From positions 310,001 to 374,000 of the forward strand of contig NZ_QBKT01000006.1 of assembly GCF_003054265.1 (NCBI RefSeq): DNA of 64,000 nt, in the 5' to 3' direction. The first letter of the stretch is position 1, and the number at the start of each line of letters is the position of its first letter. Source of the stretch: Kordia periserrulae. Its GTDB lineage: Bacteria; Bacteroidota; Bacteroidia; Flavobacteriales; Flavobacteriaceae. This document shows positions 1 to 64,000 of the stretch, piece by piece. The notes under the pieces were generated by a model. It ran no database searches. It was not told the DNA's origin and saw nothing but the letters and a program-made list of their open reading frames with translations. Both the position numbers and the translations under genes were made by a program.

Positions 1-854
1 TATCAAAAGACACCCGAATTCCATTAGTTTCTGCAACAGGATCCACTCGAATGGGGAAAATTGTAGCAAAAGAAGTGGCTGGCCGTTTAGGAAAATCATT
101 GTTAGAATTAGGAGGAAACAACGCAATTATCGTTACGCCTGATGCAGACATCAAAATGACCGTAATTGGTGCTGTTTTTGGTGCTGTTGGAACGGCAGGA
201 CAACGTTGTACATCTACTAGAAGATTGATTATTCACGAATCAATCTACGATAAAGTAAAAGATGCAGTTGTGGCTGCATACGGACAATTGCGCATTGGAA
301 ATCCGTTAGATGAAAACAATCATGTAGGACCGTTAATTGACAAAGATGCTGTAAAAATGTACGAAGCAGCATTGGAAAAAGTAGTCGCAGAAGGAGGAAA
401 TATTGTGGTTGAAGGAGCTGTATTAGAAGGCGAAGGATATGAAAGCGGTTGCTACGTAAAACCAGCGATTGCAGAAGCTGACAATTCTTTCGAAATTGTA
501 CAGCATGAAACATTTGCACCTGTATTATACTTATTAAAATACAGCGGCGATGTTACCAACGCGATTGAAGTACAAAACGGAGTAGCACAAGGATTATCGT
601 CTGCAATTATGACCAACAATTTGCGTGAAGCAGAACGTTTCTTAAGTCATGCAGGTTCTGACTGTGGAATTGCCAATGTAAATATTGGAACGTCTGGAGC
701 AGAAATTGGTGGTGCTTTCGGTGGAGAAAAAGAAACTGGTGGCGGACGCGAATCTGGCTCAGATGCTTGGAAAGTCTATATGCGTAGACAAACCAACACC
801 ATCAACTACACAACTGAATTGCCACTAGCGCAAGGAATCAAGTTTGATTTATAA
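1..854 (+). CDS. Aldehyde dehydrogenase, ALDH7 / alpha-aminoadipic semialdehyde type (3' part)
   Basis: The reading frame is open from the left edge (first full codon at base 3) to the stop at 852-854, so the true start lies outside the window. The fragment covers the catalytic half of an NAD-dependent aldehyde dehydrogenase. It has the G-S-T cofactor loop ([10 protein letters not shown]), the ELGGNNA motif with the general-base Glu, and GQRCTSTRR with the nucleophilic Cys. The ELGGNNA form and the RRLIIH stretch after the Cys resemble ALDH7 enzymes, which oxidise L-2-aminoadipate 6-semialdehyde / piperideine-6-carboxylate in lysine catabolism. Substrate is inferred from family resemblance. 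A strong terminator follows directly. Confidence 0.88.
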
Positions 855-871
855 AAAACTTTTTATCATAT

Positions 872-903
872 AAAAATCCGCTTCAACTACGAAGCGGATT
901 TTT
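872..903. terminator. Bidirectional intrinsic terminator
   Basis: A perfect 13-bp stem (872-884 with 891-903) encloses a 6-nt loop. T runs follow the stem on the plus strand and A runs precede it, so it can end both the dehydrogenase transcript and the convergent peptide transcript from the right. Confidence 0.85.
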
Positions 904-907
904 TTGT

Positions 908-1111
908 TTAATTTACACACATAACGCAAGGGTCACATAACATTGGAGAATTACTTGAGTAATCACATTCTGCGTAAACTTGTTGTCCTTGACATTGTTG
1001 TTGCCACCATGGAATATTTCCGCAAGGATTGTCAGAACCTCCGCAAAGAGCTCTTTGTTCTTTTTTGCTTACTATTTTTAGGCTTTCTAATTTTAACATT
1101 TTTGATAACAT
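908..1111 (-). CDS. Cys-rich GG-leader peptide precursor, copy 1
   Basis: A 67-residue precursor. Residues 1-25 form an amphipathic leader (MLSKMLKLESLKIVSKKEQR) ending in Cys-Gly-Gly, like the double-glycine leaders of Bacteroidetes natural-product and bacteriocin precursors that are cut by C39 peptidase/ABC exporters. The core after GG has six cysteines, an aromatic patch (PWW) and the C-terminal motif CDPCVMCVN. It starts 10 nt downstream of its paralogue's stop and is probably cotranscribed. No maturation or transport gene is visible within several kb, so processing is presumably encoded elsewhere. Three disulfides or an enzymatic modification are both possible; the product class is not determined. 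Confidence 0.72.
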   Translation of the reverse strand: MLSKMLKLESLKIVSKKEQRALCGGSDNPCGNIPWWQQQCQGQQVYAECDYSSNSPMLCDPCVMCVN

Positions 1112-1154
1112 GCTTCTTTTTTTAAAAATTTACACACATAACGCAAGGGTCACA
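910..1154. repeat. 28-nt direct repeat at the 3' ends of the two peptide genes
   Basis: An identical 28-nt sequence occurs at 910-937 and 1127-1154 and encodes the shared C-terminal CDPCVMCVN. The interior of the two genes has diverged, so this marks a tandem duplication with strong conservation of the core's end. Confidence 0.85.
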
Positions 1155-1331
1155 CGCCATTTGACCAAATGGATCTGCACATAATGCATAAGTCCTTCCA
1201 CTTGGGCAATCTGGTTGATACCAATATGGAGTTTCACCGCAAGGATCTTCATTATAACCTCCGCCAATGGTTCTTTGTTTGTTTTTACTTAACTCTTTTA
1301 AATTCTTTAATTGTCTAATTTTTGATAACAT
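1122..1331 (-). CDS. Cys-rich GG-leader peptide precursor, copy 2
   Basis: A 69-residue paralogue of the neighbouring precursor and the first of the pair in transcription order. Its leader (MLSKIRQLKNLKELSKNKQR) ends in Ile-Gly-Gly-Gly. The core has six cysteines at positions matching copy 1, a P-Y/W-W patch, and the same CDPCVMCVN end followed by Phe. Shared features of both cores are PCG-x2-P, an aromatic pair, an A-x-C or AEC step, and CxxCxxC at the end. Such leaders are established export/processing signals in this phylum; antibacterial or signalling activity is inferred only. Confidence 0.72.
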   Translation of the reverse strand: MLSKIRQLKNLKELSKNKQRTIGGGYNEDPCGETPYWYQPDCPSGRTYALCADPFGQMACDPCVMCVNF

Positions 1332-1437
1332 AATTCTTTGTTTTAATAAATTACAGTACCAAAATACAATTAAATGTAAATAAAAACTTACTTTTTATAT
1401 TTTTTTAACAGAAAATTATTACAATTTTGAAGCGTGT

Positions 1438-1503
1438 TATGTGAAGTTGAATCAAGTTCAACATTCCGTTATGTATAGATTCCTACCTTCGCAGGAATGA
1501 CAA
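1438..1503. repeat. Two short intergenic palindromes
   Basis: Between the peptide genes and the desaturase lie a GTTGAA/TTCAAC palindrome (about 1440-1464) and an ATTCCT...AGGAAT palindrome (1479-1498). The second belongs to the dispersed gattcctgcc/ggcaggaatgac family that recurs near 6.7, 25.2, 47.5 and 50.8 kb. They could act as weak terminators for the desaturase gene or be REP-like elements. Confidence 0.6.
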
Positions 1504-1514
1504 AATAATACATG

Positions 1515-2504
1515 TTATAGCATTCCGTTGGCTTCTACCCATTTGAATTTGGTCGAGTCTTTTGGAATGGCAACACGTTCAGCAATGCGTAACATACGAT
1601 CAGGTAACCTCATGAGGTAATCGCGTGCTTTTTCTGCGGTAGCGGTCAAATTAGTTAATTTATCAATTTCCCAATAAGAGATAAGTTTTTTCATGATATC
1701 TACATAATCATGTGTGGTGTATACGCCCAAACGTTGCGCCGCATTCGAGAAATTTTCAAATGCTGTTCCGACAGCTTCTCCCGATTCACGGACGAATTGT
1801 GCAGGCATCACGATTTTTTTTCGCATCATATCTTCAAATGCCAACATCATTTCGCTAGGATCGTATTTAAGAATGGTTTTTACAAATTCTCGATACGCTA
1901 AGTGATGACGCATTTCGTCTCCTGCAATAACATTACACATTTTTCCTAAGAGCACATTTCCTTTTTTCTTTGCCAATTGCCCCACGCGTTTGTGCGAGAT
2001 ATTTGTTGCTAGTTCTTGAAAGCTGGTATATACAAAGTTTCGATACGGATCGTTTGCCGTTCCAATATCGAATCCGTCGTTAATGAGATGTTGTGTCGTA
2101 ATTTCTACTTCGCGCATGTTGACGCGCCCTGATAAGTATAAATATTTATTTAAAACATCGCCATGACGGTTTTCTTCTCCTGTCCAATGACGAATCCAGC
2201 GCGACCATCCATTATTTCCTTGTTGATCTATTCCTTCTACATCCATCAACCACGATTCGTAGGTTGGCAAGGCTTCTTCGGTAATGGTATCTCCTACCAA
2301 GACTACCCAAAAATCATATCCTAGCTCCTTGGCTTCTTCTCGAATTTTATGCGTTTCTTCAAAAAAAGTATCTTTTTGAGAGTTTGGCAAAAAGTCGGTC
2401 GGTTGCCATATTTTTTCAGGTGGAATTAGATATTTTTCCATGTAACTATCGATTTCTTTTTCAATAGTTTGCATGACTTCTAAGCGGATGTTTTTTATAG
2501 ACAT
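1515..2504 (-). CDS. Acyl-[acyl-carrier-protein] desaturase (diiron)
   Basis: A 329-residue soluble fatty-acid desaturase of the plant stearoyl-ACP type, which introduces a cis double bond into acyl-ACP and so adjusts membrane fluidity. The two diiron-binding motifs are visible: EENRHG near residue 110 and DEMRHH near residue 197. Length is normal for the family. The gene stands alone, reads toward the peptide genes, and starts at an ATG followed by a charged N-terminus without a signal peptide. Confidence 0.9.
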   Translation of the reverse strand: MSIKNIRLEVMQTIEKEIDSYMEKYLIPPEKIWQPTDFLPNSQKDTFFEETHKIREEAKELGYDFWVVLVGDTITEEALPTYESWLMDVEGIDQQGNNGWSRWIRHWTGEENRHGDVLNKYLYLSGRVNMREVEITTQHLINDGFDIGTANDPYRNFVYTSFQELATNISHKRVGQLAKKKGNVLLGKMCNVIAGDEMRHHLAYREFVKTILKYDPSEMMLAFEDMMRKKIVMPAQFVRESGEAVGTAFENFSNAAQRLGVYTTHDYVDIMKKLISYWEIDKLTNLTATAEKARDYLMRLPDRMLRIAERVAIPKDSTKFKWVEANGML

Positions 2505-2653
2505 GATTCGTGGTTAGTGAGCGAATGTACCACTATATATCTGTAATAATCCCTAATTTTTCACAATTAACATCTTTTGTTAATTTTTCGTTTTTTGAGT
2601 TTACCCAATCGTTTGACGATTTTTTTAAAGGAGAATCTAAACTCACTTGACTG

Positions 2654-3406
2654 TTACTTACTTCTAAGCGGCTTTTGGTTTCTTCCTTTTTCTGTCGGAT
2701 ACAATTCTGGAAGTGGATCGCTTTGCCAAAATTCTTTGGTGTCAATGTCTAAGATTGAAAGTTTTCCTGTAAAGGCGGCACCTGTATCTACATTCCATAA
2801 ATTGAGTGCTTTGGTTGGCGTAGTGCGATTAAATTTTATCGTTGGTGTATGCCCAATGTATATTTCTGTATATTGATCAAATCGTTCTAAGGCATATTTT
2901 GGATTGCTGAGGTTTTCAATGCTTAACTTTTCAGCCAATAACGCGGTTTCTATCAGGGTTCTGTCAAAGAAAAAATTTTTGTAAAACACTTCTTTTTCTA
3001 CACCGTCTATCGCCGTGAATCCCGCATGCAAAAACAATCGATTTTGAGAATCAATATAGTAGTTTTCTAAATTGTTGTAGAATTGTACATGTTGTTCTTT
3101 ATCGTAATCCACACGTGCGTAACTTTCCAAGGTTTCCTTTCCACCATGTATGTACCAAACCTCAGGAATATGTCCATCCAACAACCATTCATGACACCAA
3201 ACATCATGATTTCCACGAATAAAAATACATTGTTGACGTGTTCTCAAATCGATTAAAAATGCTATCAATTCTGCCGATTCGCTCCAGCCATCAACGTAAT
3301 CGCCTAAAAAAATGAGTGTATCATCTGAAGTCACATTGGCGCGCTTCAGCACTTGTGTCAAGGCTTTCAATCCTCCGTGTATATCACCTATTGCGAGTGT
3401 TCTCAT
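2654..3406 (-). CDS. Metallophosphoesterase, PPP / ApaH-like
   Basis: A 250-residue calcineurin-like phosphoesterase. The metal-binding motifs are in order: GDIHG at residue 7, GDYVDG near 36, GNHD near 66, and a later GHT (IGHTPTIKF). This arrangement is that of the PPP family, which covers bacterial Ser/Thr phosphatases and symmetrical Ap4A hydrolases; the substrate cannot be decided from sequence. A C-terminal KGRNQKPLRSK tail is basic. It precedes a small membrane protein but no operon is clear. Confidence 0.85.
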   Translation of the reverse strand: MRTLAIGDIHGGLKALTQVLKRANVTSDDTLIFLGDYVDGWSESAELIAFLIDLRTRQQCIFIRGNHDVWCHEWLLDGHIPEVWYIHGGKETLESYARVDYDKEQHVQFYNNLENYYIDSQNRLFLHAGFTAIDGVEKEVFYKNFFFDRTLIETALLAEKLSIENLSNPKYALERFDQYTEIYIGHTPTIKFNRTTPTKALNLWNVDTGAAFTGKLSILDIDTKEFWQSDPLPELYPTEKGRNQKPLRSK

Positions 3407-3453
3407 GTTTATTTTGCTTCATGTGGTAAAATACTAATTACTTTCAAATGATA

Positions 3454-3645
3454 TTAATCTTTGTGGGATGGAGATAGTGTAAAAACAAGAATCGTTAGTA
3501 CCAATACCAATAAGATAATTTCAATAATTCCTGCCAAACCTACGCCACCAACATTCATTATAATGTATGGATGTATAAAAAAGAGGAATACAACAAATAA
3601 TACTAAGGAGCCAAAAAATATAAGGTATCTGTACGATCTTTTCAT
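3454..3645 (-). CDS. Small two-helix membrane protein
   Basis: A 63-residue protein with a basic N-terminus (MKRSYR), a first hydrophobic segment at about 8-24, a second at about 33-57, and a short charged tail. No family is recognised. An overlapping plus-strand frame of similar length lacks protein-like composition. Membrane topology and the gene's isolated position are all that can be stated. Confidence 0.5.
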   Translation of the reverse strand: MKRSYRYLIFFGSLVLFVVFLFFIHPYIIMNVGGVGLAGIIEIILLVLVLTILVFTLSPSHKD

Positions 3646-3680
3646 ATTTTAAAATTGGTAATTATTACTAAAAAAAACAT

Positions 3681-4817
3681 CTAACTATATTTTATCTTTC
3701 GTAAAATACGAATCGTTGCTTTGTACAGTTCGTAAATGTCTTGGTCGTAGTCTTTTAATAAAGGTCTGGCTTCGTCCAGTTTGTTTCGCGCTTCGTGAAA
3801 ACCGTTTAAATAACAAATCATATAGGTTGCTGGCAAATTACGCAAATCGTAATCTTCATTTTGTGTGATAGGAATGTTTTTGTGTAATTTTTCTAAGATT
3901 ACATTATTCGTGTTGTAAATATGATGCAGCGTTTTTTTATCGAATTGCGGCGCTTCAAAAATCAAATTGCTATCAATAGCATACATTCCGTTCGGTTTAA
4001 ACGTAATGGTAACCTTTTCTAGCGGATAATATTGGTATTTATTTTGCAATCCGAGTGGCACGTATTCCACAATGGTAAATGCATCTTCGTTGTATGTAAT
4101 TTCAACTTGGTCCAACGCCGAATAAAACAATTTTACTTGCTCGTTAATCAGTTCAATATCCACGCGCGAATAAAAGATTTTATCACGCTTTTTCTGCTTA
4201 ATTCCTGCCCAACACACCACAAATTGTTCTTTAAAAACTTGGTAATGCGATTCCAGATTGGCATGTTCGTTATTGATGAAATTAATCACGCTGTCCAACG
4301 TCAGTTTGATGTTATTTTGCGCGCTTTTTTCAATCGTTTGTACGATTTCTGAATTGACATCTTTTATCTCAATATCAAACACTTTCGGCATGGAAATGCT
4401 GCCATCACGCAGAAAAATAGAACCGCCGTAATACTTCCAAATATTTTTTCGCAACGAAGTAATTTCTCCATTCGGACGAATCGTAACCAAACCCACGACT
4501 TTTCCTTTGGGCAAATGTGGGAAATAGATATTTTCATACTGTACAATCGGCGGATTTGTCAAATATGCATTGATGAGATTTTGAATCTTACTATCATCAA
4601 AAAAGTCCACACCGACGATTTTGTTGTCTTCATCTTCCACACCAATAACGATGTACGAATTGTTTTTCGGATTGCTGTTGGAGAGCGCACAAATATGTTT
4701 CAGAAACTTAGCTTTTCCTTCCTTTTCGCCAATATTTAACTTTCGCTTTTTGTCATAAAAACTATTCTCATCGTTGTGAGCGAGTAAGTTTTTAATCAAA
4801 AGGCGTTTATTGATCAT
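3681..4817 (-). CDS. AlbA_2 (Schlafen-like) putative DNA-binding protein
   Basis: The N-terminal 140 residues resemble the AlbA_2 domain of COG2865 proteins, with an EGKAKFLKHICALSN block and a GxEDxxxxIxG-type turn (IGVEDEDNKIVGVD). This domain occurs in regulators and defence-associated proteins and may bind nucleic acid. The remaining 240 residues contain no motif I recognise. The ATG at 4817 is preferred over the upstream one at 4859, which would add a hydrophobic 14-residue extension. It is not adjacent to recognised defence genes. Confidence 0.7.
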   Translation of the reverse strand: MINKRLLIKNLLAHNDENSFYDKKRKLNIGEKEGKAKFLKHICALSNSNPKNNSYIVIGVEDEDNKIVGVDFFDDSKIQNLINAYLTNPPIVQYENIYFPHLPKGKVVGLVTIRPNGEITSLRKNIWKYYGGSIFLRDGSISMPKVFDIEIKDVNSEIVQTIEKSAQNNIKLTLDSVINFINNEHANLESHYQVFKEQFVVCWAGIKQKKRDKIFYSRVDIELINEQVKLFYSALDQVEITYNEDAFTIVEYVPLGLQNKYQYYPLEKVTITFKPNGMYAIDSNLIFEAPQFDKKTLHHIYNTNNVILEKLHKNIPITQNEDYDLRNLPATYMICYLNGFHEARNKLDEARPLLKDYDQDIYELYKATIRILRKIKYS

Positions 4818-4890
4818 TGGAATAATGAGTTTTAGCAAATACAGATTATAAAAGTACACTTTACTCCATAAAAATGAGCAATTTATACCG

Positions 4891-5643
4891 TTATTCTTTC
4901 TTTACAATCGTACTCGAAGCTTGCGCGGTACACATCACCATCAAATCGGCAATATTTACATGTGTAGGTCTTGAAACAATGAAATACGCAATTTCCGCGA
5001 CATCTTTTGGCGTCAACGGTTGGTATCCTTGATACACTTTCTCAGCACGTTCGGTATCGCCTTTAAAACGAACATCACTAAATTCGGTTTCCACCAAACC
5101 TGGATTTATCGCGCCCACGCGAATTCCATGCGCATTTAAGTCAATTCGCATTCCTTGATTCAGCGCATCTACCGCGTGTTTGCTGGCACAATACACATTT
5201 CCGTTTGGATACACTTCTTTACCTGCTGTAGAACCAATATTGAGAATATGACCTGCATTTCGCGCCACCATTTGCGGAATAATAACGTTGCTTACATACA
5301 ACAATCCTTTTACGTTGATGTCAAGCATGGCATCCCAATCGTCTACATTTCCTTGCTGAATTGGATCCAAACCATGCGCATTTCCAGCATTATTCACTAA
5401 AATATCAATGGTTCGAAAAGTTGAAGGCAATGAAGCCACCGCAGCTGCTACTTTTTCTCTGTCGCGTACGTCAAAATTTAGGGTGTGTACTTCTGTTTTT
5501 GAACGTAATTCGTTTTGTAACTCGTCCAAACGTTCTTGCCTGCGACCGCATAGAATCAAACGGATATTATGTGTAGCAAATTCGCGCGCAATTTCGCGTC
5601 CAATACCACTTGTGGCACCTGTAATAAAAGCTGTTTTTCTCAT
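4891..5643 (-). CDS. Short-chain dehydrogenase/reductase (YdfG-like)
   Basis: A 250-residue classical SDR. It has the TGATSGIGRE cofactor loop near residue 8, an NNAGNA motif near 87, and the Y-C-A-S-K-H catalytic Tyr/Lys motif near 153. The arginine-containing sequence after the second strand (CGRRQER) suggests NADP preference. It resembles E. coli YdfG, which acts on 3-hydroxy acids and serine; the substrate here is inferred. The gene lies upstream of the AlbA_2 gene in the same direction, separated by about 70 nt. Confidence 0.85.
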   Translation of the reverse strand: MRKTAFITGATSGIGREIAREFATHNIRLILCGRRQERLDELQNELRSKTEVHTLNFDVRDREKVAAAVASLPSTFRTIDILVNNAGNAHGLDPIQQGNVDDWDAMLDINVKGLLYVSNVIIPQMVARNAGHILNIGSTAGKEVYPNGNVYCASKHAVDALNQGMRIDLNAHGIRVGAINPGLVETEFSDVRFKGDTERAEKVYQGYQPLTPKDVAEIAYFIVSRPTHVNIADLMVMCTAQASSTIVKKE

Positions 5644-5674
5644 AGCCTTTGGCTATTCCCACGAAAGTGGGAAT
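5644..5674. repeat. Two adjacent small palindromes
   Basis: AGCCTTTGGCT (5644-5654) is followed at once by an 8-bp stem ATTCCCAC/GTGGGAAT with a GAAA tetraloop (5655-5674). This lies immediately 5' of the SDR start and 3' of the aldo/keto reductase, so it could be a processing or termination structure. Confidence 0.6.
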
Positions 5675-5733
5675 CTCTTTAAATTAAACTAAAAAATCTC
5701 AATTCTAACATCTCAATACTCAATACTGTGAAG

Positions 5734-6603
5734 CTATGGAACTTTATGTCCTTGACTTTCCACCAACAACGTAAACCAATCTTGCAAATCCAAGTCAATT
5801 TCGACAGCTTTTGCAGCATTGGTAATTCGTTCAGGTGTTGTCGTTCCAATCACAGGGTGTATGTCTGACGGATGTTTTAAAATCCACGCCAACACCAATT
5901 GGTCTTTGGTGGCGTTGTATTTTTCTGAAAGTGTATCTAACACTGTGTGAATTCGCTGAGTTTGCTCGGTTTCTTCTCTAAAAACATTGCCGAGTGGTTG
6001 CCATGCCATAGGTAAAATGGAGTTCGTAATCATATAATCCAACGTTCCATCGTGCATGGCGTCAAAATCGGTTACAGAAAACTGAATTTGATTCGCAGAG
6101 ATATAATTTTTAGCACCAATCATTGTCATTTGTGATGGCGTAAAGTTAGAAACGCCAAAATTTTTGATTTTCCCTTGCGTTTTCAATGCGTCAATTGCTT
6201 TAAAAACTTCTTCGGGATGCATGAGCGGACTTGGTCTGTGCAATAGCAACAAATCTAAATAATCTGTTTGTAAATTTTTGAGTGATGTTTCTACAGACCA
6301 AACAATGTATTCTGAGGAATAATCATAATGTTTAATGGTATTCTGTCGTGTTTCAGCTTCGTGTTGAATACCGCATTTGGTAATCAATTCGATGCTTTCG
6401 CGATTGATATTGCTTTCCGCGAATGCTTTTCCAAAAGCGGCTTCCGTAGTATAACCTCCATAAATATCCGCGTGATCGAATGTGGTAATTCCTTCCGAAA
6501 TGCAATGCTGCATCAGGTCAATCATTTGTGAAGTGTTGAGTTGTTTTCCCCAAACGCCCCAAGTCATGGTACCTGCAATAATTCTTGAATAATTTGTATT
6601 CAC
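5734..6603 (-). CDS. Aldo/keto reductase
   Basis: A 289-residue NADPH-dependent aldo/keto reductase of the YdhF-like group. Visible signatures are the DHADIYGGY active-site Asp/Tyr region near residue 44, the LLLLHRPSP motif with the catalytic His near 119, and NFGVSNFTP near 149. The C-terminal R-I-T-N cofactor region is present. The substrate is unknown. The SDR gene follows in the same direction after the palindromic gap, which suggests but does not prove an operon. Confidence 0.88.
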   Translation of the reverse strand: MNTNYSRIIAGTMTWGVWGKQLNTSQMIDLMQHCISEGITTFDHADIYGGYTTEAAFGKAFAESNINRESIELITKCGIQHEAETRQNTIKHYDYSSEYIVWSVETSLKNLQTDYLDLLLLHRPSPLMHPEEVFKAIDALKTQGKIKNFGVSNFTPSQMTMIGAKNYISANQIQFSVTDFDAMHDGTLDYMITNSILPMAWQPLGNVFREETEQTQRIHTVLDTLSEKYNATKDQLVLAWILKHPSDIHPVIGTTTPERITNAAKAVEIDLDLQDWFTLLVESQGHKVP

Positions 6604-6718
6604 AGTCTAAATAAGTTTTACCGTAAAAATACGAATTAGAAAATTAGACGGGCTTAGATTTTTAGACTTTTAGATGTAATTATTAGTTAAAACTCGCGAT
6701 GTGCTATGATCATAATTG

Positions 6719-6768
6719 ACATGGATTCCTGCCTTACTTCGGCAGGATTGGCATGAGTTGCTGGAATG
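6719..6768. repeat. Dispersed intergenic palindrome (gattcctgcc family)
   Basis: The 236-bp gap before the symporter contains ggattcctgcc...ggcagga followed by a degenerate ggaatgac, a member of the family seen at five places in this window. A further 'ctaaagcaaagcg' motif at about 6797-6812 recurs near 28.05 kb. Confidence 0.6.
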
Positions 6769-6839
6769 ACATTTCAAATCTATCTAAGAGTGATAGCCAT
6801 CTAAAGCAAAGCGTATCTAACATTCTAAAAAAATCTACA

Positions 6840-8672
6840 TCAAAAAACGGACGCTCGAATCTTTTTCCAAAGTTGTATCAAAATGAGTCCGGAAACTATA
6901 GCAACGCCAGTTAAGGAAAGTGCTAAGGTAGTTTTTCCGTAAATCCAGTTTCCTGTGGCAAACATGGTACTGTAAATAAACACAATACCTACAACCATTG
7001 CCAAAATTCCCGATGGTACATTCCATGGTTTTTTATCTGTAACAATTTCTACATTAGCAGCATTAGCGTCGGCGATAGTTTTCTTCCAGCCAGGACCGCC
7101 AGGTTGAATCTTTTTATAAAAATTGAAGAGTGTTTCTTTCGTTTCGGGTTGTGTTAAAAAAGTTACTGTAAGCCAAACAATGGTAGTTATGAAGACTACA
7201 ACAGGAAACTGAGCGTAACTTGGCATCCAACCTTCAACAGTTTCTCCCGCTTCTGTAGTGTGTGTAAATAGAATTTTTCCGACAACAGTCATTTTAAACA
7301 GTATAGATACAATTCCAGAAATAATCATCGCCGAAATTTCACTCCACGCATTGATACGCCACCAAAACCAACGGAGAATAAAAATTAATCCAGTTCCTGC
7401 GCCAAACATGATGATGATTTCAAAAAGTTGTTTGGCATTTTGAAGAAACAATGCAAAAATGGCACTGAAAACCATCAAAAGAACAGTGGAAATTCGTCCT
7501 ACAGTTACTAACTCTTTTTCGGAAGCACCTTTTTTGATGGTTGTTTTGTAAAAATCGTTCACAATATAGGATGATCCCCAATTCAAATGTGTAGAAATGG
7601 TAGACATATAAGCTGCTACTAGTGAAGCCAATACCAAACCTAACAATCCACTTGGCAATTTGGTGAGCATGGCAGAGTATGCCAAATCGTGACCTAATTT
7701 ATCAGCAGGAATATTTGGAAAAGCTTCTTGAATACTAGCAACATCTGGAAAAATGACCAACGATGCCAATGCTACTAAAATCCACGGCCACGGACGCAAT
7801 GCATAGTGCATAATATTGAAAAAGAACGTGGCTCCAATAGCGTGATTTTCATCTTTGGCTGCTAACATGCGTTGTGCAATGTATCCGCCACCGCCAGGCT
7901 CAGCTCCTGGATACCACGAGCTCCACCACTGTACTGCTAGTGGAATCACAAATAATGTAAACAGGGCTTCTGTATCACTAAAGTCGGGAAGAATATTCAA
8001 TTTGTTGGCTACATTTTTATGAGTCATCAAATTTTCCAATCCGCCAACTTCGGGTAAATTCACACAATAATATGCAGCACCGACAGCACCTGCCATCGCA
8101 ACAAAAAACAATAAAAAGTCGGTATAAATAACACCTTTAAATCCGCCAATAGCACTAAAAATTACAGTAATGATTCCTGCATACAATACAGTTTCAATCG
8201 GCGACAATCCCAACATAACACCTCCAATTTTAATAGCAGCAAGCGTAACGGCTGCCATGGCAAATATGTTGAAAATCACACCTAAATATACAGCTCTGAA
8301 CCATCTTAGAAATTTGGCTGGTTTTCCGCCGTAGCGCAATTCGTAGAATTCAATATCGGTAGCAACGTTCGATTTTCGCCACAATTTGGCATACACAAAA
8401 ACGGTTAATAAACCTGTAATCAAAAAAGCCCACCAAACCCAATTGGACGAAACACCATCTTTTCGAACCAAATCGGTCACCAAGTTTGGCGTATCGGTAG
8501 AAAATGTGGTGGCTACCATGGAAATTCCCAAAATCCACCAAGGCATATTGCGTCCTGACAAAAAATATTCCGTACTATTTTTTCCTGAAGTTTTCGAAAC
8601 ATATATTCCGATTCCTAAAACAATGGTAAAAAATCCAATAATGAGGCTGTAATCTAATCCAGATAATTCCAT
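6840..8672 (-). CDS. Sodium:solute symporter (SSS family)
   Basis: A polytopic inner-membrane transporter of 610 residues with about 13-14 hydrophobic segments. The N-terminal ELSGLDYSLIIGFF, the SGRNMPWWILGISMVATTFS region and the AYMSTISTHLNWGSSY loop are typical of SSS transporters of the SGLT type. The solute is probably an organic compound such as a sugar, but is not predictable here. The ATG at 8672 is chosen because the upstream ATG at 8717 adds 15 hydrophobic residues not usual for the family. The gene is divergent from the Bat operon. Confidence 0.88.
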   Translation of the reverse strand: MELSGLDYSLIIGFFTIVLGIGIYVSKTSGKNSTEYFLSGRNMPWWILGISMVATTFSTDTPNLVTDLVRKDGVSSNWVWWAFLITGLLTVFVYAKLWRKSNVATDIEFYELRYGGKPAKFLRWFRAVYLGVIFNIFAMAAVTLAAIKIGGVMLGLSPIETVLYAGIITVIFSAIGGFKGVIYTDFLLFFVAMAGAVGAAYYCVNLPEVGGLENLMTHKNVANKLNILPDFSDTEALFTLFVIPLAVQWWSSWYPGAEPGGGGYIAQRMLAAKDENHAIGATFFFNIMHYALRPWPWILVALASLVIFPDVASIQEAFPNIPADKLGHDLAYSAMLTKLPSGLLGLVLASLVAAYMSTISTHLNWGSSYIVNDFYKTTIKKGASEKELVTVGRISTVLLMVFSAIFALFLQNAKQLFEIIIMFGAGTGLIFILRWFWWRINAWSEISAMIISGIVSILFKMTVVGKILFTHTTEAGETVEGWMPSYAQFPVVVFITTIVWLTVTFLTQPETKETLFNFYKKIQPGGPGWKKTIADANAANVEIVTDKKPWNVPSGILAMVVGIVFIYSTMFATGNWIYGKTTLALSLTGVAIVSGLILIQLWKKIRASVF

Positions 8673-8855
8673 AAAATACAATTCTAAAAAAAGCAATTCA
8701 ACTGACAAACCGAACAACAGTAAGGGGTTGAGTTATCAACAAAAAAATGAGCGCTTTACAAATGGCACATGCTTTTGAGTTTAAAGGCTTCAATATATAA
8801 ATATCCTAAATATTTTAACCAATTATTAACAGCAATAAACGAATAATTTTAACAA

Positions 8856-8887
8856 TTTGCATCGGTAAAATGTGATTAGTAAATTCA
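8856..8887 (+). promoter_or_regulatory. Candidate Bat operon promoter
   Basis: TTTG (8856-8859) is followed after 20 nt by TAAATTCA (8880-8887), a two-mismatch version of the Bacteroidetes -7 box TAnnTTTG. Expected start of transcription is about 8893, leaving a short leader before the moxR ATG at 8909. Confidence 0.3.
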
Positions 8888-8908
8888 CGCCTCAAAAAAA
8901 GAACTTAC

Positions 8909-9904
8909 ATGGAAGAGACAATAGATATTAGAGCCATTAACGAAAAAATTGAAAAAGAAAGTGCTTTTATCGATTTGCTAACGATGGAAATCAACAAAAT
9001 CATCGTTGGACAAAAGCACATGGTCGAACGCTTATTAATTGGATTGCTCGGAAAAGGGCATATTTTATTAGAAGGTGTGCCTGGACTGGCAAAAACATTG
9101 GCGATTAATACCTTGAGTAAAGCAGTACAAGGAAGTTTTAGCAGAATTCAGTTTACACCCGATTTGCTTCCAGCCGATGTTGTGGGAACACTTATCTACA
9201 ACATGAAAGAGAATGATTTCTCTATCAAAAAAGGACCAATTTTTGCGAATTTTGTTTTGGCGGATGAGATTAACCGTGCGCCAGCCAAAGTACAATCGGC
9301 ACTCTTAGAAGCCATGCAGGAAAAGCAAGTAACTATTGGTGATGAAACCTTTATACTTGACAAACCGTTTTTAGTAATGGCAACGCAAAACCCTGTAGAG
9401 CAAGAAGGAACCTATCCGTTACCAGAAGCGCAAGTTGACCGTTTTATGTTGAAAGTGGTGATTGATTATCCGAAAATGGACGAAGAACAACTCATCATGC
9501 GTGCCAACTTAAAAGGTAATTTTGAAAAAGTAAATTCTGTCATCACTGTAGATCAAATCATTAAAGCGCAGGAAGCTGTGAAAGATGTCTACATGGACGA
9601 AAAAATAGAAAAATACATTTTGGATATTATTTTTGCTACACGATATCCAGAAAAATACAACTTAGAAGACTTAAAACCATTAATCAGTTTTGGAGCGTCA
9701 CCACGTGGTAGTATCAATCTTGCTACGGCTGCAAAATGTTACGCATTTATCAAACGAAGAGGATATGTAATTCCTGAAGATGTGCGCGCCGTAGTACACG
9801 ATGTATTGCGCCACAGAATCGGAATTACCTATGAAGCAGAGGCTGAAAATATCACTTCCGAAGAAATCATCAATAAGATTGTAAACGAAATTGAAGTACC
9901 GTAA
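8909..9904 (+). CDS. moxR: MoxR family AAA+ ATPase
   Basis: A 331-residue AAA+ ATPase of the MoxR class, thought to act as a chaperone or maturation factor for partner VWA-domain proteins. Walker A is EGVPGLAKT near residue 54, Walker B is FVLADEINRAP near 114, and sensor 1 lies in MATQNP. It is the first gene of the Bat (aerotolerance) operon, as in other Bacteroidetes. A 110-nt gap follows, filled with a tandem-like pattern of gagttatgagt and actgaatacc units. Confidence 0.93.
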   Translation: MEETIDIRAINEKIEKESAFIDLLTMEINKIIVGQKHMVERLLIGLLGKGHILLEGVPGLAKTLAINTLSKAVQGSFSRIQFTPDLLPADVVGTLIYNMKENDFSIKKGPIFANFVLADEINRAPAKVQSALLEAMQEKQVTIGDETFILDKPFLVMATQNPVEQEGTYPLPEAQVDRFMLKVVIDYPKMDEEQLIMRANLKGNFEKVNSVITVDQIIKAQEAVKDVYMDEKIEKYILDIIFATRYPEKYNLEDLKPLISFGASPRGSINLATAAKCYAFIKRRGYVIPEDVRAVVHDVLRHRIGITYEAEAENITSEEIINKIVNEIEVP

Positions 9905-10014
9905 ATGAAGTTATGAGTTAATGAGTATTGAGTTGTGAGTTATTCTCTAAGAACAACTATTCTTCATTATGAACCGACTGAACACTGAATACCGAGTACT
10001 GAAGACTGAAAATA

Positions 10015-10881
10015 ATGGATACGAAAGAGTTACTAAAAAAAGTACGGAAAATAGAAATTAAAACGCGCCGACTGAGCGATCATATTTTTGGAGGAGAATA
10101 CCACTCTACCTTCAAAGGTCGTGGAATGACGTTTAGCGAAGTGCGTCAGTATCAGTTTGGTGACGATGTGCGAAATATTGATTGGAATGTAACGGCGCGC
10201 TACAACGAACCGTTTATCAAAGTATTTGAAGAAGAGCGCGAACTCACCATGATGTTGATGGTAGATGTATCTGGCTCTGAACTTTTTGGAACGAACTCAC
10301 AATTTAAAAACGAAACCATTACGGAAATTTCGGCAACCTTGGCATTTTCGGCAATGCAAAACAATGACAAAGTCGGATTAATTCTATTTTCAGACGAAAT
10401 CGAATTGTTCATTCCGCCGAAAAAAGGAAAATCGCACGTATTGCGCATTATTCGTGAGTTGTTAGAATTTACACCAAAAAGCACCAAAACAGACGTTTCT
10501 CAAGCATTGCGATTTTTATCGAGTGTGATGAAGAAAAAAGCCATCGTGTTTATTCTTTCAGATTTTATTTCGGACGAATACGAACAAACTCTAAAAATTG
10601 CAGCAAAAAAGCACGACTTAACAGGAATTCGTATCTACGACCAGCGGGAAGAAACCATTCCAAATTTAGGAATTGTACAAATGCTCGACAGCGAAACGGG
10701 CGAAACGATGTTGGTCAATACAGGCTCAAAAACGGTCAGAAACAATTACACAAAATTCTACCGAAGTAAAGTCAAATACTTTGAAGAACTTTTCTCAAGA
10801 AGCGGCGCAGGAACGATTAGCGCTAGTGTGGACGAGAGTTACGTAAAAAAATTATTAGGCTACTTTAAAAGAAGAGGCTAA
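10015..10881 (+). CDS. DUF58 protein of the Bat operon
   Basis: A 288-residue cytoplasmic protein with the DUF58 signature YQFGDDVRNIDWNVTAR near residue 44. A VWA-like fold follows, with an incomplete MIDAS (DVSGSE). DUF58 proteins always accompany MoxR ATPases and are thought to be their partners. The gene is followed closely by the next Bat gene. No signal peptide or membrane segment is seen, consistent with the family. Confidence 0.9.
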   Translation: MDTKELLKKVRKIEIKTRRLSDHIFGGEYHSTFKGRGMTFSEVRQYQFGDDVRNIDWNVTARYNEPFIKVFEEERELTMMLMVDVSGSELFGTNSQFKNETITEISATLAFSAMQNNDKVGLILFSDEIELFIPPKKGKSHVLRIIRELLEFTPKSTKTDVSQALRFLSSVMKKKAIVFILSDFISDEYEQTLKIAAKKHDLTGIRIYDQREETIPNLGIVQMLDSETGETMLVNTGSKTVRNNYTKFYRSKVKYFEELFSRSGAGTISASVDESYVKKLLGYFKRRG

Positions 10882-10909
10882 GCAAACTATGCAAAAAGAA
10901 GAAAAAAAT

Positions 10910-12586
10910 ATGAATACAAAACTACAGCACATCAAAGCGGCAAAAGCATTCTTGGGAATGCGCGCACTTTGGGTAGTTTTCTTTTTTCTATGTACCGCAA
11001 CTACATTTGCACAACGTGTGGAAGCTGAGGTCGATTCTACCCAAATCAAAATTGGTGAGGAAATCAAGTTGTCGCTCATGGTGGAAGCAGATACCACGGC
11101 AAAAGTGGTTTTTCCAGAAGGCAACAATAGCTTTTTACCGTTGGAACTGTTAGAAGCGTATGAGGCAGACACGGTTCAAAAAGATGCCAAATACAATCTC
11201 ATCAAAAAATACGGAATTACGCAATACGATTCGGGCTCGTATTACATTCCAAAACTAAAAATACTCATTGACGACAAACCGTTTTATACCGATTCTATTC
11301 GTGTCGCTGTGGCGGATGTGGTCGTAGATACGCTCAAACAGAAAATGTTTGACATCAAAACCATCACATCAGTTGAAAAAGGCAGCAGTAATTGGTGGAT
11401 TTATCTTTTAATCGTCTTAGGATTGATTATTTTATTTGGTGCCTACTTTTACTTTTTTGTATTTCAATTGAAAGAAAAAAAGCGAAAAAAGAAAAAAGCT
11501 GAAATTCCGCCGTTTGACCGAGCGTTGTTGCAATTGAATGAGTTGGACAAATCGAAATTATTACTCAATTCAGCTTACAAAGATTACTATTCAGAATTGA
11601 CGAATATTGTGCGACAATACATTGAAGAAGAAGTACGCATTGATGCACTAGAAAGCACCACTGCAGAACTCATCCGAAAAATAGAAGCACAAAAAGATGC
11701 AGGGTATTTGGATTTGAAAGATGAAACCATCAAAAATCTAAAAAATGTACTGCAAACGGCCGATTTGGTAAAATTTGCCAAGTCAAAACCCGATGATGCT
11801 GTCGTAAAAGCGGATCGTAATTTGGTGGAAAATATCGTTGTAGAAACCAAAGAAGCCATTCCTGAAATCTCCGAAGAAGAATTACGCAAAGACGAAGAAT
11901 ACCAATTGCGATTGTTAGAAGAACAACGCAAAAAACAACGCTTTAGAAACACAGTTATTGGAGTTGTTGCCATGATTATTGCTTTTGGTGGATTGATTGG
12001 CTATGCAACATTACAATATGTAAAAGAAAACACATACATCGGGCATTCTATGGGCGATTTGTTGGAAGACGAATGGATAACAAGTAGATACGGAACAGCT
12101 GACTTTACCATTTCCACACCGCAAGTATTAAAACGAATGACGCCGATAAAAATCAAAGACTCTGTTGGAGCTACTTCCGAAACAGATGTGTACAGTTATC
12201 AAAGTCACTTAGCACCATTTTCCATAGACTTAGCAGTGACAACCTTCAAGCAAAAACCAGAAATTACGCTGGATGATATTGCAGAAGACATTTTAAAGAA
12301 ACTCGAAGCTGACGGCGCAGAAAAACTCATCGTAAAATATGACGAATACGAGTCGCCAACAGGCATCAAAGGACTCAAAATGTATGGTACAGGAATCTTT
12401 GTAGATAACCTAAGTCCGTTCAGCAGTACGCAAGAACGCGAATACGAAACCTACATTTTTGAAGAAGGTCGCGGCATACAAACGTTGACCATGATGTATG
12501 CAGAAGATGATGAAGACGGAAAAGAACTAGTGAAGCGAATTTTAAGTTCCATCACGCTAATAGAAGAGCAGAACAATGATCGATAA
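10910..12586 (+). CDS. Bat-operon membrane protein, BatD-like N-terminal region
   Basis: A 558-residue envelope protein encoded between DUF58 and batA. It has a signal peptide (about 17-35, ending TTFA-Q), a beta-rich periplasmic region to about 160 that resembles the oxygen-tolerance BatD Ig-like module, a membrane helix at about 162-185, a charged cytoplasmic stretch, a second helix at about 346-368, and an uncharacterised C-terminal domain. ATG 10910 is preferred over 10889 because it puts the signal peptide nearer the N-terminus. The end overlaps batA by 11 nt, indicating translational coupling. Confidence 0.75.
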   Translation: MNTKLQHIKAAKAFLGMRALWVVFFFLCTATTFAQRVEAEVDSTQIKIGEEIKLSLMVEADTTAKVVFPEGNNSFLPLELLEAYEADTVQKDAKYNLIKKYGITQYDSGSYYIPKLKILIDDKPFYTDSIRVAVADVVVDTLKQKMFDIKTITSVEKGSSNWWIYLLIVLGLIILFGAYFYFFVFQLKEKKRKKKKAEIPPFDRALLQLNELDKSKLLLNSAYKDYYSELTNIVRQYIEEEVRIDALESTTAELIRKIEAQKDAGYLDLKDETIKNLKNVLQTADLVKFAKSKPDDAVVKADRNLVENIVVETKEAIPEISEEELRKDEEYQLRLLEEQRKKQRFRNTVIGVVAMIIAFGGLIGYATLQYVKENTYIGHSMGDLLEDEWITSRYGTADFTISTPQVLKRMTPIKIKDSVGATSETDVYSYQSHLAPFSIDLAVTTFKQKPEITLDDIAEDILKKLEADGAEKLIVKYDEYESPTGIKGLKMYGTGIFVDNLSPFSSTQEREYETYIFEEGRGIQTLTMMYAEDDEDGKELVKRILSSITLIEEQNNDR

Positions 12587-13583
12587 TTATACATTTGCAC
12601 ATCCACAATTTTTCTGGTTGCTACTTTTTATCCCTGTAGCAATCGCATGGTACGTGTGGAAAAAACCAAAGCAGTTGGCAGATGTAAAAATGTCCAGTCT
12701 CAAAGGTTTCAAAGCCACACAAAGCATCTTGCCAAAACTAAAACCGATACTTTTTGCATTGCGCATGTTGGCAGTTGCAGCACTCATTATAGCACTCGCA
12801 CGTCCGCAAACCAAAGAAGTATCTACCCGAATCAAAACCAACAAAGGAATTGACATTGTCATGGCAATTGATGTGTCGGCGAGTATGTTGTCGAGAGATT
12901 TAAAACCGAATCGATTAGCGGCATTAAAAAGAGTGGCTTCCGAATTTATTGAAGGCAGACCAAGCGACCGAATTGGATTGGTGGTGTATGCTGGAGAAAG
13001 TTTTACCAAAACACCCATTACCACTGATAAAAGCATCATTCAAAACGCGTTAAAAGACATTACGTATAAACATGGCGAATTGACGGGCGGAACGGCAATT
13101 GGAATGGGATTGGCAACGGCAGTCAATCGTTTAAAAGATAGCAAAGCAAAAAGCAAAGTTATCATTTTACTGACTGATGGAGAAAACAACGCAGGTTTTA
13201 TTGAACCACAAATCGCGGCAGAATTGGCGGCAGAATACGGCATCAAAACCTACACTATCGGAATTGGAACCAACGGAATGGCGTCAACGCCTGTTGCCAT
13301 CAATCCTGACGGAACCTTTTTGTTTCGAAACATGCAAGTAAAAATCGACGAAGCGCTATTGCAGCAAATCGCGAAAACTACGGGCGGAAAATACTTTAGA
13401 GCGACCAATAGTAAAAAATTGGAAGGCATCTATGAAGAAATCAACAAGCTAGAAAAGACAGAAATTGAAGAATTTCGATACACCAATTACGAAGAAAAAT
13501 TCAGGATATTTGTCTTTTTTGCGGGGATATTATTACTGTTAGAAATTTTGTTACGCAACACATTATTTAGAAGTTTTATCTAA
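12576..13583 (+). CDS. batA: BatA, VWA-domain membrane protein
   Basis: A 335-residue protein with two N-terminal membrane helices (about 10-28 and 57-76), a VWA domain with an intact MIDAS (DVSASML near residue 95, then T and D further on), and one C-terminal helix (about 310-330). This is the standard BatA architecture, with the VWA domain facing the periplasm. Bat proteins were linked to oxygen tolerance in Bacteroides; the molecular role remains uncertain. Its start lies inside the end of the preceding gene. Confidence 0.9.
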   Translation: MIDNYTFAHPQFFWLLLFIPVAIAWYVWKKPKQLADVKMSSLKGFKATQSILPKLKPILFALRMLAVAALIIALARPQTKEVSTRIKTNKGIDIVMAIDVSASMLSRDLKPNRLAALKRVASEFIEGRPSDRIGLVVYAGESFTKTPITTDKSIIQNALKDITYKHGELTGGTAIGMGLATAVNRLKDSKAKSKVIILLTDGENNAGFIEPQIAAELAAEYGIKTYTIGIGTNGMASTPVAINPDGTFLFRNMQVKIDEALLQQIAKTTGGKYFRATNSKKLEGIYEEINKLEKTEIEEFRYTNYEEKFRIFVFFAGILLLLEILLRNTLFRSFI

Positions 13584-13591
13584 AACGAATT

Positions 13592-14626
13592 ATGTTAGAA
13601 GAAAAAAAATATTTTTACTTACTAATCATCATCCCAATTGTGGTGCTGGTTTTCATACTCTTGCAGTTATGGAAACGCAACGCGCAGCGTAAATTTGCGA
13701 ACAAACAATTACTTGAGCGATTGAGCCCTGAAAAATCTACTTTCAAGCCAATTTTGAAATTGGTGATATGGTGTTTGGCGATTGCTTCTTTGACAGTGGC
13801 GTTGGTCAATCCGAAAATTGGCACAAAATTGGAAACCGTAAAGCGTGAAGGTGTAGATATTGTTTTTGCGGTAGATGTGTCTAAAAGTATGTTGGCGGAA
13901 GATATTTCACCAAGCCGATTGGACAAAGCAAAACGAATTGTCTCAGAAATCATCAATAATTTGGGAAGTGACCGTATCGGAATCATCGCGTATGCGGGAA
14001 GAGCCGTACCACAATTGCCAATCACAACCGATTTTTCAGCGGCAAAAATGTTTCTGGCAAACTTAAATACAGACATGCTATCGTCACAAGGAACAGCGAT
14101 TGACGATGCCATTCGTTTGGCAAAAACCTACTATGACGATGTAGAGCAAACCAATCGTGTATTGGTCATTATTTCTGATGGAGAAGATCATACAGGCGGT
14201 GCAGGAAAACTAGCAGCAGAAGCCACCAAAGAAGGTATTAAAACCTATACCATTGGTGTAGGAACGCCAAAAGGCGGACGCATTCCGTTAAAAAGACGTG
14301 GAATTGTAGAATCGTACAAACGCGATTTGCAAGGAGAAGTAGTCATTACGCGACTCAATGAAAATACTTTAAAAAATATTGCCGCTGAAGGCGATGGAGA
14401 ATATATTGACGGAACGGTTACCGAAGATGCAGTAAGCTTCATTACGGAACGACTGTCAACAATGAACAAAACAGAATTTGAAGCTAAAAAATTCTCAGAA
14501 TACCAAGACCAATTTCAATGGTTTCTCGGTTTGGGAATCTTCTTATTACTGTTAGATGTTTTTCTATTGGAACGAAAAACAGCATGGTTGCAAAAGTTAA
14601 ACTTATTTAATGAAAAAGAATCATGA
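13592..14626 (+). CDS. batB: BatB, VWA-domain membrane protein
   Basis: A 344-residue paralogue of BatA with the same layout: membrane helices near 5-25 and 55-75, a VWA domain with MIDAS DVSKSML near residue 93, and a C-terminal helix near 308-328. It follows batA by 8 nt and overlaps batC by 4 nt (ATGA), so these genes are translationally coupled. BatA and BatB are expected to form a membrane complex together. Confidence 0.9.
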   Translation: MLEEKKYFYLLIIIPIVVLVFILLQLWKRNAQRKFANKQLLERLSPEKSTFKPILKLVIWCLAIASLTVALVNPKIGTKLETVKREGVDIVFAVDVSKSMLAEDISPSRLDKAKRIVSEIINNLGSDRIGIIAYAGRAVPQLPITTDFSAAKMFLANLNTDMLSSQGTAIDDAIRLAKTYYDDVEQTNRVLVIISDGEDHTGGAGKLAAEATKEGIKTYTIGVGTPKGGRIPLKRRGIVESYKRDLQGEVVITRLNENTLKNIAAEGDGEYIDGTVTEDAVSFITERLSTMNKTEFEAKKFSEYQDQFQWFLGLGIFLLLLDVFLLERKTAWLQKLNLFNEKES

Positions 14627-15480
14627 AGAACATCGTAAACGTATTCGCAATGTTATTGACGATTTCAGTAACATTCGCACAAAACAAAGATGCCACAGCA
14701 TTTAAAAACGAATCGAAAAATTATACGTACAAAGCCAATACAGCGGTAAAAGACAGCAGTTATGCCGATGCAGAAGCGGAATATCGCAAAGCCATCTCAA
14801 AAGATGGAGAAAACGTAGCTGCAAAATACAATTTAGGAAACGTATACTACGAAAATGAAAGTTATGAAGAAGCGTTCAATCGTTACAAACAAGCGGCTGA
14901 AGTAGCAACTACGAAAGCTGATAAGCACAAGGCGTATCACAACATGGGCAATGTGTTTATGAATAATAAAGAATACGAAAAAGCAGTTGCGGCGTACAAA
15001 AAAGCCTTGCGCAACAATCCGTCAGACGATGAAACGCGTTACAATTTCGCCCTAGCGAAAGATATGCTTGAGAAAAATCCGCCACAGGACGACGATAAGG
15101 ACAAAAAAGACAAAGACCAAAAAGAGCAGGAAAAGGAGCAGGACAAGAAAGATCAAGATAAAAACGATCAAAAAGACAAAAACGAAGACAAAGGCGACAA
15201 AGAGAAAGACGAAGGCGGGAAAGACGATAAAAACAAAGACGGAAAAGGCGACGAAGAAAAAGAAAAACAACAAAAAGATAACAAAGAAGGCGACGGAAAA
15301 GCAGATCAAAAAGACGATAAAAAGCAACAAGAAAAGCAACAACCAAAGCCAAACCAATTATCGCCTCAGCAAGTAAAAAGCTTGTTACAAGCCATGAACA
15401 ATGCCGAAAAGAAAACACAAGACAAACTCAACGAGAAAAAGGCAAAAGGCGTTAAAGTAAAAGCTGAAAAAGATTGGTAG
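14623..15480 (+). CDS. batC: BatC, TPR protein with Lys/Asp-rich tail
   Basis: A 285-residue secreted or membrane-tethered protein with a short signal peptide (about 1-19), TPR repeats at about 35-145 (motifs such as AKYNLGNVYYENESYEEAF), and a very low-complexity region at about 150-250 made almost only of Lys, Asp, Glu, Gln and Gly. A more normal C-terminal segment (LSPQQVKSLLQAM) follows. TPRs suggest scaffolding of BatA/BatB. The tail is conserved in character but not sequence in BatC proteins. Confidence 0.88.
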   Translation: MKNIVNVFAMLLTISVTFAQNKDATAFKNESKNYTYKANTAVKDSSYADAEAEYRKAISKDGENVAAKYNLGNVYYENESYEEAFNRYKQAAEVATTKADKHKAYHNMGNVFMNNKEYEKAVAAYKKALRNNPSDDETRYNFALAKDMLEKNPPQDDDKDKKDKDQKEQEKEQDKKDQDKNDQKDKNEDKGDKEKDEGGKDDKNKDGKGDEEKEKQQKDNKEGDGKADQKDDKKQQEKQQPKPNQLSPQQVKSLLQAMNNAEKKTQDKLNEKKAKGVKVKAEKDW

Positions 15481-15814
15481 TTCTTGATTTTTTAGATAAT
15501 TAACGCAAGAGTGAGTTATGTCTTTTTCGCAGTGTAGTAATGATTTTTCAAGAAATCTTTCAGAAGATTTACTAAAGGATAAATTTTTGAACTGCATAAT
15601 TCGAACTAGAGCATGGGAAACTAAAAATGTTGAAAAATTAAAAACACCTTTGAAAAAGCGCCTTTTCTTTTGTTTCTTTTCTTTGGGCGAGCAAAGTAAA
15701 AGAAAATAAGAATGAAAAAATGTACTATTTTTTTGTTTGTGAATTAGATAAATGCAGAATGCACATTGAAAAAAATTAATAAAGTTCATTCAATTAGTTA
15801 TTAAAATATAAACG
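15481..15814. other. 334-nt non-coding element inside the Bat operon
   Basis: No convincing gene is present. The sequence contains an imperfect hairpin CTTTTCTTTG...CAAAGTAAAAG near 15675-15704 with a GGGCGAG centre and T-rich flanks. Comparable CTTTGGGCGAGCAAAG motifs are common in intergenic repeats of flavobacteria (family knowledge, not checked here). It separates batC from batD, genes normally adjacent within a few nucleotides, so it may be an inserted repeat, an internal regulatory RNA or a new promoter region. Confidence 0.5.
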
Positions 15815-17587
15815 GTGAAAATTAAAATTTACATATCAACAATCATACTCTTGCTATTTGCAGGAATGCTAAACGCACAAGTTACTTTTGAAACGAAAGT
15901 GAGTAAAAAGAAACTAGGCGTTAATGAGCGTTTGAAAGTTGATTTTGAAATGGACAGAGACGGCGATAATTTTACCGCACCAAGTTTCACAGGATTTCGT
16001 GTGGTTGGCGGACCCATTCAATCCATGAGTCATGTGTGGAACAACGGACAGCGCTCGTTCTCAAAAACCTATACTTACTTTTTGCAACCTACAGCAGAAG
16101 GAACGTTTACCATCAAACAAGCGAAAGTTGAAATTGATGGACAAATTTATAAAACGCTGCCTGTAACAGTTACGGTAACCAAAGCAGTTGACAAACCAAA
16201 AGACGCTAACAATCCCGATTATGTTATTTCGGAAGGCTTACATTTAGTAACGGAAGTGTCCAAAGGCGATCCGTTTTTAAATGAGCCTGTAACGGTTTCT
16301 TATAAACTCTATGTAAAACCAGGAATCATTGTCAATGATTATCGCGAATTGGGCAAACCAACATTCAATAACTTTTGGAGTCAGAACATTCAAACGCAAA
16401 TGCGTCGCGCTGAGCGAACTACATACAAAGGAGAAGAATATTCGTATGTAACGTTGAAACGTTTCGTTTTATATCCACAAAAAACAGGAAAACAAGTCAT
16501 TGAGCCGTTTTCTATTGATTTGCAAATTTCGGTACCTACCAATCGTAGAGATGTGTTTGGAAGACGTTACGAAACCGTACACAAAACTATTTCTTCTGCA
16601 CAAAGAACAGTCAATGTAAAAAATTTGCCAGAAGTTGGTAAACCAGAAGATTTTTCAGGCGCTGTAGGCGATTTCGATTTTAAAGTAACCACGAGTAAAA
16701 ACTCGTTAAATGCTACCGAATCGTTGCAAGCAAAAATTGAAGTTTCGGGAGAAGGAAACTTGAAGCTTTTTCAATTGCCAAAATTAAAATTGCCAAGTTC
16801 GTTGGAAGTGTACGAACCTGAATTTTCAGAACGTGTGACGACTAGAATCTCAGGAATGCAAGGAAGAATTTCAGACAGTTATACGGTAGTTCCGCAATAC
16901 AAAGGAAAATATCCGATTCCGAGTGTGTCGTTCTCGTACTTTGATCCTTCTGACGAAAAATACAAAACCTTGCGCTCGGACGAAATCATTATTGATGTGG
17001 TAGAAGGTCCTGTAAATACAGCTACAGCTGAAAATACAGACAATCAAAATTCAACCCAAAAACAACTAGTTACCACCAACGGTTCACAGTTCCGATTCTT
17101 AAAAACGGACGCAAATTTATCGCCAATCCAAACAGAAGATTTCTTTAAATCGAATCTCTTCTACGCATTGTTATTAGGACCTTTCCTTTTCATTCCTATC
17201 ATTTTACTTGTGAGAAGAAAGAAACGCGCGTACGATAATGATATTGAAGGAAGCAAAACACGAAGAGCGAATCGTTTGGCGAAAAAATACTTGTCAGAAG
17301 CGAAAAAGAAACTCAACGACAAAGAAGCGTTTTATGAGGTGTTGGAAAGAGCGCTGCACAATTATTTACGAGCAAAATTCCGCATAGAAACATCTGAATT
17401 CAGCAAAGAAAAAATCAGTCAATTATTGACAGAACGTAGTGTAAATGAAGAAACGGTTCACGATTTTATCTCGTTACTAGAAAGTTGTGAATTTGCGCGA
17501 TACACACCAGCCACAGATGTTGCTATTAACAAGGATTATGAGAAATCGGTGCAGACCATATCGCAAATCGACAAACAATTAAAATAA
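15815..17587 (+). CDS. batD: BatD, oxygen-tolerance protein
   Basis: A 590-residue BatD protein. It has an N-terminal signal peptide (about 1-22, ending LNA-Q), a long periplasmic region of repeated Ig-like beta domains (about 23-440), one membrane helix near 450-470 (FYALLLGPFLFIPIILLV), and a basic cytoplasmic C-terminal domain. It starts at a GTG; the coding context and signal peptide directly after it support that choice. The gene is 6 nt from batE. Confidence 0.9.
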   Translation: MKIKIYISTIILLLFAGMLNAQVTFETKVSKKKLGVNERLKVDFEMDRDGDNFTAPSFTGFRVVGGPIQSMSHVWNNGQRSFSKTYTYFLQPTAEGTFTIKQAKVEIDGQIYKTLPVTVTVTKAVDKPKDANNPDYVISEGLHLVTEVSKGDPFLNEPVTVSYKLYVKPGIIVNDYRELGKPTFNNFWSQNIQTQMRRAERTTYKGEEYSYVTLKRFVLYPQKTGKQVIEPFSIDLQISVPTNRRDVFGRRYETVHKTISSAQRTVNVKNLPEVGKPEDFSGAVGDFDFKVTTSKNSLNATESLQAKIEVSGEGNLKLFQLPKLKLPSSLEVYEPEFSERVTTRISGMQGRISDSYTVVPQYKGKYPIPSVSFSYFDPSDEKYKTLRSDEIIIDVVEGPVNTATAENTDNQNSTQKQLVTTNGSQFRFLKTDANLSPIQTEDFFKSNLFYALLLGPFLFIPIILLVRRKKRAYDNDIEGSKTRRANRLAKKYLSEAKKKLNDKEAFYEVLERALHNYLRAKFRIETSEFSKEKISQLLTERSVNEETVHDFISLLESCEFARYTPATDVAINKDYEKSVQTISQIDKQLK

Positions 17588-17593
17588 GTAGAG

Positions 17594-18355
17594 ATGAAAG
17601 CAAAACTCATATATTTTCTTTTCGTGTTCATTTCTAGTACATTGCTAGGGTTTGCACAAGAAAACACTGCAATTTTTGACGCTGCCAACAAAGCCTACAA
17701 CGAAGGAAAGTATGCGGAAGCGATTACACAATACAAAGCAATTTTAGAAACAGGACAACATTCCGCCGCTATTTATTACAACTTGGGAAATGCGTACTAT
17801 AAAAGCAACGAAATTGGGCCAAGCATTTACTATTTTGAAAAAGCCTTGCAGTTGTCGCCAAATGACAAAGACATTTTGAACAACTTGGCATTTGCCAAAA
17901 ACATGACGATTGACGCTATTGAGCCGTTGCCAAAAACCCAGCTTTCAAAATTTGTCAATGGCATTACAGGAACATTTACCTACAATCAATGGGCGTGGAT
18001 TGCGGTTATTTTTGGATTTTTATGTGTGATTTCATTTTTGCTGTATCAATTCTCCTATCAAACACTTAAAAAGCGACTTTACTTTATCGTTAGTTTTATC
18101 GCTTTTCTCCTTATTTTGGGAACAGTTGCTATTGCGTATCAACAATATGGAAAAGCGCAAGCAGATCGTCCTGCCATTGTATTTGCGGCAGAAAGTGCTG
18201 TAAAATCCGAGCCAAACTTACGAAGCAATGAGGTTTTCGTATTGCACGAAGGCACCAAAGTGCAAGTGTTAGACACGGTAAACAACTGGAAAAAAATCCA
18301 ACTTATTGATGGAAAAATCGGTTGGATTGTCGCAGAAGATGTGAATGAGTTGTGA
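17594..18355 (+). CDS. batE: BatE, TPR and SH3-domain membrane protein
   Basis: A 253-residue last gene of the Bat operon. It has a signal peptide (1-21), TPR repeats at about 25-105, two membrane helices (133-152 and 163-182), and a C-terminal bacterial SH3-like domain (about 195-253) with the ending IDGKIGWIVAEDV. SH3b domains often bind peptidoglycan or peptides, and this fits an envelope complex with BatA-D. It converges on the AT-rich toxin-like unit. Confidence 0.88.
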   Translation: MKAKLIYFLFVFISSTLLGFAQENTAIFDAANKAYNEGKYAEAITQYKAILETGQHSAAIYYNLGNAYYKSNEIGPSIYYFEKALQLSPNDKDILNNLAFAKNMTIDAIEPLPKTQLSKFVNGITGTFTYNQWAWIAVIFGFLCVISFLLYQFSYQTLKKRLYFIVSFIAFLLILGTVAIAYQQYGKAQADRPAIVFAAESAVKSEPNLRSNEVFVLHEGTKVQVLDTVNNWKKIQLIDGKIGWIVAEDVNEL

Positions 18356-18397
18356 TTTTGCAACGATTTTACAAATAGCTTCAATCATGTGAAAAAT

Positions 18398-18964
18398 TTA
18401 ATAATATGCTTTCCATTTATCACGATTTATTTTTAGGATAAATTTTTCATTTGAAATTTTAATTTCGTCAATTGGTGAATCGTTTACAGTAAAAATTTTT
18501 ACATTCATGGTCGACTCTTCCGTAAATTCCATACCGATTAAGCTTTCTCTAATTGTAGTTTCGAGATTATACATAGGTTTGGCAAATACCAACTCAAGTT
18601 CTTCTAAATAACGAGCATTGGTTTTAGTGTAATCATCTTTCAAAATTCGAAGAATTAAATATTCAATATCGGTTCTGGTCATTCGATTTTTTTGTAAATA
18701 GAAATCGTTGGTTCGTAGTCCCAAATTATCGGGATACTTTGGGCTTTCCCAATTAGTATCTTCATCGTAAAAACATACAGCAAAAAATTTATGTTGCGCA
18801 TATTGCTCTTTATATGCGTTAATAATGACTTTAATCACATCACTTAATGATGCTGATTGCATGAATTCATTAAAGGTTATTCTTAAATTACCTAATTCGA
18901 ATTCTTTAGGGTCAAAACCATCAAGAATTAATTTTCTTTGATAATATAGAAATTCTAAGTTCAT
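18398..18964 (-). CDS. Candidate immunity protein
   Basis: A 188-residue soluble protein with no recognised family. It begins 2 nt after the stop of the large toxin-like gene and on the same strand, the usual toxin-then-immunity order. Composition is acidic and aromatic-rich, as is common for cytoplasmic immunity proteins (FYDEDTNWESPKYPDN). Codon use is more AT-rich than in the Bat genes, matching the upstream gene. The immunity role is inferred from position only; it could also be an adaptor or chaperone. Confidence 0.6.
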   Translation of the reverse strand: MNLEFLYYQRKLILDGFDPKEFELGNLRITFNEFMQSASLSDVIKVIINAYKEQYAQHKFFAVCFYDEDTNWESPKYPDNLGLRTNDFYLQKNRMTRTDIEYLILRILKDDYTKTNARYLEELELVFAKPMYNLETTIRESLIGMEFTEESTMNVKIFTVNDSPIDEIKISNEKFILKINRDKWKAYY

Positions 18965-18966
18965 AT

Positions 18967-21735
18967 TTATTTATTTATATAATGTGTGTAAGTTACTCTA
19001 TCTTTTATAAGGTCAAATAATTGATTGAAAATTCTTTTTTCTATTCGGGTTGTGTCTCCTACAGATGTTTTTAAATAAGCTTTATATTGCATCCATAGAG
19101 TAAAAACTTTCTGATCTAAAACATCTCCATTATTTGCATAGTCTAAGGCTCTAACATCATTGACAGAATCATAAATTTTTCCATTTCTCAAGCTAAAAAC
19201 ACTCCCGTCAGGACCGACAGCTCTAATCTCTACTAATCTGTTGCTTATAAAAAAGAATAAATCTTCGATACTAAGACCACCACCTTTAGGGTGGTTATGT
19301 GTGACAATGCAGCCTTCAATATTTTTTATAATAGAGTCTGGCCATTTTATTTCATTTGGTAAATTAGAGGTGTGTTCAGCTTTATATTTAGTCTTTAAAT
19401 TAAATGCCAGACCATGCTCAAATTTTTCTAGTTTTTTGCTCTGTTCAAATCCCTTAATTGTTTTTGGAGCAATATCCCTAGATATGTCAACTTTAGTTGC
19501 CAATATAGTGCTGTAATCGCTAGCAGATTCGGCTATTTCTTTTATTTCATCAACAATCCTAGCTTTATCTGATTCATCGATTAGTTTAGCTTCAATAAAT
19601 TCATCAAGTTTTTTACTTAGTATTTCGCTATTATTGACTTCGGTAAGAACTTTGGCACTTCCTCGCAATCCTTCCTCGATAGCATCATATAAATCAACTG
19701 ATAAAGTAAGCATTTCCATCCAAAAAAGAAAGTTTGTTAATGCTTGTCCAAAAGGAGTATCCTCTAATCCTGTAATTCTTAAAAGAATATTAATTGTTCC
19801 GCTAGATATTTCAATAGTGGCTAAAGTACCCTTAGCAGCTTTGTAAACATAAAATGTATTTTTTAACCGGACTCCATTTTTGATATAACCTGCAGCATCT
19901 GCAATACGTCCCAAGTGTCTGAACTTAGCTAAATTTGTAAAACCAGAAAGTGTGGTAAGTACATCAAAGGTATAAGATACCGCCGTACCAACATTACTCC
20001 AAAAAGCTTTATCCTCACTGGCTTTAATTAGTAGCGCTGGTGATATTTTTTGTACTCTAATAGCACTTTCTTCTGTAGGATTAGGTAAATATATAGGGTG
20101 TAACGGATGATACGTAATTTTCCAATTACCCTCTACCCATGACTTTATAAAATTACCATTATCATTAAAGAAAAAATCATAAATCTCATCCCATGAAGAT
20201 TCATCAGGTGTAAAAGCTATATTCTCATCGTCGTTAAACTCAGCATCAATATTACTTGTGTAAAAACCTAAAAGTTTATTGGATTTATAAGTAAGCATTA
20301 TAGGAGCTTTCTTTTTTTCCTCTTCTTTCAAGTCTGTTAATTTTGTAAAATAAGAGGTGTTTTTAAAGATAGGATGTTCTGGATTTACATAAGAGCTATT
20401 ACGCCAAATTTTATAGATAAAATAATTATAATTTACAAAGTTATAAGTATGCATTCGATTGTAAAAAGCAATGAGATAACTTTCATGATTATATTTTCTA
20501 GTTAGCAATTCGTTGAGGATATAATCATTTTTGTCTTTGTGGTTTTTATATCCTTTATAATCTTGAATAAATAGTAAAGTTTCAAATAATCCCATTGTTA
20601 TATCCTCCACATTTGGACCAAAATTTGATAACGGAATTCTCAAAACTCTTTTTATGGCTGACCATAGGAAATCTTCACCTAAAAATTCAGAATACGAATT
20701 ATTGGAGAATAAAGCTTGTTTTTGAACAAAAAATTCGTCGGGAACATAATATAGAGTAGAGATAGTATCATAAATAGTAGTAAATACACTATTTTGCAAA
20801 CTCTCAGCTACGATTTCAATATACTTCTTAAAAAAATCACTTCTTCGGAAACCAACGTCCTCTTCTAAAACATCTAAAGGAGATATGTTGTTTATAAAGT
20901 ATGTAAGTACCATAAAAGCCAAAAAGCCTCTCGTGTAATTAAATTCAAGCCGTATAGCGGCCTCAAGAAATCCATTTTCCGCCATTGGAACGTTAAAGTC
21001 ATTACGTGCATTATCATATTCATAATATAGAACTACTTTTCCGGATTCCTTTCTAATTTTCGGAAACCAATGGACTTTCCCTATTTGATTATTGAGAGTG
21101 ACATTTACAGTTCTATATTTATCGTCGTGACCCCAATAAAAAGGAGTTGATATAATTTTATCCATGAACGAGTTAGTAAAACCAAAGGAATCTTTATAGT
21201 TTAATGTGTAGTCTCCATCTGTGAGACCTCCCAAATGCTTCGGATTATAATCTAAAAACTTCTGTCCAATAATAATAGCTTCAGGAAAAACAGAGATAAG
21301 AATATATAACTGCTCTTGTTTAATGTGATAGTAATAAGAAGCTCCAAGATTGATAGGTATGAAAGTGAGGTTGGTATATGGTAAATAATGACTTTCATTC
21401 GTATTATCTAGTAATGCATTTTCCAAACTTAAATAGGTAGTGCTATCGTTTTCTTCTCTTTTAAAAAAACATTTAACACTAGTGCTGTTATGGGTCACTA
21501 CTAATGGTAAATTTGTGTTTATCCGTTTGTAAGCATTTAATCCATTGTCTCCATAAGTAGCAGGCAGAGAATTTTTGATTTCTTTGGTGACGTTTTCTGA
21601 ATTAGGATCTTGTTCATTTTCTAAAAAATCGTGATCAATTCTAATTAAATGATAAATTTCACGATAATTATCATCCGAATTTTTAAATCTTCTAGGATTA
21701 AGATATCTAGTAAGTATATTTGCTTCTTCTTTCAT
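18967..21735 (-). CDS. Large putative polymorphic toxin with C-terminal JAB/JAMM-like domain
   Basis: A 922-residue protein from the chosen ATG; the earlier ATG at 21780 would add 15 residues. The first 560 residues match no family I recognise. Hydrophobic alpha-helical stretches at about 575-600, 640-655 and 667-685 resemble pre-toxin or translocation regions. The C-terminal region has FEHGLAFN (E773), followed by THNHPKGGGLSIED (H813, H815, D825), close to the JAMM metal motif H-x-H-x10-D but one residue shorter. JAB-like domains are known in polymorphic toxins. Export route is unknown: no signal peptide and no secretion gene nearby. Confidence 0.6.
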   Translation of the reverse strand: MKEEANILTRYLNPRRFKNSDDNYREIYHLIRIDHDFLENEQDPNSENVTKEIKNSLPATYGDNGLNAYKRINTNLPLVVTHNSTSVKCFFKREENDSTTYLSLENALLDNTNESHYLPYTNLTFIPINLGASYYYHIKQEQLYILISVFPEAIIIGQKFLDYNPKHLGGLTDGDYTLNYKDSFGFTNSFMDKIISTPFYWGHDDKYRTVNVTLNNQIGKVHWFPKIRKESGKVVLYYEYDNARNDFNVPMAENGFLEAAIRLEFNYTRGFLAFMVLTYFINNISPLDVLEEDVGFRRSDFFKKYIEIVAESLQNSVFTTIYDTISTLYYVPDEFFVQKQALFSNNSYSEFLGEDFLWSAIKRVLRIPLSNFGPNVEDITMGLFETLLFIQDYKGYKNHKDKNDYILNELLTRKYNHESYLIAFYNRMHTYNFVNYNYFIYKIWRNSSYVNPEHPIFKNTSYFTKLTDLKEEEKKKAPIMLTYKSNKLLGFYTSNIDAEFNDDENIAFTPDESSWDEIYDFFFNDNGNFIKSWVEGNWKITYHPLHPIYLPNPTEESAIRVQKISPALLIKASEDKAFWSNVGTAVSYTFDVLTTLSGFTNLAKFRHLGRIADAAGYIKNGVRLKNTFYVYKAAKGTLATIEISSGTINILLRITGLEDTPFGQALTNFLFWMEMLTLSVDLYDAIEEGLRGSAKVLTEVNNSEILSKKLDEFIEAKLIDESDKARIVDEIKEIAESASDYSTILATKVDISRDIAPKTIKGFEQSKKLEKFEHGLAFNLKTKYKAEHTSNLPNEIKWPDSIIKNIEGCIVTHNHPKGGGLSIEDLFFFISNRLVEIRAVGPDGSVFSLRNGKIYDSVNDVRALDYANNGDVLDQKVFTLWMQYKAYLKTSVGDTTRIEKRIFNQLFDLIKDRVTYTHYINK

Positions 21736-21780
21736 TGTAAGTTGTATTTTTAATTTAAAAATCAACACAAGAAATTCCAT

Positions 21781-22039
21781 CGTATCTCAAAATGATAGCG
21801 TAAAAGTCTTATGATTTTTTTGAAATTGATTATTAGCAATACTTATACTAAAAGACAGACTGTTTGCAGAAACAAAGAATGATGTGTATAATTATTATTT
21901 TAATAATTTAAATACACAGATTATGTATACAAAACTTGCATATAATGCTATCGCAAGAACATTATTTTTTATGAGAAATAATAACTTTACTGCTTGGAGA
22001 AGCTGTAGTTGCAGTAATTTATAGTAAAACCTTTGGGAA
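21781..22039. other. AT-rich gap upstream of the toxin-like gene
   Basis: The 259-bp region has no supported gene; the longest frame (plus strand from 21923) is about 33 codons with no family signal. It presumably carries the promoter of the toxin-like gene, but no clear TAnnTTTG box was found. Confidence 0.4.
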
Positions 22040-22459
22040 TCAGAAAATAAAATCAAAAACAAAATCAAAAACGCTATAAATAATGTAGATAATAAGCGCT
22101 AAAACCACGAAAAAGAGTGCCAAACAAAAGCCACAACCTTTTTGTCCGCCTTTGATAGTAGTTTGAAATGTACTTTGATTTTGAGTATTGGTTTGCTCGT
22201 ATTCTTCGTATTCCGCGAGTTGATTTTCAGGTAAAAAATAACCTTGCCAATCGTTTTCAGGAACAGATAAAACCCAATCGGCTCCACAATAGGAACATTG
22301 AAAGGTAGTTTCTCCTGCATTTTGAGCAATTTGGTTTGGGTTTACGACACGAACAAACGTACCATCGACAAGCTTCTTTCCCAAAGCCTTTTCAAAAGCG
22401 GCAAAATCTTCGTCCGAAAAAAAGCGTTCTGTAGCAAAACGCGAGCAATGTTGACACAT
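22040..22459 (-). CDS. Zinc-ribbon-like protein with C-terminal membrane helix
   Basis: A 139-residue protein that begins MCQHCSRF and has a second Cys pair in FQCSYCGADW near residue 73, so two CxxC elements could bind one zinc. A hydrophobic helix follows at about 112-134 (CLALFFVVLALIIYIIYSVF). No known family is assigned. It is downstream of a very small gene that also begins with a CxxC motif (MCEKC). Confidence 0.65.
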   Translation of the reverse strand: MCQHCSRFATERFFSDEDFAAFEKALGKKLVDGTFVRVVNPNQIAQNAGETTFQCSYCGADWVLSVPENDWQGYFLPENQLAEYEEYEQTNTQNQSTFQTTIKGGQKGCGFCLALFFVVLALIIYIIYSVFDFVFDFIF

Positions 22460-22496
22460 AAAAGAGAATGTAATTTTGTTCTATACGTAGTTGTTT

Positions 22497-22622
22497 TTAA
22501 GCTTTTGTTACTTTTTTTGCCTTCTTTTTAAGCGTTTTTGTCTTCAACTTATTTTGCAAAGGTTGAATATTTTTTTCATCAGGCAAATGCTGAATATTGG
22601 GCGACACACATTTTTCACACAT
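22497..22622 (-). CDS. Very small CxxC protein with basic tail
   Basis: A 41-codon frame (MCEKCVSPNIQH at the start) that ends in a Lys/Thr-rich stretch. It lies 5 nt from the end of cvpA and about 37 nt before the zinc-ribbon gene, all on one strand, which fits a small cotranscribed gene. The N-terminal M-C-x2-C matches the neighbour's MCQHC. It may be a small zinc-binding peptide; function is unknown, and it could still be chance. Confidence 0.42.
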   Translation of the reverse strand: MCEKCVSPNIQHLPDEKNIQPLQNKLKTKTLKKKAKKVTKA

Positions 22623-22627
22623 AATTC

Positions 22628-23224
22628 TTAATTTTCGTTTTCTTCAATTTCTTTCAAATCTTGTTCTTGTGCCTCCTTTTCTTTTTTTAACTGTTCAGCG
22701 GTATCTGTCTTAAAGGAATCCAACGTACTATTTTTGTCCGTTTCTTCAAGAACGTATGCAAACACAAATCCGCCCACATCTTTTACAGGTTCATACAATG
22801 CTGAATCATCAATCTTGTCTTTTTCTATAAACGCCATCGTATTATTGGTTCGCTCAAAAAACACCAATGCCGCTCCAATGATTACTGCCATTTTCAATCC
22901 GCCAAAAACACCGCCCAAAATTTTGTTCAAAATACCAAGTGCAGCAAAATCAGCAATCTTAGTCAATAACTTTCCAGCCATCGTCACAGCGATTAAAATT
23001 ACGATAAAAGTAATGGCAAAAGCGGCTAAATTGACATATTTTTCCTCCCAAGACGGGAAATTTTCTACTAAAAAGTCGCCCGCGAAATAGGAAAAGTGAA
23101 TCGCGCCATACAATCCAGCCACGAGCGCTACCAGCGAAGCAATTTCAACAAAAAGCCCTTTCATAAGTCCACGCGCAAAGCCAAATATGATAACGCCACC
23201 TAAAAAAATGTCAATAAAATTCAT
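22628..23224 (-). CDS. CvpA family membrane protein
   Basis: A 198-residue protein with four hydrophobic segments (about 4-22, 28-46, 64-86, 103-122) and the N-terminal pattern of the CvpA/colicin V production family (IDIFLGGVIIFGFARGLMKG). The C-terminal 50 residues are highly charged and low in complexity (KEKEAQEQDLKEIEENEN). The family's biochemical function is not settled. It is divergent from the next gene. Confidence 0.85.
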   Translation of the reverse strand: MNFIDIFLGGVIIFGFARGLMKGLFVEIASLVALVAGLYGAIHFSYFAGDFLVENFPSWEEKYVNLAAFAITFIVILIAVTMAGKLLTKIADFAALGILNKILGGVFGGLKMAVIIGAALVFFERTNNTMAFIEKDKIDDSALYEPVKDVGGFVFAYVLEETDKNSTLDSFKTDTAEQLKKEKEAQEQDLKEIEENEN

Positions 23225-23317
23225 GCGTGTCGAGTTTTAACAAATATAAAACTTTTATTGGAGTATTTTATTGTGGGATGAATTGTGGAATTTGCATCAC
23301 AATGTCTAAAAACTAAG

Positions 23318-23325
23318 TACCTTTG
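23318..23325 (+). promoter_or_regulatory. -7 promoter box TACCTTTG
   Basis: This is an exact match to the Bacteroidetes TAnnTTTG box, 20 nt before the ATG of the next gene, with a TTTG at 23291-23294 as possible -33 box (23-nt spacing, slightly long). Confidence 0.5.
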
Positions 23326-23345
23326 CAGCGGAAAAGAAAAAACGC

Positions 23346-23702
23346 ATGGCAAGAGATGAAGTATTAAAACAACGTTGGGATACGGTGGTTGAAAAATTGA
23401 CCAATCAGTTTGCAGAAGGCGATACGCTCGATTTGGATGCTATTATTTATTTGATTGGTGTTCAGGAACTTGGGCAAATTCACCGCACGTTTAAAAAAGA
23501 CGACAAAGTTAATTTGATGCATATTGCCATTTGTCGTCTTTTAGAACCGTACGGTTACTACGAATTTGACTATTTTGATGAAGATGGCTGGCCACATTAT
23601 ATTTTTAAAGAAGAATTACCCACATTAAAAGCTGGTGAACAAACCGTTTTGATGAAAGAAGCCATCGTCAACTACTTTTTAGAGAAGGAATACATTGAAT
23701 AA
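23346..23702 (+). CDS. Conserved hypothetical protein
   Basis: A 118-residue acidic, soluble protein with several aromatic residues (EPYGYYEFDYFDEDGWPHYIF). I recognise it only as a conserved flavobacterial type without assigned function. It precedes pheS with a 43-nt gap that contains a separate promoter box, so coexpression is optional. Confidence 0.75.
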   Translation: MARDEVLKQRWDTVVEKLTNQFAEGDTLDLDAIIYLIGVQELGQIHRTFKKDDKVNLMHIAICRLLEPYGYYEFDYFDEDGWPHYIFKEELPTLKAGEQTVLMKEAIVNYFLEKEYIE

Positions 23703-23714
23703 GCTAGTTTTTTC

Positions 23715-23722
23715 TAAATTTG
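23715..23722 (+). promoter_or_regulatory. pheS -7 promoter box TAAATTTG
   Basis: An exact TAnnTTTG match with TTG about 17 nt upstream, inside the end of the previous gene. Predicted transcription start is near 23729, giving a leader of about 17 nt. No phenylalanine leader peptide or T-box is visible. Confidence 0.5.
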
Positions 23723-23745
23723 CAAGCTAAATCAAAGATATCGTC

Positions 23746-24765
23746 ATGATAGATAAGATCAAGGAACATATTGCTGAGGTTGAAAAATTTACAACCCAAG
23801 CAAAAGAAGAAATTGAAAATTTCAGAATTAAATACTTAGGAAGAAACGGATTGTTAAACGAGTTTTTTGCTGAGTTTAAAAATGTTCCGAATGAACAAAA
23901 GAAAGAATTTGGGCAAACTATCAATAAATTAAAAACAGTTGCGCAAGAAAAGGTCAACGCACTGAAAGAAGCGTTAGAAAATTCAGCTGAAGAAAAAGGT
24001 GTGTATGGCGATTTAACACGCCCGGCTCAACCGATTGAGATTGGAGCGCGTCATCCGATTTCTTTGGTAAAAAATCAAATTACAGAAATCTTTTCTCGTA
24101 TTGGTTTTGATGTGTCTGAAGGACCAGAAATTGAAGACGATTGGCATAATTTTACCGCGTTGAATCTTCCAGAATATCATCCAGCGCGCGATATGCAGGA
24201 TACGTTCTTTGTTCAAACCAATCCAGATATTTTATTGCGTACACACACAAGTTCGGTGCAAGTACGTTATATGGAAAATAACAAACCACCAATACGTACC
24301 ATTTCTCCAGGAAGAGTATATCGTAATGAGGCGATTTCGGCACGTTCTCACTGCTTTTTCCACCAAGTAGAAGGCTTGTATATTGACAAAGAAGTAAGTT
24401 TTGCCGATTTAAAACAAACGTTACAACATTTTACCAAAGAACTCTTTGGAAAGTCCAAAATTCGCTTGCGTCCATCGTATTTTCCATTTACGGAACCAAG
24501 TGCGGAAATTGACGTGTATTGGGGATTGGAAACGGAAACCGACTATAAAATTACGAAAGGAACAGGTTGGTTAGAAATCGGTGGTTGCGGAATGGTAGAT
24601 CCGAATGTGTTGACCAACTGTGGCATTGACCCAGAAGCATATTCAGGATTTGCGTTTGGTGTAGGAATTGATCGTATTGCGATGTTGTTGTACCAAATTG
24701 GCGATATTCGTTTGTTGAGCGAAAATGATGTACGTTTCTTAGAGCAATTCAAATCGGCGTTGTAA
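23746..24765 (+). CDS. pheS: Phenylalanyl-tRNA synthetase alpha subunit
   Basis: A 339-residue class II synthetase subunit that charges tRNA-Phe together with PheT (not in the window). The N-terminal coiled coil (about 1-85) is followed by the catalytic core with motif 1 near 115, motif 2 (RTISPGRVYRNEAISARSHC) near 185, and motif 3 (GFAFGVGIDRIAMLLY) near 305. Length is normal. Confidence 0.95.
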   Translation: MIDKIKEHIAEVEKFTTQAKEEIENFRIKYLGRNGLLNEFFAEFKNVPNEQKKEFGQTINKLKTVAQEKVNALKEALENSAEEKGVYGDLTRPAQPIEIGARHPISLVKNQITEIFSRIGFDVSEGPEIEDDWHNFTALNLPEYHPARDMQDTFFVQTNPDILLRTHTSSVQVRYMENNKPPIRTISPGRVYRNEAISARSHCFFHQVEGLYIDKEVSFADLKQTLQHFTKELFGKSKIRLRPSYFPFTEPSAEIDVYWGLETETDYKITKGTGWLEIGGCGMVDPNVLTNCGIDPEAYSGFAFGVGIDRIAMLLYQIGDIRLLSENDVRFLEQFKSAL

Positions 24766-24771
24766 TTTAAA

Positions 24772-25167
24772 ATGAAAAAAGACATTGAAATTCCTAAAGT
24801 AGAAGGTGTGTATATGGCAGTTGTGCAAGAATACAACGACATTTACAAAACCGACGATTGGAACGCGTATATTATTAACGATACAGAGCAAGATTTAGAA
24901 ATGCTGTTGGTCGTTTCTCGCGGTTACGATGCAGAGAGAGAAACTTCCATTATGCGTCATAAATTGGACAAATTACCTGCAAAATCGTACGCCAAAGCCG
25001 AATGGATGCAAGAAGATGTGTTTGCCCTAAACAATGAATTTCGCGTGACTTTTTTCCTAGAAAACAAAATGTATGATAAAAAGTATGTTTTCAGAAAAAA
25101 TTCCATCAACAAAAATGCGTTTCAGCCGATTCCATTGATGAATACTAAGGGAGTTTTGGTGAAATAG
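24772..25167 (+). CDS. Conserved hypothetical protein downstream of pheS
   Basis: A 131-residue soluble protein 6 nt after pheS and presumably cotranscribed. It contains a beta-rich centre (WNAYIINDTEQDLEMLLVVSRG) and no catalytic motif. Similar proteins often follow pheS in flavobacteria, and some carry a misleading PheS name from that context. Function is unknown. Confidence 0.75.
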   Translation: MKKDIEIPKVEGVYMAVVQEYNDIYKTDDWNAYIINDTEQDLEMLLVVSRGYDAERETSIMRHKLDKLPAKSYAKAEWMQEDVFALNNEFRVTFFLENKMYDKKYVFRKNSINKNAFQPIPLMNTKGVLVK

Positions 25168-25171
25168 ATTT

Positions 25172-25285
25172 CTTTTTAGACACGCTTCACTGTTAGATTC
25201 TAGACCGCTTTGCTACTAGATTTTAGACTTTTTTTGTTATTCCTGCGGCTTTGTACTGAGCTTGTCGAAGTAAGGCAGGAATCCA
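25172..25285. repeat. Intergenic repeat cluster
   Basis: Two TCTAGA/TTTAGAC-type units with 'gcttcac' and 'gctttgc' centres (about 25178-25230) are followed by ATTCCTGC (25239-25246) ... GCAGGAAT (25275-25282), a long-spacer member of the gattcctgcc family. The arms enclose a 'tgagcttgtcgaag' motif. Confidence 0.6.
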
Positions 25286-25305
25286 TTTTCAAATCATCAA
25301 ATTAG

Positions 25306-26307
25306 CTAATCCAACTTCTCCGTCAATTTCTTAAAAACTTTTTTAGGATTTTTGTTTTGATATAAAATGGCGTAAACCGCACTGATAATCGGGATTTGTG
25401 TTTTTTTCTCGTTCTTTTGATTGAGTTCGTAAGCACTTTTGGTAGCGTAATAGCCTTCGGCAACCATGTTCATTTCCATCTGCGCAGATTTGACCGTATA
25501 GCCTTTTCCAACCATGTTTCCAAACATTCGGTTTCGCGAAAATACAGAATAGCCTGTTACTAATAAATCACCCAAATACGCAGAATTGTTGATATTTCGC
25601 TTCATTTTGTGAACTTTCTTAATAAAACGCTTCATTTCGCGAATAGCATTACTCATCAACACACTTTGGAAATTGTCTCCATAACCCAATCCGTGCGCAA
25701 TTCCTGCAGCAATGGCGTAGATGTTTTTCAGCATCACAGCGTATTCTGTACCAATCACATCATCGCTGATTTTTGTTTTGATATAATCGCTTGATAAGGT
25801 ATCGGCAATGATTTGTGCTTTTTCTTGGTCGGCACATGAAATTGTTAAATAAGAAAGGCGCTCCAGTGCTACTTCTTCTGCGTGACACGGACCGGCGATG
25901 ACCGCAATATTGTCAAAAGGAATGTGGTAAATATCATGAAAATGTTCCCCAACCAATAATCCCGATTCTGGAATGATTCCTTTTACGGCAGAAACTACAA
26001 TTTTATCTTTAATATCAACTGTTAGTTTTTGCAGTTCGCTATAAATAAACGCAGACGGAATCACAAAAATCAACACATCGGCATAGTTTGCAATTTCGTC
26101 AATATCGTTGCTTAATTTTAGTTTTTCTGTATGAAATTCTACCGAACTTAAATAGCTTGGGTTGTGTTGTTCTTTTAGTAAATGCTCTTTTGTGTACACA
26201 CTTCGCATGTACCAGCCAATTCCGTCTAAATTTTCACTAAGCATCTTTACGATGGCTGTTGCCCAACTTCCAGCTCCAAAAACGGCGTATTTTAGTTTGT
26301 TATCCAT
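25306..26307 (-). CDS. gpsA: Glycerol-3-phosphate dehydrogenase [NAD(P)+]
   Basis: A 333-residue enzyme that makes sn-glycerol 3-phosphate from dihydroxyacetone phosphate for phospholipid synthesis. The nucleotide-binding loop is GAGSWATA near residue 11. A conserved Lys lies in VVSAVKGI near 112 and the second catalytic Lys in MLKNIYAIAAGI near 206. The GAGSWATA version of the glycine loop differs slightly from GAGxxGTA in other bacteria but is usual in Bacteroidetes. Confidence 0.92.
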   Translation of the reverse strand: MDNKLKYAVFGAGSWATAIVKMLSENLDGIGWYMRSVYTKEHLLKEQHNPSYLSSVEFHTEKLKLSNDIDEIANYADVLIFVIPSAFIYSELQKLTVDIKDKIVVSAVKGIIPESGLLVGEHFHDIYHIPFDNIAVIAGPCHAEEVALERLSYLTISCADQEKAQIIADTLSSDYIKTKISDDVIGTEYAVMLKNIYAIAAGIAHGLGYGDNFQSVLMSNAIREMKRFIKKVHKMKRNINNSAYLGDLLVTGYSVFSRNRMFGNMVGKGYTVKSAQMEMNMVAEGYYATKSAYELNQKNEKKTQIPIISAVYAILYQNKNPKKVFKKLTEKLD

Positions 26308-26436
26308 AAAAGGTGAATCTATAATTCAAAAATACATAAAATATCGCTTTTACGCTTGTATTGGATTTCAGGCACTTACCATTTTTGGCATGTGTTTTGA
26401 AAGCAACTAAATAGTAACAACAAAAACGATTGGCTT

Positions 26437-27384
26437 ATGAAGACTATAAAATTACTTTCGGCAATTATATTATTTAGTGTTACAATGAGTTCTTGTTATA
26501 CAGAAGTTATTGTAGAAGACCCAATTATTGACGAGCCAGGGATTTCGTTACATCAGTTATTAAGCTCGTATGAATTGTGGTATATAAACATTAATCAAAC
26601 AACCGGAAATGGAGAAGTTCCATTTTTACAACGAGCATTTACCGTTTCTTTTTTAAACGGTGTGTTGTATGCAAACAATAATATTTCGGGCATTGGAAAC
26701 AACGGAAATGGTTTCGGCATTGATGTTGGTGTGTACAATACAGATTTCGATTTTGTAGATATTGATCATGATATTGACGGTTATTATCCGCTACAAGTTT
26801 TTCAAATCGGTCCAAACAGAATCCGCATGTACGATGCTGCTAGCAACACCAGTTATTATTTAACAGGATATCAGCGTTCTAATTTTGATTATGACTTTGT
26901 GTTCTATGATAATATCCACTATTTGCTACAAGAATTTACCGCTTGGAAAAAAATCTATACAAGTCAGGAAGGCATGTTGAACGAGTTTGATAATGAAAAC
27001 TTCCTCACCTTTTTAGCAGGAGGAAATGACGATACATTTTTGTCGTCAACCGATTCAGCTGATACGCCAATAGCTAACATACTATACGATTACGAAGGAA
27101 TTTATACCGTATATGACGTACAAGGCGATCCGTATTCAAAAGTTTTAACATTAGATTATGATTACTTGGACAATGAATACTTTGAACTCAACGTTATTAA
27201 TGACGAAACTATCGAGTTATTTCACCCAGATTCGGGAACGACATACGAGTTTCAAGGAAGAGGTTTCATCCAATATTTGCGTTCTTCTGATACCACAGGA
27301 AACGGAAAAGCGGCGAAACAAACTGGAAAAAAACGTAAAAAAATCATCAATAAAATATTCAACAAAGATGATTTTAAGAAATAA
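26437..27384 (+). CDS. Lipoprotein of unknown function
   Basis: A 315-residue lipoprotein with a signal peptide (1-19) and lipobox MSSC followed by an acidic stretch typical of surface-exposed Bacteroidetes lipoproteins. The body is rich in Asp, Asn and Tyr (YNTDFDFVDIDHDIDG), and the last 25 residues are strongly basic (GKAAKQTGKKRKKIINK). No domain is recognised. A clear terminator follows 32 nt after the stop. Confidence 0.75.
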   Translation: MKTIKLLSAIILFSVTMSSCYTEVIVEDPIIDEPGISLHQLLSSYELWYININQTTGNGEVPFLQRAFTVSFLNGVLYANNNISGIGNNGNGFGIDVGVYNTDFDFVDIDHDIDGYYPLQVFQIGPNRIRMYDAASNTSYYLTGYQRSNFDYDFVFYDNIHYLLQEFTAWKKIYTSQEGMLNEFDNENFLTFLAGGNDDTFLSSTDSADTPIANILYDYEGIYTVYDVQGDPYSKVLTLDYDYLDNEYFELNVINDETIELFHPDSGTTYEFQGRGFIQYLRSSDTTGNGKAAKQTGKKRKKIINKIFNKDDFKK

Positions 27385-27416
27385 GATATAAAGACTTTGG
27401 TTGGTTATTTAGTTTA

Positions 27417-27456
27417 GAAACAGTCTTTGCATTCGTGCAAAGGCTGTTTCTTTTTT
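27417..27456 (+). terminator. Intrinsic terminator after the lipoprotein gene
   Basis: A 15-bp stem (27417-27431 with 27436-27450, one G-T pair) and a TTCG tetraloop are followed by six T residues. Confidence 0.88.
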
Positions 27457-27603
27457 ATGACTACAAATTACAATTTCGCCAAAAGGCACACTTTTTCAGA
27501 CCAAACGAAGAAATCACCGACATTTAAAGCTTAAAAAGGGGAAAAAACCCCTTGTGCTATATCTTGTAAACTTCCTAATATTGCGTTCTAAATAACTAAC
27601 AAC

Positions 27604-27990
27604 ATGAGAAGTTACCGACCGCTAATCATCATTCCACTTTCTGTAGTGTTAATCATTTTGATGGTGATTACTTCTTTTACCACATCCAAAAAGGAAATAG
27701 TTGGTGCTTGGGTTTCTCAAGAAAATCCGACGGATAAAATTGAGTTTCTTCAAAATGGAATTGCCAAATCGTATTCTGAAACCGCTGAAAGCAAACCATT
27801 ACACTACACAATTTCCGCAGAATGTGTTCATCATGAATCCAATGAATCTTTGTGTGTGAAAATTATTGACGATGAAGCCAATTTGTTTAAATGTTACGAG
27901 TTAAAAGATGCGGAAGCGAAAGAGGATAATGTGCTACTATTGGTAGATACCAACAATAATGAAGAGCATTTTTACACGAAAGTGTATTAG
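27604..27990 (+). CDS. Hypothetical membrane-anchored protein
   Basis: A 128-residue protein with an N-terminal hydrophobic segment (about 6-26) that works as a signal anchor. The following domain starts with the phrase EIVGAWVSQENPTDKIEFLQNGIAKSY, the pattern of lipocalin-like or DUF-type sensor domains that begin 'GxW'. It has two Cys in the second half. Function is unknown. It converges with nadD. Confidence 0.65.
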   Translation: MRSYRPLIIIPLSVVLIILMVITSFTTSKKEIVGAWVSQENPTDKIEFLQNGIAKSYSETAESKPLHYTISAECVHHESNESLCVKIIDDEANLFKCYELKDAEAKEDNVLLLVDTNNNEEHFYTKVY

Positions 27991-28099
27991 GTTTTTTATT
28001 AAAAGATTGAAGGATTTAATGATTAAAAAATTCCAAAAGCGACAGCAGTCTAAAGCAAAGCGTGTCTAAAAATCGAAGTCGTCTAACAAAGTCTAAAAT

Positions 28100-28681
28100 C
28101 TACTTTTTATAAAAATTCATTTCATCAATATATGTCCAAACATCCTTTGGTAACAACGGTTTGATGTTTTTTTGCTCTTTGATAGCGTTTCGAATGAATG
28201 TAGAAGAAATTTCCATAATTGGAGCAGAAACGTGGTGAATTTTCGGATGATTGACAAATTGATGCTCTACTGTTCCTTCCGAAATTCGAGGATACACATA
28301 CACATCGTGATTAGCCAAAATAACCTCGTAGTTTTTCCACTTGTGCAAACTCTTCAAATTATCTTCGCCCATAATTAAGCAAAACTCGTGTTTTGGATAT
28401 TTTTCTTGTAAATGTGCTAAGGTATTTACGGTATAGTTCGGTTGTGGTAAGTCAAATTCAACCTTGCTAGGCTTGATTTTTGGATAGTCTTCCGTAGCAA
28501 TCATGACCATTTCATAACGGTGATGATTTGCCAATAACGAACTTTTCTTTTTAAACGGATTGTGCGGCGTTACCACCATCCAAATGGCATCCAAATCGCT
28601 GTATTCTGCTAGGTGGTTGGCAATTGCCAAATGTCCAATATGAATAGGATTAAACGTACCAAAATACAAACCGATTTTCAT
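28100..28681 (-). CDS. nadD: Nicotinate-nucleotide adenylyltransferase
   Basis: A 193-residue enzyme that adenylates nicotinate mononucleotide in NAD synthesis. It has the GTFNPIHIGH nucleotidyltransferase motif at residue 8 and ISSTFIRNAI near 160. It lies 5 nt after gmk, in the minus-strand set yicC-gmk-nadD, an arrangement common in flavobacteria. Confidence 0.94.
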   Translation of the reverse strand: MKIGLYFGTFNPIHIGHLAIANHLAEYSDLDAIWMVVTPHNPFKKKSSLLANHHRYEMVMIATEDYPKIKPSKVEFDLPQPNYTVNTLAHLQEKYPKHEFCLIMGEDNLKSLHKWKNYEVILANHDVYVYPRISEGTVEHQFVNHPKIHHVSAPIMEISSTFIRNAIKEQKNIKPLLPKDVWTYIDEMNFYKK

Positions 28682-28686
28682 GACAA

Positions 28687-29268
28687 TTACAGATTTTCAA
28701 TTCCTAAAAACTCAGCAACAACGCGAACAGCTTCCGCTTTTGCTTTGTCCAAATCGTCGTTCATAATGCGAACATCAAATTGTGGTGCGGTTGCCATTTC
28801 TGCAGGCGCTTTGGCAATGCGCATGTTAATTTTTTCTTGATTTTCCGTTTTTCTATTTTTCAAACGGATAATCAATTCGTTGATATGTGGCGGTTCAACA
28901 AAAACAGTCAATGTTTCTTCGGGAAATTTTCGCTTAATTCGCAAGGCGCCGACAACATCAATATCAAAAATCACGTTTCGTCCCGCATCACAAATACGAT
29001 CGACTTCCGTTTGCAAGGTTCCATAATAATTTTCAGGATACACTTCTTCCCACTCTAAAAACTCTTTATTTTTGATTTTTTGTCTAAAATCTTTCGGAGA
29101 TAAAAAATAATAATCTTTTCCATCGACTTCATTGCCGCGTTTTTCGCGAGAAGCTGCCGAAATGGAAAATTCTAAATTCAATTCAGGAACGCCTAACAAA
29201 TGTCGAACAATAGTGGTTTTTCCAGCGCCAGATGGTGCCGCAAATACAATTAGTTTCCCTCTTTTCAT
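28687..29268 (-). CDS. gmk: Guanylate kinase
   Basis: A 193-residue kinase converting GMP to GDP with ATP. Walker A is APSGAGKTT near residue 10. The GMP-binding segments SRxxRxxE-like (AASREKRGNEVDGKDYYFL) and EWEEVYPENYYGT follow. It overlaps yicC by one base and precedes nadD by 5 nt, so the three genes are tightly coupled. Confidence 0.95.
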   Translation of the reverse strand: MKRGKLIVFAAPSGAGKTTIVRHLLGVPELNLEFSISAASREKRGNEVDGKDYYFLSPKDFRQKIKNKEFLEWEEVYPENYYGTLQTEVDRICDAGRNVIFDIDVVGALRIKRKFPEETLTVFVEPPHINELIIRLKNRKTENQEKINMRIAKAPAEMATAPQFDVRIMNDDLDKAKAEAVRVVAEFLGIENL

Positions 29269-30128
29269 TACAAAACGTTTAGCAATTGTTCTTTAATTTT
29301 CTCCAATTCGTCTTTCATTTGAACGACTAATTGTTGCATGGGCGCGTAATTGGATTTAGAACCGATAGTGTTGATTTCTCGTCCAATTTCTTGTGAGATG
29401 AAACCTAGTTTTTTTCCGTTGGAATTGGAAGATTGTAACGATGTTGAGAAATAATCTAAATGATTTGCCAAACGCACTTTTTCTTCTGTGATGTCAAATT
29501 TTTCTAGGTAATAAATCAACTCTTGTTCGAAACGATTTTCGTCTACTTGCTCTTTCAAATCATCCAACGCTTTGCGCAAACGAACTTTCACAGACGTCAT
29601 GCGTTCGTCGTCCATATCCGTAACTTTTTGAAGCAATTCAGCAATATTATGGATGCGCAATCTAAAATCTTCCTCGAGTACTTTTCCTTCGGCAATTCGG
29701 TATTCATCCAATTGTTCAATAGCGTGTTGCAATACATTTTGAATGATTTCAAATTCTTGCTCGTCAATCTCTTCGCGTTCTGTTTTTAACGAATCTGGCA
29801 TTCGCACCACCATTTTCAACAATTCCACAGCATCGGCGTCGGGTTGAATTTCACGAAGTTGACGCATATATTCGTTTACCACAGCTTTATTAATCACGGT
29901 AGACGTTTCTTCAGCGGTCATTTCCAAATACAGCGAAAAATCGACTTTTCCACGCAATAAAGTCTCTGCAATTGTTTTGCGCATATTCAATTCTTTTTCT
30001 CGGTAAGACGAAGGAATTCGCGCGTTTAAATCCAAGCTCTTACTGTTGAGCGATTTCAATTCAATCGTTATTTTTTTGGTTGGAAGTTGTTCTACAGCCT
30101 TTCCAAATCCTGTCATAGACTTTATCAT
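29268..30128 (-). CDS. YicC family endoribonuclease-like protein
   Basis: A 286-residue protein of the YicC/YloC family with the N-terminal signature MIKSMTGFGKA and a C-terminal DUF1732-like region rich in coiled coil (KVRLANHLDYFSTSL). E. coli YicC was reported to take part in RNA decay. It is the first gene of the yicC-gmk-nadD unit and diverges from the next plus-strand gene. Confidence 0.92.
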   Translation of the reverse strand: MIKSMTGFGKAVEQLPTKKITIELKSLNSKSLDLNARIPSSYREKELNMRKTIAETLLRGKVDFSLYLEMTAEETSTVINKAVVNEYMRQLREIQPDADAVELLKMVVRMPDSLKTEREEIDEQEFEIIQNVLQHAIEQLDEYRIAEGKVLEEDFRLRIHNIAELLQKVTDMDDERMTSVKVRLRKALDDLKEQVDENRFEQELIYYLEKFDITEEKVRLANHLDYFSTSLQSSNSNGKKLGFISQEIGREINTIGSKSNYAPMQQLVVQMKDELEKIKEQLLNVL

Positions 30129-30291
30129 ATGGCAAAAATAATAAAATTAGCGACAACGCTTGGCTTTATACGTTGCTATTCTGTACACTTTCAAGCACCA
30201 TTCCAAAAAAGTAAAAAAGCTTTCGCTATAAAATTCTAACAAAATTAGATGTTAAACAAATAGAAATCCTTCATAATATCTGATGTTTTTA

Positions 30292-30299
30292 TATTTTTG
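30292..30299 (+). promoter_or_regulatory. -7 promoter box TATTTTTG
   Basis: An exact TAnnTTTG match 13 nt before the ATG of the PrsW-like gene. No clear -33 TTTG was seen at the usual distance. Confidence 0.38.
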
Positions 30300-30312
30300 A
30301 GAAAACTAACGA

Positions 30313-30990
30313 ATGCCATTATTATTACTATCCATTGCGCCTGCGCTTTTGATCATTTTTTACATTTATTACAGTGATAAATATGACAAAGAGCCGCGAC
30401 ATCTCCTTGTAATTTGCTTTTTGCTAGGAGCTATTGGTAGTATTTTAATTTCCACAGGCACAAATGCTGTTGTTTCTGAATATTATCCAGAGTTAAAACT
30501 TAAAGTGTGGTGGATTCAGTTCTGCAAAGCCTTTTTTGTGGTTGCCTTGGTGGAAGAATTCAGCAAATATATTTTTGTACGCTATTTTGCGCAACGACAC
30601 AGAGAATTTGACGAACCTTACGACGGAATCATGTATGCCATTATGGTTTCTATGGGTTTTGCGGTAACGGAAAACTTGGCGTATGTGTTTCAAGGCGGAA
30701 TAGAAACCGCTATTTACAGAGCATTTACAGCAGTTCCAGCGCATGCGACGTTCGGAATTATTATGGGATATTACATGGGAAAAGCAAAATTTTCTCGAAA
30801 TCGTGTCAAATACAATCTCTTAGGTTTGGGATTGGCAACAATCTTTCACGGAACCTATGATTTTTTCCTATTTATCAATTACATTCCAGGCATTTCTATT
30901 GGCGCTTTCATGTCGTTGGCAGTGGGCATTTTGCTTTCGCAGAAAGCCATTCGAATTCACCAGCAAAACTCACATTTTAAGCCAAAGTAG
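30313..30990 (+). CDS. PrsW family intramembrane metalloprotease
   Basis: A 225-residue membrane protein with about seven hydrophobic segments. It shows the conserved acidic and histidine motifs of the PrsW/CAAX-related family: EEFSKY near residue 82, ENLAYVFQGG near 119, PAHATFGI near 140, and HGTYDF near 181. In Bacillus, PrsW cuts an anti-sigma factor; the target here is unknown. Its 3' end overlaps the convergent hydrolase gene by 14 nt. Confidence 0.85.
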   Translation: MPLLLLSIAPALLIIFYIYYSDKYDKEPRHLLVICFLLGAIGSILISTGTNAVVSEYYPELKLKVWWIQFCKAFFVVALVEEFSKYIFVRYFAQRHREFDEPYDGIMYAIMVSMGFAVTENLAYVFQGGIETAIYRAFTAVPAHATFGIIMGYYMGKAKFSRNRVKYNLLGLGLATIFHGTYDFFLFINYIPGISIGAFMSLAVGILLSQKAIRIHQQNSHFKPK

Positions 30991-31945
30991 CAAAGTCAAA
31001 CGCTCTTTTTTCATTGTAATAGACTTCGCCACCATCAAAAAAACCTACATGGCCACCATATTTTGGCATTTCAAAATAAAAATGTTCATTCTGTTCTGCT
31101 TCTTCTATCGGATAACAACATTTGGACAAAAAGGAATCATTTTTGGCGTTTATCAATAATGTCGGAATTTTAATAGTTGGAATAAACTGTTTAGACGAAC
31201 ACTTGTCGTAATAATCTTGTGCGTCTTCAAAACCGTGTGCTTTGGACGTGTATAAGTTATCAATTTGAAACATGGATCGTGCTTTTTTAATTTCTTCCAA
31301 ACTAATTAAACTTGGAAAAGCAGCGTGTTTCTCCAATAACTTTTTTCGTAAATATTTGATAAACATTCTATTGTATAAATAATTTTCCACACGGCGCATT
31401 TGCTTTAATGAACCATCTAGCTGACACGGTACCGAAACGGCAATAGCTGCTTTTACTTCTTTCGGAACGCGAATAGGTTCGCCTAAGTATTTCAACAATA
31501 AATTTCCACCCAAACTAAAACCCTTCATCACAATATGCCCGTATTGTGGATATTGGGTTAAAATATGTGTCATGACTTCTCTTAAATCTTCCGTAGCACC
31601 AGCAGTATATGCTCTAAACAAACGGTTCTGTTCGCCACTGCAACTTCTATAATTCATTGCAACCGCATCATAACCGTTGCGATTAAAAACTTTTGCTGTT
31701 CCTTTAATATATGCCCGTTGCGCATTGCCTTCCAAACCGTGTAAAATTACAATCAACTTGGAAACATTTTTATGATGAGCAGCATAACTCCAATCCAAAT
31801 CTATAAAATCGTTATCGCTCAAAGTAATACGTTCTCTTCTTTGATATACACCATCAACTTTTCTATATAAACCAGCATAAACGGTAGAAAAGTGCCCATT
31901 TTTAAAAATATGTGGTGGATTGTAATGACTTTTAATTATTGGCAT
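30977..31945 (-). CDS. Alpha/beta hydrolase, YheT-like
   Basis: A 322-residue hydrolase of the YheT/ABHD1-3 group. The nucleophile elbow GFSLGGN lies near residue 132, an LHGLEGN oxyanion loop near 68, and the terminal His in YGGHVGFF near 303. The ATG at 31945 is chosen because the family usually starts just before the SHYNPPHIFKNGH segment; the alternative at 32005 overlaps the divergent thioesterase. Substrate is probably an ester lipid; this is an inference. Confidence 0.86.
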   Translation of the reverse strand: MPIIKSHYNPPHIFKNGHFSTVYAGLYRKVDGVYQRRERITLSDNDFIDLDWSYAAHHKNVSKLIVILHGLEGNAQRAYIKGTAKVFNRNGYDAVAMNYRSCSGEQNRLFRAYTAGATEDLREVMTHILTQYPQYGHIVMKGFSLGGNLLLKYLGEPIRVPKEVKAAIAVSVPCQLDGSLKQMRRVENYLYNRMFIKYLRKKLLEKHAAFPSLISLEEIKKARSMFQIDNLYTSKAHGFEDAQDYYDKCSSKQFIPTIKIPTLLINAKNDSFLSKCCYPIEEAEQNEHFYFEMPKYGGHVGFFDGGEVYYNEKRAFDFATLA

Positions 31946-31947
31946 GT

Positions 31948-31982
31948 TATTTTTGGTACTAAAAAATAAAAAAATAAATATA
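31948..31982. promoter_or_regulatory. Overlapping divergent promoters
   Basis: TATTTTTG (31948-31955, plus) is an exact -7 match for the thioesterase. TATATTTA on the minus strand (31975-31982) is a one-mismatch -7 match for the hydrolase and touches the thioesterase start codon. The two start codons are only 37 bp apart. Confidence 0.4.
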
Positions 31983-32459
31983 ATGTATTTTAAAGAATTT
32001 GACATTCGTTGGAGCGATTTAGATGCAAATCGTCACTTAGCCAACTCAGCATATATCAATTTTATGAGTCATACGCGTATGGGGTTTTTGATTGAAAATG
32101 GCTTTACACAAAAAGAATTAGCCAAAAACAACATTGGTCCTGTCGTATTTTATGAACACATGTATTACTTTAAAGAAGCCTTTCCAGGGAAACCTGTACG
32201 TGTTTCTTTGGAAGTTGCAGGTTTAAGCGAAGACGGAATGTTCTTTGAATTTCTTCATAATTTTTATGATACGAATGGAAAAAACTTTGCCAGTTGCGAA
32301 ATGATGGGCGCTTGGATCGATTTACAAACACGCCAACTCATCGGTTTGCCAGCACAATTCAACGATGCTATTCGCAATGTACCACGCGCAAAAAACTTCA
32401 AAATCTTAACCAAAGAGGATACACGTCGTTTCGGGAAAAAACCTGAAAACTTACAGTAA
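31983..32459 (+). CDS. Acyl-CoA thioesterase, hotdog fold (4HBT)
   Basis: A 158-residue hotdog-fold thioesterase with the catalytic Asp in IRWSDLDANRHLANSAY near residue 13, the pattern of the 4-hydroxybenzoyl-CoA thioesterase family. The ATG at 31983 gives the standard N-terminus; an in-frame ATG at 31944 would add 13 unrelated residues. It probably hydrolyses fatty acyl-CoA, but the substrate is not fixed by sequence. Confidence 0.88.
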   Translation: MYFKEFDIRWSDLDANRHLANSAYINFMSHTRMGFLIENGFTQKELAKNNIGPVVFYEHMYYFKEAFPGKPVRVSLEVAGLSEDGMFFEFLHNFYDTNGKNFASCEMMGAWIDLQTRQLIGLPAQFNDAIRNVPRAKNFKILTKEDTRRFGKKPENLQ

Positions 32460-32537
32460 CTGTTTGATTGTTAGTTAAAAAAAGGTACATTTAGTTACAC
32501 CTTAACAAAAAACTTTAATAACTAACATTCACTAATT

Positions 32538-32969
32538 ATGGAAAACGTAAATTGGATTGCACTCGCGGTAGCTGCATTATCAACTCTTGTCATCGGATTT
32601 ATTTGGTACGGACCGTTATTTGGAAAAGCTTGGATGAAAGAAACCGGCATCACAGAAGCACAAGCACAAAAAGGCATGCCCTTACGCTTTGGACTTAGCG
32701 TAGTTTTGGCGTTTGTAGCTGTATTTTTTATTTACATGGTTTCTGTTGTAACTGGCGGAGAACCAGGAGATCCACACGGACAAGAAAAATATTTAACTTT
32801 TGGTCACGGAGCAATTCATGGTATTTTTGTGGCACTTTTTATAGCAATGCCAGTCTTAGCCACAAATGCCCTTTTTGAGCAAAAATCATTCAAATATATT
32901 CTAATTAATGTTGGCTATTGGGTAGTTACGTTTGCCATTATGGGCGGAATTGTAAATGCTTGGACATAA
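32538..32969 (+). CDS. DUF1761 membrane protein
   Basis: A 143-residue protein with four hydrophobic segments and the DUF1761 signature FIWYGPLFGKAWMKETG near residue 21. The family's function is unknown. It has its own gap of 78 nt after the thioesterase, enough for a promoter. Confidence 0.85.
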   Translation: MENVNWIALAVAALSTLVIGFIWYGPLFGKAWMKETGITEAQAQKGMPLRFGLSVVLAFVAVFFIYMVSVVTGGEPGDPHGQEKYLTFGHGAIHGIFVALFIAMPVLATNALFEQKSFKYILINVGYWVVTFAIMGGIVNAWT

Positions 32970-33005
32970 CTGTTAGATTGAGATTCTGAATTTTAATAAA
33001 TAAAA

Positions 33006-33034
33006 AATGTCAAATCGAGCGCAGTCGAGATTCA
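33006..33034. repeat. Dispersed repeat, gagcgcagtcga family
   Basis: TCGA-gcgcag-TCGA flanked by caaatc/gattc arms. Related copies occur near 40.14, 40.43 and 43.48 kb, each in a gap between genes. Confidence 0.65.
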
Positions 33035-33090
33035 ATGGAAACGTGAGTTTTCTTAGATTTTTCGACTGCTCTTGAATCGTTTTCAACAAA

Positions 33091-33798
33091 TCATCCTCTC
33101 CAAATAGAATGATTCAAACCAATAATAAACGGAATTCCACGATACACAGCAATATCTAAAGCTTTTCCGCCACCGCGATATTCATACCAGCGATTCAAAC
33201 GGTGATAAAAAATTCCATTATTTACACCAATTACCCAAACGGTTCCATTACGGTCACAAGCAATTTTTTGACCAATTCCACCACCGCGAAGCTGTAGCCA
33301 GCCCATACCATTTCCGCGCCAAATACTGCCATCTTCTGCAATAATATACGGAATGCCATTATGTGCAGCAATATCTACCGCTTTTCCGCCGCTAGGATAC
33401 AAATTCCAATTGCGACCATCAAATGAAAAAATGTTATTATTGATACCAATCAACCATAATTGACCATTATCGCTGTAAATTCGCTTACCAAGTCCATTAC
33501 CAGGCATTGGAACCCAACCAGAACCTGTTCCTTTCCAAATTCCATTATTCACTCCAATAATATAGGGCGTTCCATTATGTACAGTTATATCTACCGCTTT
33601 TCCATTGCCCGGATATTCTTGCCACAAGCGACCATTGTATGAAAAAATACTATTTCCCATACCAATTACCCAAAGCGTTCCGTTGTCATTATAAATGGCT
33701 TGCCCTTTTCCGCCGCCAGGAAGTTGTTTCCAAACTTGCGCATCTACAGAAGTAACACAAAATAGGAATAAAGCGAGTACATAGGTAATTTTTCTCAT
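33091..33798 (-). CDS. Secreted tectonin-type beta-propeller (six blades)
   Basis: A 235-residue exported protein: signal peptide 1-20 (ending VDA-Q), then six tectonin blades of about 35 residues. They alternate between two types, W...PGGGxGqxIyxdNGtlWvIG and W..Y..gGKAvDIxvhNGxPyIIg, so the gene is three copies of a double blade. Tectonins form lectin-like propellers that bind glycans or lipopolysaccharide; in bacteria they are often secreted or surface proteins. No catalytic domain or sorting signal is attached. The ATG at 33798 gives the cleanest signal peptide (33816 is an alternative). Confidence 0.82.
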   Translation of the reverse strand: MRKITYVLALFLFCVTSVDAQVWKQLPGGGKGQAIYNDNGTLWVIGMGNSIFSYNGRLWQEYPGNGKAVDITVHNGTPYIIGVNNGIWKGTGSGWVPMPGNGLGKRIYSDNGQLWLIGINNNIFSFDGRNWNLYPSGGKAVDIAAHNGIPYIIAEDGSIWRGNGMGWLQLRGGGIGQKIACDRNGTVWVIGVNNGIFYHRLNRWYEYRGGGKALDIAVYRGIPFIIGLNHSIWRG

Positions 33799-33833
33799 GA
33801 TGATAGTATTTTTCAAGATTGTTTCTAAAAATA

Positions 33834-33841
33834 CAAATTTA
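33834..33841 (-). promoter_or_regulatory. -7 promoter box TAAATTTG for the tectonin gene
   Basis: An exact TAnnTTTG match on the minus strand, about 36 nt upstream of the chosen ATG. No good -33 box was found. Confidence 0.42.
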
Positions 33842-34148
33842 ATGCCATTCTATTAGGTAAAATATTATGCAGTCTGTATTTTGAAATCAATAGTATTTTG
33901 TAAAAAATGTTCAAAAACATGCAAAAATTGGAGAAAAAAGAAAACGTTTTCGTGAAAAATCAATCAATTATTTAAAAAACGTCTAATTGCCTTTTTATGA
34001 AAAATACAATCAAAAAATTATCAAATCCAAAATTAAAAGAGCTTCAATTACGGATTTCGGAAAAATAAAGTAACAGCTTTTATATCAATAACTTGAACCT
34101 TATCTTAGTAAATTCCATATTATTGGAAATCTCCAAAAAAAATTGATA
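33842..34148. other. Leader region of gltB
   Basis: The region between the divergent tectonin gene and gltB has no supported gene. It holds a perfect 12-bp palindrome GAAAACGTTTTC (33940-33951) and an ATGTT-CAAAA-ACAT inverted repeat (33907-33920), possible operator sites. No riboswitch or leader peptide with a meaningful amino acid bias was recognised. Confidence 0.4.
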
Positions 34149-37100
34149 ATGCTGAAACAACAAGGACTCTATTTACCCGAATTTGAACACGACAATTGCG
34201 GTGCTGGATTTATATGTAGCTTAACAGGAAAACGCTCCAACGATATCATTCACAAAGCACTAGAAATTTTGGTGAAATTAGAACATCGTGGCGCAGTAAG
34301 TGCGGATGGTGTAACAGGTGATGGAGCGGGAATTCTCATCGATATTCCGCACGAATTCTTTAAAAAATCATGCGATTTCAAACTGCCAAAAGTAGGCGAA
34401 TATGCAGTCAGCAATGTATTTCTTCCACAAAAAGACAATCAGCGCCAATACTGTATTGAGGTTTTTGAAAAAGAAATTGCAACTCAAGGATTACAACTCA
34501 TTGGCTGGCGCGATGTGCCTGTAAACAGTAAAATTTTAGGAGAAATTGCCAAAGAAACAGAACCCTTTGTAAAACAACTATTTGTTGGAAAAACAGCTGC
34601 ATCGCAAAGCAATCGCGAATTCAATATAAAACTATTTGCCGCGCGAAAAATTACGGAACACACCATATACAATTCCAAACTATCACAACAAAAATTCTTT
34701 TACGTTCCGAGTTTATCCACCAAAATCATCATTTTCAAAGGCTTGCTCAAACCAGAACACATCAACGAATACTATTTGGATTTGTTCGATGCCGATTTGG
34801 ACACACGACTGGCGTTGGTACATCAACGATTTTCGACCAACACCTTTCCTACGTGGGATTTGGCGCAACCTTTTCGCTATATCTGTCATAACGGTGAAAT
34901 CAATACCCTTCGCGGGAATGTTTCTCGTATGTTTTCGCGCGAAGAAATTATGGAAAGTCCGTTATTTGGCGAAGATATCAAACGCATTTTACCAACCATT
35001 CTCAAAGGGAAATCCGATTCGGCAACCTTGGATATGGTGGTAGAATTATTACTCATATCAGGTCGTTCTCTACCAGAAGCGATGATGATGTTAGTGCCAG
35101 AAGCTTGGGAAAAAAATCCAAACATGTCTGACACCAAAAGAGCGTTTTACGAATACAATGCTTGCGTCATGGAACCTTGGGATGGACCTGCGTCAATTCC
35201 ATTTACGGATGGAAATTATATTGGAGCGGTGTTGGATAGAAACGGATTGCGTCCGTCGCGATATACGGTTACAAAAAATGGAAATGTCATCATGTCTTCA
35301 GAAACAGGCGTGGTGGATATCAAACCTGAAAATGTAGCATTTCATGGGCGTTTAGAACCTGGAAAAATGTTTTTAGTCAACATGAATGAAGGGCGAATTG
35401 TCAATGATGAAGAAATCAAAGAAACCATCGCGGCGAAACATCCGTACCGAAAATGGCTGAACGAAAACTTAGTACACTTACGAGATATTTCTGCAAAAAA
35501 AGGACCAATCAAGTATGACGAAATTGATCTTAAAAAGCGTGAAATTGTCTTTGGCTACACGCAAGAAGATTTAAACACCATCATTCGCCCAATGGCGCAA
35601 CTGGCAAAAGAACCGATTGGTTCTATGGGAAGTGATACGCCTATCGCAATTCTTTCTGAAAAGCCACAATTAATCTACAACTATTTCAAACAGTTGTTTG
35701 CACAAGTAACAAATCCGCCGTTAGACGGCGTTCGTGAAGAATTAATCACAGATATCAGTTTGACGCTCGGAAGCGATGTAAATCTTTTTGACATCAGTCC
35801 AGAACACTGTAAAAAGCTCAAAATTCAAAATCCGGTCATCTCCAAACACGATTTAGATAAAATCAGAAACTACGACAGCAATCCAAACTTTAAAGTGGCG
35901 TCTATCTCAATGTTGTACAAAGTAAATCGTGGTTTAAACGAACTAGAAATTGCTTTAGAAAACCTAATGCACAAAGCATCCAAAGCGATTGACAATGGCG
36001 CGAATATTATCATTCTATCCGATAGATATGTGGATGAAAAACACGCACCAATTCCAGCATTATTAGCGTGTTCGTATGTCAATCATGCATTGCACAAACT
36101 CGAAAAACGCTCCAAAACAAGCTTGATTATTGAATCAGCTGAACCGCGTGAAGTACATCATTTTGCATTGCTATTCGGTTTCGGGGCGAGCGCGGTAAAT
36201 CCGTATATCGTAAATGAAATTGTTGAAAAGCAAGTTGTCAACGGCGATATTACCGAATTGGAATACCTAAAAGCCATCAAAAATTACAACAAAGCAATCG
36301 GGAAAGGCATTCTAAAAGTAATGAACAAAATCGGGATTTCGACGCTCAATTCCTATCGCGGTTCGCAACTATTTGAATGTATTGGAATCAATTCGACCAC
36401 TGTCAAAAAATACTTTCCCAACACGCCAACACGTATTCAAGGAATTGGCTTACGCGAAATAGAACACGAAATCGTAAAACGTCATAAAAAAGCTTTTCAA
36501 GTCAATGAAGTCAACGTAACTATTGAAGTTGGAGGCGAATATCGCTGGCGACGTGGACAAGAAAAACACATGTTCAATCCGTTGACAGTGGCGAAGTTGC
36601 AAGAATCGGTTAGAACGAACAAAGCTTCTACTTTCAAAGAATATTCAGAATTGATCAACAATCAATCCAAAAGCTTGATGACAATTCGCGGATTATTTGA
36701 ATTTGACCAATTTGACCCAATTCCAATCGAAGAAGTAGAACCGTGGACGGAAATTGTAAAACGGTTCAAAACAGGTGCGATGTCGTATGGTTCTATCAGC
36801 AAAGAAGCACACGAAAACCTGGCAATTGCCATGAATAGAATCGGCGGAAAATCAAACTCTGGAGAAGGTGGAGAAGATCAAGAACGTTTCTACAAAAATG
36901 CACAAGGCGACTGGAAAAATTCCGCCATCAAACAAGTTGCTTCTGGACGTTTTGGGGTAACATCAAATTACTTGACAAGCGCCAACGAAATTCAAATCAA
37001 AATTGCACAAGGTGCGAAACCAGGAGAAGGCGGACAATTGCCTGGGCCGAAAGTCAATCCAGAAATTGCCAAAACACGAAACTCTACACCGTATGTTGGA

Positions 37101-38651
37101 CTCATTTCGCCGCCGCCACATCACGATATCTATTCTATTGAAGATTTATCACAACTCATTTATGACGTAAAATCTGCCAATCGGGAAGCGCGAATTAATG
37201 TAAAACTCGTTTCTGAAATCGGTGTTGGAACCGTTGCTGCGGGCGTTGCCAAAGCAAAAGCTGATGTCATCCTCATTTCAGGGTTTGACGGCGGAACAGG
37301 CGCGTCTCCACTAACATCACTCAAACATGCAGGCTTACCGTGGGAATTAGGAATTGCAGAAGCACAGCAAACCTTGGTGATGAACAACCTGCGAAATCGT
37401 GTAGTATTGGAATGTGACGGACAATTAAAAACAGGTCGCGATGTCGCGATTGCCTGTTTACTAGGCGCCGAAGAATTCGGTTTTGCAACCGCGCCGCTAG
37501 TGGCTTCAGGCTGTATCATGATGCGTGTGTGTCACTTAAATACCTGTCCTGTCGGAATTGCTACGCAAAATCCTGAATTGCGGAAAAAATTCAAAGGAAA
37601 ACCGGAACATGTGGTGAATTATATGTATTTCGTAGCGCAGGAATTGCGCGAAATCATGGCGAAACTAGGGTTCAAAACGGTGAACGAAATGGTAGGACAA
37701 GTACAAAAACTCAATCGAAACAAAGCCATTGAACATTACAAAACTTCAGGAATTGATTTGACACCAATTCTTCACAAAGTGACCGTTTCCGATGATGTAA
37801 AACTATACAATACTGAAACACAAGATCATAATCTGGAAACACATCTCGACTTTAAGATTATTAAGCAAGCGCATCAAGCACTCTTTAGAAGACAACGAAC
37901 CGATTTACAATTCAACATCACCAATATTGACAGAGCTGTTGGCGCAATTATCAGCAATGAAATCTCTAAAATTTACGGTGCCGAAGGGCTGCCAGAAGAT
38001 ACCATCAACATAGACTTTAAAGGAGCTGCGGGACAAAGTTTTGGAGCGTTTACCACGAAAGGAATTCGCATGACCGTTCACGGAAACACCAATGATTACT
38101 TAGGAAAAGGCTTATCAGGTGGAAAACTCATCATAAAAGTTCCGAAAGAATCTACCATCATTCCTGAAGATAACGTCATCACAGGAAATGTAACTTTGTA
38201 CGGTGCCACTTCGGGCGAAGTATACATTAATGGAAAAGCTGGAGAACGTTTTTGTGTGCGAAACTCAGGCGCAAAAGCTGTGGTAGAAGGAATCGGCGAT
38301 CATGGTTGTGAATACATGACTGGTGGCGTTGCGGTGATTCTTGGGAAAATTGGACGCAATTTCGGTGCGGGAATGAGCGGCGGAATCGCGTATATTTTAG
38401 ATATGGACAACACGTTTTTTGTACAAAATTGCAATTCGGAAAGCTTAAATATAGATCCGATTACGTCGAAAGAAGATACATTGCAACTCAAACAACTCAT
38501 CCAAAATCATTACCAAGCCACGGAAAGTCCTTTAGCGAAACGAATTTTAGACGATTGGCAACAGTATCTACCAAAATTCTTAAAAATTCTACCAGAAGAA
38601 TACCGACAAGCATTGGCACGAATCGAAAAAGAAGAACTTCAAACAGCGTAA
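34149..38651 (+). CDS. gltB: Glutamate synthase, large subunit
   Basis: A 1500-residue enzyme that makes two glutamates from glutamine and 2-oxoglutarate. The N-terminal class II amidotransferase domain has its nucleophile in HDNCGAGF (C17), so a 16-residue propeptide is expected to be removed. A central domain and FMN domain follow, with the 3Fe-4S cysteines in CIMMRVCHLNTCPVG, and then the C-terminal GXGXG beta-helix. The ATG at 34149 is used; a TTG 6 nt upstream is in frame but less likely. It is 3 nt from gltD. Confidence 0.96.
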   Translation: MLKQQGLYLPEFEHDNCGAGFICSLTGKRSNDIIHKALEILVKLEHRGAVSADGVTGDGAGILIDIPHEFFKKSCDFKLPKVGEYAVSNVFLPQKDNQRQYCIEVFEKEIATQGLQLIGWRDVPVNSKILGEIAKETEPFVKQLFVGKTAASQSNREFNIKLFAARKITEHTIYNSKLSQQKFFYVPSLSTKIIIFKGLLKPEHINEYYLDLFDADLDTRLALVHQRFSTNTFPTWDLAQPFRYICHNGEINTLRGNVSRMFSREEIMESPLFGEDIKRILPTILKGKSDSATLDMVVELLLISGRSLPEAMMMLVPEAWEKNPNMSDTKRAFYEYNACVMEPWDGPASIPFTDGNYIGAVLDRNGLRPSRYTVTKNGNVIMSSETGVVDIKPENVAFHGRLEPGKMFLVNMNEGRIVNDEEIKETIAAKHPYRKWLNENLVHLRDISAKKGPIKYDEIDLKKREIVFGYTQEDLNTIIRPMAQLAKEPIGSMGSDTPIAILSEKPQLIYNYFKQLFAQVTNPPLDGVREELITDISLTLGSDVNLFDISPEHCKKLKIQNPVISKHDLDKIRNYDSNPNFKVASISMLYKVNRGLNELEIALENLMHKASKAIDNGANIIILSDRYVDEKHAPIPALLACSYVNHALHKLEKRSKTSLIIESAEPREVHHFALLFGFGASAVNPYIVNEIVEKQVVNGDITELEYLKAIKNYNKAIGKGILKVMNKIGISTLNSYRGSQLFECIGINSTTVKKYFPNTPTRIQGIGLREIEHEIVKRHKKAFQVNEVNVTIEVGGEYRWRRGQEKHMFNPLTVAKLQESVRTNKASTFKEYSELINNQSKSLMTIRGLFEFDQFDPIPIEEVEPWTEIVKRFKTGAMSYGSISKEAHENLAIAMNRIGGKSNSGEGGEDQERFYKNAQGDWKNSAIKQVASGRFGVTSNYLTSANEIQIKIAQGAKPGEGGQLPGPKVNPEIAKTRNSTPYVGLISPPPHHDIYSIEDLSQLIYDVKSANREARINVKLVSEIGVGTVAAGVAKAKADVILISGFDGGTGASPLTSLKHAGLPWELGIAEAQQTLVMNNLRNRVVLECDGQLKTGRDVAIACLLGAEEFGFATAPLVASGCIMMRVCHLNTCPVGIATQNPELRKKFKGKPEHVVNYMYFVAQELREIMAKLGFKTVNEMVGQVQKLNRNKAIEHYKTSGIDLTPILHKVTVSDDVKLYNTETQDHNLETHLDFKIIKQAHQALFRRQRTDLQFNITNIDRAVGAIISNEISKIYGAEGLPEDTINIDFKGAAGQSFGAFTTKGIRMTVHGNTNDYLGKGLSGGKLIIKVPKESTIIPEDNVITGNVTLYGATSGEVYINGKAGERFCVRNSGAKAVVEGIGDHGCEYMTGGVAVILGKIGRNFGAGMSGGIAYILDMDNTFFVQNCNSESLNIDPITSKEDTLQLKQLIQNHYQATESPLAKRILDDWQQYLPKFLKILPEEYRQALARIEKEELQTA

Positions 38652-38654
38652 GAC

Positions 38655-40121
38655 ATGGGAAAAATAACAGGATTTATGGAGTACAAACGTCAAGATGAAA
38701 CGTATGAAGCTCCTGCAAAACGTATTAAAAACTATAAAGAATTTACCATTGCTCTTGAAAAATCAACACTAGAAGAACAAGGTGCGCGCTGTATGGATTG
38801 TGGGATTCCGTTTTGTCACAGCGGCTGTCCACTCGGAAACTTAATTCCAGACTTCAATGACAAAGTCTATCGTGGAAAATGGAAAGAAGCAGCTGAAATT
38901 TTACATGCTACCAATAACTTCCCCGAATTTACAGGTCGTTTGTGTCCTGCGCCGTGTGAAGAAGCCTGTGTGTTGGGAATTAACGAAGATCCGGTAAGTA
39001 TTGAAAACATTGAAAAAAATATTGTAGAAACCGCTTTTGCGGAAGGTTGGATTGTGGCAAAACCACCTAAAAAACGAACAGGAAAATCGGTTGCAGTTGT
39101 AGGCTCTGGTCCCGCGGGATTGGCAGCGGCACAACAACTCAACCGTGCTGGTCATGCCGTCACTGTTTTTGAACGTGATGAAAAAGTAGGCGGATTGTTG
39201 CGCTACGGAATTCCCGATTTTAAGATGGAAAAGCATGTTATCGACCGTCGTTTGGCTATTTTAGAAGCAGAAGGAATCACGTTTACAACCAATGCGCATG
39301 TGGGTGTCACTATAGATACGAATCAGCTTAAAGAAGAATTTGATGCGATTTTACTTTGTGGCGGCGCAACAGTACGAAGGAACATTCCGATTGACGGAGC
39401 AGACGCGAAAGGCGTTCACCAAGCGATGGATTTCCTCAAACTAAACAATCAATACGTAGATGGTTTGGTTGATTTTGAAGACATCATTTCTGCGAAAGAC
39501 AAAAAAGTCATTGTCATTGGTGGCGGCGATACAGGCTCGGATTGTATTGGGACGAGCAATCGTCATGGCGCAACATCGGTAACAAACTTTGAAATATTGA
39601 GCAAACCAACAGTTGGACGTCCTGCGCATCAACCGTGGCCGTATTGGCCGATGAAACTAAAAACGACATCTTCACATCAAGAAGGTGTGGAACGTCATTT
39701 TAGCATTTCGACGGAAAAATTCATCAAAGATGCCAACGGAAACCTTACGGGATTAAAAACGGTTGAGGTTGAATGGATCTATGAAGAAGGCAAACGCCCG
39801 ACACTCAAAAAAATTCCAAATACGGAAAAAATTTGGGAATGCGATTTAGTACTATTAGCGTTAGGTTTCACAGGCGCAGAAAAAACATTGGCAGAAGCTT
39901 TTGATATAGACATGGATTTCAGAACTAACATCAAAGCAACCACAAAAAATTACGCTACCAACAAAGACGGAATCTTCGTTGCTGGCGACATGCGCAGAGG
40001 ACAATCGTTAATCGTTTGGGCAATTTCCGAAGGTCGTCAAGCCGCGCATCATGTGGACAACTATTTAATGGGAAGTTCTAATTTACCGTTGAAGGATGAT
40101 AATGATTTGCCGAGAATATAA
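38655..40121 (+). CDS. gltD: Glutamate synthase, small subunit
   Basis: A 488-residue subunit that transfers electrons from NAD(P)H to GltB. The N-terminal cysteine clusters are CMDCGIPFCHSGCP near residue 40 and CPAPCEEAC near 94. The FAD-binding motif GSGPAGLAAA lies near 150 and the NAD(P)-binding motif GGGDTGSD near 289. It forms the gltBD operon just upstream of the ilv leader region, and could supply glutamate for the IlvE reaction. Confidence 0.96.
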   Translation: MGKITGFMEYKRQDETYEAPAKRIKNYKEFTIALEKSTLEEQGARCMDCGIPFCHSGCPLGNLIPDFNDKVYRGKWKEAAEILHATNNFPEFTGRLCPAPCEEACVLGINEDPVSIENIEKNIVETAFAEGWIVAKPPKKRTGKSVAVVGSGPAGLAAAQQLNRAGHAVTVFERDEKVGGLLRYGIPDFKMEKHVIDRRLAILEAEGITFTTNAHVGVTIDTNQLKEEFDAILLCGGATVRRNIPIDGADAKGVHQAMDFLKLNNQYVDGLVDFEDIISAKDKKVIVIGGGDTGSDCIGTSNRHGATSVTNFEILSKPTVGRPAHQPWPYWPMKLKTTSSHQEGVERHFSISTEKFIKDANGNLTGLKTVEVEWIYEEGKRPTLKKIPNTEKIWECDLVLLALGFTGAEKTLAEAFDIDMDFRTNIKATTKNYATNKDGIFVAGDMRRGQSLIVWAISEGRQAAHHVDNYLMGSSNLPLKDDNDLPRI

Positions 40122-40134
40122 AGTCAAATCAAGT

Positions 40135-40160
40135 GTCACATTGAGCGCAGTCGAAATGGC
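40135..40160. repeat. Dispersed repeat, gagcgcagtcga family
   Basis: Copy with sequence gtcacattGAGCGCAGTCGAaatgg just after gltD. The hairpin is imperfect, and a second copy lies at 40427-40454 between the two attenuators. Confidence 0.65.
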
Positions 40161-40259
40161 TATGAAGTTTAAATCTCCCTGCAACCACAGGAAAAACAAA
40201 ACATTTTTTCAAAAACGATTAGGAATCTTAAAAAACTTTTTCAATATTTGATACAACAA

Positions 40260-40322
40260 ATGAACAAGCAACCACAAAATATCATTGTCATTAGCATTAT
40301 TGTGATTCAGTCACAACGATGA
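40260..40322 (+). CDS. ilv leader peptide 1
   Basis: A 20-codon frame, MNKQPQNIIVISIIVIQSQR, with six Ile and two Val codons and no Leu. The bias matches the end products of the downstream ilv operon. Its stop codon overlaps the sequence AGGAATGC (40322-40329), which can pair with the 5' arm of the next terminator, so ribosome stalling at the Ile/Val codons would free that sequence to form an antiterminator. Sequence and arrangement are seen directly; the function is inferred by analogy with enterobacterial amino-acid attenuators. Confidence 0.72.
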   Translation: MNKQPQNIIVISIIVIQSQR

Positions 40323-40366
40323 GGAATGCCATGCTATTTTCACTATAAAAATTTCAAAGCCTTCCT
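40322..40366 (+). promoter_or_regulatory. Attenuator 1 antiterminator pairing
   Basis: AGGAATGC at 40322-40329 can pair with GCCTTCCT at 40359-40366 (seven of eight positions). This would replace the terminator stem that uses the same GCCTTCC arm. Confidence 0.55.
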
Positions 40367-40385
40367 ACATCGGGAAGGCTTTTTC
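40356..40385 (+). terminator. Attenuator 1 terminator
   Basis: A 10-bp perfect stem AAAGCCTTCC/GGAAGGCTTT (40356-40365 with 40373-40382), a 7-nt loop and a T run to 40384. It lies 34 nt after the leader peptide 1 stop. Confidence 0.82.
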
Positions 40386-40426
40386 TATTAGTGAAACTTT
40401 TGAAGGACGTCAATTCGAGTGTTTTT

Positions 40427-40454
40427 TGTCACATTGAGCGCAGTCGAAATAGAC
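40427..40454. repeat. Dispersed repeat between the two attenuators
   Basis: Second copy of gtcacattgagcgcagtcgaaat in this leader region, nearly identical over 23 nt to 40135-40157. The two copies flank attenuator 1, which suggests how the unit may have been duplicated or could be lost. Confidence 0.65.
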
Positions 40455-40480
40455 AAAAAATGTATCGAGAATAGTCTTTC

Positions 40481-40522
40481 AAACAACAAACAACAAACAA
40501 CAAACAACAAACAACGAACAAC
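40481..40522. repeat. Heptanucleotide tandem repeat
   Basis: Five perfect copies of AAACAAC (40481-40515) and one variant GAACAAC (40516-40522) end 15 nt before the leader peptide 2 start. The tract has no G on the coding strand except the variant and is therefore unstructured; it may help ribosome loading or vary in length by slippage. Confidence 0.85.
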
Positions 40523-40537
40523 GAAAAAACACACAAC

Positions 40538-40591
40538 ATGAACAAAACCATCATCAGCATCATCGTCATTATTATCATGAACTCTTCTTGA
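40538..40591 (+). CDS. ilv leader peptide 2
   Basis: A 17-codon frame, MNKTIISIIVIIIMNSS, with seven Ile codons and one Val, again no Leu. Both leaders start with Met-Asn-Lys after a CA-rich, G-poor upstream sequence. The stop is followed at once by GTTGGTA (40592-40598), able to pair with part of the following terminator. Ile/Val-poor conditions would stall the ribosome within the II-S-II-V-III run and leave this element free. Sequence evidence is direct, regulation is inferred. Confidence 0.78.
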   Translation: MNKTIISIIVIIIMNSS

Positions 40592-40632
40592 GTTGGTACG
40601 ATGTGCTGTATAAAACAAAAGCCTGTATCAAC
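40592..40632 (+). promoter_or_regulatory. Attenuator 2 antiterminator pairing
   Basis: GTTGGTA at 40592-40598 pairs with TATCAAC at 40626-40632 (seven pairs, one G-T). The second element is the end of the terminator's 5' arm plus its loop, so the two foldings exclude each other. Confidence 0.55.
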
Positions 40633-40648
40633 CGCGATACAGGCTTTT
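40617..40648 (+). terminator. Attenuator 2 terminator
   Basis: A 13-bp perfect stem AAAAGCCTGTATC/GATACAGGCTTTT (40617-40629 with 40636-40648), 6-nt loop AACCGC, then more T residues (TATTTTTT). Confidence 0.88.
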
Positions 40649-40884
40649 ATTTTTTAAAGAGAAAAATCCGAAAAACAAACAACACTTCGGCTAGCTCAGC
40701 GTAAACAAATAACGAAAAACACTATAAAAAACACCAAGTTGAACATTGTAGTAAAAAAATCATAAAAAACTGAAAAACAGATAATTAACAAAAATAAATA
40801 ACAATTGATTTTAGGTAAAAAATCAAAACCAAACACACAAAAAAGTAGGAATACAATTAATTTCGAATCATAATCACACTAAAA
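40649..40884. other. Untranslated stretch between attenuator 2 and ilvE
   Basis: A 236-nt, A-rich region with no gene. A 'cttcggctagctcagc' motif at about 40686-40701 resembles another flavobacterial dispersed repeat. The rest is CA/A-rich and likely unstructured. Confidence 0.45.
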
Positions 40885-41778
40885 ATGTATTATACAAACG
40901 ACAGTATCATCTATCACAACGGCGCATTTCTGCATCCAGAAACGGCGTCTGCCAACCTATACAGTCAAACGTTGCACTACGGAAATGGCGTATTTGAAGG
41001 CATCCGTTCGTACAAAACCAAATTCGGCGCAAAAATTTTTAAAGCCGCTGGACATTACGAACGCCTAAAATATGGTGCCCAAGTCATGGGAATTCCATGT
41101 AATTACACAGTAGAGGAATTGGTAAATATCACATATCAACTACTAGAAAAAAACAATCTCGAAGATGCGTATATCAGACCTATTTTGACCACAGGCGCTA
41201 ATATGAGTCTGTTAACGTCTGACGAATCCATACTAACCATCCAATGTTGGGAATGGGGAAAATACATGGGCGACAAACTTTTACGCGTAAAAACCTCTCG
41301 CTTTGAACGTCCCAATCCGAAATCCTGCTTTGTAGAAGCAAAAATCACAGGACATTACACAAATTCCATTCTATCCACAAACGAAGCAAAAAGTGCAGGA
41401 TACGATGAAGCATTATTGTTAGACATGAACGGAAATGTAGCAGAATGTTCGGGCGCCAATGTATTTATGGAAAAAGACGGCAAACTCTACACGCCAAAAC
41501 GCGGACACATCATGCCAGGAATTACGCGTACTACGATTATCGAAATTTGTAAAGAGGAAGGTTTTTCAGTAGAAGAAAAAGACTTTACACTTGCCGAACT
41601 AAAACAAGCAGACAGCGCCTTTTTTACGGGAACAGCGGCAGAAGTTGTCGGATTACAATCGTTAGATGACTATAAATTTCCACTTTCGTGGGAAGCGTCT
41701 CTCGGTTACAAACTCATGCAACTCTACAAACAAGAAGTATTGTGCGAACGCAACAGCAAACTCTCTGAAGCAATCTAA
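40885..41778 (+). CDS. ilvE: Branched-chain-amino-acid aminotransferase
   Basis: A 297-residue fold-type IV PLP enzyme that moves an amino group between glutamate and the branched-chain 2-oxo acids, the last step of Ile, Val and Leu synthesis. The PLP lysine is probably K153 in EAKITGHYTNS. The phosphate and carboxylate binding regions YGNGVFEGIRSY and GTAAEV are present. It is the first gene of the ilvEDBNCA operon, and follows the attenuator region. Confidence 0.94.
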   Translation: MYYTNDSIIYHNGAFLHPETASANLYSQTLHYGNGVFEGIRSYKTKFGAKIFKAAGHYERLKYGAQVMGIPCNYTVEELVNITYQLLEKNNLEDAYIRPILTTGANMSLLTSDESILTIQCWEWGKYMGDKLLRVKTSRFERPNPKSCFVEAKITGHYTNSILSTNEAKSAGYDEALLLDMNGNVAECSGANVFMEKDGKLYTPKRGHIMPGITRTTIIEICKEEGFSVEEKDFTLAELKQADSAFFTGTAAEVVGLQSLDDYKFPLSWEASLGYKLMQLYKQEVLCERNSKLSEAI

Positions 41779-41781
41779 AAA

Positions 41782-43461
41782 ATGAACAATCTCAATAAAT
41801 ACAGCAAAACCGTTACACAAGATCCTACGCAACCTGCGGCACAAGCCATGCTACACGCTATTGGACTTACAAAAGAAGACTTTTTCAAACCAATTGTCGG
41901 CATTGCAAGTACAGGTTATGAAGGCAATCCGTGTAACATGCATTTGAACGATTTGGCAAAACTCGCCAAACAAGGAACGCAAAACGAAGATGTAGTCGGA
42001 CTTATTTTCAACACGATTGGTGTGAGCGATGGAATTTCGATGGGAACACCTGGAATGCGCTATTCCTTGCCATCGCGTGATATCATTGCCGATTCTATGG
42101 AAACAGTAGTACAAGCCATGAGTTACGACGGATTAATCACGGTAGTTGGTTGCGACAAAAACATGCCTGGCGCGTTGATGGCAATGATTCGTTTAAATCG
42201 TCCAAGTATTTTGGTTTATGGCGGAACGATTGATTCGGGTTGTCACAATGGAAAAAAACTCGATGTGGTTTCTGCTTTTGAAGCTTGGGGAAGCAAAGTA
42301 GCAGGCACAATGGACGAAACCGAATATCAAAACATTGTTGAAAAAGCCTGTCCGGGCGCGGGCGCATGCGGCGGAATGTACACCGCAAATACCATGGCGT
42401 CTGCCATAGAGGCCTTGGGAATGGCATTACCGTTCAATTCGTCAAATCCCGCGCTGAGCGATGCTAAAAAACAAGAATCTGTTGCGGCAGGTGAAGCGAT
42501 TCGTGTGTTGCTAGAAAAAGACATCAAACCGTCGGACATCATCACGCGTAAATCATTAGAAAATGCAGTACGTTTGGTAACGATTCTTGGCGGATCAACC
42601 AATGCTGTATTACACTTTCTCGCCATAGCGAGAGCAGCACAAATTGATTTTACCTTAGAAGACTTTCAAAAAATAAGCGATACCACACCATTTCTAGCAG
42701 ACTTAAAACCAAGCGGAAAATACTTGATGGAAGATGTACACGCTGTTGGCGGAATTCCAGCAGTATTAAAATATTTACTCAAAAAAGGACTCTTACACGG
42801 CGATTGTTTAACCGTTACAGGAAAAACAATGGCAGAAAACTTATTAGATGTTGACGATTTAACGGAAGGGCAAGATGTCATCAAACCTGTGGAAAACCCA
42901 ATCAAAATCTCAGGGCATTTGCGCATGCTGTACGGAAACTTAGCTAGTGAAGGAAGCGTTGCAAAAATCACAGGAAAAGAAGGATTAACATTCACAGGAA
43001 AAGCCAAAGTCTTTGAAGGTGAATATGAAGCTAATGACGGAATCCGCGACGGAAAAGTTGAAAAAGGAGATGTTGTGGTTATTCGGTATGAAGGACCAAA
43101 AGGCGGACCAGGAATGCCAGAAATGCTCAAACCAACGGCAGCTATCATGGGCGCAGGATTGGGAAAAGATGTAGCACTTATTACAGATGGACGTTTTTCA
43201 GGAGGAACACACGGTTTTGTCGTCGGTCATATCACTCCAGAAGCCCAAGAAGGCGGCACAATTGCTTTGGTAAAAGACGGTGATATCATTACAATAGATG
43301 CAGAAACGAACACCATACAACTAGAAGTTTCCGAAGCAGAACTTCAAGAACGTAAAAAACAATGGAAAGCTCCCGAACTCAAATTTGAACGTGGAGTATT
43401 ATACAAATATGCAAAAACAGTGTCATCCGCATCCAAAGGCTGCGTTACAGACGAATTCTAA
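41782..43461 (+). CDS. ilvD: Dihydroxy-acid dehydratase
   Basis: A 559-residue iron-sulfur dehydratase that forms the 2-oxo acid precursors of Ile and Val. Cluster and catalytic motifs are present: GCDKNMPG near residue 123, [16 protein letters not shown] near 190, and [10 protein letters not shown] near 470. Length is normal. It starts 3 nt after ilvE. A 112-nt gap to ilvB contains two dispersed palindromes. Confidence 0.95.
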
Positions 43462-43473
43462 AAGAATTCTTTT

Positions 43474-43559
43474 GTCACATCGAGCGCAGTCGAGATGTAT
43501 TTGAAACAAAAACTATAGCATTTTCAAAATGGATTCCGCATCAAGTGTGGAATGACAAT
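43474..43559. repeat. Two palindromes between ilvD and ilvB
   Basis: CACATCGAGCGCAGTCGAGATGT-like hairpin (43476-43498, nearly perfect) and ATTCCgcatcaagtgtGGAAT (43532-43552). The second is close to a copy at 47513-47533 after ilvC. Their location inside an operon could give differential mRNA stability. Confidence 0.7.
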
Positions 43560-43573
43560 AAAAAATCAACACT

Positions 43574-45304
43574 ATGGAAACAAAAACCATACAAGAAACA
43601 CAAACACAACCAACAACAGAACGACTCACAGGAAGCGAAGCCATTGTACGTTGTTTGTTAGCAGAAGGTGTAAAAACGCTATATGGCTATCCTGGCGGCG
43701 CTATCATGCCAGTATATGACGAGCTATACAAATACCAAGATAAAATTCATCATGTGCTAACGCGTCATGAACAAGGCGCAACACATGCTGCACAAGGATA
43801 TGCGCGCATTTCTGGTGAAGTCGGAGTTGCTATTGCTACTTCAGGTCCAGGAGCTACCAATCTCATCACGGGAATTGCCGATGCGCAAATCGATTCGACG
43901 CCGTTGGTATGTATTACGGGACAAGTTGCCTCGCATTTGTTGGGAAGTGATGCGTTTCAAGAAACGGATATTGTGGGCATTTCTACGCCAGTGACCAAAT
44001 GGAATCACCAAATTACGAAAGCTTCTGAAATTCCAGAAGTCATCGCAAAAGCATTTTACATAGCAAAAAGTGGACGTCCAGGACCTGTGTTGATTGATAT
44101 TACGAAAGATGCACAATTTGAAGAATTTGATTTTTCATATCAAAAATGTACGGCAGTTCGCAGTTACAAAGCAGTGCCAGAAGTAGATGAAACCTCGTTA
44201 AATGCTGCTGCAGAAATCATCAATGCAGCAAAAAAACCGTTAGTCGTTTGGGGTCAAGGCGTGATTTTAGGTAAAGCGGAAGCTGAATTTAAAGCTTTCA
44301 TTGAAAAAGCAGGTATTCCTTCAGCTTGGACAATTTTAGGTGTTTCAGCCATTCCAACAGAACATCCACTCAATGTCGGAATGGTAGGAATGCACGGAAA
44401 CTATGCGCCAAACAAACTCACCAATGAATGCGATGTGTTAATTGCTATCGGAATGCGTTTTGACGATCGCGTTACAGGAAACTTAGCCACGTATGCCAAA
44501 CAAGCAAAAGTCATTCATTTTGAAATTGATCCTGCGGAAGTAGACAAAAATGTAAAAACGGATGTAGCTGTTTTGGGTGATGCAAAAGTGAATCTGACAA
44601 AAATTCTGCCACTTATCCAGAAAAAAGAACATTCAGCTTGGCGACGTGCGTTTGACGATTTATACGCGATTGAATACGAAAAAGTCATCAAAAATGATTT
44701 GTATCCAACCAAAGAAGGATTGACCATGGGCGAAGTGTTAAAGGAAATCAACAACCAAAGCAACGGCGAAGCAGCGATTGTTTCGGATGTTGGTCAGCAT
44801 CAAATGATTGCCTGTCGTTATGCCAATTTCAAACAGACAAAAAGCAATATTACTTCGGGCGGATTGGGAACGATGGGATTTGGCTTGCCAGCCGCTATTG
44901 GCGCAAAAATGGCAGCGCCTGAGCGTGAAGTAGTTTGTATTTGTGGCGATGGCGGTTACCAAATGACCATTCAGGAATTGGGAACTATTTTTCAGCAAAA
45001 AGCCGCGGTGAAAATTGTGGTGTTGAATAATGATTTCTTGGGAATGGTGCGACAGTGGCAACAACTGTTTTTTGACAAACGTTATGCTTCTACCGAAATG
45101 ACTAACCCTGATTTTGTAGCGATTGCCAAAGGTTACTACTTAAACGCACGTCGCGTCACAAAAAGAGACGAATTAGCGGAAGCAGTACAAGAAATGATGG
45201 AAAGTAAAGAAGCGTACTTTTTAGAAGTATGTGTAGAAAAAGAAGACAACGTATTTCCAATGATTCCAACAGGAGCATCGGTTTCAGACATAAGATTAGC
45301 GTAA
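43574..45304 (+). CDS. ilvB: Acetolactate synthase, large subunit
   Basis: A 576-residue ThDP- and FAD-dependent enzyme that makes acetolactate or acetohydroxybutyrate. The N-terminal ThDP Glu is in TRHEQGATHAAQG near residue 63, and the ThDP/Mg motif GDGGYQMTIQELGTI...NND lies near 460-490. The VRQWQ region involved in substrate choice is also present. The regulatory subunit follows after 2 nt. Confidence 0.95.
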   Translation: METKTIQETQTQPTTERLTGSEAIVRCLLAEGVKTLYGYPGGAIMPVYDELYKYQDKIHHVLTRHEQGATHAAQGYARISGEVGVAIATSGPGATNLITGIADAQIDSTPLVCITGQVASHLLGSDAFQETDIVGISTPVTKWNHQITKASEIPEVIAKAFYIAKSGRPGPVLIDITKDAQFEEFDFSYQKCTAVRSYKAVPEVDETSLNAAAEIINAAKKPLVVWGQGVILGKAEAEFKAFIEKAGIPSAWTILGVSAIPTEHPLNVGMVGMHGNYAPNKLTNECDVLIAIGMRFDDRVTGNLATYAKQAKVIHFEIDPAEVDKNVKTDVAVLGDAKVNLTKILPLIQKKEHSAWRRAFDDLYAIEYEKVIKNDLYPTKEGLTMGEVLKEINNQSNGEAAIVSDVGQHQMIACRYANFKQTKSNITSGGLGTMGFGLPAAIGAKMAAPEREVVCICGDGGYQMTIQELGTIFQQKAAVKIVVLNNDFLGMVRQWQQLFFDKRYASTEMTNPDFVAIAKGYYLNARRVTKRDELAEAVQEMMESKEAYFLEVCVEKEDNVFPMIPTGASVSDIRLA

Positions 45305-45306
45305 TT

Positions 45307-45834
45307 ATGGAACAAGAAAGCAAACTATTTACGGTTTCGGTATACACCGAAAATAACATCGGATTATTGAACAGAATCTCTGCGATTTTTCAGCGAAGAC
45401 ATATCAATATTGAAAGTATCAACTCGTCGGTTTCTGAAATTGAAAACGTATCTAAATGGACGATTGTAGTCAATCTCGCGGAAGCGCAAATGAAAAAAAT
45501 CATCGGGCAAATAGAGAAGCAAGTTGAGGTCATTAAAGCGTATTATCACACGGAAGAAGAAATCATTTATCAGGAATCGTGCATTTTCAAAATGAAATCA
45601 GATTTGTTGTTTGATGAACGACAAATCCAAAACATCATCAAAGACAGCAATGCGCGAATCGTTACGGTAAACAAACAATTTTTTGTCATTGAAAAATCGG
45701 GACGCAAAGATGAAATCGAATTGCTATACCGAGAACTCAGTGTATTTGGTATTATGCAATTTACACGTTCGGGACGTATTGCAGTTTCTAAAGAGGAAAT
45801 GAAGATATCTGAGATACTTGCGGTTCTTGAGTGA
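45307..45834 (+). CDS. ilvN: Acetolactate synthase, small subunit
   Basis: A 175-residue regulatory subunit with an N-terminal ACT domain (FTVSVYTENNIGLLNRISAIF, residues 7-80) that normally binds valine for feedback inhibition, followed by a ferredoxin-like second domain. The ATG at 45307 is the natural start, 2 nt after ilvB, so the two subunits are translationally coupled. A longer frame from 45229 is an overlap artefact. Confidence 0.93.
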   Translation: MEQESKLFTVSVYTENNIGLLNRISAIFQRRHINIESINSSVSEIENVSKWTIVVNLAEAQMKKIIGQIEKQVEVIKAYYHTEEEIIYQESCIFKMKSDLLFDERQIQNIIKDSNARIVTVNKQFFVIEKSGRKDEIELLYRELSVFGIMQFTRSGRIAVSKEEMKISEILAVLE

Positions 45835-45958
45835 GCTAGAATCAGGATTCAAGATTCAAGATGAAACCAAACAAATAACAAAAAACAATAAAAAAATATA
45901 AGAGTAAAAAAGTCTAGGCTCTAAAAATCTAGACTCTAGATTCTAAAAAAACAAAACC
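45835..45958. other. Gap between ilvN and ilvC
   Basis: 124 nt with no gene. It holds 'agattcaagat' units and a TCTAGG...TCTAGA...TCTAGA tract (about 45911-45943) of short inverted TCTAGA motifs like those near 25.2 kb. Confidence 0.45.
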
Positions 45959-47461
45959 ATGTCAAACTATTTCAACACCTTACCATTACGAGAACAGTTA
46001 GCACAATTAGGAAAGTGTCGATTTATGGATGCTTCCGAATTTACAGATGGCGTCAAAGCACTAAAAGACAAAAAAATTGTGATTGTCGGTTGCGGCGCAC
46101 AAGGATTGAACCAAGGATTAAACATGCGCGATTCTGGCTTGGATATCGCCTACGCATTACGCCAAGCTGCTATTGATGAAGAACGCGCTTCGTACGTGAA
46201 CGCAACGTCGCACGGATTCAAAATCGGAACGTACAAACAACTCATTCCAGAAGCAGATTTGGTATTAAATCTCACGCCCGACAAACAACATACCAACGTT
46301 GTAAAAGCTGTGATGCCATTGATGAAAAAAGGCGCTACATTGAGTTATTCGCACGGTTTCAATATTGTGGAAGAAGGCACGCAAATTCGTGAAGATATCA
46401 CGGTAATTATGGTGGCGCCAAAATGTCCAGGAACGGAAGTTCGCGAAGAATACAAACGCGGATTTGGTGTACCAACGCTCATTGCAGTACATCCAGAAAA
46501 TGATCCAGAAAACAAAGGTTGGGCGCAAGCAAAAGCCTATGCAGTCGCAACAGGTGGACATAGAGCAGGCGTGTTAGAATCGTCGTTTATTGCGGAAGTA
46601 AAAAGTGATTTAATGGGCGAACAAACCATTTTGTGTGGCGTATTGCAAACAGGTTCTATTTTGGCATTTGATAAAATGGTTGCCGAAGGAATTGACGCAA
46701 ACTATGCGGCAAAACTCATTCAACTAGGTTGGGAAACCATCACGGAAGCCTTGAAACATGGTGGAATTACCAATATGATGGATCGTTTGTCAAATCCTGC
46801 AAAACTAAAAGCTTATGAGCTTTCGGAACAGTTAAAAGTCATCCTAAAACCTCTATTTGAGAAACACATGGACGATATCATTTCTGGGCATTTCTCTCAA
46901 ACAATGATGGAAGATTGGGCAAATGACGATAAAAATCTATTGCAATGGCGTGAAGCAACAGGCGAAACAGCCTTTGAAAAAACAGTGTTAACAACTGACC
47001 ATATTTCAGAACAAGAATACTTTGATAACGGAACATTGTTGGTTGCTTTTGTAAAATCGGGAGTAGAATTGGCGTTTGAAACCATGGTCAGCGCAGGCAT
47101 TATTGAAGATTCTGCCTATTACGAATCGTTGCACGAATTACCGCTGATTGCCAATACCATCGCACGTAAAAAACTATTCGAAATGAATCGTGTCATTTCC
47201 GATACGGCAGAATATGGTTGTTATCTATTCGATCATGCAGCAAAACCATTATTGAAAGACTTTATGAAAACCGTAGATAGTACTGTAATTGGAAAACCAT
47301 TTTCAACATCCAATTCGGTTGACAATGTAGAATTAATTGCTGTAAATGACGCTATTCGAAATCATCCAATAGAAGCCGTAGGAAAACGTCTCAGAGCAGC
47401 AATGACCGCCATGAAAACGATTAAAAAAGAAGAAATACGAGAGAAGGCTGTTGAAGTGTAA
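45959..47461 (+). CDS. ilvC: Ketol-acid reductoisomerase, class II (long form)
   Basis: A 500-residue NADPH-dependent enzyme that isomerises and reduces acetolactate. The nucleotide loop is [13 protein letters not shown] near residue 42. The length and duplicated C-terminal helical domain identify the class II (E. coli-like, about 490 aa) form. Conserved metal ligands lie in [11 protein letters not shown] near 218 and a later [11 protein letters not shown]. Confidence 0.94.
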
Positions 47462-47469
47462 AACTACTA

Positions 47470-47640
47470 ATGTCATTCCTGCGTAGGCAGGAATCTATAC
47501 CATTATAAAGTGGATTCCGCATCAAGTGCAGAATGACAACTATAGTACCGAAACCGTCAGTTTGAGTGACATTACGATATATCAGAAAAATCATTTGAAA
47601 ATATATTTCGTCAAGCTGAACTCGATTCAGCTTCACATAA
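47470..47640. repeat. Three dispersed palindromes between ilvC and ilvA
   Basis: TGTCATTCCTGCgtagGCAGGAATC (47471-47495) is a good 8-9 bp hairpin. TGGATTCCGCATCAAGTGCAGAATGAC (47511-47537) repeats the ilvD-ilvB sequence. AAGCTGAACTCGATTCAGCTT (47613-47633) is a 7-8 bp hairpin. All lie in a 241-nt gap without genes. Confidence 0.7.
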
Positions 47641-47702
47641 AGCAGCTAAAATTTTCATAAAAATAATATCAAGAACAGCAACAAAATAACAAAACACAAA
47701 TT

Positions 47703-48968
47703 GTGCAACCAACCACAAAAACATACGCTCCAACGTTAGCAGCTGTCAAAACGGCTGCGCAAACACTCAAAGGCATTGCTTCGGTAACGCCTTTGAGTTA
47801 TAATGATTATTACTCTAAGCAATACAATTGTCATGTTTATCTAAAACGAGAGGATTTACAGCAAGTACGCTCGTACAAAATTCGCGGTGCGTATAACAAA
47901 ATGGCTTCGCTAACGGAAACGCAAATTGAAAACGAAATTGTGTGTGCCAGCGCAGGAAATCATGCGCAAGGCGTGGCATTATCGTGTAAATTATTACAAA
48001 TAAAAGGCACGATTTTTATGCCGACACCAACGCCCAAACAAAAAATTGAGCAAGTCAATATGTTTGGCGAAAACTTTGTGGAAGTTGTCCTAATTGGCGA
48101 TACGTTTGATGATGCCTATCATGCGGCAATGGAGCAATCGGAGCAGTTGAACAAAACTTTTATTCATCCGTTTAACGACGAAAAAGTCATTGAAGGACAA
48201 GCCACGATTGGATTGGAAATTTTAAAGCAATTAGAAACTCCCATCGATTACGTTTTTGTACCTGTTGGCGGTGGCGGATTGTCTGCGGGATTGTCTTCTG
48301 TATTCAAAATGTTATCTCCGAACACAAAAATTATTGGTGTGGAACCGAAAGGAGCGCCTTCGATGTCAACTTCGATTGAAAATGACAGAAATACGACACT
48401 TAAAAACATTGAAAACTTTGTGGATGGTGCGGCTGTTAAGCGTGTGGGCGATTTGAATTTTGCTATCTGTAAAGAAAATTTACACCAAATGATTACGGTG
48501 GATGAAGGCGAAGTGTGTCAAACCATTTTGGATTTATACAACAAACAAGCGATTGTGATAGAGCCTGCTGGAGCATTGAGTTTATGTGCATTATCGCAAT
48601 ATGCTGATGAAATAAAAGATAAAAATGTTGTTTGCGTTATCAGTGGAAGTAATAATGATATCACGCGAACTGCGGAAATTAAAGAACGCGCGTTGTTGTA
48701 TGCGAATTTAAAACACTATTTCATCATCAAATTTCCACAACGGGCAGGTGCTTTGCGCGAATTTGTAGCTGAGATTTTAGGACCGACAGATGATATCACG
48801 CATTTTGAATACACCAAAAAAACCAATCGTGAAAATGGTGCTGCTGTGGTTGGATTGGAATTAAAAAATGCAGCAGACTTAGAAACCTTGATTACCAAAA
48901 TGAAATTACGTAACTTTTATGGCGACTATTTAAACGATAAACCTGATTTATTTCAGTTTTTAGTCTAA
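47703..48968 (+). CDS. ilvA: Threonine ammonia-lyase (dehydratase)
   Basis: A 421-residue PLP enzyme that makes 2-oxobutanoate from threonine, the entry to isoleucine. The PLP lysine lies in [12 protein letters not shown] near residue 61, the glycine-rich phosphate loop is [12 protein letters not shown] near 185, and one C-terminal ACT-like regulatory domain is at about 335-421. It starts at a GTG; the sequence context and family N-terminus support it. The single regulatory domain is the shorter form of IlvA. Confidence 0.92.
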
Positions 48969-48991
48969 AAATTACACGAAAAAGAAAATTT

Positions 48992-50569
48992 ATGAGTATT
49001 CCCGAAAAGTATCAGATTAAAGAAACAATTACACAAGACACGTATCTCGTTGATGGCGAATTAAAAAAATGGACAGGACAAACTTCAGAAGTGTATTCTA
49101 CCATTTCATCAACTTCAACCTATCAAAAAACCTTACTAGGAACGATTCCAACTTTAGGAGAAACGGAAGCCTTAGACGCTTTAAATTCTGCCGTGAAAGC
49201 GTATGATAAAGGACAAGGATTGTGGCCAACGATGAAAGTGGTTGATCGAATTGCGTGCATGGAAAAGTTTGTGGAGCAAATGAAAACCAAGCGCGAAGAA
49301 GTGGTCAAACTGCTCATGTGGGAAATAGGTAAAAACTTAGCAGACTCTGAAAAAGAATTTGACAGAACGGTTGAATATATTTACGATACAATTGAAGATT
49401 ATACACAAATGGATCGCGATAGTGCCAAGTTTGAAAAGCACGATGGTGTCAACGCGCATATTCGTCGTGGACCATTAGGTGTGGTGCTGTGTCTCGGACC
49501 GTATAATTATCCGCTCAACGAAACGTTTGCGTTATTGATTCCCGCGATTATCATGGGAAATACCACGATTTTTAAACCTGCAAAATTTGGTGTGTTATTA
49601 CTATCTCCATTGTTAGAAGCTTTTCGAAACAGTTTCCCGAAAGGTGTGGTCAATATCATTTACGGACGCGGAAGAACCGTGGCTTCTCCTATTATGAAAG
49701 ATGGTCGTGTAGATGTGTTGGCGTTGATTGGGAATAGTAAATCTGCCAATGCTTTGCAAAGTGTACATCCAAAAAGTAACCGTTTGCGAATGGTATTAGG
49801 TTTGGAAGCCAAAAATCCTGCGATTGTATTAAAAGATGCCGATTTAGACTTGGCAATTAGCGAATGTATAGCTGGAACGACGTCGTTTAACGGACAACGC
49901 TGTACGGCATTGAAAGTGTTGTATGTGCATGAAGATATTATTGATGAATTCAACAAGCGATTCTCTGAAAAAGTAGATGCGTTGAAATTCGGAAATCCTT
50001 GGGAAGAAGGTGCAAAACTGACACCATTACCAGAACCCGATAAACCAGCCTATATTCAAGAACTGATTGACGATGCGTTGGAAAAAGGCGCAAAAATCAT
50101 CAATAAGAAAGGTGGCGAAACTACGGAAAATTATATTTTTCCAGCAGTGTTATATCCTGTCACGAAAAACATGCGTGTGTATCAAGAAGAGCAATTTGGA
50201 CCTGTCATTCCGGTAATGTCCTTTTCAGATATTGAACAACCGTTGGACGACATGGCGGAATCAAATTACGGGCAGCAAGTGAGTTTGTTTGGAAAAGATA
50301 TCAAGACGCTTGCACCACTGATTGATACGCTGGTAAACTTAGTCTGTCGTGTGAATTTAAACAGTTCGTGTCAACGTGGACCAGACGTATACCCGTTTAC
50401 GGGACGAAAAGATTCTGCCGTTGCAACTTTAAGTGTGCATGATGCGTTGCGTTCGTTTTCTATCCGAACTTTTGTGGCTTCCAAAGACAACGATTATAAC
50501 AATGCGATTTTAACGGAGTTGTTGCAAAGTCGCGCTTCTAATTTTGTGAGTACGGATTATATTCTTTAA
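48992..50569 (+). CDS. gapN: NADP-dependent glyceraldehyde-3-phosphate dehydrogenase (non-phosphorylating)
   Basis: A 525-residue aldehyde dehydrogenase of the GapN/ALDH11 type that oxidises glyceraldehyde 3-phosphate to 3-phosphoglycerate with NADPH formation. The catalytic Cys lies in [10 protein letters not shown] near residue 300. The [19 protein letters not shown] segment near 465 is characteristic of GapN. It follows ilvA by 23 nt. NADPH is required by IlvC and GltBD-type reactions, but a functional link is only an inference. Confidence 0.87.
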
Positions 50570-50842
50570 AGGTTTTTTGTTCTTTGTTTTTTGTTGATTC
50601 GTTAATTTGTCTTGGCTCATGGCTCTTTGTTCGATTTTGAAACTCGCACAAGCTAAGATTGTTCTTTTAATTCTAAATGTTGAATGTTGGATTTTGAATT
50701 GAGTTTTAGCAAAACGGTCTAAATTCTAACAGCGAAGTATGTCTAAAAATCTAAGTAATGGATTCCTGCCTACGCAGGAATGACAAGTTCTGAAAAATTA
50801 AAAAAATCTTGAATTAAGCAAAGCGAAACAAGTCTAAAAAAT
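50570..50842. other. Intergenic region with repeats
   Basis: 273 nt without a supported gene. It contains ATTCCTGCctacGCAGGAAT (50763-50782, a good 8-bp hairpin of the gattcctgcc family) and several 'gtctaaaaatct' and 'agcaaagcg' motifs shared with the gaps near 6.8 and 28.05 kb. The hairpin could end both convergent transcripts. Confidence 0.6.
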
Positions 50843-51985
50843 CTACTCCTTAAACGGCGAATGCTCTTTAAATGACTTTATCTTAATGTTTTTGATAAAA
50901 GGTTGTATCAAACTGTTTAGGAAACGGCGTTTGTGACGAATGTAGCAGGTTAAATCTTGTGGTTTAGCGCCGAGTGTGCTTTTAATTTCGGAAGCGGTTC
51001 TTCCTAAGTTGATGCGTTTTGCTTCATACAAAATTCCCAAACGGACATAATCGTTTAAGATGCGTGGATAAATGGCGTAGGTTTTGTTCAATGCGTAATT
51101 CAATCCGATAAAATGTGCGTCTAGATTTTCACCATTTTTCATTGCAGATAAAAAACCGACAAGTGTATCCTCTAAAAAATATCCTTTTACAATAAACTGC
51201 TCTCCGAATGTTTTTTTGAGTAAAATATAGGTGTCCAAATCCAGCACTTGCGCATTAAAATTGGCGTTTGCAATGGTGTTTTCATACAAGGCTTGCAATT
51301 CACTTTTGTACGCGTCTACTTCTTGAAAGCTAAAATCTTTTACCGTGAGCGATTTACTTTTGCTATCGGCTTTGTTGGCTTTGACTCTGTATTTTGATTT
51401 GAGCGCGTCTTTATAATCGTCAAACGAAGTCCATTCGGGTTGTAGCGAAATAATCATATTCGGTTCAACTTTCATAGCGGCAAATCCGTAGTTTTTAAGT
51501 TGATTGGTAAGTTGTAGTGAACTTTCTTTAAAATCTTTCACAAAAACACCGTGCAATCGTTTTGTGTTTTTCATCAAACCTTGCAAGGCTGACACTAATT
51601 CGTGAAACAACCCGTTGACATCTTCCTCTTTTTTAATAAACGTTCCGTATTCGCCACTTAAAAATACATTTCCACAAAACATAATTCTCAGCGAACTGTT
51701 GCAAAACAACCGATTGATAATGGTTTTAATACCAGTATACATTTTGATATTTTTTGTGATTGTTTTTATAGAAATGGTGACTACTTGCGTTGCAGCAAAG
51801 GCAACAGCTTCATTTTTAGCGTTTAAAATGACAACATACCGAAATACAATATCCTCATTGGCAAGTTCATAAGCGCGTAAAAACTCAGGTGTGTAATAAG
51901 TATTGTTGCCACAGCCCAATTGTTCCCAATACGCTACAGGAATGTCTTTGATATTGTCATAAAAAACGGGCGATGCGAAACTCAT
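50843..51985 (-). CDS. GNAT/FemAB-like acyltransferase
   Basis: A 380-residue protein of the peptidoglycan-bridge/FemAB-like or DUF482-like acyltransferase group. The second half (GYFLEDTLVGFLSAMKNGENLDAHFIGLNYALNK) is the typical GNAT fold of these proteins, ending with a basic tail. The acceptor is unknown. Its start overlaps the end of the DMT exporter by 4 nt, so the two are coupled. Confidence 0.72.
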   Translation of the reverse strand: MSFASPVFYDNIKDIPVAYWEQLGCGNNTYYTPEFLRAYELANEDIVFRYVVILNAKNEAVAFAATQVVTISIKTITKNIKMYTGIKTIINRLFCNSSLRIMFCGNVFLSGEYGTFIKKEEDVNGLFHELVSALQGLMKNTKRLHGVFVKDFKESSLQLTNQLKNYGFAAMKVEPNMIISLQPEWTSFDDYKDALKSKYRVKANKADSKSKSLTVKDFSFQEVDAYKSELQALYENTIANANFNAQVLDLDTYILLKKTFGEQFIVKGYFLEDTLVGFLSAMKNGENLDAHFIGLNYALNKTYAIYPRILNDYVRLGILYEAKRINLGRTASEIKSTLGAKPQDLTCYIRHKRRFLNSLIQPFIKNIKIKSFKEHSPFKE

Positions 51986-52881
51986 CTGCGTGCTTTATTT
52001 GTATTTAGGGTAACCAGATAAACGCCAGCAAAAATTAAAATAGCAGCGACAATTTTAATCATATCGAGCGAATCACTGCCTACAATAACGGCAAAAATTC
52101 CCGCAATTACAGGTTGTAAGTACAAAAATGTAGTAACGGTGGATGCTTTCAATTCTCTCAACGCCAAGGGATTTAGTAAATACGTCGCAAACGTAGCGCC
52201 TACAATTACAAATCCGGCTTCAAAAAATATGTACGGAGAAAACGTTGACCAATCTACTGCTTTTAATTGTTCAACACCGAAAGGCAATACTAAGAAAGTT
52301 CCAAATAAAAACAACCATTTAATAAAAGTCATTGGATGGTATTTGTAGGTCAGTTTTTTGATGATAATGATGTAAATACTATACGAAATTGCGTTGATAA
52401 ACACTAATAAGTTTCCTAGTGGAATATTGGTAGAATCTGCCGTAGCTTTTCCATACATGCTTAAAATCACTGCGCCTGAAAGTCCTAATACAATACCAAT
52501 GATTTTGGTGGGAATGATTTTTTCTTTGAGAAAAACCGCAGATAAAATCAGTACAATAATCGGGACAACAACCATAATCACGGAAGCGTGAATCGGAGTC
52601 GTATATTCAAAACCTTTGAAAAAACACAGCATGTTGATGGCAATTCCGAAAATGGCGCCTAAAAAGAACGTTTTATAATCTTTGCGGTCTATCTTCTCTT
52701 TTGGACCTAAAAAGCTAAACAACCAAAATAGCAATCCAGCACCAGCCACACGCAGTAAAATAAATCCGAACGGTTGTATATAACCGCCTTTAATCACATC
52801 AGACGCAAACGTAAATGTTACGCCATAAAACACCTGAACCGCAAAAGCGGCGATAAAGGCAAAAGATCGTTTCGATAACAT
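51982..52881 (-). CDS. DMT superfamily exporter (EamA)
   Basis: A 299-residue membrane protein with ten hydrophobic segments arranged as two EamA repeats. Typical phrases are ATYLLNPLALRELKAS and FKGFEYTTPIHASVI. Such carriers export amino acids or metabolites. It lies between the ArsC-like gene (1-nt overlap) and the acyltransferase (4-nt overlap), forming a tight three-gene unit. Confidence 0.86.
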   Translation of the reverse strand: MLSKRSFAFIAAFAVQVFYGVTFTFASDVIKGGYIQPFGFILLRVAGAGLLFWLFSFLGPKEKIDRKDYKTFFLGAIFGIAINMLCFFKGFEYTTPIHASVIMVVVPIIVLILSAVFLKEKIIPTKIIGIVLGLSGAVILSMYGKATADSTNIPLGNLLVFINAISYSIYIIIIKKLTYKYHPMTFIKWLFLFGTFLVLPFGVEQLKAVDWSTFSPYIFFEAGFVIVGATFATYLLNPLALRELKASTVTTFLYLQPVIAGIFAVIVGSDSLDMIKIVAAILIFAGVYLVTLNTNKARR

Positions 52882-53231
52882 TAAGCAAGAGCTTCTTTTG
52901 CTGCAGCAACTGTTTTAGCAGCATTACCGATAAAAATTTGATCGTCCACCAAAATTACTGGTCGCTTCAAAAACGTGTAGTGTTCTAAAATGTACTTTTT
53001 AAAATCGTCTTCGGTCAAGTTTTGATTCTTTAACTCTTTTTCTTTGTACAAGCGTGCACGTTTGCTAAACAAGGCTTCGTAACTTCCTGCAAGTGCTTTC
53101 ATTGCTTCCAATTGCTGCGCTGTAATCGCTGATGATTTAATGTCTTGCAACACCACATCTTCCGACGGTTGCAATTCTTTTAAAATGCGTTGACAGGTAT
53201 TGCACGTGCTTAGATGATAAATTTTTTTCAC
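52881..53231 (-). CDS. ArsC/Spx family thioredoxin-fold protein
   Basis: A 116-residue protein with the CxxC in STCNTCQRIL near residue 10, a RxxxxKE segment and a late RPVIL motif. This matches the ArsC/Spx/YffB family; the CNTC motif and lack of ars genes nearby argue for a YffB-type role rather than arsenate reduction. It is the first gene of the unit and is divergent from the PLP enzyme. Confidence 0.85.
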   Translation of the reverse strand: MKKIYHLSTCNTCQRILKELQPSEDVVLQDIKSSAITAQQLEAMKALAGSYEALFSKRARLYKEKELKNQNLTEDDFKKYILEHYTFLKRPVILVDDQIFIGNAAKTVAAAKEALA

Positions 53232-53440
53232 GAGATTCAGATTTAAAAGAGTTTAATAACTTTTGCAAAGAAAATTCATTTTGGGTAAAAAGTGTAATTT
53301 TAAAGTAACTTATGTTAGCATTTAAAATATATACTCTCAATTTTAGTCATGATTCAACGTTTTAAAAACCTAGTTATTTGACCGAGTAATCTTTAACGAT
53401 TTTTTTGAAAGTATCTGAATTTTAAAACGACGTATTACAC

Positions 53441-53470
53441 TTTGAAAAACACCGAATAGCTGTATATTTA
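53441..53470 (+). promoter_or_regulatory. Promoter of the PLP enzyme gene
   Basis: TTTG (53441-53444), 18 nt, then TATATTTA (53463-53470), a one-mismatch -7 box. The predicted start near 53476 precedes an AGGAG (53486-53490) that is unusually good as a Shine-Dalgarno for this window. Confidence 0.45.
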
Positions 53471-53499
53471 CCAGCATTAAAATTTAGGAGAAAAACTTT

Positions 53500-55344
53500 A
53501 TGGAAAGCAACACATTGCTCACGTTTATAAAAAATGTTTTACGAAACAAACCTTCCAATTGGACGCGATTAACCACGCATCGACTTGATATTTATACCGA
53601 AAAACTGGCAAAAGTTGAATTTTTAGAACAGTTTGAAAATTTATACTTAGCCAACGATTTTTCAGCACACACACTCAACGAATTGCCAACAGCCTACGAT
53701 TATATTCGACTTGGGCATCCGTTGTCATGTGTGTTGGAATGGACGATTGCAAAATTGAATGGTTTGAAACCTGAACATGTCATCAGTTTTCAATCGGATA
53801 CGGTTCCTGTAATGGCGATTTTACGAAAAAATCTGTTGTCAAATACAAAAACACGCATTGTCTACACAGACGAATTGCCAACTGTTTTTGATGCGGAAAC
53901 CATCAAACGTGTGTATGGATATGAGTTTGAATTGCAACATGTGAATTCTCTAGAAGAAGTTTCTGCATTTGACGGAAGCACCGTTTTGGTGACTCAAAAA
54001 GATAAAATTGAATCAGTTGAGTTTGCCAAAAATATTGACTTTATCGTAAACATACATTCTAACTTAGGAAGTGTGTTGATTGCCAATAACGAGCAAGATG
54101 AAAGTTATGTTTCTGAAATTCAGCATGTGCGTAGGCGTGAAACGGTTTCTATGACACCGGCAAATTGTTTGATAGCTTTGGAAGAAATTGTTGGAGAATC
54201 TTCTGGAGAAAAATCATATCATGTGACTGCTGATAAAAAGTTGGTTGCAGAAACGATTCAACAAATTAATGATGTCAACACAAAAGCCTTAGTAGGCTCT
54301 AGCGGATTGTCGATTCAATATGCCATTATGATGGGATTGATTGATGATGCACTTGAAAATCATCCTGAAAAAGCTATTAAATTTATCGTGCCAACGAACT
54401 GTTACGGCGGCACAAACGACCAAGCGCGACGCGTAGCAGCTTGTTTGGAAAACGTTGAAATTGTTGATTTATTAGTAGATGGCGACAACGATATGGTGAA
54501 AAGTCTGAATACTGTTTTAGATCATATTGCCAGTGAAGATGCGATTCCGTATATCATTGCAGAAATTCCGACAAATCCACGCGTAGAAGTTCCCGATTTG
54601 CAAGCGTTGAAAGAAACATTACACAAAAAACGCACGACAGCTTCTGGCGAAACAGCTATTGAGCCTGTATTTATTTTAGATCAAACCTTTTGTCCAAATG
54701 TTCACTTTTTAGGTGAAGGAAAAACATTGTCAACCGTTCGCGCGATTTCCTATTCGAGCGGTTCCAAATTTCCAAGTGGCGGTTTGTGTACGGCGGGATA
54801 CTGTATTGGAAATGAAAAAGCGGCAAGTTTGTTAGAAAAGATAGAAAAACACTTAACACTTTGCGATAACGAAGCTACGCCATTACAATATGAAATTTTA
54901 GCACAACAAATGCCTTCCATGATTCAACGAATTGCGGATGCATATACCAATACGCGCGCGTTTGTTAATTTTATTGAAGAAGTATTGCCTGCCGCAAAAA
55001 TCAATTTTGTTTCTGAGGAATTAGCGGCAGAAGGATTTACACCTTCGGTATTTTCGTTAGATCTTCCCACAAAAGGAGCAACAGAAGAAGAACGCGAAAC
55101 GTACAAGCGAAAACTCAATCACAAACTCATCCATAAGATGATTACCGAAATTCCTGATGAGAGCAAATATTGTGTGAGTTATGGTCAGTTACAAGGTTGC
55201 TATTGGACGATTCCAGCAACTTCCACACAAGGAACGACCAAAGAAGGCGACAAAGATTATATTGCGCGTGTAGCCTTATCTCCAAACATGGATTTGGAAT
55301 TGCACAAACAAGTGTTTGCTGATTTTGTAAAAGAAGAAATATAA
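53500..55344 (+). CDS. Cys/Met metabolism PLP-dependent enzyme, long form
   Basis: A 614-residue PLP enzyme. Residues about 260-614 are a Cys/Met-metabolism domain, with the PLP lysine K423 in YSSGSKFPSGG and the preceding LDQTFCPN Asp. The first 250 residues form an extension without the catalytic motifs. Bacterial cystathionine synthases and lyases have about 380-400 residues; a long N-terminus recalls fungal cystathionine gamma-synthases, but the reaction cannot be assigned. The gene is intact and just left of the integrase. Confidence 0.78.
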   Translation: MESNTLLTFIKNVLRNKPSNWTRLTTHRLDIYTEKLAKVEFLEQFENLYLANDFSAHTLNELPTAYDYIRLGHPLSCVLEWTIAKLNGLKPEHVISFQSDTVPVMAILRKNLLSNTKTRIVYTDELPTVFDAETIKRVYGYEFELQHVNSLEEVSAFDGSTVLVTQKDKIESVEFAKNIDFIVNIHSNLGSVLIANNEQDESYVSEIQHVRRRETVSMTPANCLIALEEIVGESSGEKSYHVTADKKLVAETIQQINDVNTKALVGSSGLSIQYAIMMGLIDDALENHPEKAIKFIVPTNCYGGTNDQARRVAACLENVEIVDLLVDGDNDMVKSLNTVLDHIASEDAIPYIIAEIPTNPRVEVPDLQALKETLHKKRTTASGETAIEPVFILDQTFCPNVHFLGEGKTLSTVRAISYSSGSKFPSGGLCTAGYCIGNEKAASLLEKIEKHLTLCDNEATPLQYEILAQQMPSMIQRIADAYTNTRAFVNFIEEVLPAAKINFVSEELAAEGFTPSVFSLDLPTKGATEEERETYKRKLNHKLIHKMITEIPDESKYCVSYGQLQGCYWTIPATSTQGTTKEGDKDYIARVALSPNMDLELHKQVFADFVKEEI

Positions 55345-55352
55345 AAAAGTGT

Positions 55353-55377
55353 TAGTGCGAGTTTGAAACCCGCACTA
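55353..55377. terminator. Hairpin after the PLP enzyme gene
   Basis: TAGTGCGAGTTT and AAACCCGCACTA form a nearly perfect stem (one mismatch) with a small loop, followed by TTT. It is a likely terminator and also a candidate for the left attachment region, since the integrase starts 83 nt further on. Confidence 0.55.
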
Positions 55378-55459
55378 TTTAGAAAAGTACGATTTTAAGC
55401 ATTTTAGGGTACAATTCGTGTATTTACTTTGTATTCAGCTCTATTTAAAGCACAATTTT

Positions 55460-56797
55460 ATGCATATTTTAGAGTTAATTAAAAAAAATGAATACGAAAC
55501 TGCATACGATTTGAAAAAATTAAAGCAATTTTCAGAACCGAAAATCTACACAGGAAAAGGCGACCTTTCTAAACGTTGGTACGTGTATTTCTCGTACCGA
55601 AATCCTGCAACGGGAAAATTAGAAAGGCAGCCCCCAATTTACGGAGAAGCCAACAAACTGAAAAACAAAACCGATAGGCTATCGTACTTATCCACCATCC
55701 GTAAAGTTCTACACCGAATGCTCAAAGAAGGCTACAGTCCTTTTGAGGATGCAAGGGAAACCGATAAACGATTGGCAGAAGAATCTAAAGCAGCGTCTAC
55801 AAAAAAGCAATCCAATAAGCGCGTTCAAAGTCAACATCAAAGCTATACAGTAAAACAAGCGATGGAATTCGCTCTTGCTCAAAAGCAGCCTAGCTGGTCA
55901 AAAAGAACTGCTTCTACCTTTACAGGGCATTACAATAAGTTTATGCAGTGGCTTGAAGGCAACAAATTATCATCGCTTGATATCAGCGAACTTAAAAAAC
56001 GTGATGTGAGTCTGTTTTTAAACACGCTTAAAAAATCACAAACCAAAAAGGAAAAACTTGCAAATGCTCCTATTGAGGTAGTTTCTCCAAAAACAAAAAA
56101 TAACTACAAAGCGACCTTATCTATTTTATTTTCTCAATTGGAAGATGATGAGATTATTCCGTACAATTTTGTGGAAAAGATAAAGAACGTCAAAACCAAG
56201 CCTAAAAAGAACAAACCTTTTTCCAAAGAACAAATCATTGCCATCAGAGAATACCTTGATAAGAACGACCCGTACTTGCGTGTATTTATGCAGTTTATGT
56301 CCTATGCTTTTTTGCGTAATATTGAGGTGTGCAGACTTCAAGTAAAAGACATTGACTTAAAAGCTAAACGTCTTTATGTACGCTCTAAAACATCGCCACT
56401 GGCTGTTGTACCCATCATTGGAGAATTAGAGAATATCATTCGCCGTATGAACCTAGAGAGGTATGCACCTACTGATTATCTAATTACGCGAAAAAATGAA
56501 CCTTTTGCATGGGATATTGACGAGAACACCAAAACCAAGCATTTTGCAGCACGATTTAGAAAGGTGAAAAAAGCGTTGGGATTAGGTGCAGATTACACCT
56601 TGTATTCTACACGACACACCGCAGCGACCAATTTATACAACCATCTATTATCAGAAGGAAACTCTGAAGAAGAAGCACTGATGAAACTCATGCAAATTAC
56701 CCGTCACAAATCAAAGGCAGGATTAAAGAATTACTTGCGTGAGATTGGTGCAACACTTCCAAAAGATTATGGCGATATGTACACCATCGAGTTTTAA
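55460..56797 (+). CDS. Tyrosine recombinase / integrase
   Basis: A 445-residue phage-type integrase with an N-terminal arm-binding region, a SAM-like core-binding domain (about 135-240) and a catalytic domain. Active-site residues in order: R286 in FLRNIEVCRL, Y382-x2-R385 with H386 in YSTRHTAA (Tyr in place of the usual first His, which is common in Bacteroidetes), H416, and Y425 in KNYLRE. The ATG at 55460 is preferred; 55418 would add 14 hydrophobic residues. It marks the left side of an integrated element that continues beyond the window. Confidence 0.9.
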   Translation: MHILELIKKNEYETAYDLKKLKQFSEPKIYTGKGDLSKRWYVYFSYRNPATGKLERQPPIYGEANKLKNKTDRLSYLSTIRKVLHRMLKEGYSPFEDARETDKRLAEESKAASTKKQSNKRVQSQHQSYTVKQAMEFALAQKQPSWSKRTASTFTGHYNKFMQWLEGNKLSSLDISELKKRDVSLFLNTLKKSQTKKEKLANAPIEVVSPKTKNNYKATLSILFSQLEDDEIIPYNFVEKIKNVKTKPKKNKPFSKEQIIAIREYLDKNDPYLRVFMQFMSYAFLRNIEVCRLQVKDIDLKAKRLYVRSKTSPLAVVPIIGELENIIRRMNLERYAPTDYLITRKNEPFAWDIDENTKTKHFAARFRKVKKALGLGADYTLYSTRHTAATNLYNHLLSEGNSEEEALMKLMQITRHKSKAGLKNYLREIGATLPKDYGDMYTIEF

Positions 56798-56820
56798 ATT
56801 AAAAGAACTGTAAGATAAAT

Positions 56821-56862
56821 AAGGGGGTTTTTGTTGTAAGTTCTCAAGGAAAAATCCCCTTT
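56821..56862 (+). terminator. Terminator after the integrase
   Basis: AAGGGGGTTTTT (56821-56832) pairs with AAAAATCCCCTT (56850-56861, one G-T pair) around a 17-nt loop. A T-rich sequence follows. Confidence 0.5.
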
Positions 56863-57023
56863 AACATTTTTTTAATTGTGATTAACAATAAACTAAGGCG
56901 TAACCTAGTTAATTGCAGTGAGAAAAGACAAAGCTTTATCGTAACTTTGTGAGTACCATTAGTACAAATAGATTCCCCGCTATTACTAAAATTGTATAAC
57001 ATTAAAACCGAGAGATTGTTAAA

Positions 57024-57230
57024 ATGAAGCATGAAAAAGAGCAGGACTATTATCAGCACCCACCTTTTATAGACAGATTACTAGAAGCATTTATTGAAAA
57101 GCTAGAAAAAGAAAAAAGAGAAGCCGAAAAAGACCAAGAAATACAAGAACTACTTTCAAAGCTGGATACTACCAAAAGTATTTCTCCCAAAGAAATCATA
57201 CGTATAATTAAAGAAGAGTTGAAAGATTAA
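57024..57230 (+). CDS. Small charged protein of the integrated element
   Basis: A 68-residue protein, very rich in Glu and Lys (EKLEKEKREAEKDQEIQEL), predicted as one long helix or coiled coil. It lies between the integrase and the HTH regulator and converges with the latter. Function is unknown; small proteins at this place in mobile elements are often excision or regulatory factors, but no such motif is visible. Confidence 0.6.
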   Translation: MKHEKEQDYYQHPPFIDRLLEAFIEKLEKEKREAEKDQEIQELLSKLDTTKSISPKEIIRIIKEELKD

Positions 57231-57247
57231 AAAAAGTGTGTTTCCAT

Positions 57248-57649
57248 TTACTTGATTAAGTCACTGGAAATAGCACTGACATCTACATTTTGTATCAATT
57301 CTTTTAAGTCGGTAGTTTCTTTTTCACTGCCCTGTTGTGCCTTAATCATCACCTTTAGTACTTCGATTAAAACTAACTTTCGAAACGATTCTCGCTGTTT
57401 TAAAGCTTCCCAATTCTGCTGAACCTCTTCTTCCAATCTATCCAAAAATACATCGGTATCATCTTCTTTGGTAACTTCAATATCTTCTTTGACAAACTCA
57501 ATCAGCGCGATTTTATTTTTCTCTTGTGGCTGTGTTTTTTGTTCCAACATTCTATTGATGGTCGAGATGGTCAGTGCAGACTTTTTACTGATGTGATATG
57601 CTGTGTAGCCTTTACGCAGTACATACTCTAACGCTTGGGTATAGGTCAT
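57248..57649 (-). CDS. HTH-type regulator of the integrated element
   Basis: A 133-residue protein with an N-terminal helix-turn-helix (about 5-50: YVLRKGYTAYHISKKSALTISTINRML), and a Glu/Lys-rich helical C-terminal region likely to dimerise. It is divergent from the next genes, and the gap contains a long inverted repeat, as expected for an autoregulating repressor controlling an element. The DNA target is inferred. Confidence 0.68.
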   Translation of the reverse strand: MTYTQALEYVLRKGYTAYHISKKSALTISTINRMLEQKTQPQEKNKIALIEFVKEDIEVTKEDDTDVFLDRLEEEVQQNWEALKQRESFRKLVLIEVLKVMIKAQQGSEKETTDLKELIQNVDVSAISSDLIK

Positions 57650-57688
57650 TTTTCAGGGATTTTTAGTAAAAAAATGTTAAAACAAACA

Positions 57689-57749
57689 ATATTTTGAACA
57701 TAAAATGGTTATATTTGAAGAAATATTTTCATTTTTATGTTCAAAATAT
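57689..57749. promoter_or_regulatory. 17-bp inverted repeat, candidate operator
   Basis: ATATTTTGAACATAAAA (57689-57705) and its exact complement (57733-57749) are separated by 27 nt. Between them, TATATTTG (57710-57717) is an exact -7 box directed at the plus-strand genes. The repeat lies about 40 bp upstream of the HTH gene's start, so a dimer on each arm could control both directions. Confidence 0.6.
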
Positions 57750-57907
57750 GTATTGCACTGTATTCACGACATCATTTTTCGCCATAAATACAACACAAAT
57801 ATAGCAATATAAATGAGATATCACTCTTTTTTTAGGATTTATCCTACGTAAATAGAGGTTATTTAACATTTGAACTTTAGAACTGTTTATTCAATTGCAT
57901 AAAAAAA

Positions 57908-58111
57908 ATGACCGCTGTAACTGTATATCATGTGATTCAAGCACTTCCCAAAGAGGAACTGCCCAAGCTGTACAAGTTACTTGGTATTTCCCCAGCAATC
58001 AAAACACACAAACAAAAGACAGTAAAAAAAAGCAAACCAATTACAGATACGGCTGCTGAAGAGTTTTTAAGAGCCAATGTATTTGGAACGAAAAAAGGAA
58101 GTGTTAGTTAG
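57908..58111 (+). CDS. Small hypothetical protein
   Basis: A 67-residue protein, with a short helical N-terminus (VYHVIQALPKEELPKLYKLLGI) and a Lys/Thr-rich middle. No family is recognised. It is the first gene to the right of the operator-like repeat. Confidence 0.55.
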   Translation: MTAVTVYHVIQALPKEELPKLYKLLGISPAIKTHKQKTVKKSKPITDTAAEEFLRANVFGTKKGSVS

Positions 58112-58209
58112 TAATAAAAACAGAAGTGGGCTTAAAACATGGTTTAAAACTGTTTGGGGATTCGGTTTACTTGTTTTGGCTCACTTCTAATTAAAACTTA
58201 AAAAAGATA

Positions 58210-58377
58210 ATGGCAACCACACGACGAAAAAAAATCAGATTGAGCATTACAGATGCAATCAGAGATTACAAAGGATTTGGAAAACTAGCCAACGGTATGA
58301 CACGAAAAGGATTTATCCAATTGTATAGCGGTCAAATCGTAAGTAATAAGGAGTTAACACAAGCCACTGAAGGATGA
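58210..58377 (+). CDS. Very small basic protein
   Basis: A 55-residue basic frame that begins MATTRRKKIRLSITDA and ends QATEG. It has a strong A-rich upstream sequence (AAAAAGATA) and is followed directly by a clear terminator, which supports a real short transcript. Function unknown; the basic start suggests nucleic-acid contact. Confidence 0.5.
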   Translation: MATTRRKKIRLSITDAIRDYKGFGKLANGMTRKGFIQLYSGQIVSNKELTQATEG

Positions 58378-58397
58378 TGATTATTTCATCAATTCTT

Positions 58398-58432
58398 AAA
58401 CCAAAGGTGTTTTTAAAATGCCTTTGGTTTTT
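58398..58432 (+). terminator. Terminator after the small basic protein gene
   Basis: A 10-bp perfect stem AAACCAAAGG/CCTTTGGTTT (58398-58407 with 58421-58430), 13-nt loop and T run. Confidence 0.78.
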
Positions 58433-58449
58433 CTAATACCCTATCTAGT

Positions 58450-58797
58450 ATGTACCTGCATCAAATCGAAATACCCAATGCATCCGCCATTTTGTATATG
58501 AACCATTACGATTCTTATGGATTTTCAATGCAAGAACTATTATTCTTTCATTCCTTCCTATTTATTCCTGCATTCTTTGATATTCTCATTAATAGATACC
58601 AAGACCATCTTGAATTCCTTATAAATGTTTCAAAAACCGATGATGAAACCATCAAACTCATGCGCATGAATTCTTTTTATGCCCTCATCCTATCTATCAA
58701 AGATATCGAACATGACACCATTGAAAATTCGTATCAGTTTGGAACACACTATGATTATCTAACTGTAAAATGTAAACTAAATGCGATTAATAAATAA
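58450..58797 (+). CDS. Hypothetical protein
   Basis: A 115-residue protein with a hydrophobic aromatic centre (MQELLFFHSFLFIPAFFDILI) that is not long enough to be certain as a membrane helix. It overlaps the next gene by 17 nt, so both are probably translated from one mRNA. No family recognised. Confidence 0.55.
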   Translation: MYLHQIEIPNASAILYMNHYDSYGFSMQELLFFHSFLFIPAFFDILINRYQDHLEFLINVSKTDDETIKLMRMNSFYALILSIKDIEHDTIENSYQFGTHYDYLTVKCKLNAINK

Positions 58798-60430
58798 GTA
58801 CAGACCATCCCATATCAGATGTCCTTACTTTTTAAGTGAAGACAAGGTAGAAACGATGCAACGCTATCGTATCTATGTCAATGAGTTTAATGCAAAGCTT
58901 GCAAAACGTAATAAAGAAGTGAAGCAATACAACAAACGCGTAGCTGCTTTTATTGCTGAACATGGATTGGAAGCACAAGCCTTGACATTTACATCCAAGT
59001 TTAAAAAGCAAAAAACAGGCGGAATTACAAACAGCAAGCTTTCTACTTCTGAATATAACAAGCTTGTGGGAAATCTTAATACCGATTCCATGTTATTACT
59101 CTACAAAGAAACCTACTTACCCATAAGACAACAGCATGAAGGCACTTTTGAAGTGATTCTATGGCTTTATAGTCAGCAGCTTAGAAAGCTTAGAAAACAA
59201 CTCCAACTCTTATCCAGTGATGCAAGGGTTGCCTTTCCAAAAGTACATACCAACTCTTATGAAATCGCTAATTTTACAAAAGATGGCGTACCAAGAGTGC
59301 TGTATTGTCGAAATACGATTCGCAATCACATCAAGCGATTGTACAAGGCAGGAATTTTTGAGCAGTACGAGTCTTGTGGGAGAGATAAGCCTGTGAATTA
59401 CTTTATCAATGAAGCGATTTTTGTCTTTCGCGACAAGGGAAATGCCGATACTGAAAATCAACAAGTTAGCCAATCTAAACCACAAGAATTATGGCTACTT
59501 AGTGTAGATACAAGAACTCTTACTAAAGAAAAGAGAAAAAAAGTAGGGAATGTTGATAACCATTCCCGAAAAGCGGAAGTTCATTCTTTTGCCGATGGCA
59601 AAAACAGGAACTCTTACAAGAACTCCACTAAGGATGATGACTTAAAAATTTCCAATCACAACGCAGGCAAACTAGGGGCGCGCGAAAATTTCCCAAAAAA
59701 TGAGTTGTCAGAGTATTTGCGGGGGAAAATTTACTACCGCCCAGAGTTATTACAAGCACTCACCGAACATCACTATGACACCTACAGCTACGCTTCTGAG
59801 CAGATGCACAGGCGATTAGAAACCGAATCCACCGATGGCGTGTTATCCAAAGAGGAGTTTCGAGAACTGCTTCTGCAACTCTTTGTAAAAATAGCAGCGC
59901 CGATATGGAAAGACAAAGAGGTGTATTACGGTAGCTGGCACAATGCGCTCGTACAAATCGATGATGAATATTTGCGGAATCCCAACGGGAGCATTCCGCG
60001 AAAGGAAACCTTGTTGTACATGTTTGGACTGCTCATCTACAGAATCAACCGCGCTAAACGCTTTTTTAGGCGTAAAAAAGAGTATCAAATCCATTTCCCT
60101 TGTATCTACTTCGATAGCACACGAAAGCGAGCTAGTGAGGGCGGATTTGCCTATACAGTGGAATGGCTTAAACAATATCAAAAGTATCAAGATATGCGGG
60201 TGACAAGACGCCAACAAAATACAACCAAAGCTGGAGCAAGACGTAGAACCATGACCGCAGTGGAAAAAGTACGCATGAAAATCAAAAAGTACATCAAGGG
60301 TGAATTCACGCTGCCACAAGTGTATCATTATATCGAACACAACAGAGGAATCCCGAACTATTTTGTATCGGAAGTACCGAGAATCCTAAATACATTAACA
60401 CATAAAGAATTTGAGTTGTATGAGTGCTAA
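58781..60430 (+). CDS. Large element protein with winged-helix-like region
   Basis: A 549-residue basic protein. A region at about 145-210 (NSYEIANFTKDGVPRVLYCRNTIRNHIKRLYKAGIF) resembles a winged helix-turn-helix as in replication initiators or regulators of mobile elements. The middle (about 215-320) is polar and poorly ordered; the C-terminal part is helical and rich in Arg and Lys. The start at 58781 overlaps the previous gene; M26 at 58856 is an alternative. I cannot assign a family; replication or transfer regulation is plausible. Confidence 0.6.
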   Translation: MRLINKYRPSHIRCPYFLSEDKVETMQRYRIYVNEFNAKLAKRNKEVKQYNKRVAAFIAEHGLEAQALTFTSKFKKQKTGGITNSKLSTSEYNKLVGNLNTDSMLLLYKETYLPIRQQHEGTFEVILWLYSQQLRKLRKQLQLLSSDARVAFPKVHTNSYEIANFTKDGVPRVLYCRNTIRNHIKRLYKAGIFEQYESCGRDKPVNYFINEAIFVFRDKGNADTENQQVSQSKPQELWLLSVDTRTLTKEKRKKVGNVDNHSRKAEVHSFADGKNRNSYKNSTKDDDLKISNHNAGKLGARENFPKNELSEYLRGKIYYRPELLQALTEHHYDTYSYASEQMHRRLETESTDGVLSKEEFRELLLQLFVKIAAPIWKDKEVYYGSWHNALVQIDDEYLRNPNGSIPRKETLLYMFGLLIYRINRAKRFFRRKKEYQIHFPCIYFDSTRKRASEGGFAYTVEWLKQYQKYQDMRVTRRQQNTTKAGARRRTMTAVEKVRMKIKKYIKGEFTLPQVYHYIEHNRGIPNYFVSEVPRILNTLTHKEFELYEC

Positions 60431-60716
60431 TAAATTATGTAAATGCACACGCAAAACACGAAACGCCTGCGGGAACTGTTCTAGGCTACGGATGGTGTTT
60501 TTAATGGACTTCGAACTAGGAAACATACAAAACCCTGTCTACTATTCTTTTCAAGCTGAGGATCGGAAATACAAAGATGAAAGGGTATTGGCTAGACAAA
60601 TGCTTTCGCGTCTTTCAAAGCTACATCGAGGACGGTATCATAAAATTGAAGTATTTGATAACCAAGCATCAGGAAAACCAAAATTATTTGAATTCAAGAA
60701 AAACGAAACGCTATGA
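60420..60716 (+). CDS. Small Cys-cluster protein
   Basis: A 98-residue protein whose N-terminus carries C-x-C-x7-C-x2-C (LCKCTRKTRNACGNC), a candidate zinc-binding cluster, followed by a globular region. ATG 60420 is chosen over a TTG at 60411. It overlaps the preceding gene by 11 nt and the next by 4 nt, so all three are translationally coupled. Function unknown. Confidence 0.55.
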   Translation: MSANKLCKCTRKTRNACGNCSRLRMVFLMDFELGNIQNPVYYSFQAEDRKYKDERVLARQMLSRLSKLHRGRYHKIEVFDNQASGKPKLFEFKKNETL

Positions 60717-60925
60717 TTAAAAAAGAGCAAATTAAAACGATGGGCAAAATTGAACTTCGTAGGTTGTTGTATGGAATTTCTCGAAGGGATGTTAGAGAAA
60801 TAACGAATGAAACGATTTCCAAATGCCGTAACATATCCATTGAAGATGCCAAAAAGAAGAAATTGGTATTAGCACATGAAGCTTTAAAAGTTGCTGATTA
60901 TTTTGGGTTTGAAGTAGTCAAATAA
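60713..60925 (+). CDS. Small helical protein
   Basis: A 70-residue basic, helical protein (GISRRDVREITNETISKCRN) overlapping the previous gene by ATGA. No family recognised. A 159-nt AT-rich gap to the methylase gene follows. Confidence 0.55.
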   Translation: MIKKEQIKTMGKIELRRLLYGISRRDVREITNETISKCRNISIEDAKKKKLVLAHEALKVADYFGFEVVK

Positions 60926-61084
60926 TATCTTTTCTTGTTATGTGAAAATAAGCTTTACTATAGACTTTTCGTAAGTAAAAAAATTTAAAAGTGGCTTTTG
61001 ATTATCCATGTAATAAAATATTTTTATTTTCACAAAATATTTTAGACGCTTTATACAAAATATCAAATATAGAACTCATAAAAA

Positions 61085-63205
61085 ATGATAAAATCATTCA
61101 GTCAATCAAAACAAGAATTTGATTCAAAATTTGAAAAAAAAATAGAATTTGATTGCTTCCTCTCAGAGCATTTGACTTTTGGAAAAAAAGTAATAATAAA
61201 AAATAAAGCTGGAGAAAAAAACGAGGAATATTATAAATGGCAATTCTTTTATGGGATAGTTTTTTCTGGAATGTTTAATAAAGATTTTATAGGGGCTGAA
61301 TTAAATCTTCCAAAAGGAAATAAAAGTTCGGCTGCATTAAAACTTGATGGAGCAATTTTTGATGATGAAAACTGGTTTGAATATTATCAAAAGTACCACA
61401 AAGAAAAAGACGTATATGCTCTTGACTGGCTTCGAGAACATTTACTGGTTACAATAGAGTTTAAGAAAGAAGATAATAAGGATGTAGAAACCGTTTGGAA
61501 CAAACAATTAAAGGCTTACTTAAAAGAAAGCGAAAGAGAATTTAGTATTGGTATTTTATATGACACTGAAAGACTTTATCTATTTAGAAAACATCAAGGA
61601 AAAACTGTAAGATTTAGTGATGAATTTAATTTAAAAGGAGAAAAAAGCAAGACTAAAGAGTTAAGCTTACATTTACCTGACCCATATTTAAACTTACCAA
61701 ACTTTGACCAACTTATTGAATGGACTAACCCAAAGCATTTAAACCGATCAAAAAGAGGAATCACAGATTTAGATATTATTTCAGGTGTTCAGTCAACACA
61801 AATTAATGATGCTATGTCTTCTATCCTTCGTACTATGGATAAACAAGGTATGGTTAATCAAAAAGGATTTGAAATTTTAATTCAAATCCTTTCGTTAAAA
61901 ATATTTGACGAGAAAGAAAATGAGAAAAATCCTAAAAGGCATTTAGACTTTTATATTACTACAGAAGAAAAAACATACGACAGTTTAGCGGATTCAGATT
62001 TACAAACTTTTATAAAAAGGATTATAGATTTAAGAGAGGAAGCTTCTGGTACATACTATAGAATTTTAAAAGAAAATCCTTTAAACATAAAAAATGAAAA
62101 TCATATAAAAGTATTAATTGAGGTTATTTATCAATTTCAAGACTATTCCTTTGTAAGGTCACATAAAACGGACTTGTATCAACTTGTTTTTTACAAATTT
62201 GCTACACCTTTTGCTAAAGATTCAAACGCACAATTTGTAACACCACTTCCTTTAATTGACTTCTTAGTAAATATTGTAAACCCAAGAAATGGTGAAACCG
62301 TAATTGACCCAACAGTAGGTATTGCAGACTTCCTTTCCGTTTCTTATGTAAATTCAAACAGTAAATTAGACGATAACAATATTTTTGGTTTAGACATAGA
62401 TGAGCAAATGGTAATGCTCGCTACGTTAAATATGTTATTAAATGGTGATGGTAATGCTAAAATAAAAGCAAAACCAGGTTATGGTTCTTTATTAACTAAA
62501 TTTGATAACAAAGGAGATTTAATTGAGCTAATTCCATCAATGAATAAAAAAGGAGATTGGGACAATAGACCTGATGACAAGAAATTAAAAAAATTTGATG
62601 TTGTTTTAACGAACCCACCGTTTGGAGATGATAGAGCTTATGAACCAAAAGACCAAAAAGATAGAGATGTTATTGAGTGCTATGAACTTTGGGAAGCCTA
62701 TGGAGGTAAAAAAATTGATTTAGGTGTAGTATTTCTTGAAAATGCTTATCAAATCCTTAAAGAAAATGGGAGAATGGGTATTGTGCTATCAAATTCAATT
62801 GCTTCAATTGATTCTCACAAAAGAACTAGAGAATGGTTAATGAGTAAAATGAGAATTGTTGCAATTTTTGACTTACCTTCCAATGTATTTGCCGAAACCG
62901 GAGTAAATACTTCAATTATTGTTGCCTACAAACCAAATCCTAAAGAATTAAAAAAACTACAGGATAGAAATTATGAAGTTTTCTTTAAAAACATTCAAAA
63001 AGTAGGCTATGAAGTGAAAACTAAAAAGAGAGTTAAGTACTTTGAACCAACATATAAAATTGACTACAAAACTTTTGAAACTGTAATTGACGATGAAGGA
63101 CGTGTACTTTTAGATGAAGATTTTTCAGAAACTGTAGTTGATTTTAAAAAATGGTGTAATTCACAAGAAAAAGCTGTACAAGATTTATTTACAAAAATCA
63201 AGTAA
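61085..63205 (+). CDS. Fused nuclease-like / N-6 DNA methylase of a restriction-modification system
   Basis: A 706-residue protein. The first 200 residues resemble an HsdR_N-type PD-(D/E)XK region, with candidate residues D88 (KLDGAI) and E125-x-K127 (VTIEFKK). A HsdM-like N-6 adenine methylase follows, with motif IV NPPF at 510-513 and motif I-like DPTVGIADFL at 408-417, in which the usual second Gly is Ala. Such a fusion followed by a specificity subunit is the layout of BcgI-like type IIB or related systems. The gene pair lies in the integrated element as cargo. Confidence 0.82.
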   Translation: MIKSFSQSKQEFDSKFEKKIEFDCFLSEHLTFGKKVIIKNKAGEKNEEYYKWQFFYGIVFSGMFNKDFIGAELNLPKGNKSSAALKLDGAIFDDENWFEYYQKYHKEKDVYALDWLREHLLVTIEFKKEDNKDVETVWNKQLKAYLKESEREFSIGILYDTERLYLFRKHQGKTVRFSDEFNLKGEKSKTKELSLHLPDPYLNLPNFDQLIEWTNPKHLNRSKRGITDLDIISGVQSTQINDAMSSILRTMDKQGMVNQKGFEILIQILSLKIFDEKENEKNPKRHLDFYITTEEKTYDSLADSDLQTFIKRIIDLREEASGTYYRILKENPLNIKNENHIKVLIEVIYQFQDYSFVRSHKTDLYQLVFYKFATPFAKDSNAQFVTPLPLIDFLVNIVNPRNGETVIDPTVGIADFLSVSYVNSNSKLDDNNIFGLDIDEQMVMLATLNMLLNGDGNAKIKAKPGYGSLLTKFDNKGDLIELIPSMNKKGDWDNRPDDKKLKKFDVVLTNPPFGDDRAYEPKDQKDRDVIECYELWEAYGGKKIDLGVVFLENAYQILKENGRMGIVLSNSIASIDSHKRTREWLMSKMRIVAIFDLPSNVFAETGVNTSIIVAYKPNPKELKKLQDRNYEVFFKNIQKVGYEVKTKKRVKYFEPTYKIDYKTFETVIDDEGRVLLDEDFSETVVDFKKWCNSQEKAVQDLFTKIK

Positions 63206-63206
63206 A

Positions 63207-64000
63207 ATGAACATCAAATTTGACGATATTATTTCGAATGATTATATCCTTTCTAACGATTCATTTAAGTGGATTGAATTTAACAAAAAAATAGATGTAC
63301 TTAAATCAAAATATTCAAATCTTTTAGATAGATTCACTTCATTTGATGGTTTTGCATTTCCTTCACGTGAATATGTTACAAGACATAAAGATTTACAAAA
63401 CAAGACAAAGCTAATACAGATTAGTAATGTTAATGATAATGCGTGGCTAATAATTGAAGGACAAAAATTTGAATATTTACCTAATTCTTATATCCAGAAT
63501 AAAAAAAAATACTTATTAGATGAGGAGTATATATTAATTTCATTAACAGGTGGCTCTAATTTAGAAATGGATATTTCATCATATTTTGACAATTCGTTCA
63601 ATGCTTTTTTAAACCAACGTATAAGTGCATTTAAAGCTATCAATAAAAAAGAAAAGGACTTATATTTTTATTTCTATGGATTCACTAAATCTTTATTTTT
63701 TAAAGAGCAATGGCTCGGCAGAGGAGGTATTCAAAAAAATACTGGTACAAAAGAGAGAAAAAATACTTTTATTCCAGAACTATCAGATTCAAAGTTAATT
63801 AAATACATTTCTTTTTTAACTCAATCCATAATCAACAAAGAAAAATTAATTCGAAACAGACATGATTCCATTCTAAAATTAATTCATAACGAACTAATAA
63901 TCAATCAAAAGTCAAATACTTTTAATTTCAAATATCCAACATATAACGAAATTAACAGTATTGAAAGAATGGATACCAATTTATATCGTGAGGATTTCAA
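63207..64000 (+). CDS. Restriction-modification specificity subunit (HsdS-like), cut by window edge
   Basis: An ORF begins at the ATG one nt after the methylase stop and stays open without a stop to the window edge (264 codons). It has HsdS-like traits: a target-recognition style region (residues about 40-215: FPSREYVTRH, LISLTGG, FNAFLNQRISAF, GGIQKNTGTKERKNTFIPEL) and a helical spacer (about 215-235). A second recognition domain may follow outside. The S role is inferred from position, length and the 'GxxQxN...IP' pattern. It would set the sequence recognised by the upstream protein. Confidence 0.78.
   Translation, partial: MNIKFDDIISNDYILSNDSFKWIEFNKKIDVLKSKYSNLLDRFTSFDGFAFPSREYVTRHKDLQNKTKLIQISNVNDNAWLIIEGQKFEYLPNSYIQNKKKYLLDEEYILISLTGGSNLEMDISSYFDNSFNAFLNQRISAFKAINKKEKDLYFYFYGFTKSLFFKEQWLGRGGIQKNTGTKERKNTFIPELSDSKLIKYISFLTQSIINKEKLIRNRHDSILKLIHNELIINQKSNTFNFKYPTYNEINSIERMDTNLYREDF

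Follow-up and report, generated by a model that had tools for sequence, protein, structure and literature searches.

The ilvEDBNCA operon of the marine bacterium Kordia appears to be headed by two leader-peptide attenuators placed in series, and the second of them (unit 2) is, with good probability, a complete ribosome-mediated transcription attenuator in its own right. Comparison among relatives supports the predicted presence of both units, the three stems drawn for each, their fixed order and the lack of a promoter immediately 5' of unit 2.

Organization of the ilv leader

The window (by which we mean the whole stretch of 64,000 nt analysed) comes from Kordia, a genus in which 10 of 11 genomes gave ilvE matches, 82-100% identical and with its own genome included; the closest named records were also Kordia. 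The genes run in the order gltB, gltD (ending at 40121 on the same strand), the two attenuator units, ilvE, ilvD, ilvB, ilvN, ilvC and ilvA. ilvE and the ORFs 3' of ilvD were named from their translations, the latter reading as ilvB (43574), ilvN (45229-45834), ilvC (45959) and ilvA (47703). Both units, which share one design, sit between gltD and ilvE (Table 1).

Table 1. Predicted features of the ilv leader and the first genes of the operon (positions in the window)
Feature	Position	Strand	Sequence or pairing	Remarks
Promoter P1	40219..40250	+	TTAG 40219-40222 (-33 region); AATATTTG 40243-40250 (-7 box)	
Leader peptide 1	40260..40322	+	MNKQPQNIIVISIIVIQSQR	20 aa in all 11 Kordia
Protector hairpin 1	40295-40321	+	CATTATTGTGA 40295-40305 / TCACAACGATG 40311-40321	Covariation over 37 loci; folds
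Antiterminator 1	40318-40371	+	GATGAGGAATGC 40318-40329 with GCCTTCCTACATC 40359-40371, mismatches present	Shuffles, covariation
Terminator 1	40356-40382	+	Stem AAAGCCTTCC/GGAAGGCTTT	11 pairs
Leader peptide 2	40538..40591	+	MNKTIISIIVIIIMNSS	ATG 40538, stop TGA 40589-40591
Protector hairpin 2	40580-40594	+	AACTC 40580-40584 / GAGTT 40590-40594	Covariation over 35 loci
Antiterminator 2	40592-40632	+	GUUGGUAC = GTTGGTAC 40592-40599 with GUAUCAAC = GTATCAAC 40625-40632	
Terminator 2	40617-40648	+	Stem AAAAGCCTGTATC/GATACAGGCTTTT	13 pairs, loop 6, then ATTTTTT
Element A-D	40739..40865	+	TTGAACATTGTA 40739-40750 to TAATTTCG 40858-40865	Possible second promoter/operator
ilvE	40885..41778	+		First structural gene of the operon; ORF list
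ilvD ORF	start 41782	+		Identity by PF00920 match

The original prediction had described a second Ile/Val attenuator at this place, and its leader, antiterminator and terminator were all found after a complete unit 1 (40260-40382), with the 278-nt offset between the two leader ATGs (40260 and 40538) and the 13 terminator pairs that it had given. The antiterminator does begin right after the stop of leader 2, as claimed, but by eye it comprises 8 bp with one G.U and not 7. Protector hairpin 2, which competes with antiterminator 2, was absent from that earlier description. In both units the protector is placed where the leader ORF ends and shares nucleotides with the 5' arm of the antiterminator. 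Taken together, the parts found are an Ile/Val-rich short ORF, an intrinsic terminator, an antiterminator that excludes it, a protector within the leader ORF, and control codons spaced from the antiterminator arm by about the footprint of a ribosome. Over the two units of 36 tandem loci (11 from Kordia and 25 of Tenacibaculum type, i.e., 24 Tenacibaculum records plus L049) the last Ile/Val codon and the antiterminator arm were 11-16 nt apart in 65 of 72 units, and 6-8, 17 or 19 nt apart in the other 7. In leader 2 of the window the last Val lies 9 nt farther from the antiterminator than the last Ile, and for this reason unit 2 may here be mainly an Ile sensor.

A chance origin of the units was ruled out by a scan of the window, by reverse-strand controls and by covariation (see below). 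On the forward strand exactly two of six terminators in the window were preceded by an ORF with at least 6 Ile/Val per 10 residues, and these two were the units; none of the four on the reverse strand had such an ORF, and with a laxer threshold (4 of 10) two of the four did, both being the same two hairpins read in reverse. Across loci, the reverse-strand control gave 3 matches in 118, and a laxer version found an Ile/Val leader at 10 of 67 reverse terminators vs. 72 of 92 forward ones.

Evidence for the stems among relatives

The stems of unit 2 were examined in an alignment of relatives from 35 loci and those of unit 1 in one from 37 of 39 listed loci (L126 and L160 were omitted). Protector 2 was paired in 91.0% of cells vs. 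75.8% after shuffling, with 38 two-sided changes vs. 15.4, and at most 54% in slid controls; such comparisons have to be read bearing in mind that kinship alone can beat shuffles without any structure, and that slid controls retain relatedness. Terminator 2 was paired in 97.6% of cells and had 16 two-sided changes vs. 3.1. For antiterminator 2, with 95.9% of cells paired vs. 22-42% when slid, the pair-keeping changes were all to G.U and there were no two-sided changes in the 35-locus alignment, as one would expect where the terminator uses the same arm; shuffling the 3' letters was without effect, since that arm hardly varies. In unit 1 the values were 77.9% vs. 71.7% for the protector (40 two-sided changes vs. 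19.6), 87.6% vs. 83.1% for the antiterminator (10 vs. 4.2) and 93.5% vs. 90.4% for the terminator. The two-sided changes of antiterminator 1 were all in its outermost pair, and terminator 1 is not their cause because the 3' partner of this pair lies in the terminator loop. Covariation or pair-keeping changes thus support the three kinds of predicted stem.

Folding energies gave a more uneven picture. Antiterminator 2 of the window has -12.3 kcal/mol and is moderately better than shuffled (7 of 200 shuffles were as good); in the other Kordia genomes 0-1 of 200 shuffles did as well for 9 of 10 copies, the remaining one (L014) having 22 of 200. None of 200 shuffles equalled antiterminator 1 of the window, and several unit 1 antiterminators of Tenacibaculum were no stronger than shuffles (e.g., 63 of 200 in L020 and 74 of 200 in L024). 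Protector 2 was not clearly more stable than shuffles in Kordia (z from -2.0 to 0.2).

Two independent units

The claim that the two units are independent was borne out: each type is conserved alone and each spacer prefers the terminator arm of its own unit. For spacer 1 the terminator arm of its own unit was a better partner than that of the other unit in all 11 Kordia and in 23 of the 25 Tenacibaculum-type loci; for spacer 2 this was so in every locus (11 of 11 and 25 of 25). We likewise agree that the second unit is not a recent copy of the first; a recent duplication was ruled out by the separate conservation of type 1 and type 2. Searched against the whole genome, each covariance model gave a single strong match, at the ilv leader (69.4 and 76.5 bits), and the next non-overlapping matches reached 37.2 and 37.5 bits. 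When matches of any kind are counted, those that follow did not exceed 42 bits, and the first among these was the mirror image of terminator 2; by the covariance models there are no further strong copies elsewhere in the genome.

Distribution in the Flavobacteriaceae

Both units were present in all 11 Kordia genomes, and in the 10 with an ilvE match they lie before ilvE. The other Kordia genome (G003, locus L093) has no ilvE match at the cut-off between gltD and ilvD, and both units are kept before ilvD. In Tenacibaculum, 24 of 25 records had both units by our heuristic and L027 by the covariance models. Three Winogradskyella records have unit 1 only, with its stem ending 14-17 nt before ilvE.

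The family was represented by 249 genomes, 47 of them without an ilvD match at the cut-off, and by 169 genera with a match; upstream stretches were obtained from 119 of these, reduced to 118 because L156 was too short. Five listed places were dropped (G085, G188, G061, G067 and G024), most of them close to a contig end. With one genome per genus and a cut-off of 40 bits, the covariance models placed both types in 17 of the 118 genera other than Kordia and Tenacibaculum, type 1 only in 20, type 2 only in 24 and neither in 57; these counts are among the matches listed, second genomes per genus and weaker ilvD matches having been left out, the models had been trained on many of the surveyed loci, whose membership is by construction, and the 57 include three loci (L182, L196 and L199) with a heuristic unit and no model match of 40 bits. 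Other flavobacterial ilv operons, where the original prediction had proposed to look for one or two units, hold examples of both. In all 17 tandem genera of the survey type 1 precedes type 2.

Ile/Val-rich leaders accompany most of the elements that only the models found; those of L157 (type 1; 5 Ile/Val per 10), L217 (5) and L235 (4) are weaker. In L187 both elements scored nearly alike with either model (45-48 bits), so that their types are unsure. In L175 the type 1 element lies ca. 1000-1080 nt and the type 2 element ca. 200-290 nt before ilvD, with ca. 700 nt separating them, and a search for a short leader ORF in this type 2 element found none. Two loci from outside the family, L052 (Melioribacteraceae) and L060 (Fluviicola), had two units with lower model scores. 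Heuristic units in L065 and L068-L070 turned out to be C-termini of upstream genes and that of L056 was doubtful; none of these was used.

On an ilvD tree of 90 rows, made by a quick method and with 35 of 87 inner branches open, at least 4 of the 14 changes required by the tandem rows are forced by starred branches; whether the pair is ancestral or was gained repeatedly is left unsettled by this tree.

The same distribution bears on the proposal that unit 1 is merely the terminator of the upstream gltBD operon, with ilvE regulated by unit 2 alone. The position would suit it, gltD being on the same strand and ending ca. 140 nt before leader 1, but unit 1 comes with a promoter box and a leader of its own and with alternative stems that covary, and it is the sole unit in the three Winogradskyella records (before ilvE) and in the 20 surveyed genera with type 1 only (before ilvE or ilvD). 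We regard this explanation as hardly credible.

Promoters and the order of the units

Flavobacterial promoters have the form TAnnTTTG, with G at -5 (PMC6847099). With this spacing the predicted start in P1 of the window is 40255, leaving a predicted 5' UTR of 5 nt for leader 1. A -7-like box is found 8-10 nt 5' of leader 1 in all 11 Kordia, and a block resembling P1 also in Tenacibaculum and Winogradskyella. We took the best-scoring -7 box (at least 5 of 6) within 12 nt of the leader ATG, and found one at 82 of 93 first or sole leaders (Kordia 11 of 11, Tenacibaculum type 24 of 25, other tandem 9 of 9, sole type 1 23 of 26, sole type 2 15 of 22) vs. 1 of 45 second leaders (1 of 11, 0 of 25 and 0 of 9 for Kordia, Tenacibaculum type and others). 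The contrast rests on the position of the box, because shuffled sequences often have one of score 5 somewhere in the 45 nt (0.07-0.47). This tally predates the model classes and omits antiterminator duplexes weaker than -7 kcal/mol (L126 and the first unit of L160), and four sole units of neither type, with a box in three, stand outside it. When L157, L160 and L184 are refiled as second units following the covariance models, the figures become 81 of 90 and 2 of 48, the added second-unit box (L184) falling within the T run of terminator 1.

A type 2 unit thus usually seems to have its own promoter when alone, with the box 3-8 nt from the leader in those 15 of 22, and to be without one behind a type 1 unit. 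For some sole type 2 units, among them L163, L168, L173 and L176, 4-5 nt separate the end of the -7 box from the ATG, and the mRNA of their leader peptide should therefore be leaderless or nearly so. Bacteroidota have been described as lacking Shine-Dalgarno sequences (PMC6847099).

Two arrangements of the pair were weighed. One would be parallel, each attenuator having its own promoter and unit 2 guarding a start site between the units. The distance between the units of Kordia (37-318 nt) would accommodate a promoter in most cases, and a box of score 5 does occur at 18 of 25 Tenacibaculum-type second leaders, but 24-33 nt upstream, where terminator 1 lies. We find this arrangement very improbable given that the near box is usually present in sole type 2 units and is missing precisely behind a first unit, and that in Tenacibaculum-type loci the gap from terminator 1 to leader 2 is just 12-23 nt. 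The other arrangement, which we prefer, is in series: the missing near box and these short gaps indicate that unit 2 is probably transcribed by polymerases that have read through unit 1. The two attenuators in series that had been foreseen are in keeping with these box positions and with type 1 coming first throughout.

A conserved element before ilvE

A further conserved element (A-D) stands 3' of unit 2 and 5' of ilvE, with consensus TTGAACAT / TTGAacATcaTA ... TAATTT[CA]Ga, the first and last motifs being ca. 118 nt apart. When only spacings of 116-121 nt were searched, 34 of 131 sequences matched (29 at 118, 4 at 119 and 1 at 120); without a spacing limit, and taking the last match, 117 or 118 was found in 14 of 38 pattern matches and the rest were scattered. 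The spacing is 118-120 in all 11 Kordia, and a strict-pattern search of the genome returned one copy, the known one. The near-constant length with little conservation in between suggests a protein-DNA element. A TGA..TCA-like palindrome lies inside it.

The last part of the element resembles a -7 box with one deviation from TAnnTTTG, and the element may act as a second promoter downstream of both units, in which case some ilvE mRNA would escape both attenuators. Taken further, the element could be the main ilv promoter, with most ilvE mRNA free of attenuators and the P1 transcript minor or made only in starvation. This would be compatible with the attenuators acting in series, and it draws on the conservation of the element at near-constant spacing in Flavobacteriaceae genera both with and without attenuators, and on the start that the box of the window predicts 15 nt before ilvE. 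On the other side, the deviation of the box is at one fixed position, the element was not seen in the Winogradskyella sequences, and both attenuators are intact in every Kordia genome, suggesting that P1 matters. On balance we hold a dominant role of this element to be unlikely, if clearly less so than a parallel arrangement.

Proposed mechanism

Transcription would start at P1, ca. 5 nt before leader 1 as judged from the -7 box. A ribosome finishing the leader would rest on the stop codon and cover the 5' arm of the antiterminator, allowing the terminator to form. Stalling 11-16 nt upstream, at Ile (or Val) codons for want of charged tRNA, is a step taken from the classical attenuation mechanism; a ribosome stopped there would cover the 5' arm of the protector and leave the antiterminator arm free, and RNA polymerase would continue. 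After terminator 1 a second ribosome would have to load on leader 2 and stall before terminator 2 is passed. The output of P1 would then approximate the product of two read-through probabilities, so that less would leak through and the response to one signal would be steeper; the stalling, the read-through values and the product rule are inferred.

The original prediction had the two units multiplying repression, which is a fair inference for transcripts from P1 and would not extend to those from the possible promoter near ilvE. It had also suggested that shortage of both Ile and Val could be needed, and this we cannot follow: both leaders carry Ile and Val codons, and because both hold Ile codons a shortage of Ile alone should stall ribosomes on both and open both units.

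Relation to known systems

Leader-peptide attenuators are classical in the trp, his and ilvGMEDA operons of E. coli. The Kordia units resemble them in the short leader rich in codons for the product of the operon and in the mutually exclusive protector, antiterminator and terminator, and differ in that the leader would have two complete units unrelated in sequence and a predicted 5' UTR of 5 nt. T-boxes work without a ribosome, by direct binding of tRNA, and in this they differ from what we propose. Within the window there was no Rfam match at the gathering score and none to the T-box; leader families remained below their gathering cut-offs (Thr_leader 31.5 vs. 55, His_leader 23.6 vs. 49 and Phe_leader 28.9 vs. 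55 bits), and membership of a known Rfam family was rejected.

Tandem arrangements have precedents. Tandem T-boxes described before ilv operons of another phylum, the Bacillota (PMC12452182), are likewise two sensors of tRNA charging in series before ilv genes. The mgtCBR leader of Salmonella, as described, also has two leader ORFs in series within one mRNA leader, forming tandem attenuators with additive action; these respond to two signals, ATP and proline, through stems unlike intrinsic terminators (PMC3641672), whereas in Kordia one signal and two intrinsic terminators are predicted. Tandem riboswitches, e.g., those for TPP, are described as two independent one-ligand switches with a steeper response, called pseudo-cooperative (PMC9481103); the logic is the same, but the ligand is a small molecule and there is no leader peptide. 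In Flavobacterium psychrophilum, of the same family as Kordia, there are clues for leader-peptide attenuation likewise upstream of amino-acid operons (PMC9723704); "ilv" is absent from the main text of that article and its attenuation section names no tandem case. Attenuation by leader peptides, attenuators in tandem and, on ilv genes, tandem T-boxes are thus already known, and what appears to be new is the series of two ribosome-mediated attenuators for the same signal, of which we found no report in the open-licence literature searched.

A broader proposal, to which we give slightly less than even credence, is that Flavobacteriaceae evolved this same-signal pair as an old arrangement in type 1-type 2 order, with halves lost variously and a sharper ilv response than one attenuator would give, unit 2 of Kordia leaning to Ile and unit 1 to Ile plus Val. 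If true, it would be a counterpart, based on ribosomes and translation, of pseudo-cooperative tandem riboswitches and tandem T-boxes, and the ilv genes should switch on more sharply when Ile or Val is short. A natural and conserved pair of this kind would make the gain from doubling measurable by removing either half, and related genera, some with type 1 alone, some with type 2 alone and some with both, could be compared. It would also provide two well-defined families of ilv attenuators for the Bacteroidota, where our searches found little on attenuation.

Codon usage and repeats in the leader region

In the Tenacibaculum-type loci (L019-L051) ATA accounted for 0 of 193 Ile codons in leader 1 and 11 of 166 in leader 2, vs. 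92 of 360 in the ilvE genes; Kordia showed no such avoidance (7 of 73 and 12 of 80 vs. 38 of 440 in ten genes of the window), and all these counts are from related sequences, hence not independent.

Kordia leaders also contain repeats. In the window a 24-nt repeat, TGTCACATTGAGCGCAGTCGAAAT, has identical copies at 40134-40157 and 40427-40450, one 5' of each unit, and several other Kordia spacers have longer repeats with a CCCGCTGAAGAGCGGGAT-like hairpin. This region gathers repeats, and both units nonetheless stay intact. Directly 5' of leader 2, in an A-rich start region, there is a tandem repeat of CAAACAA type (40480-40525), which is also found 5' of leader 2 in two other loci (L016 and L017).
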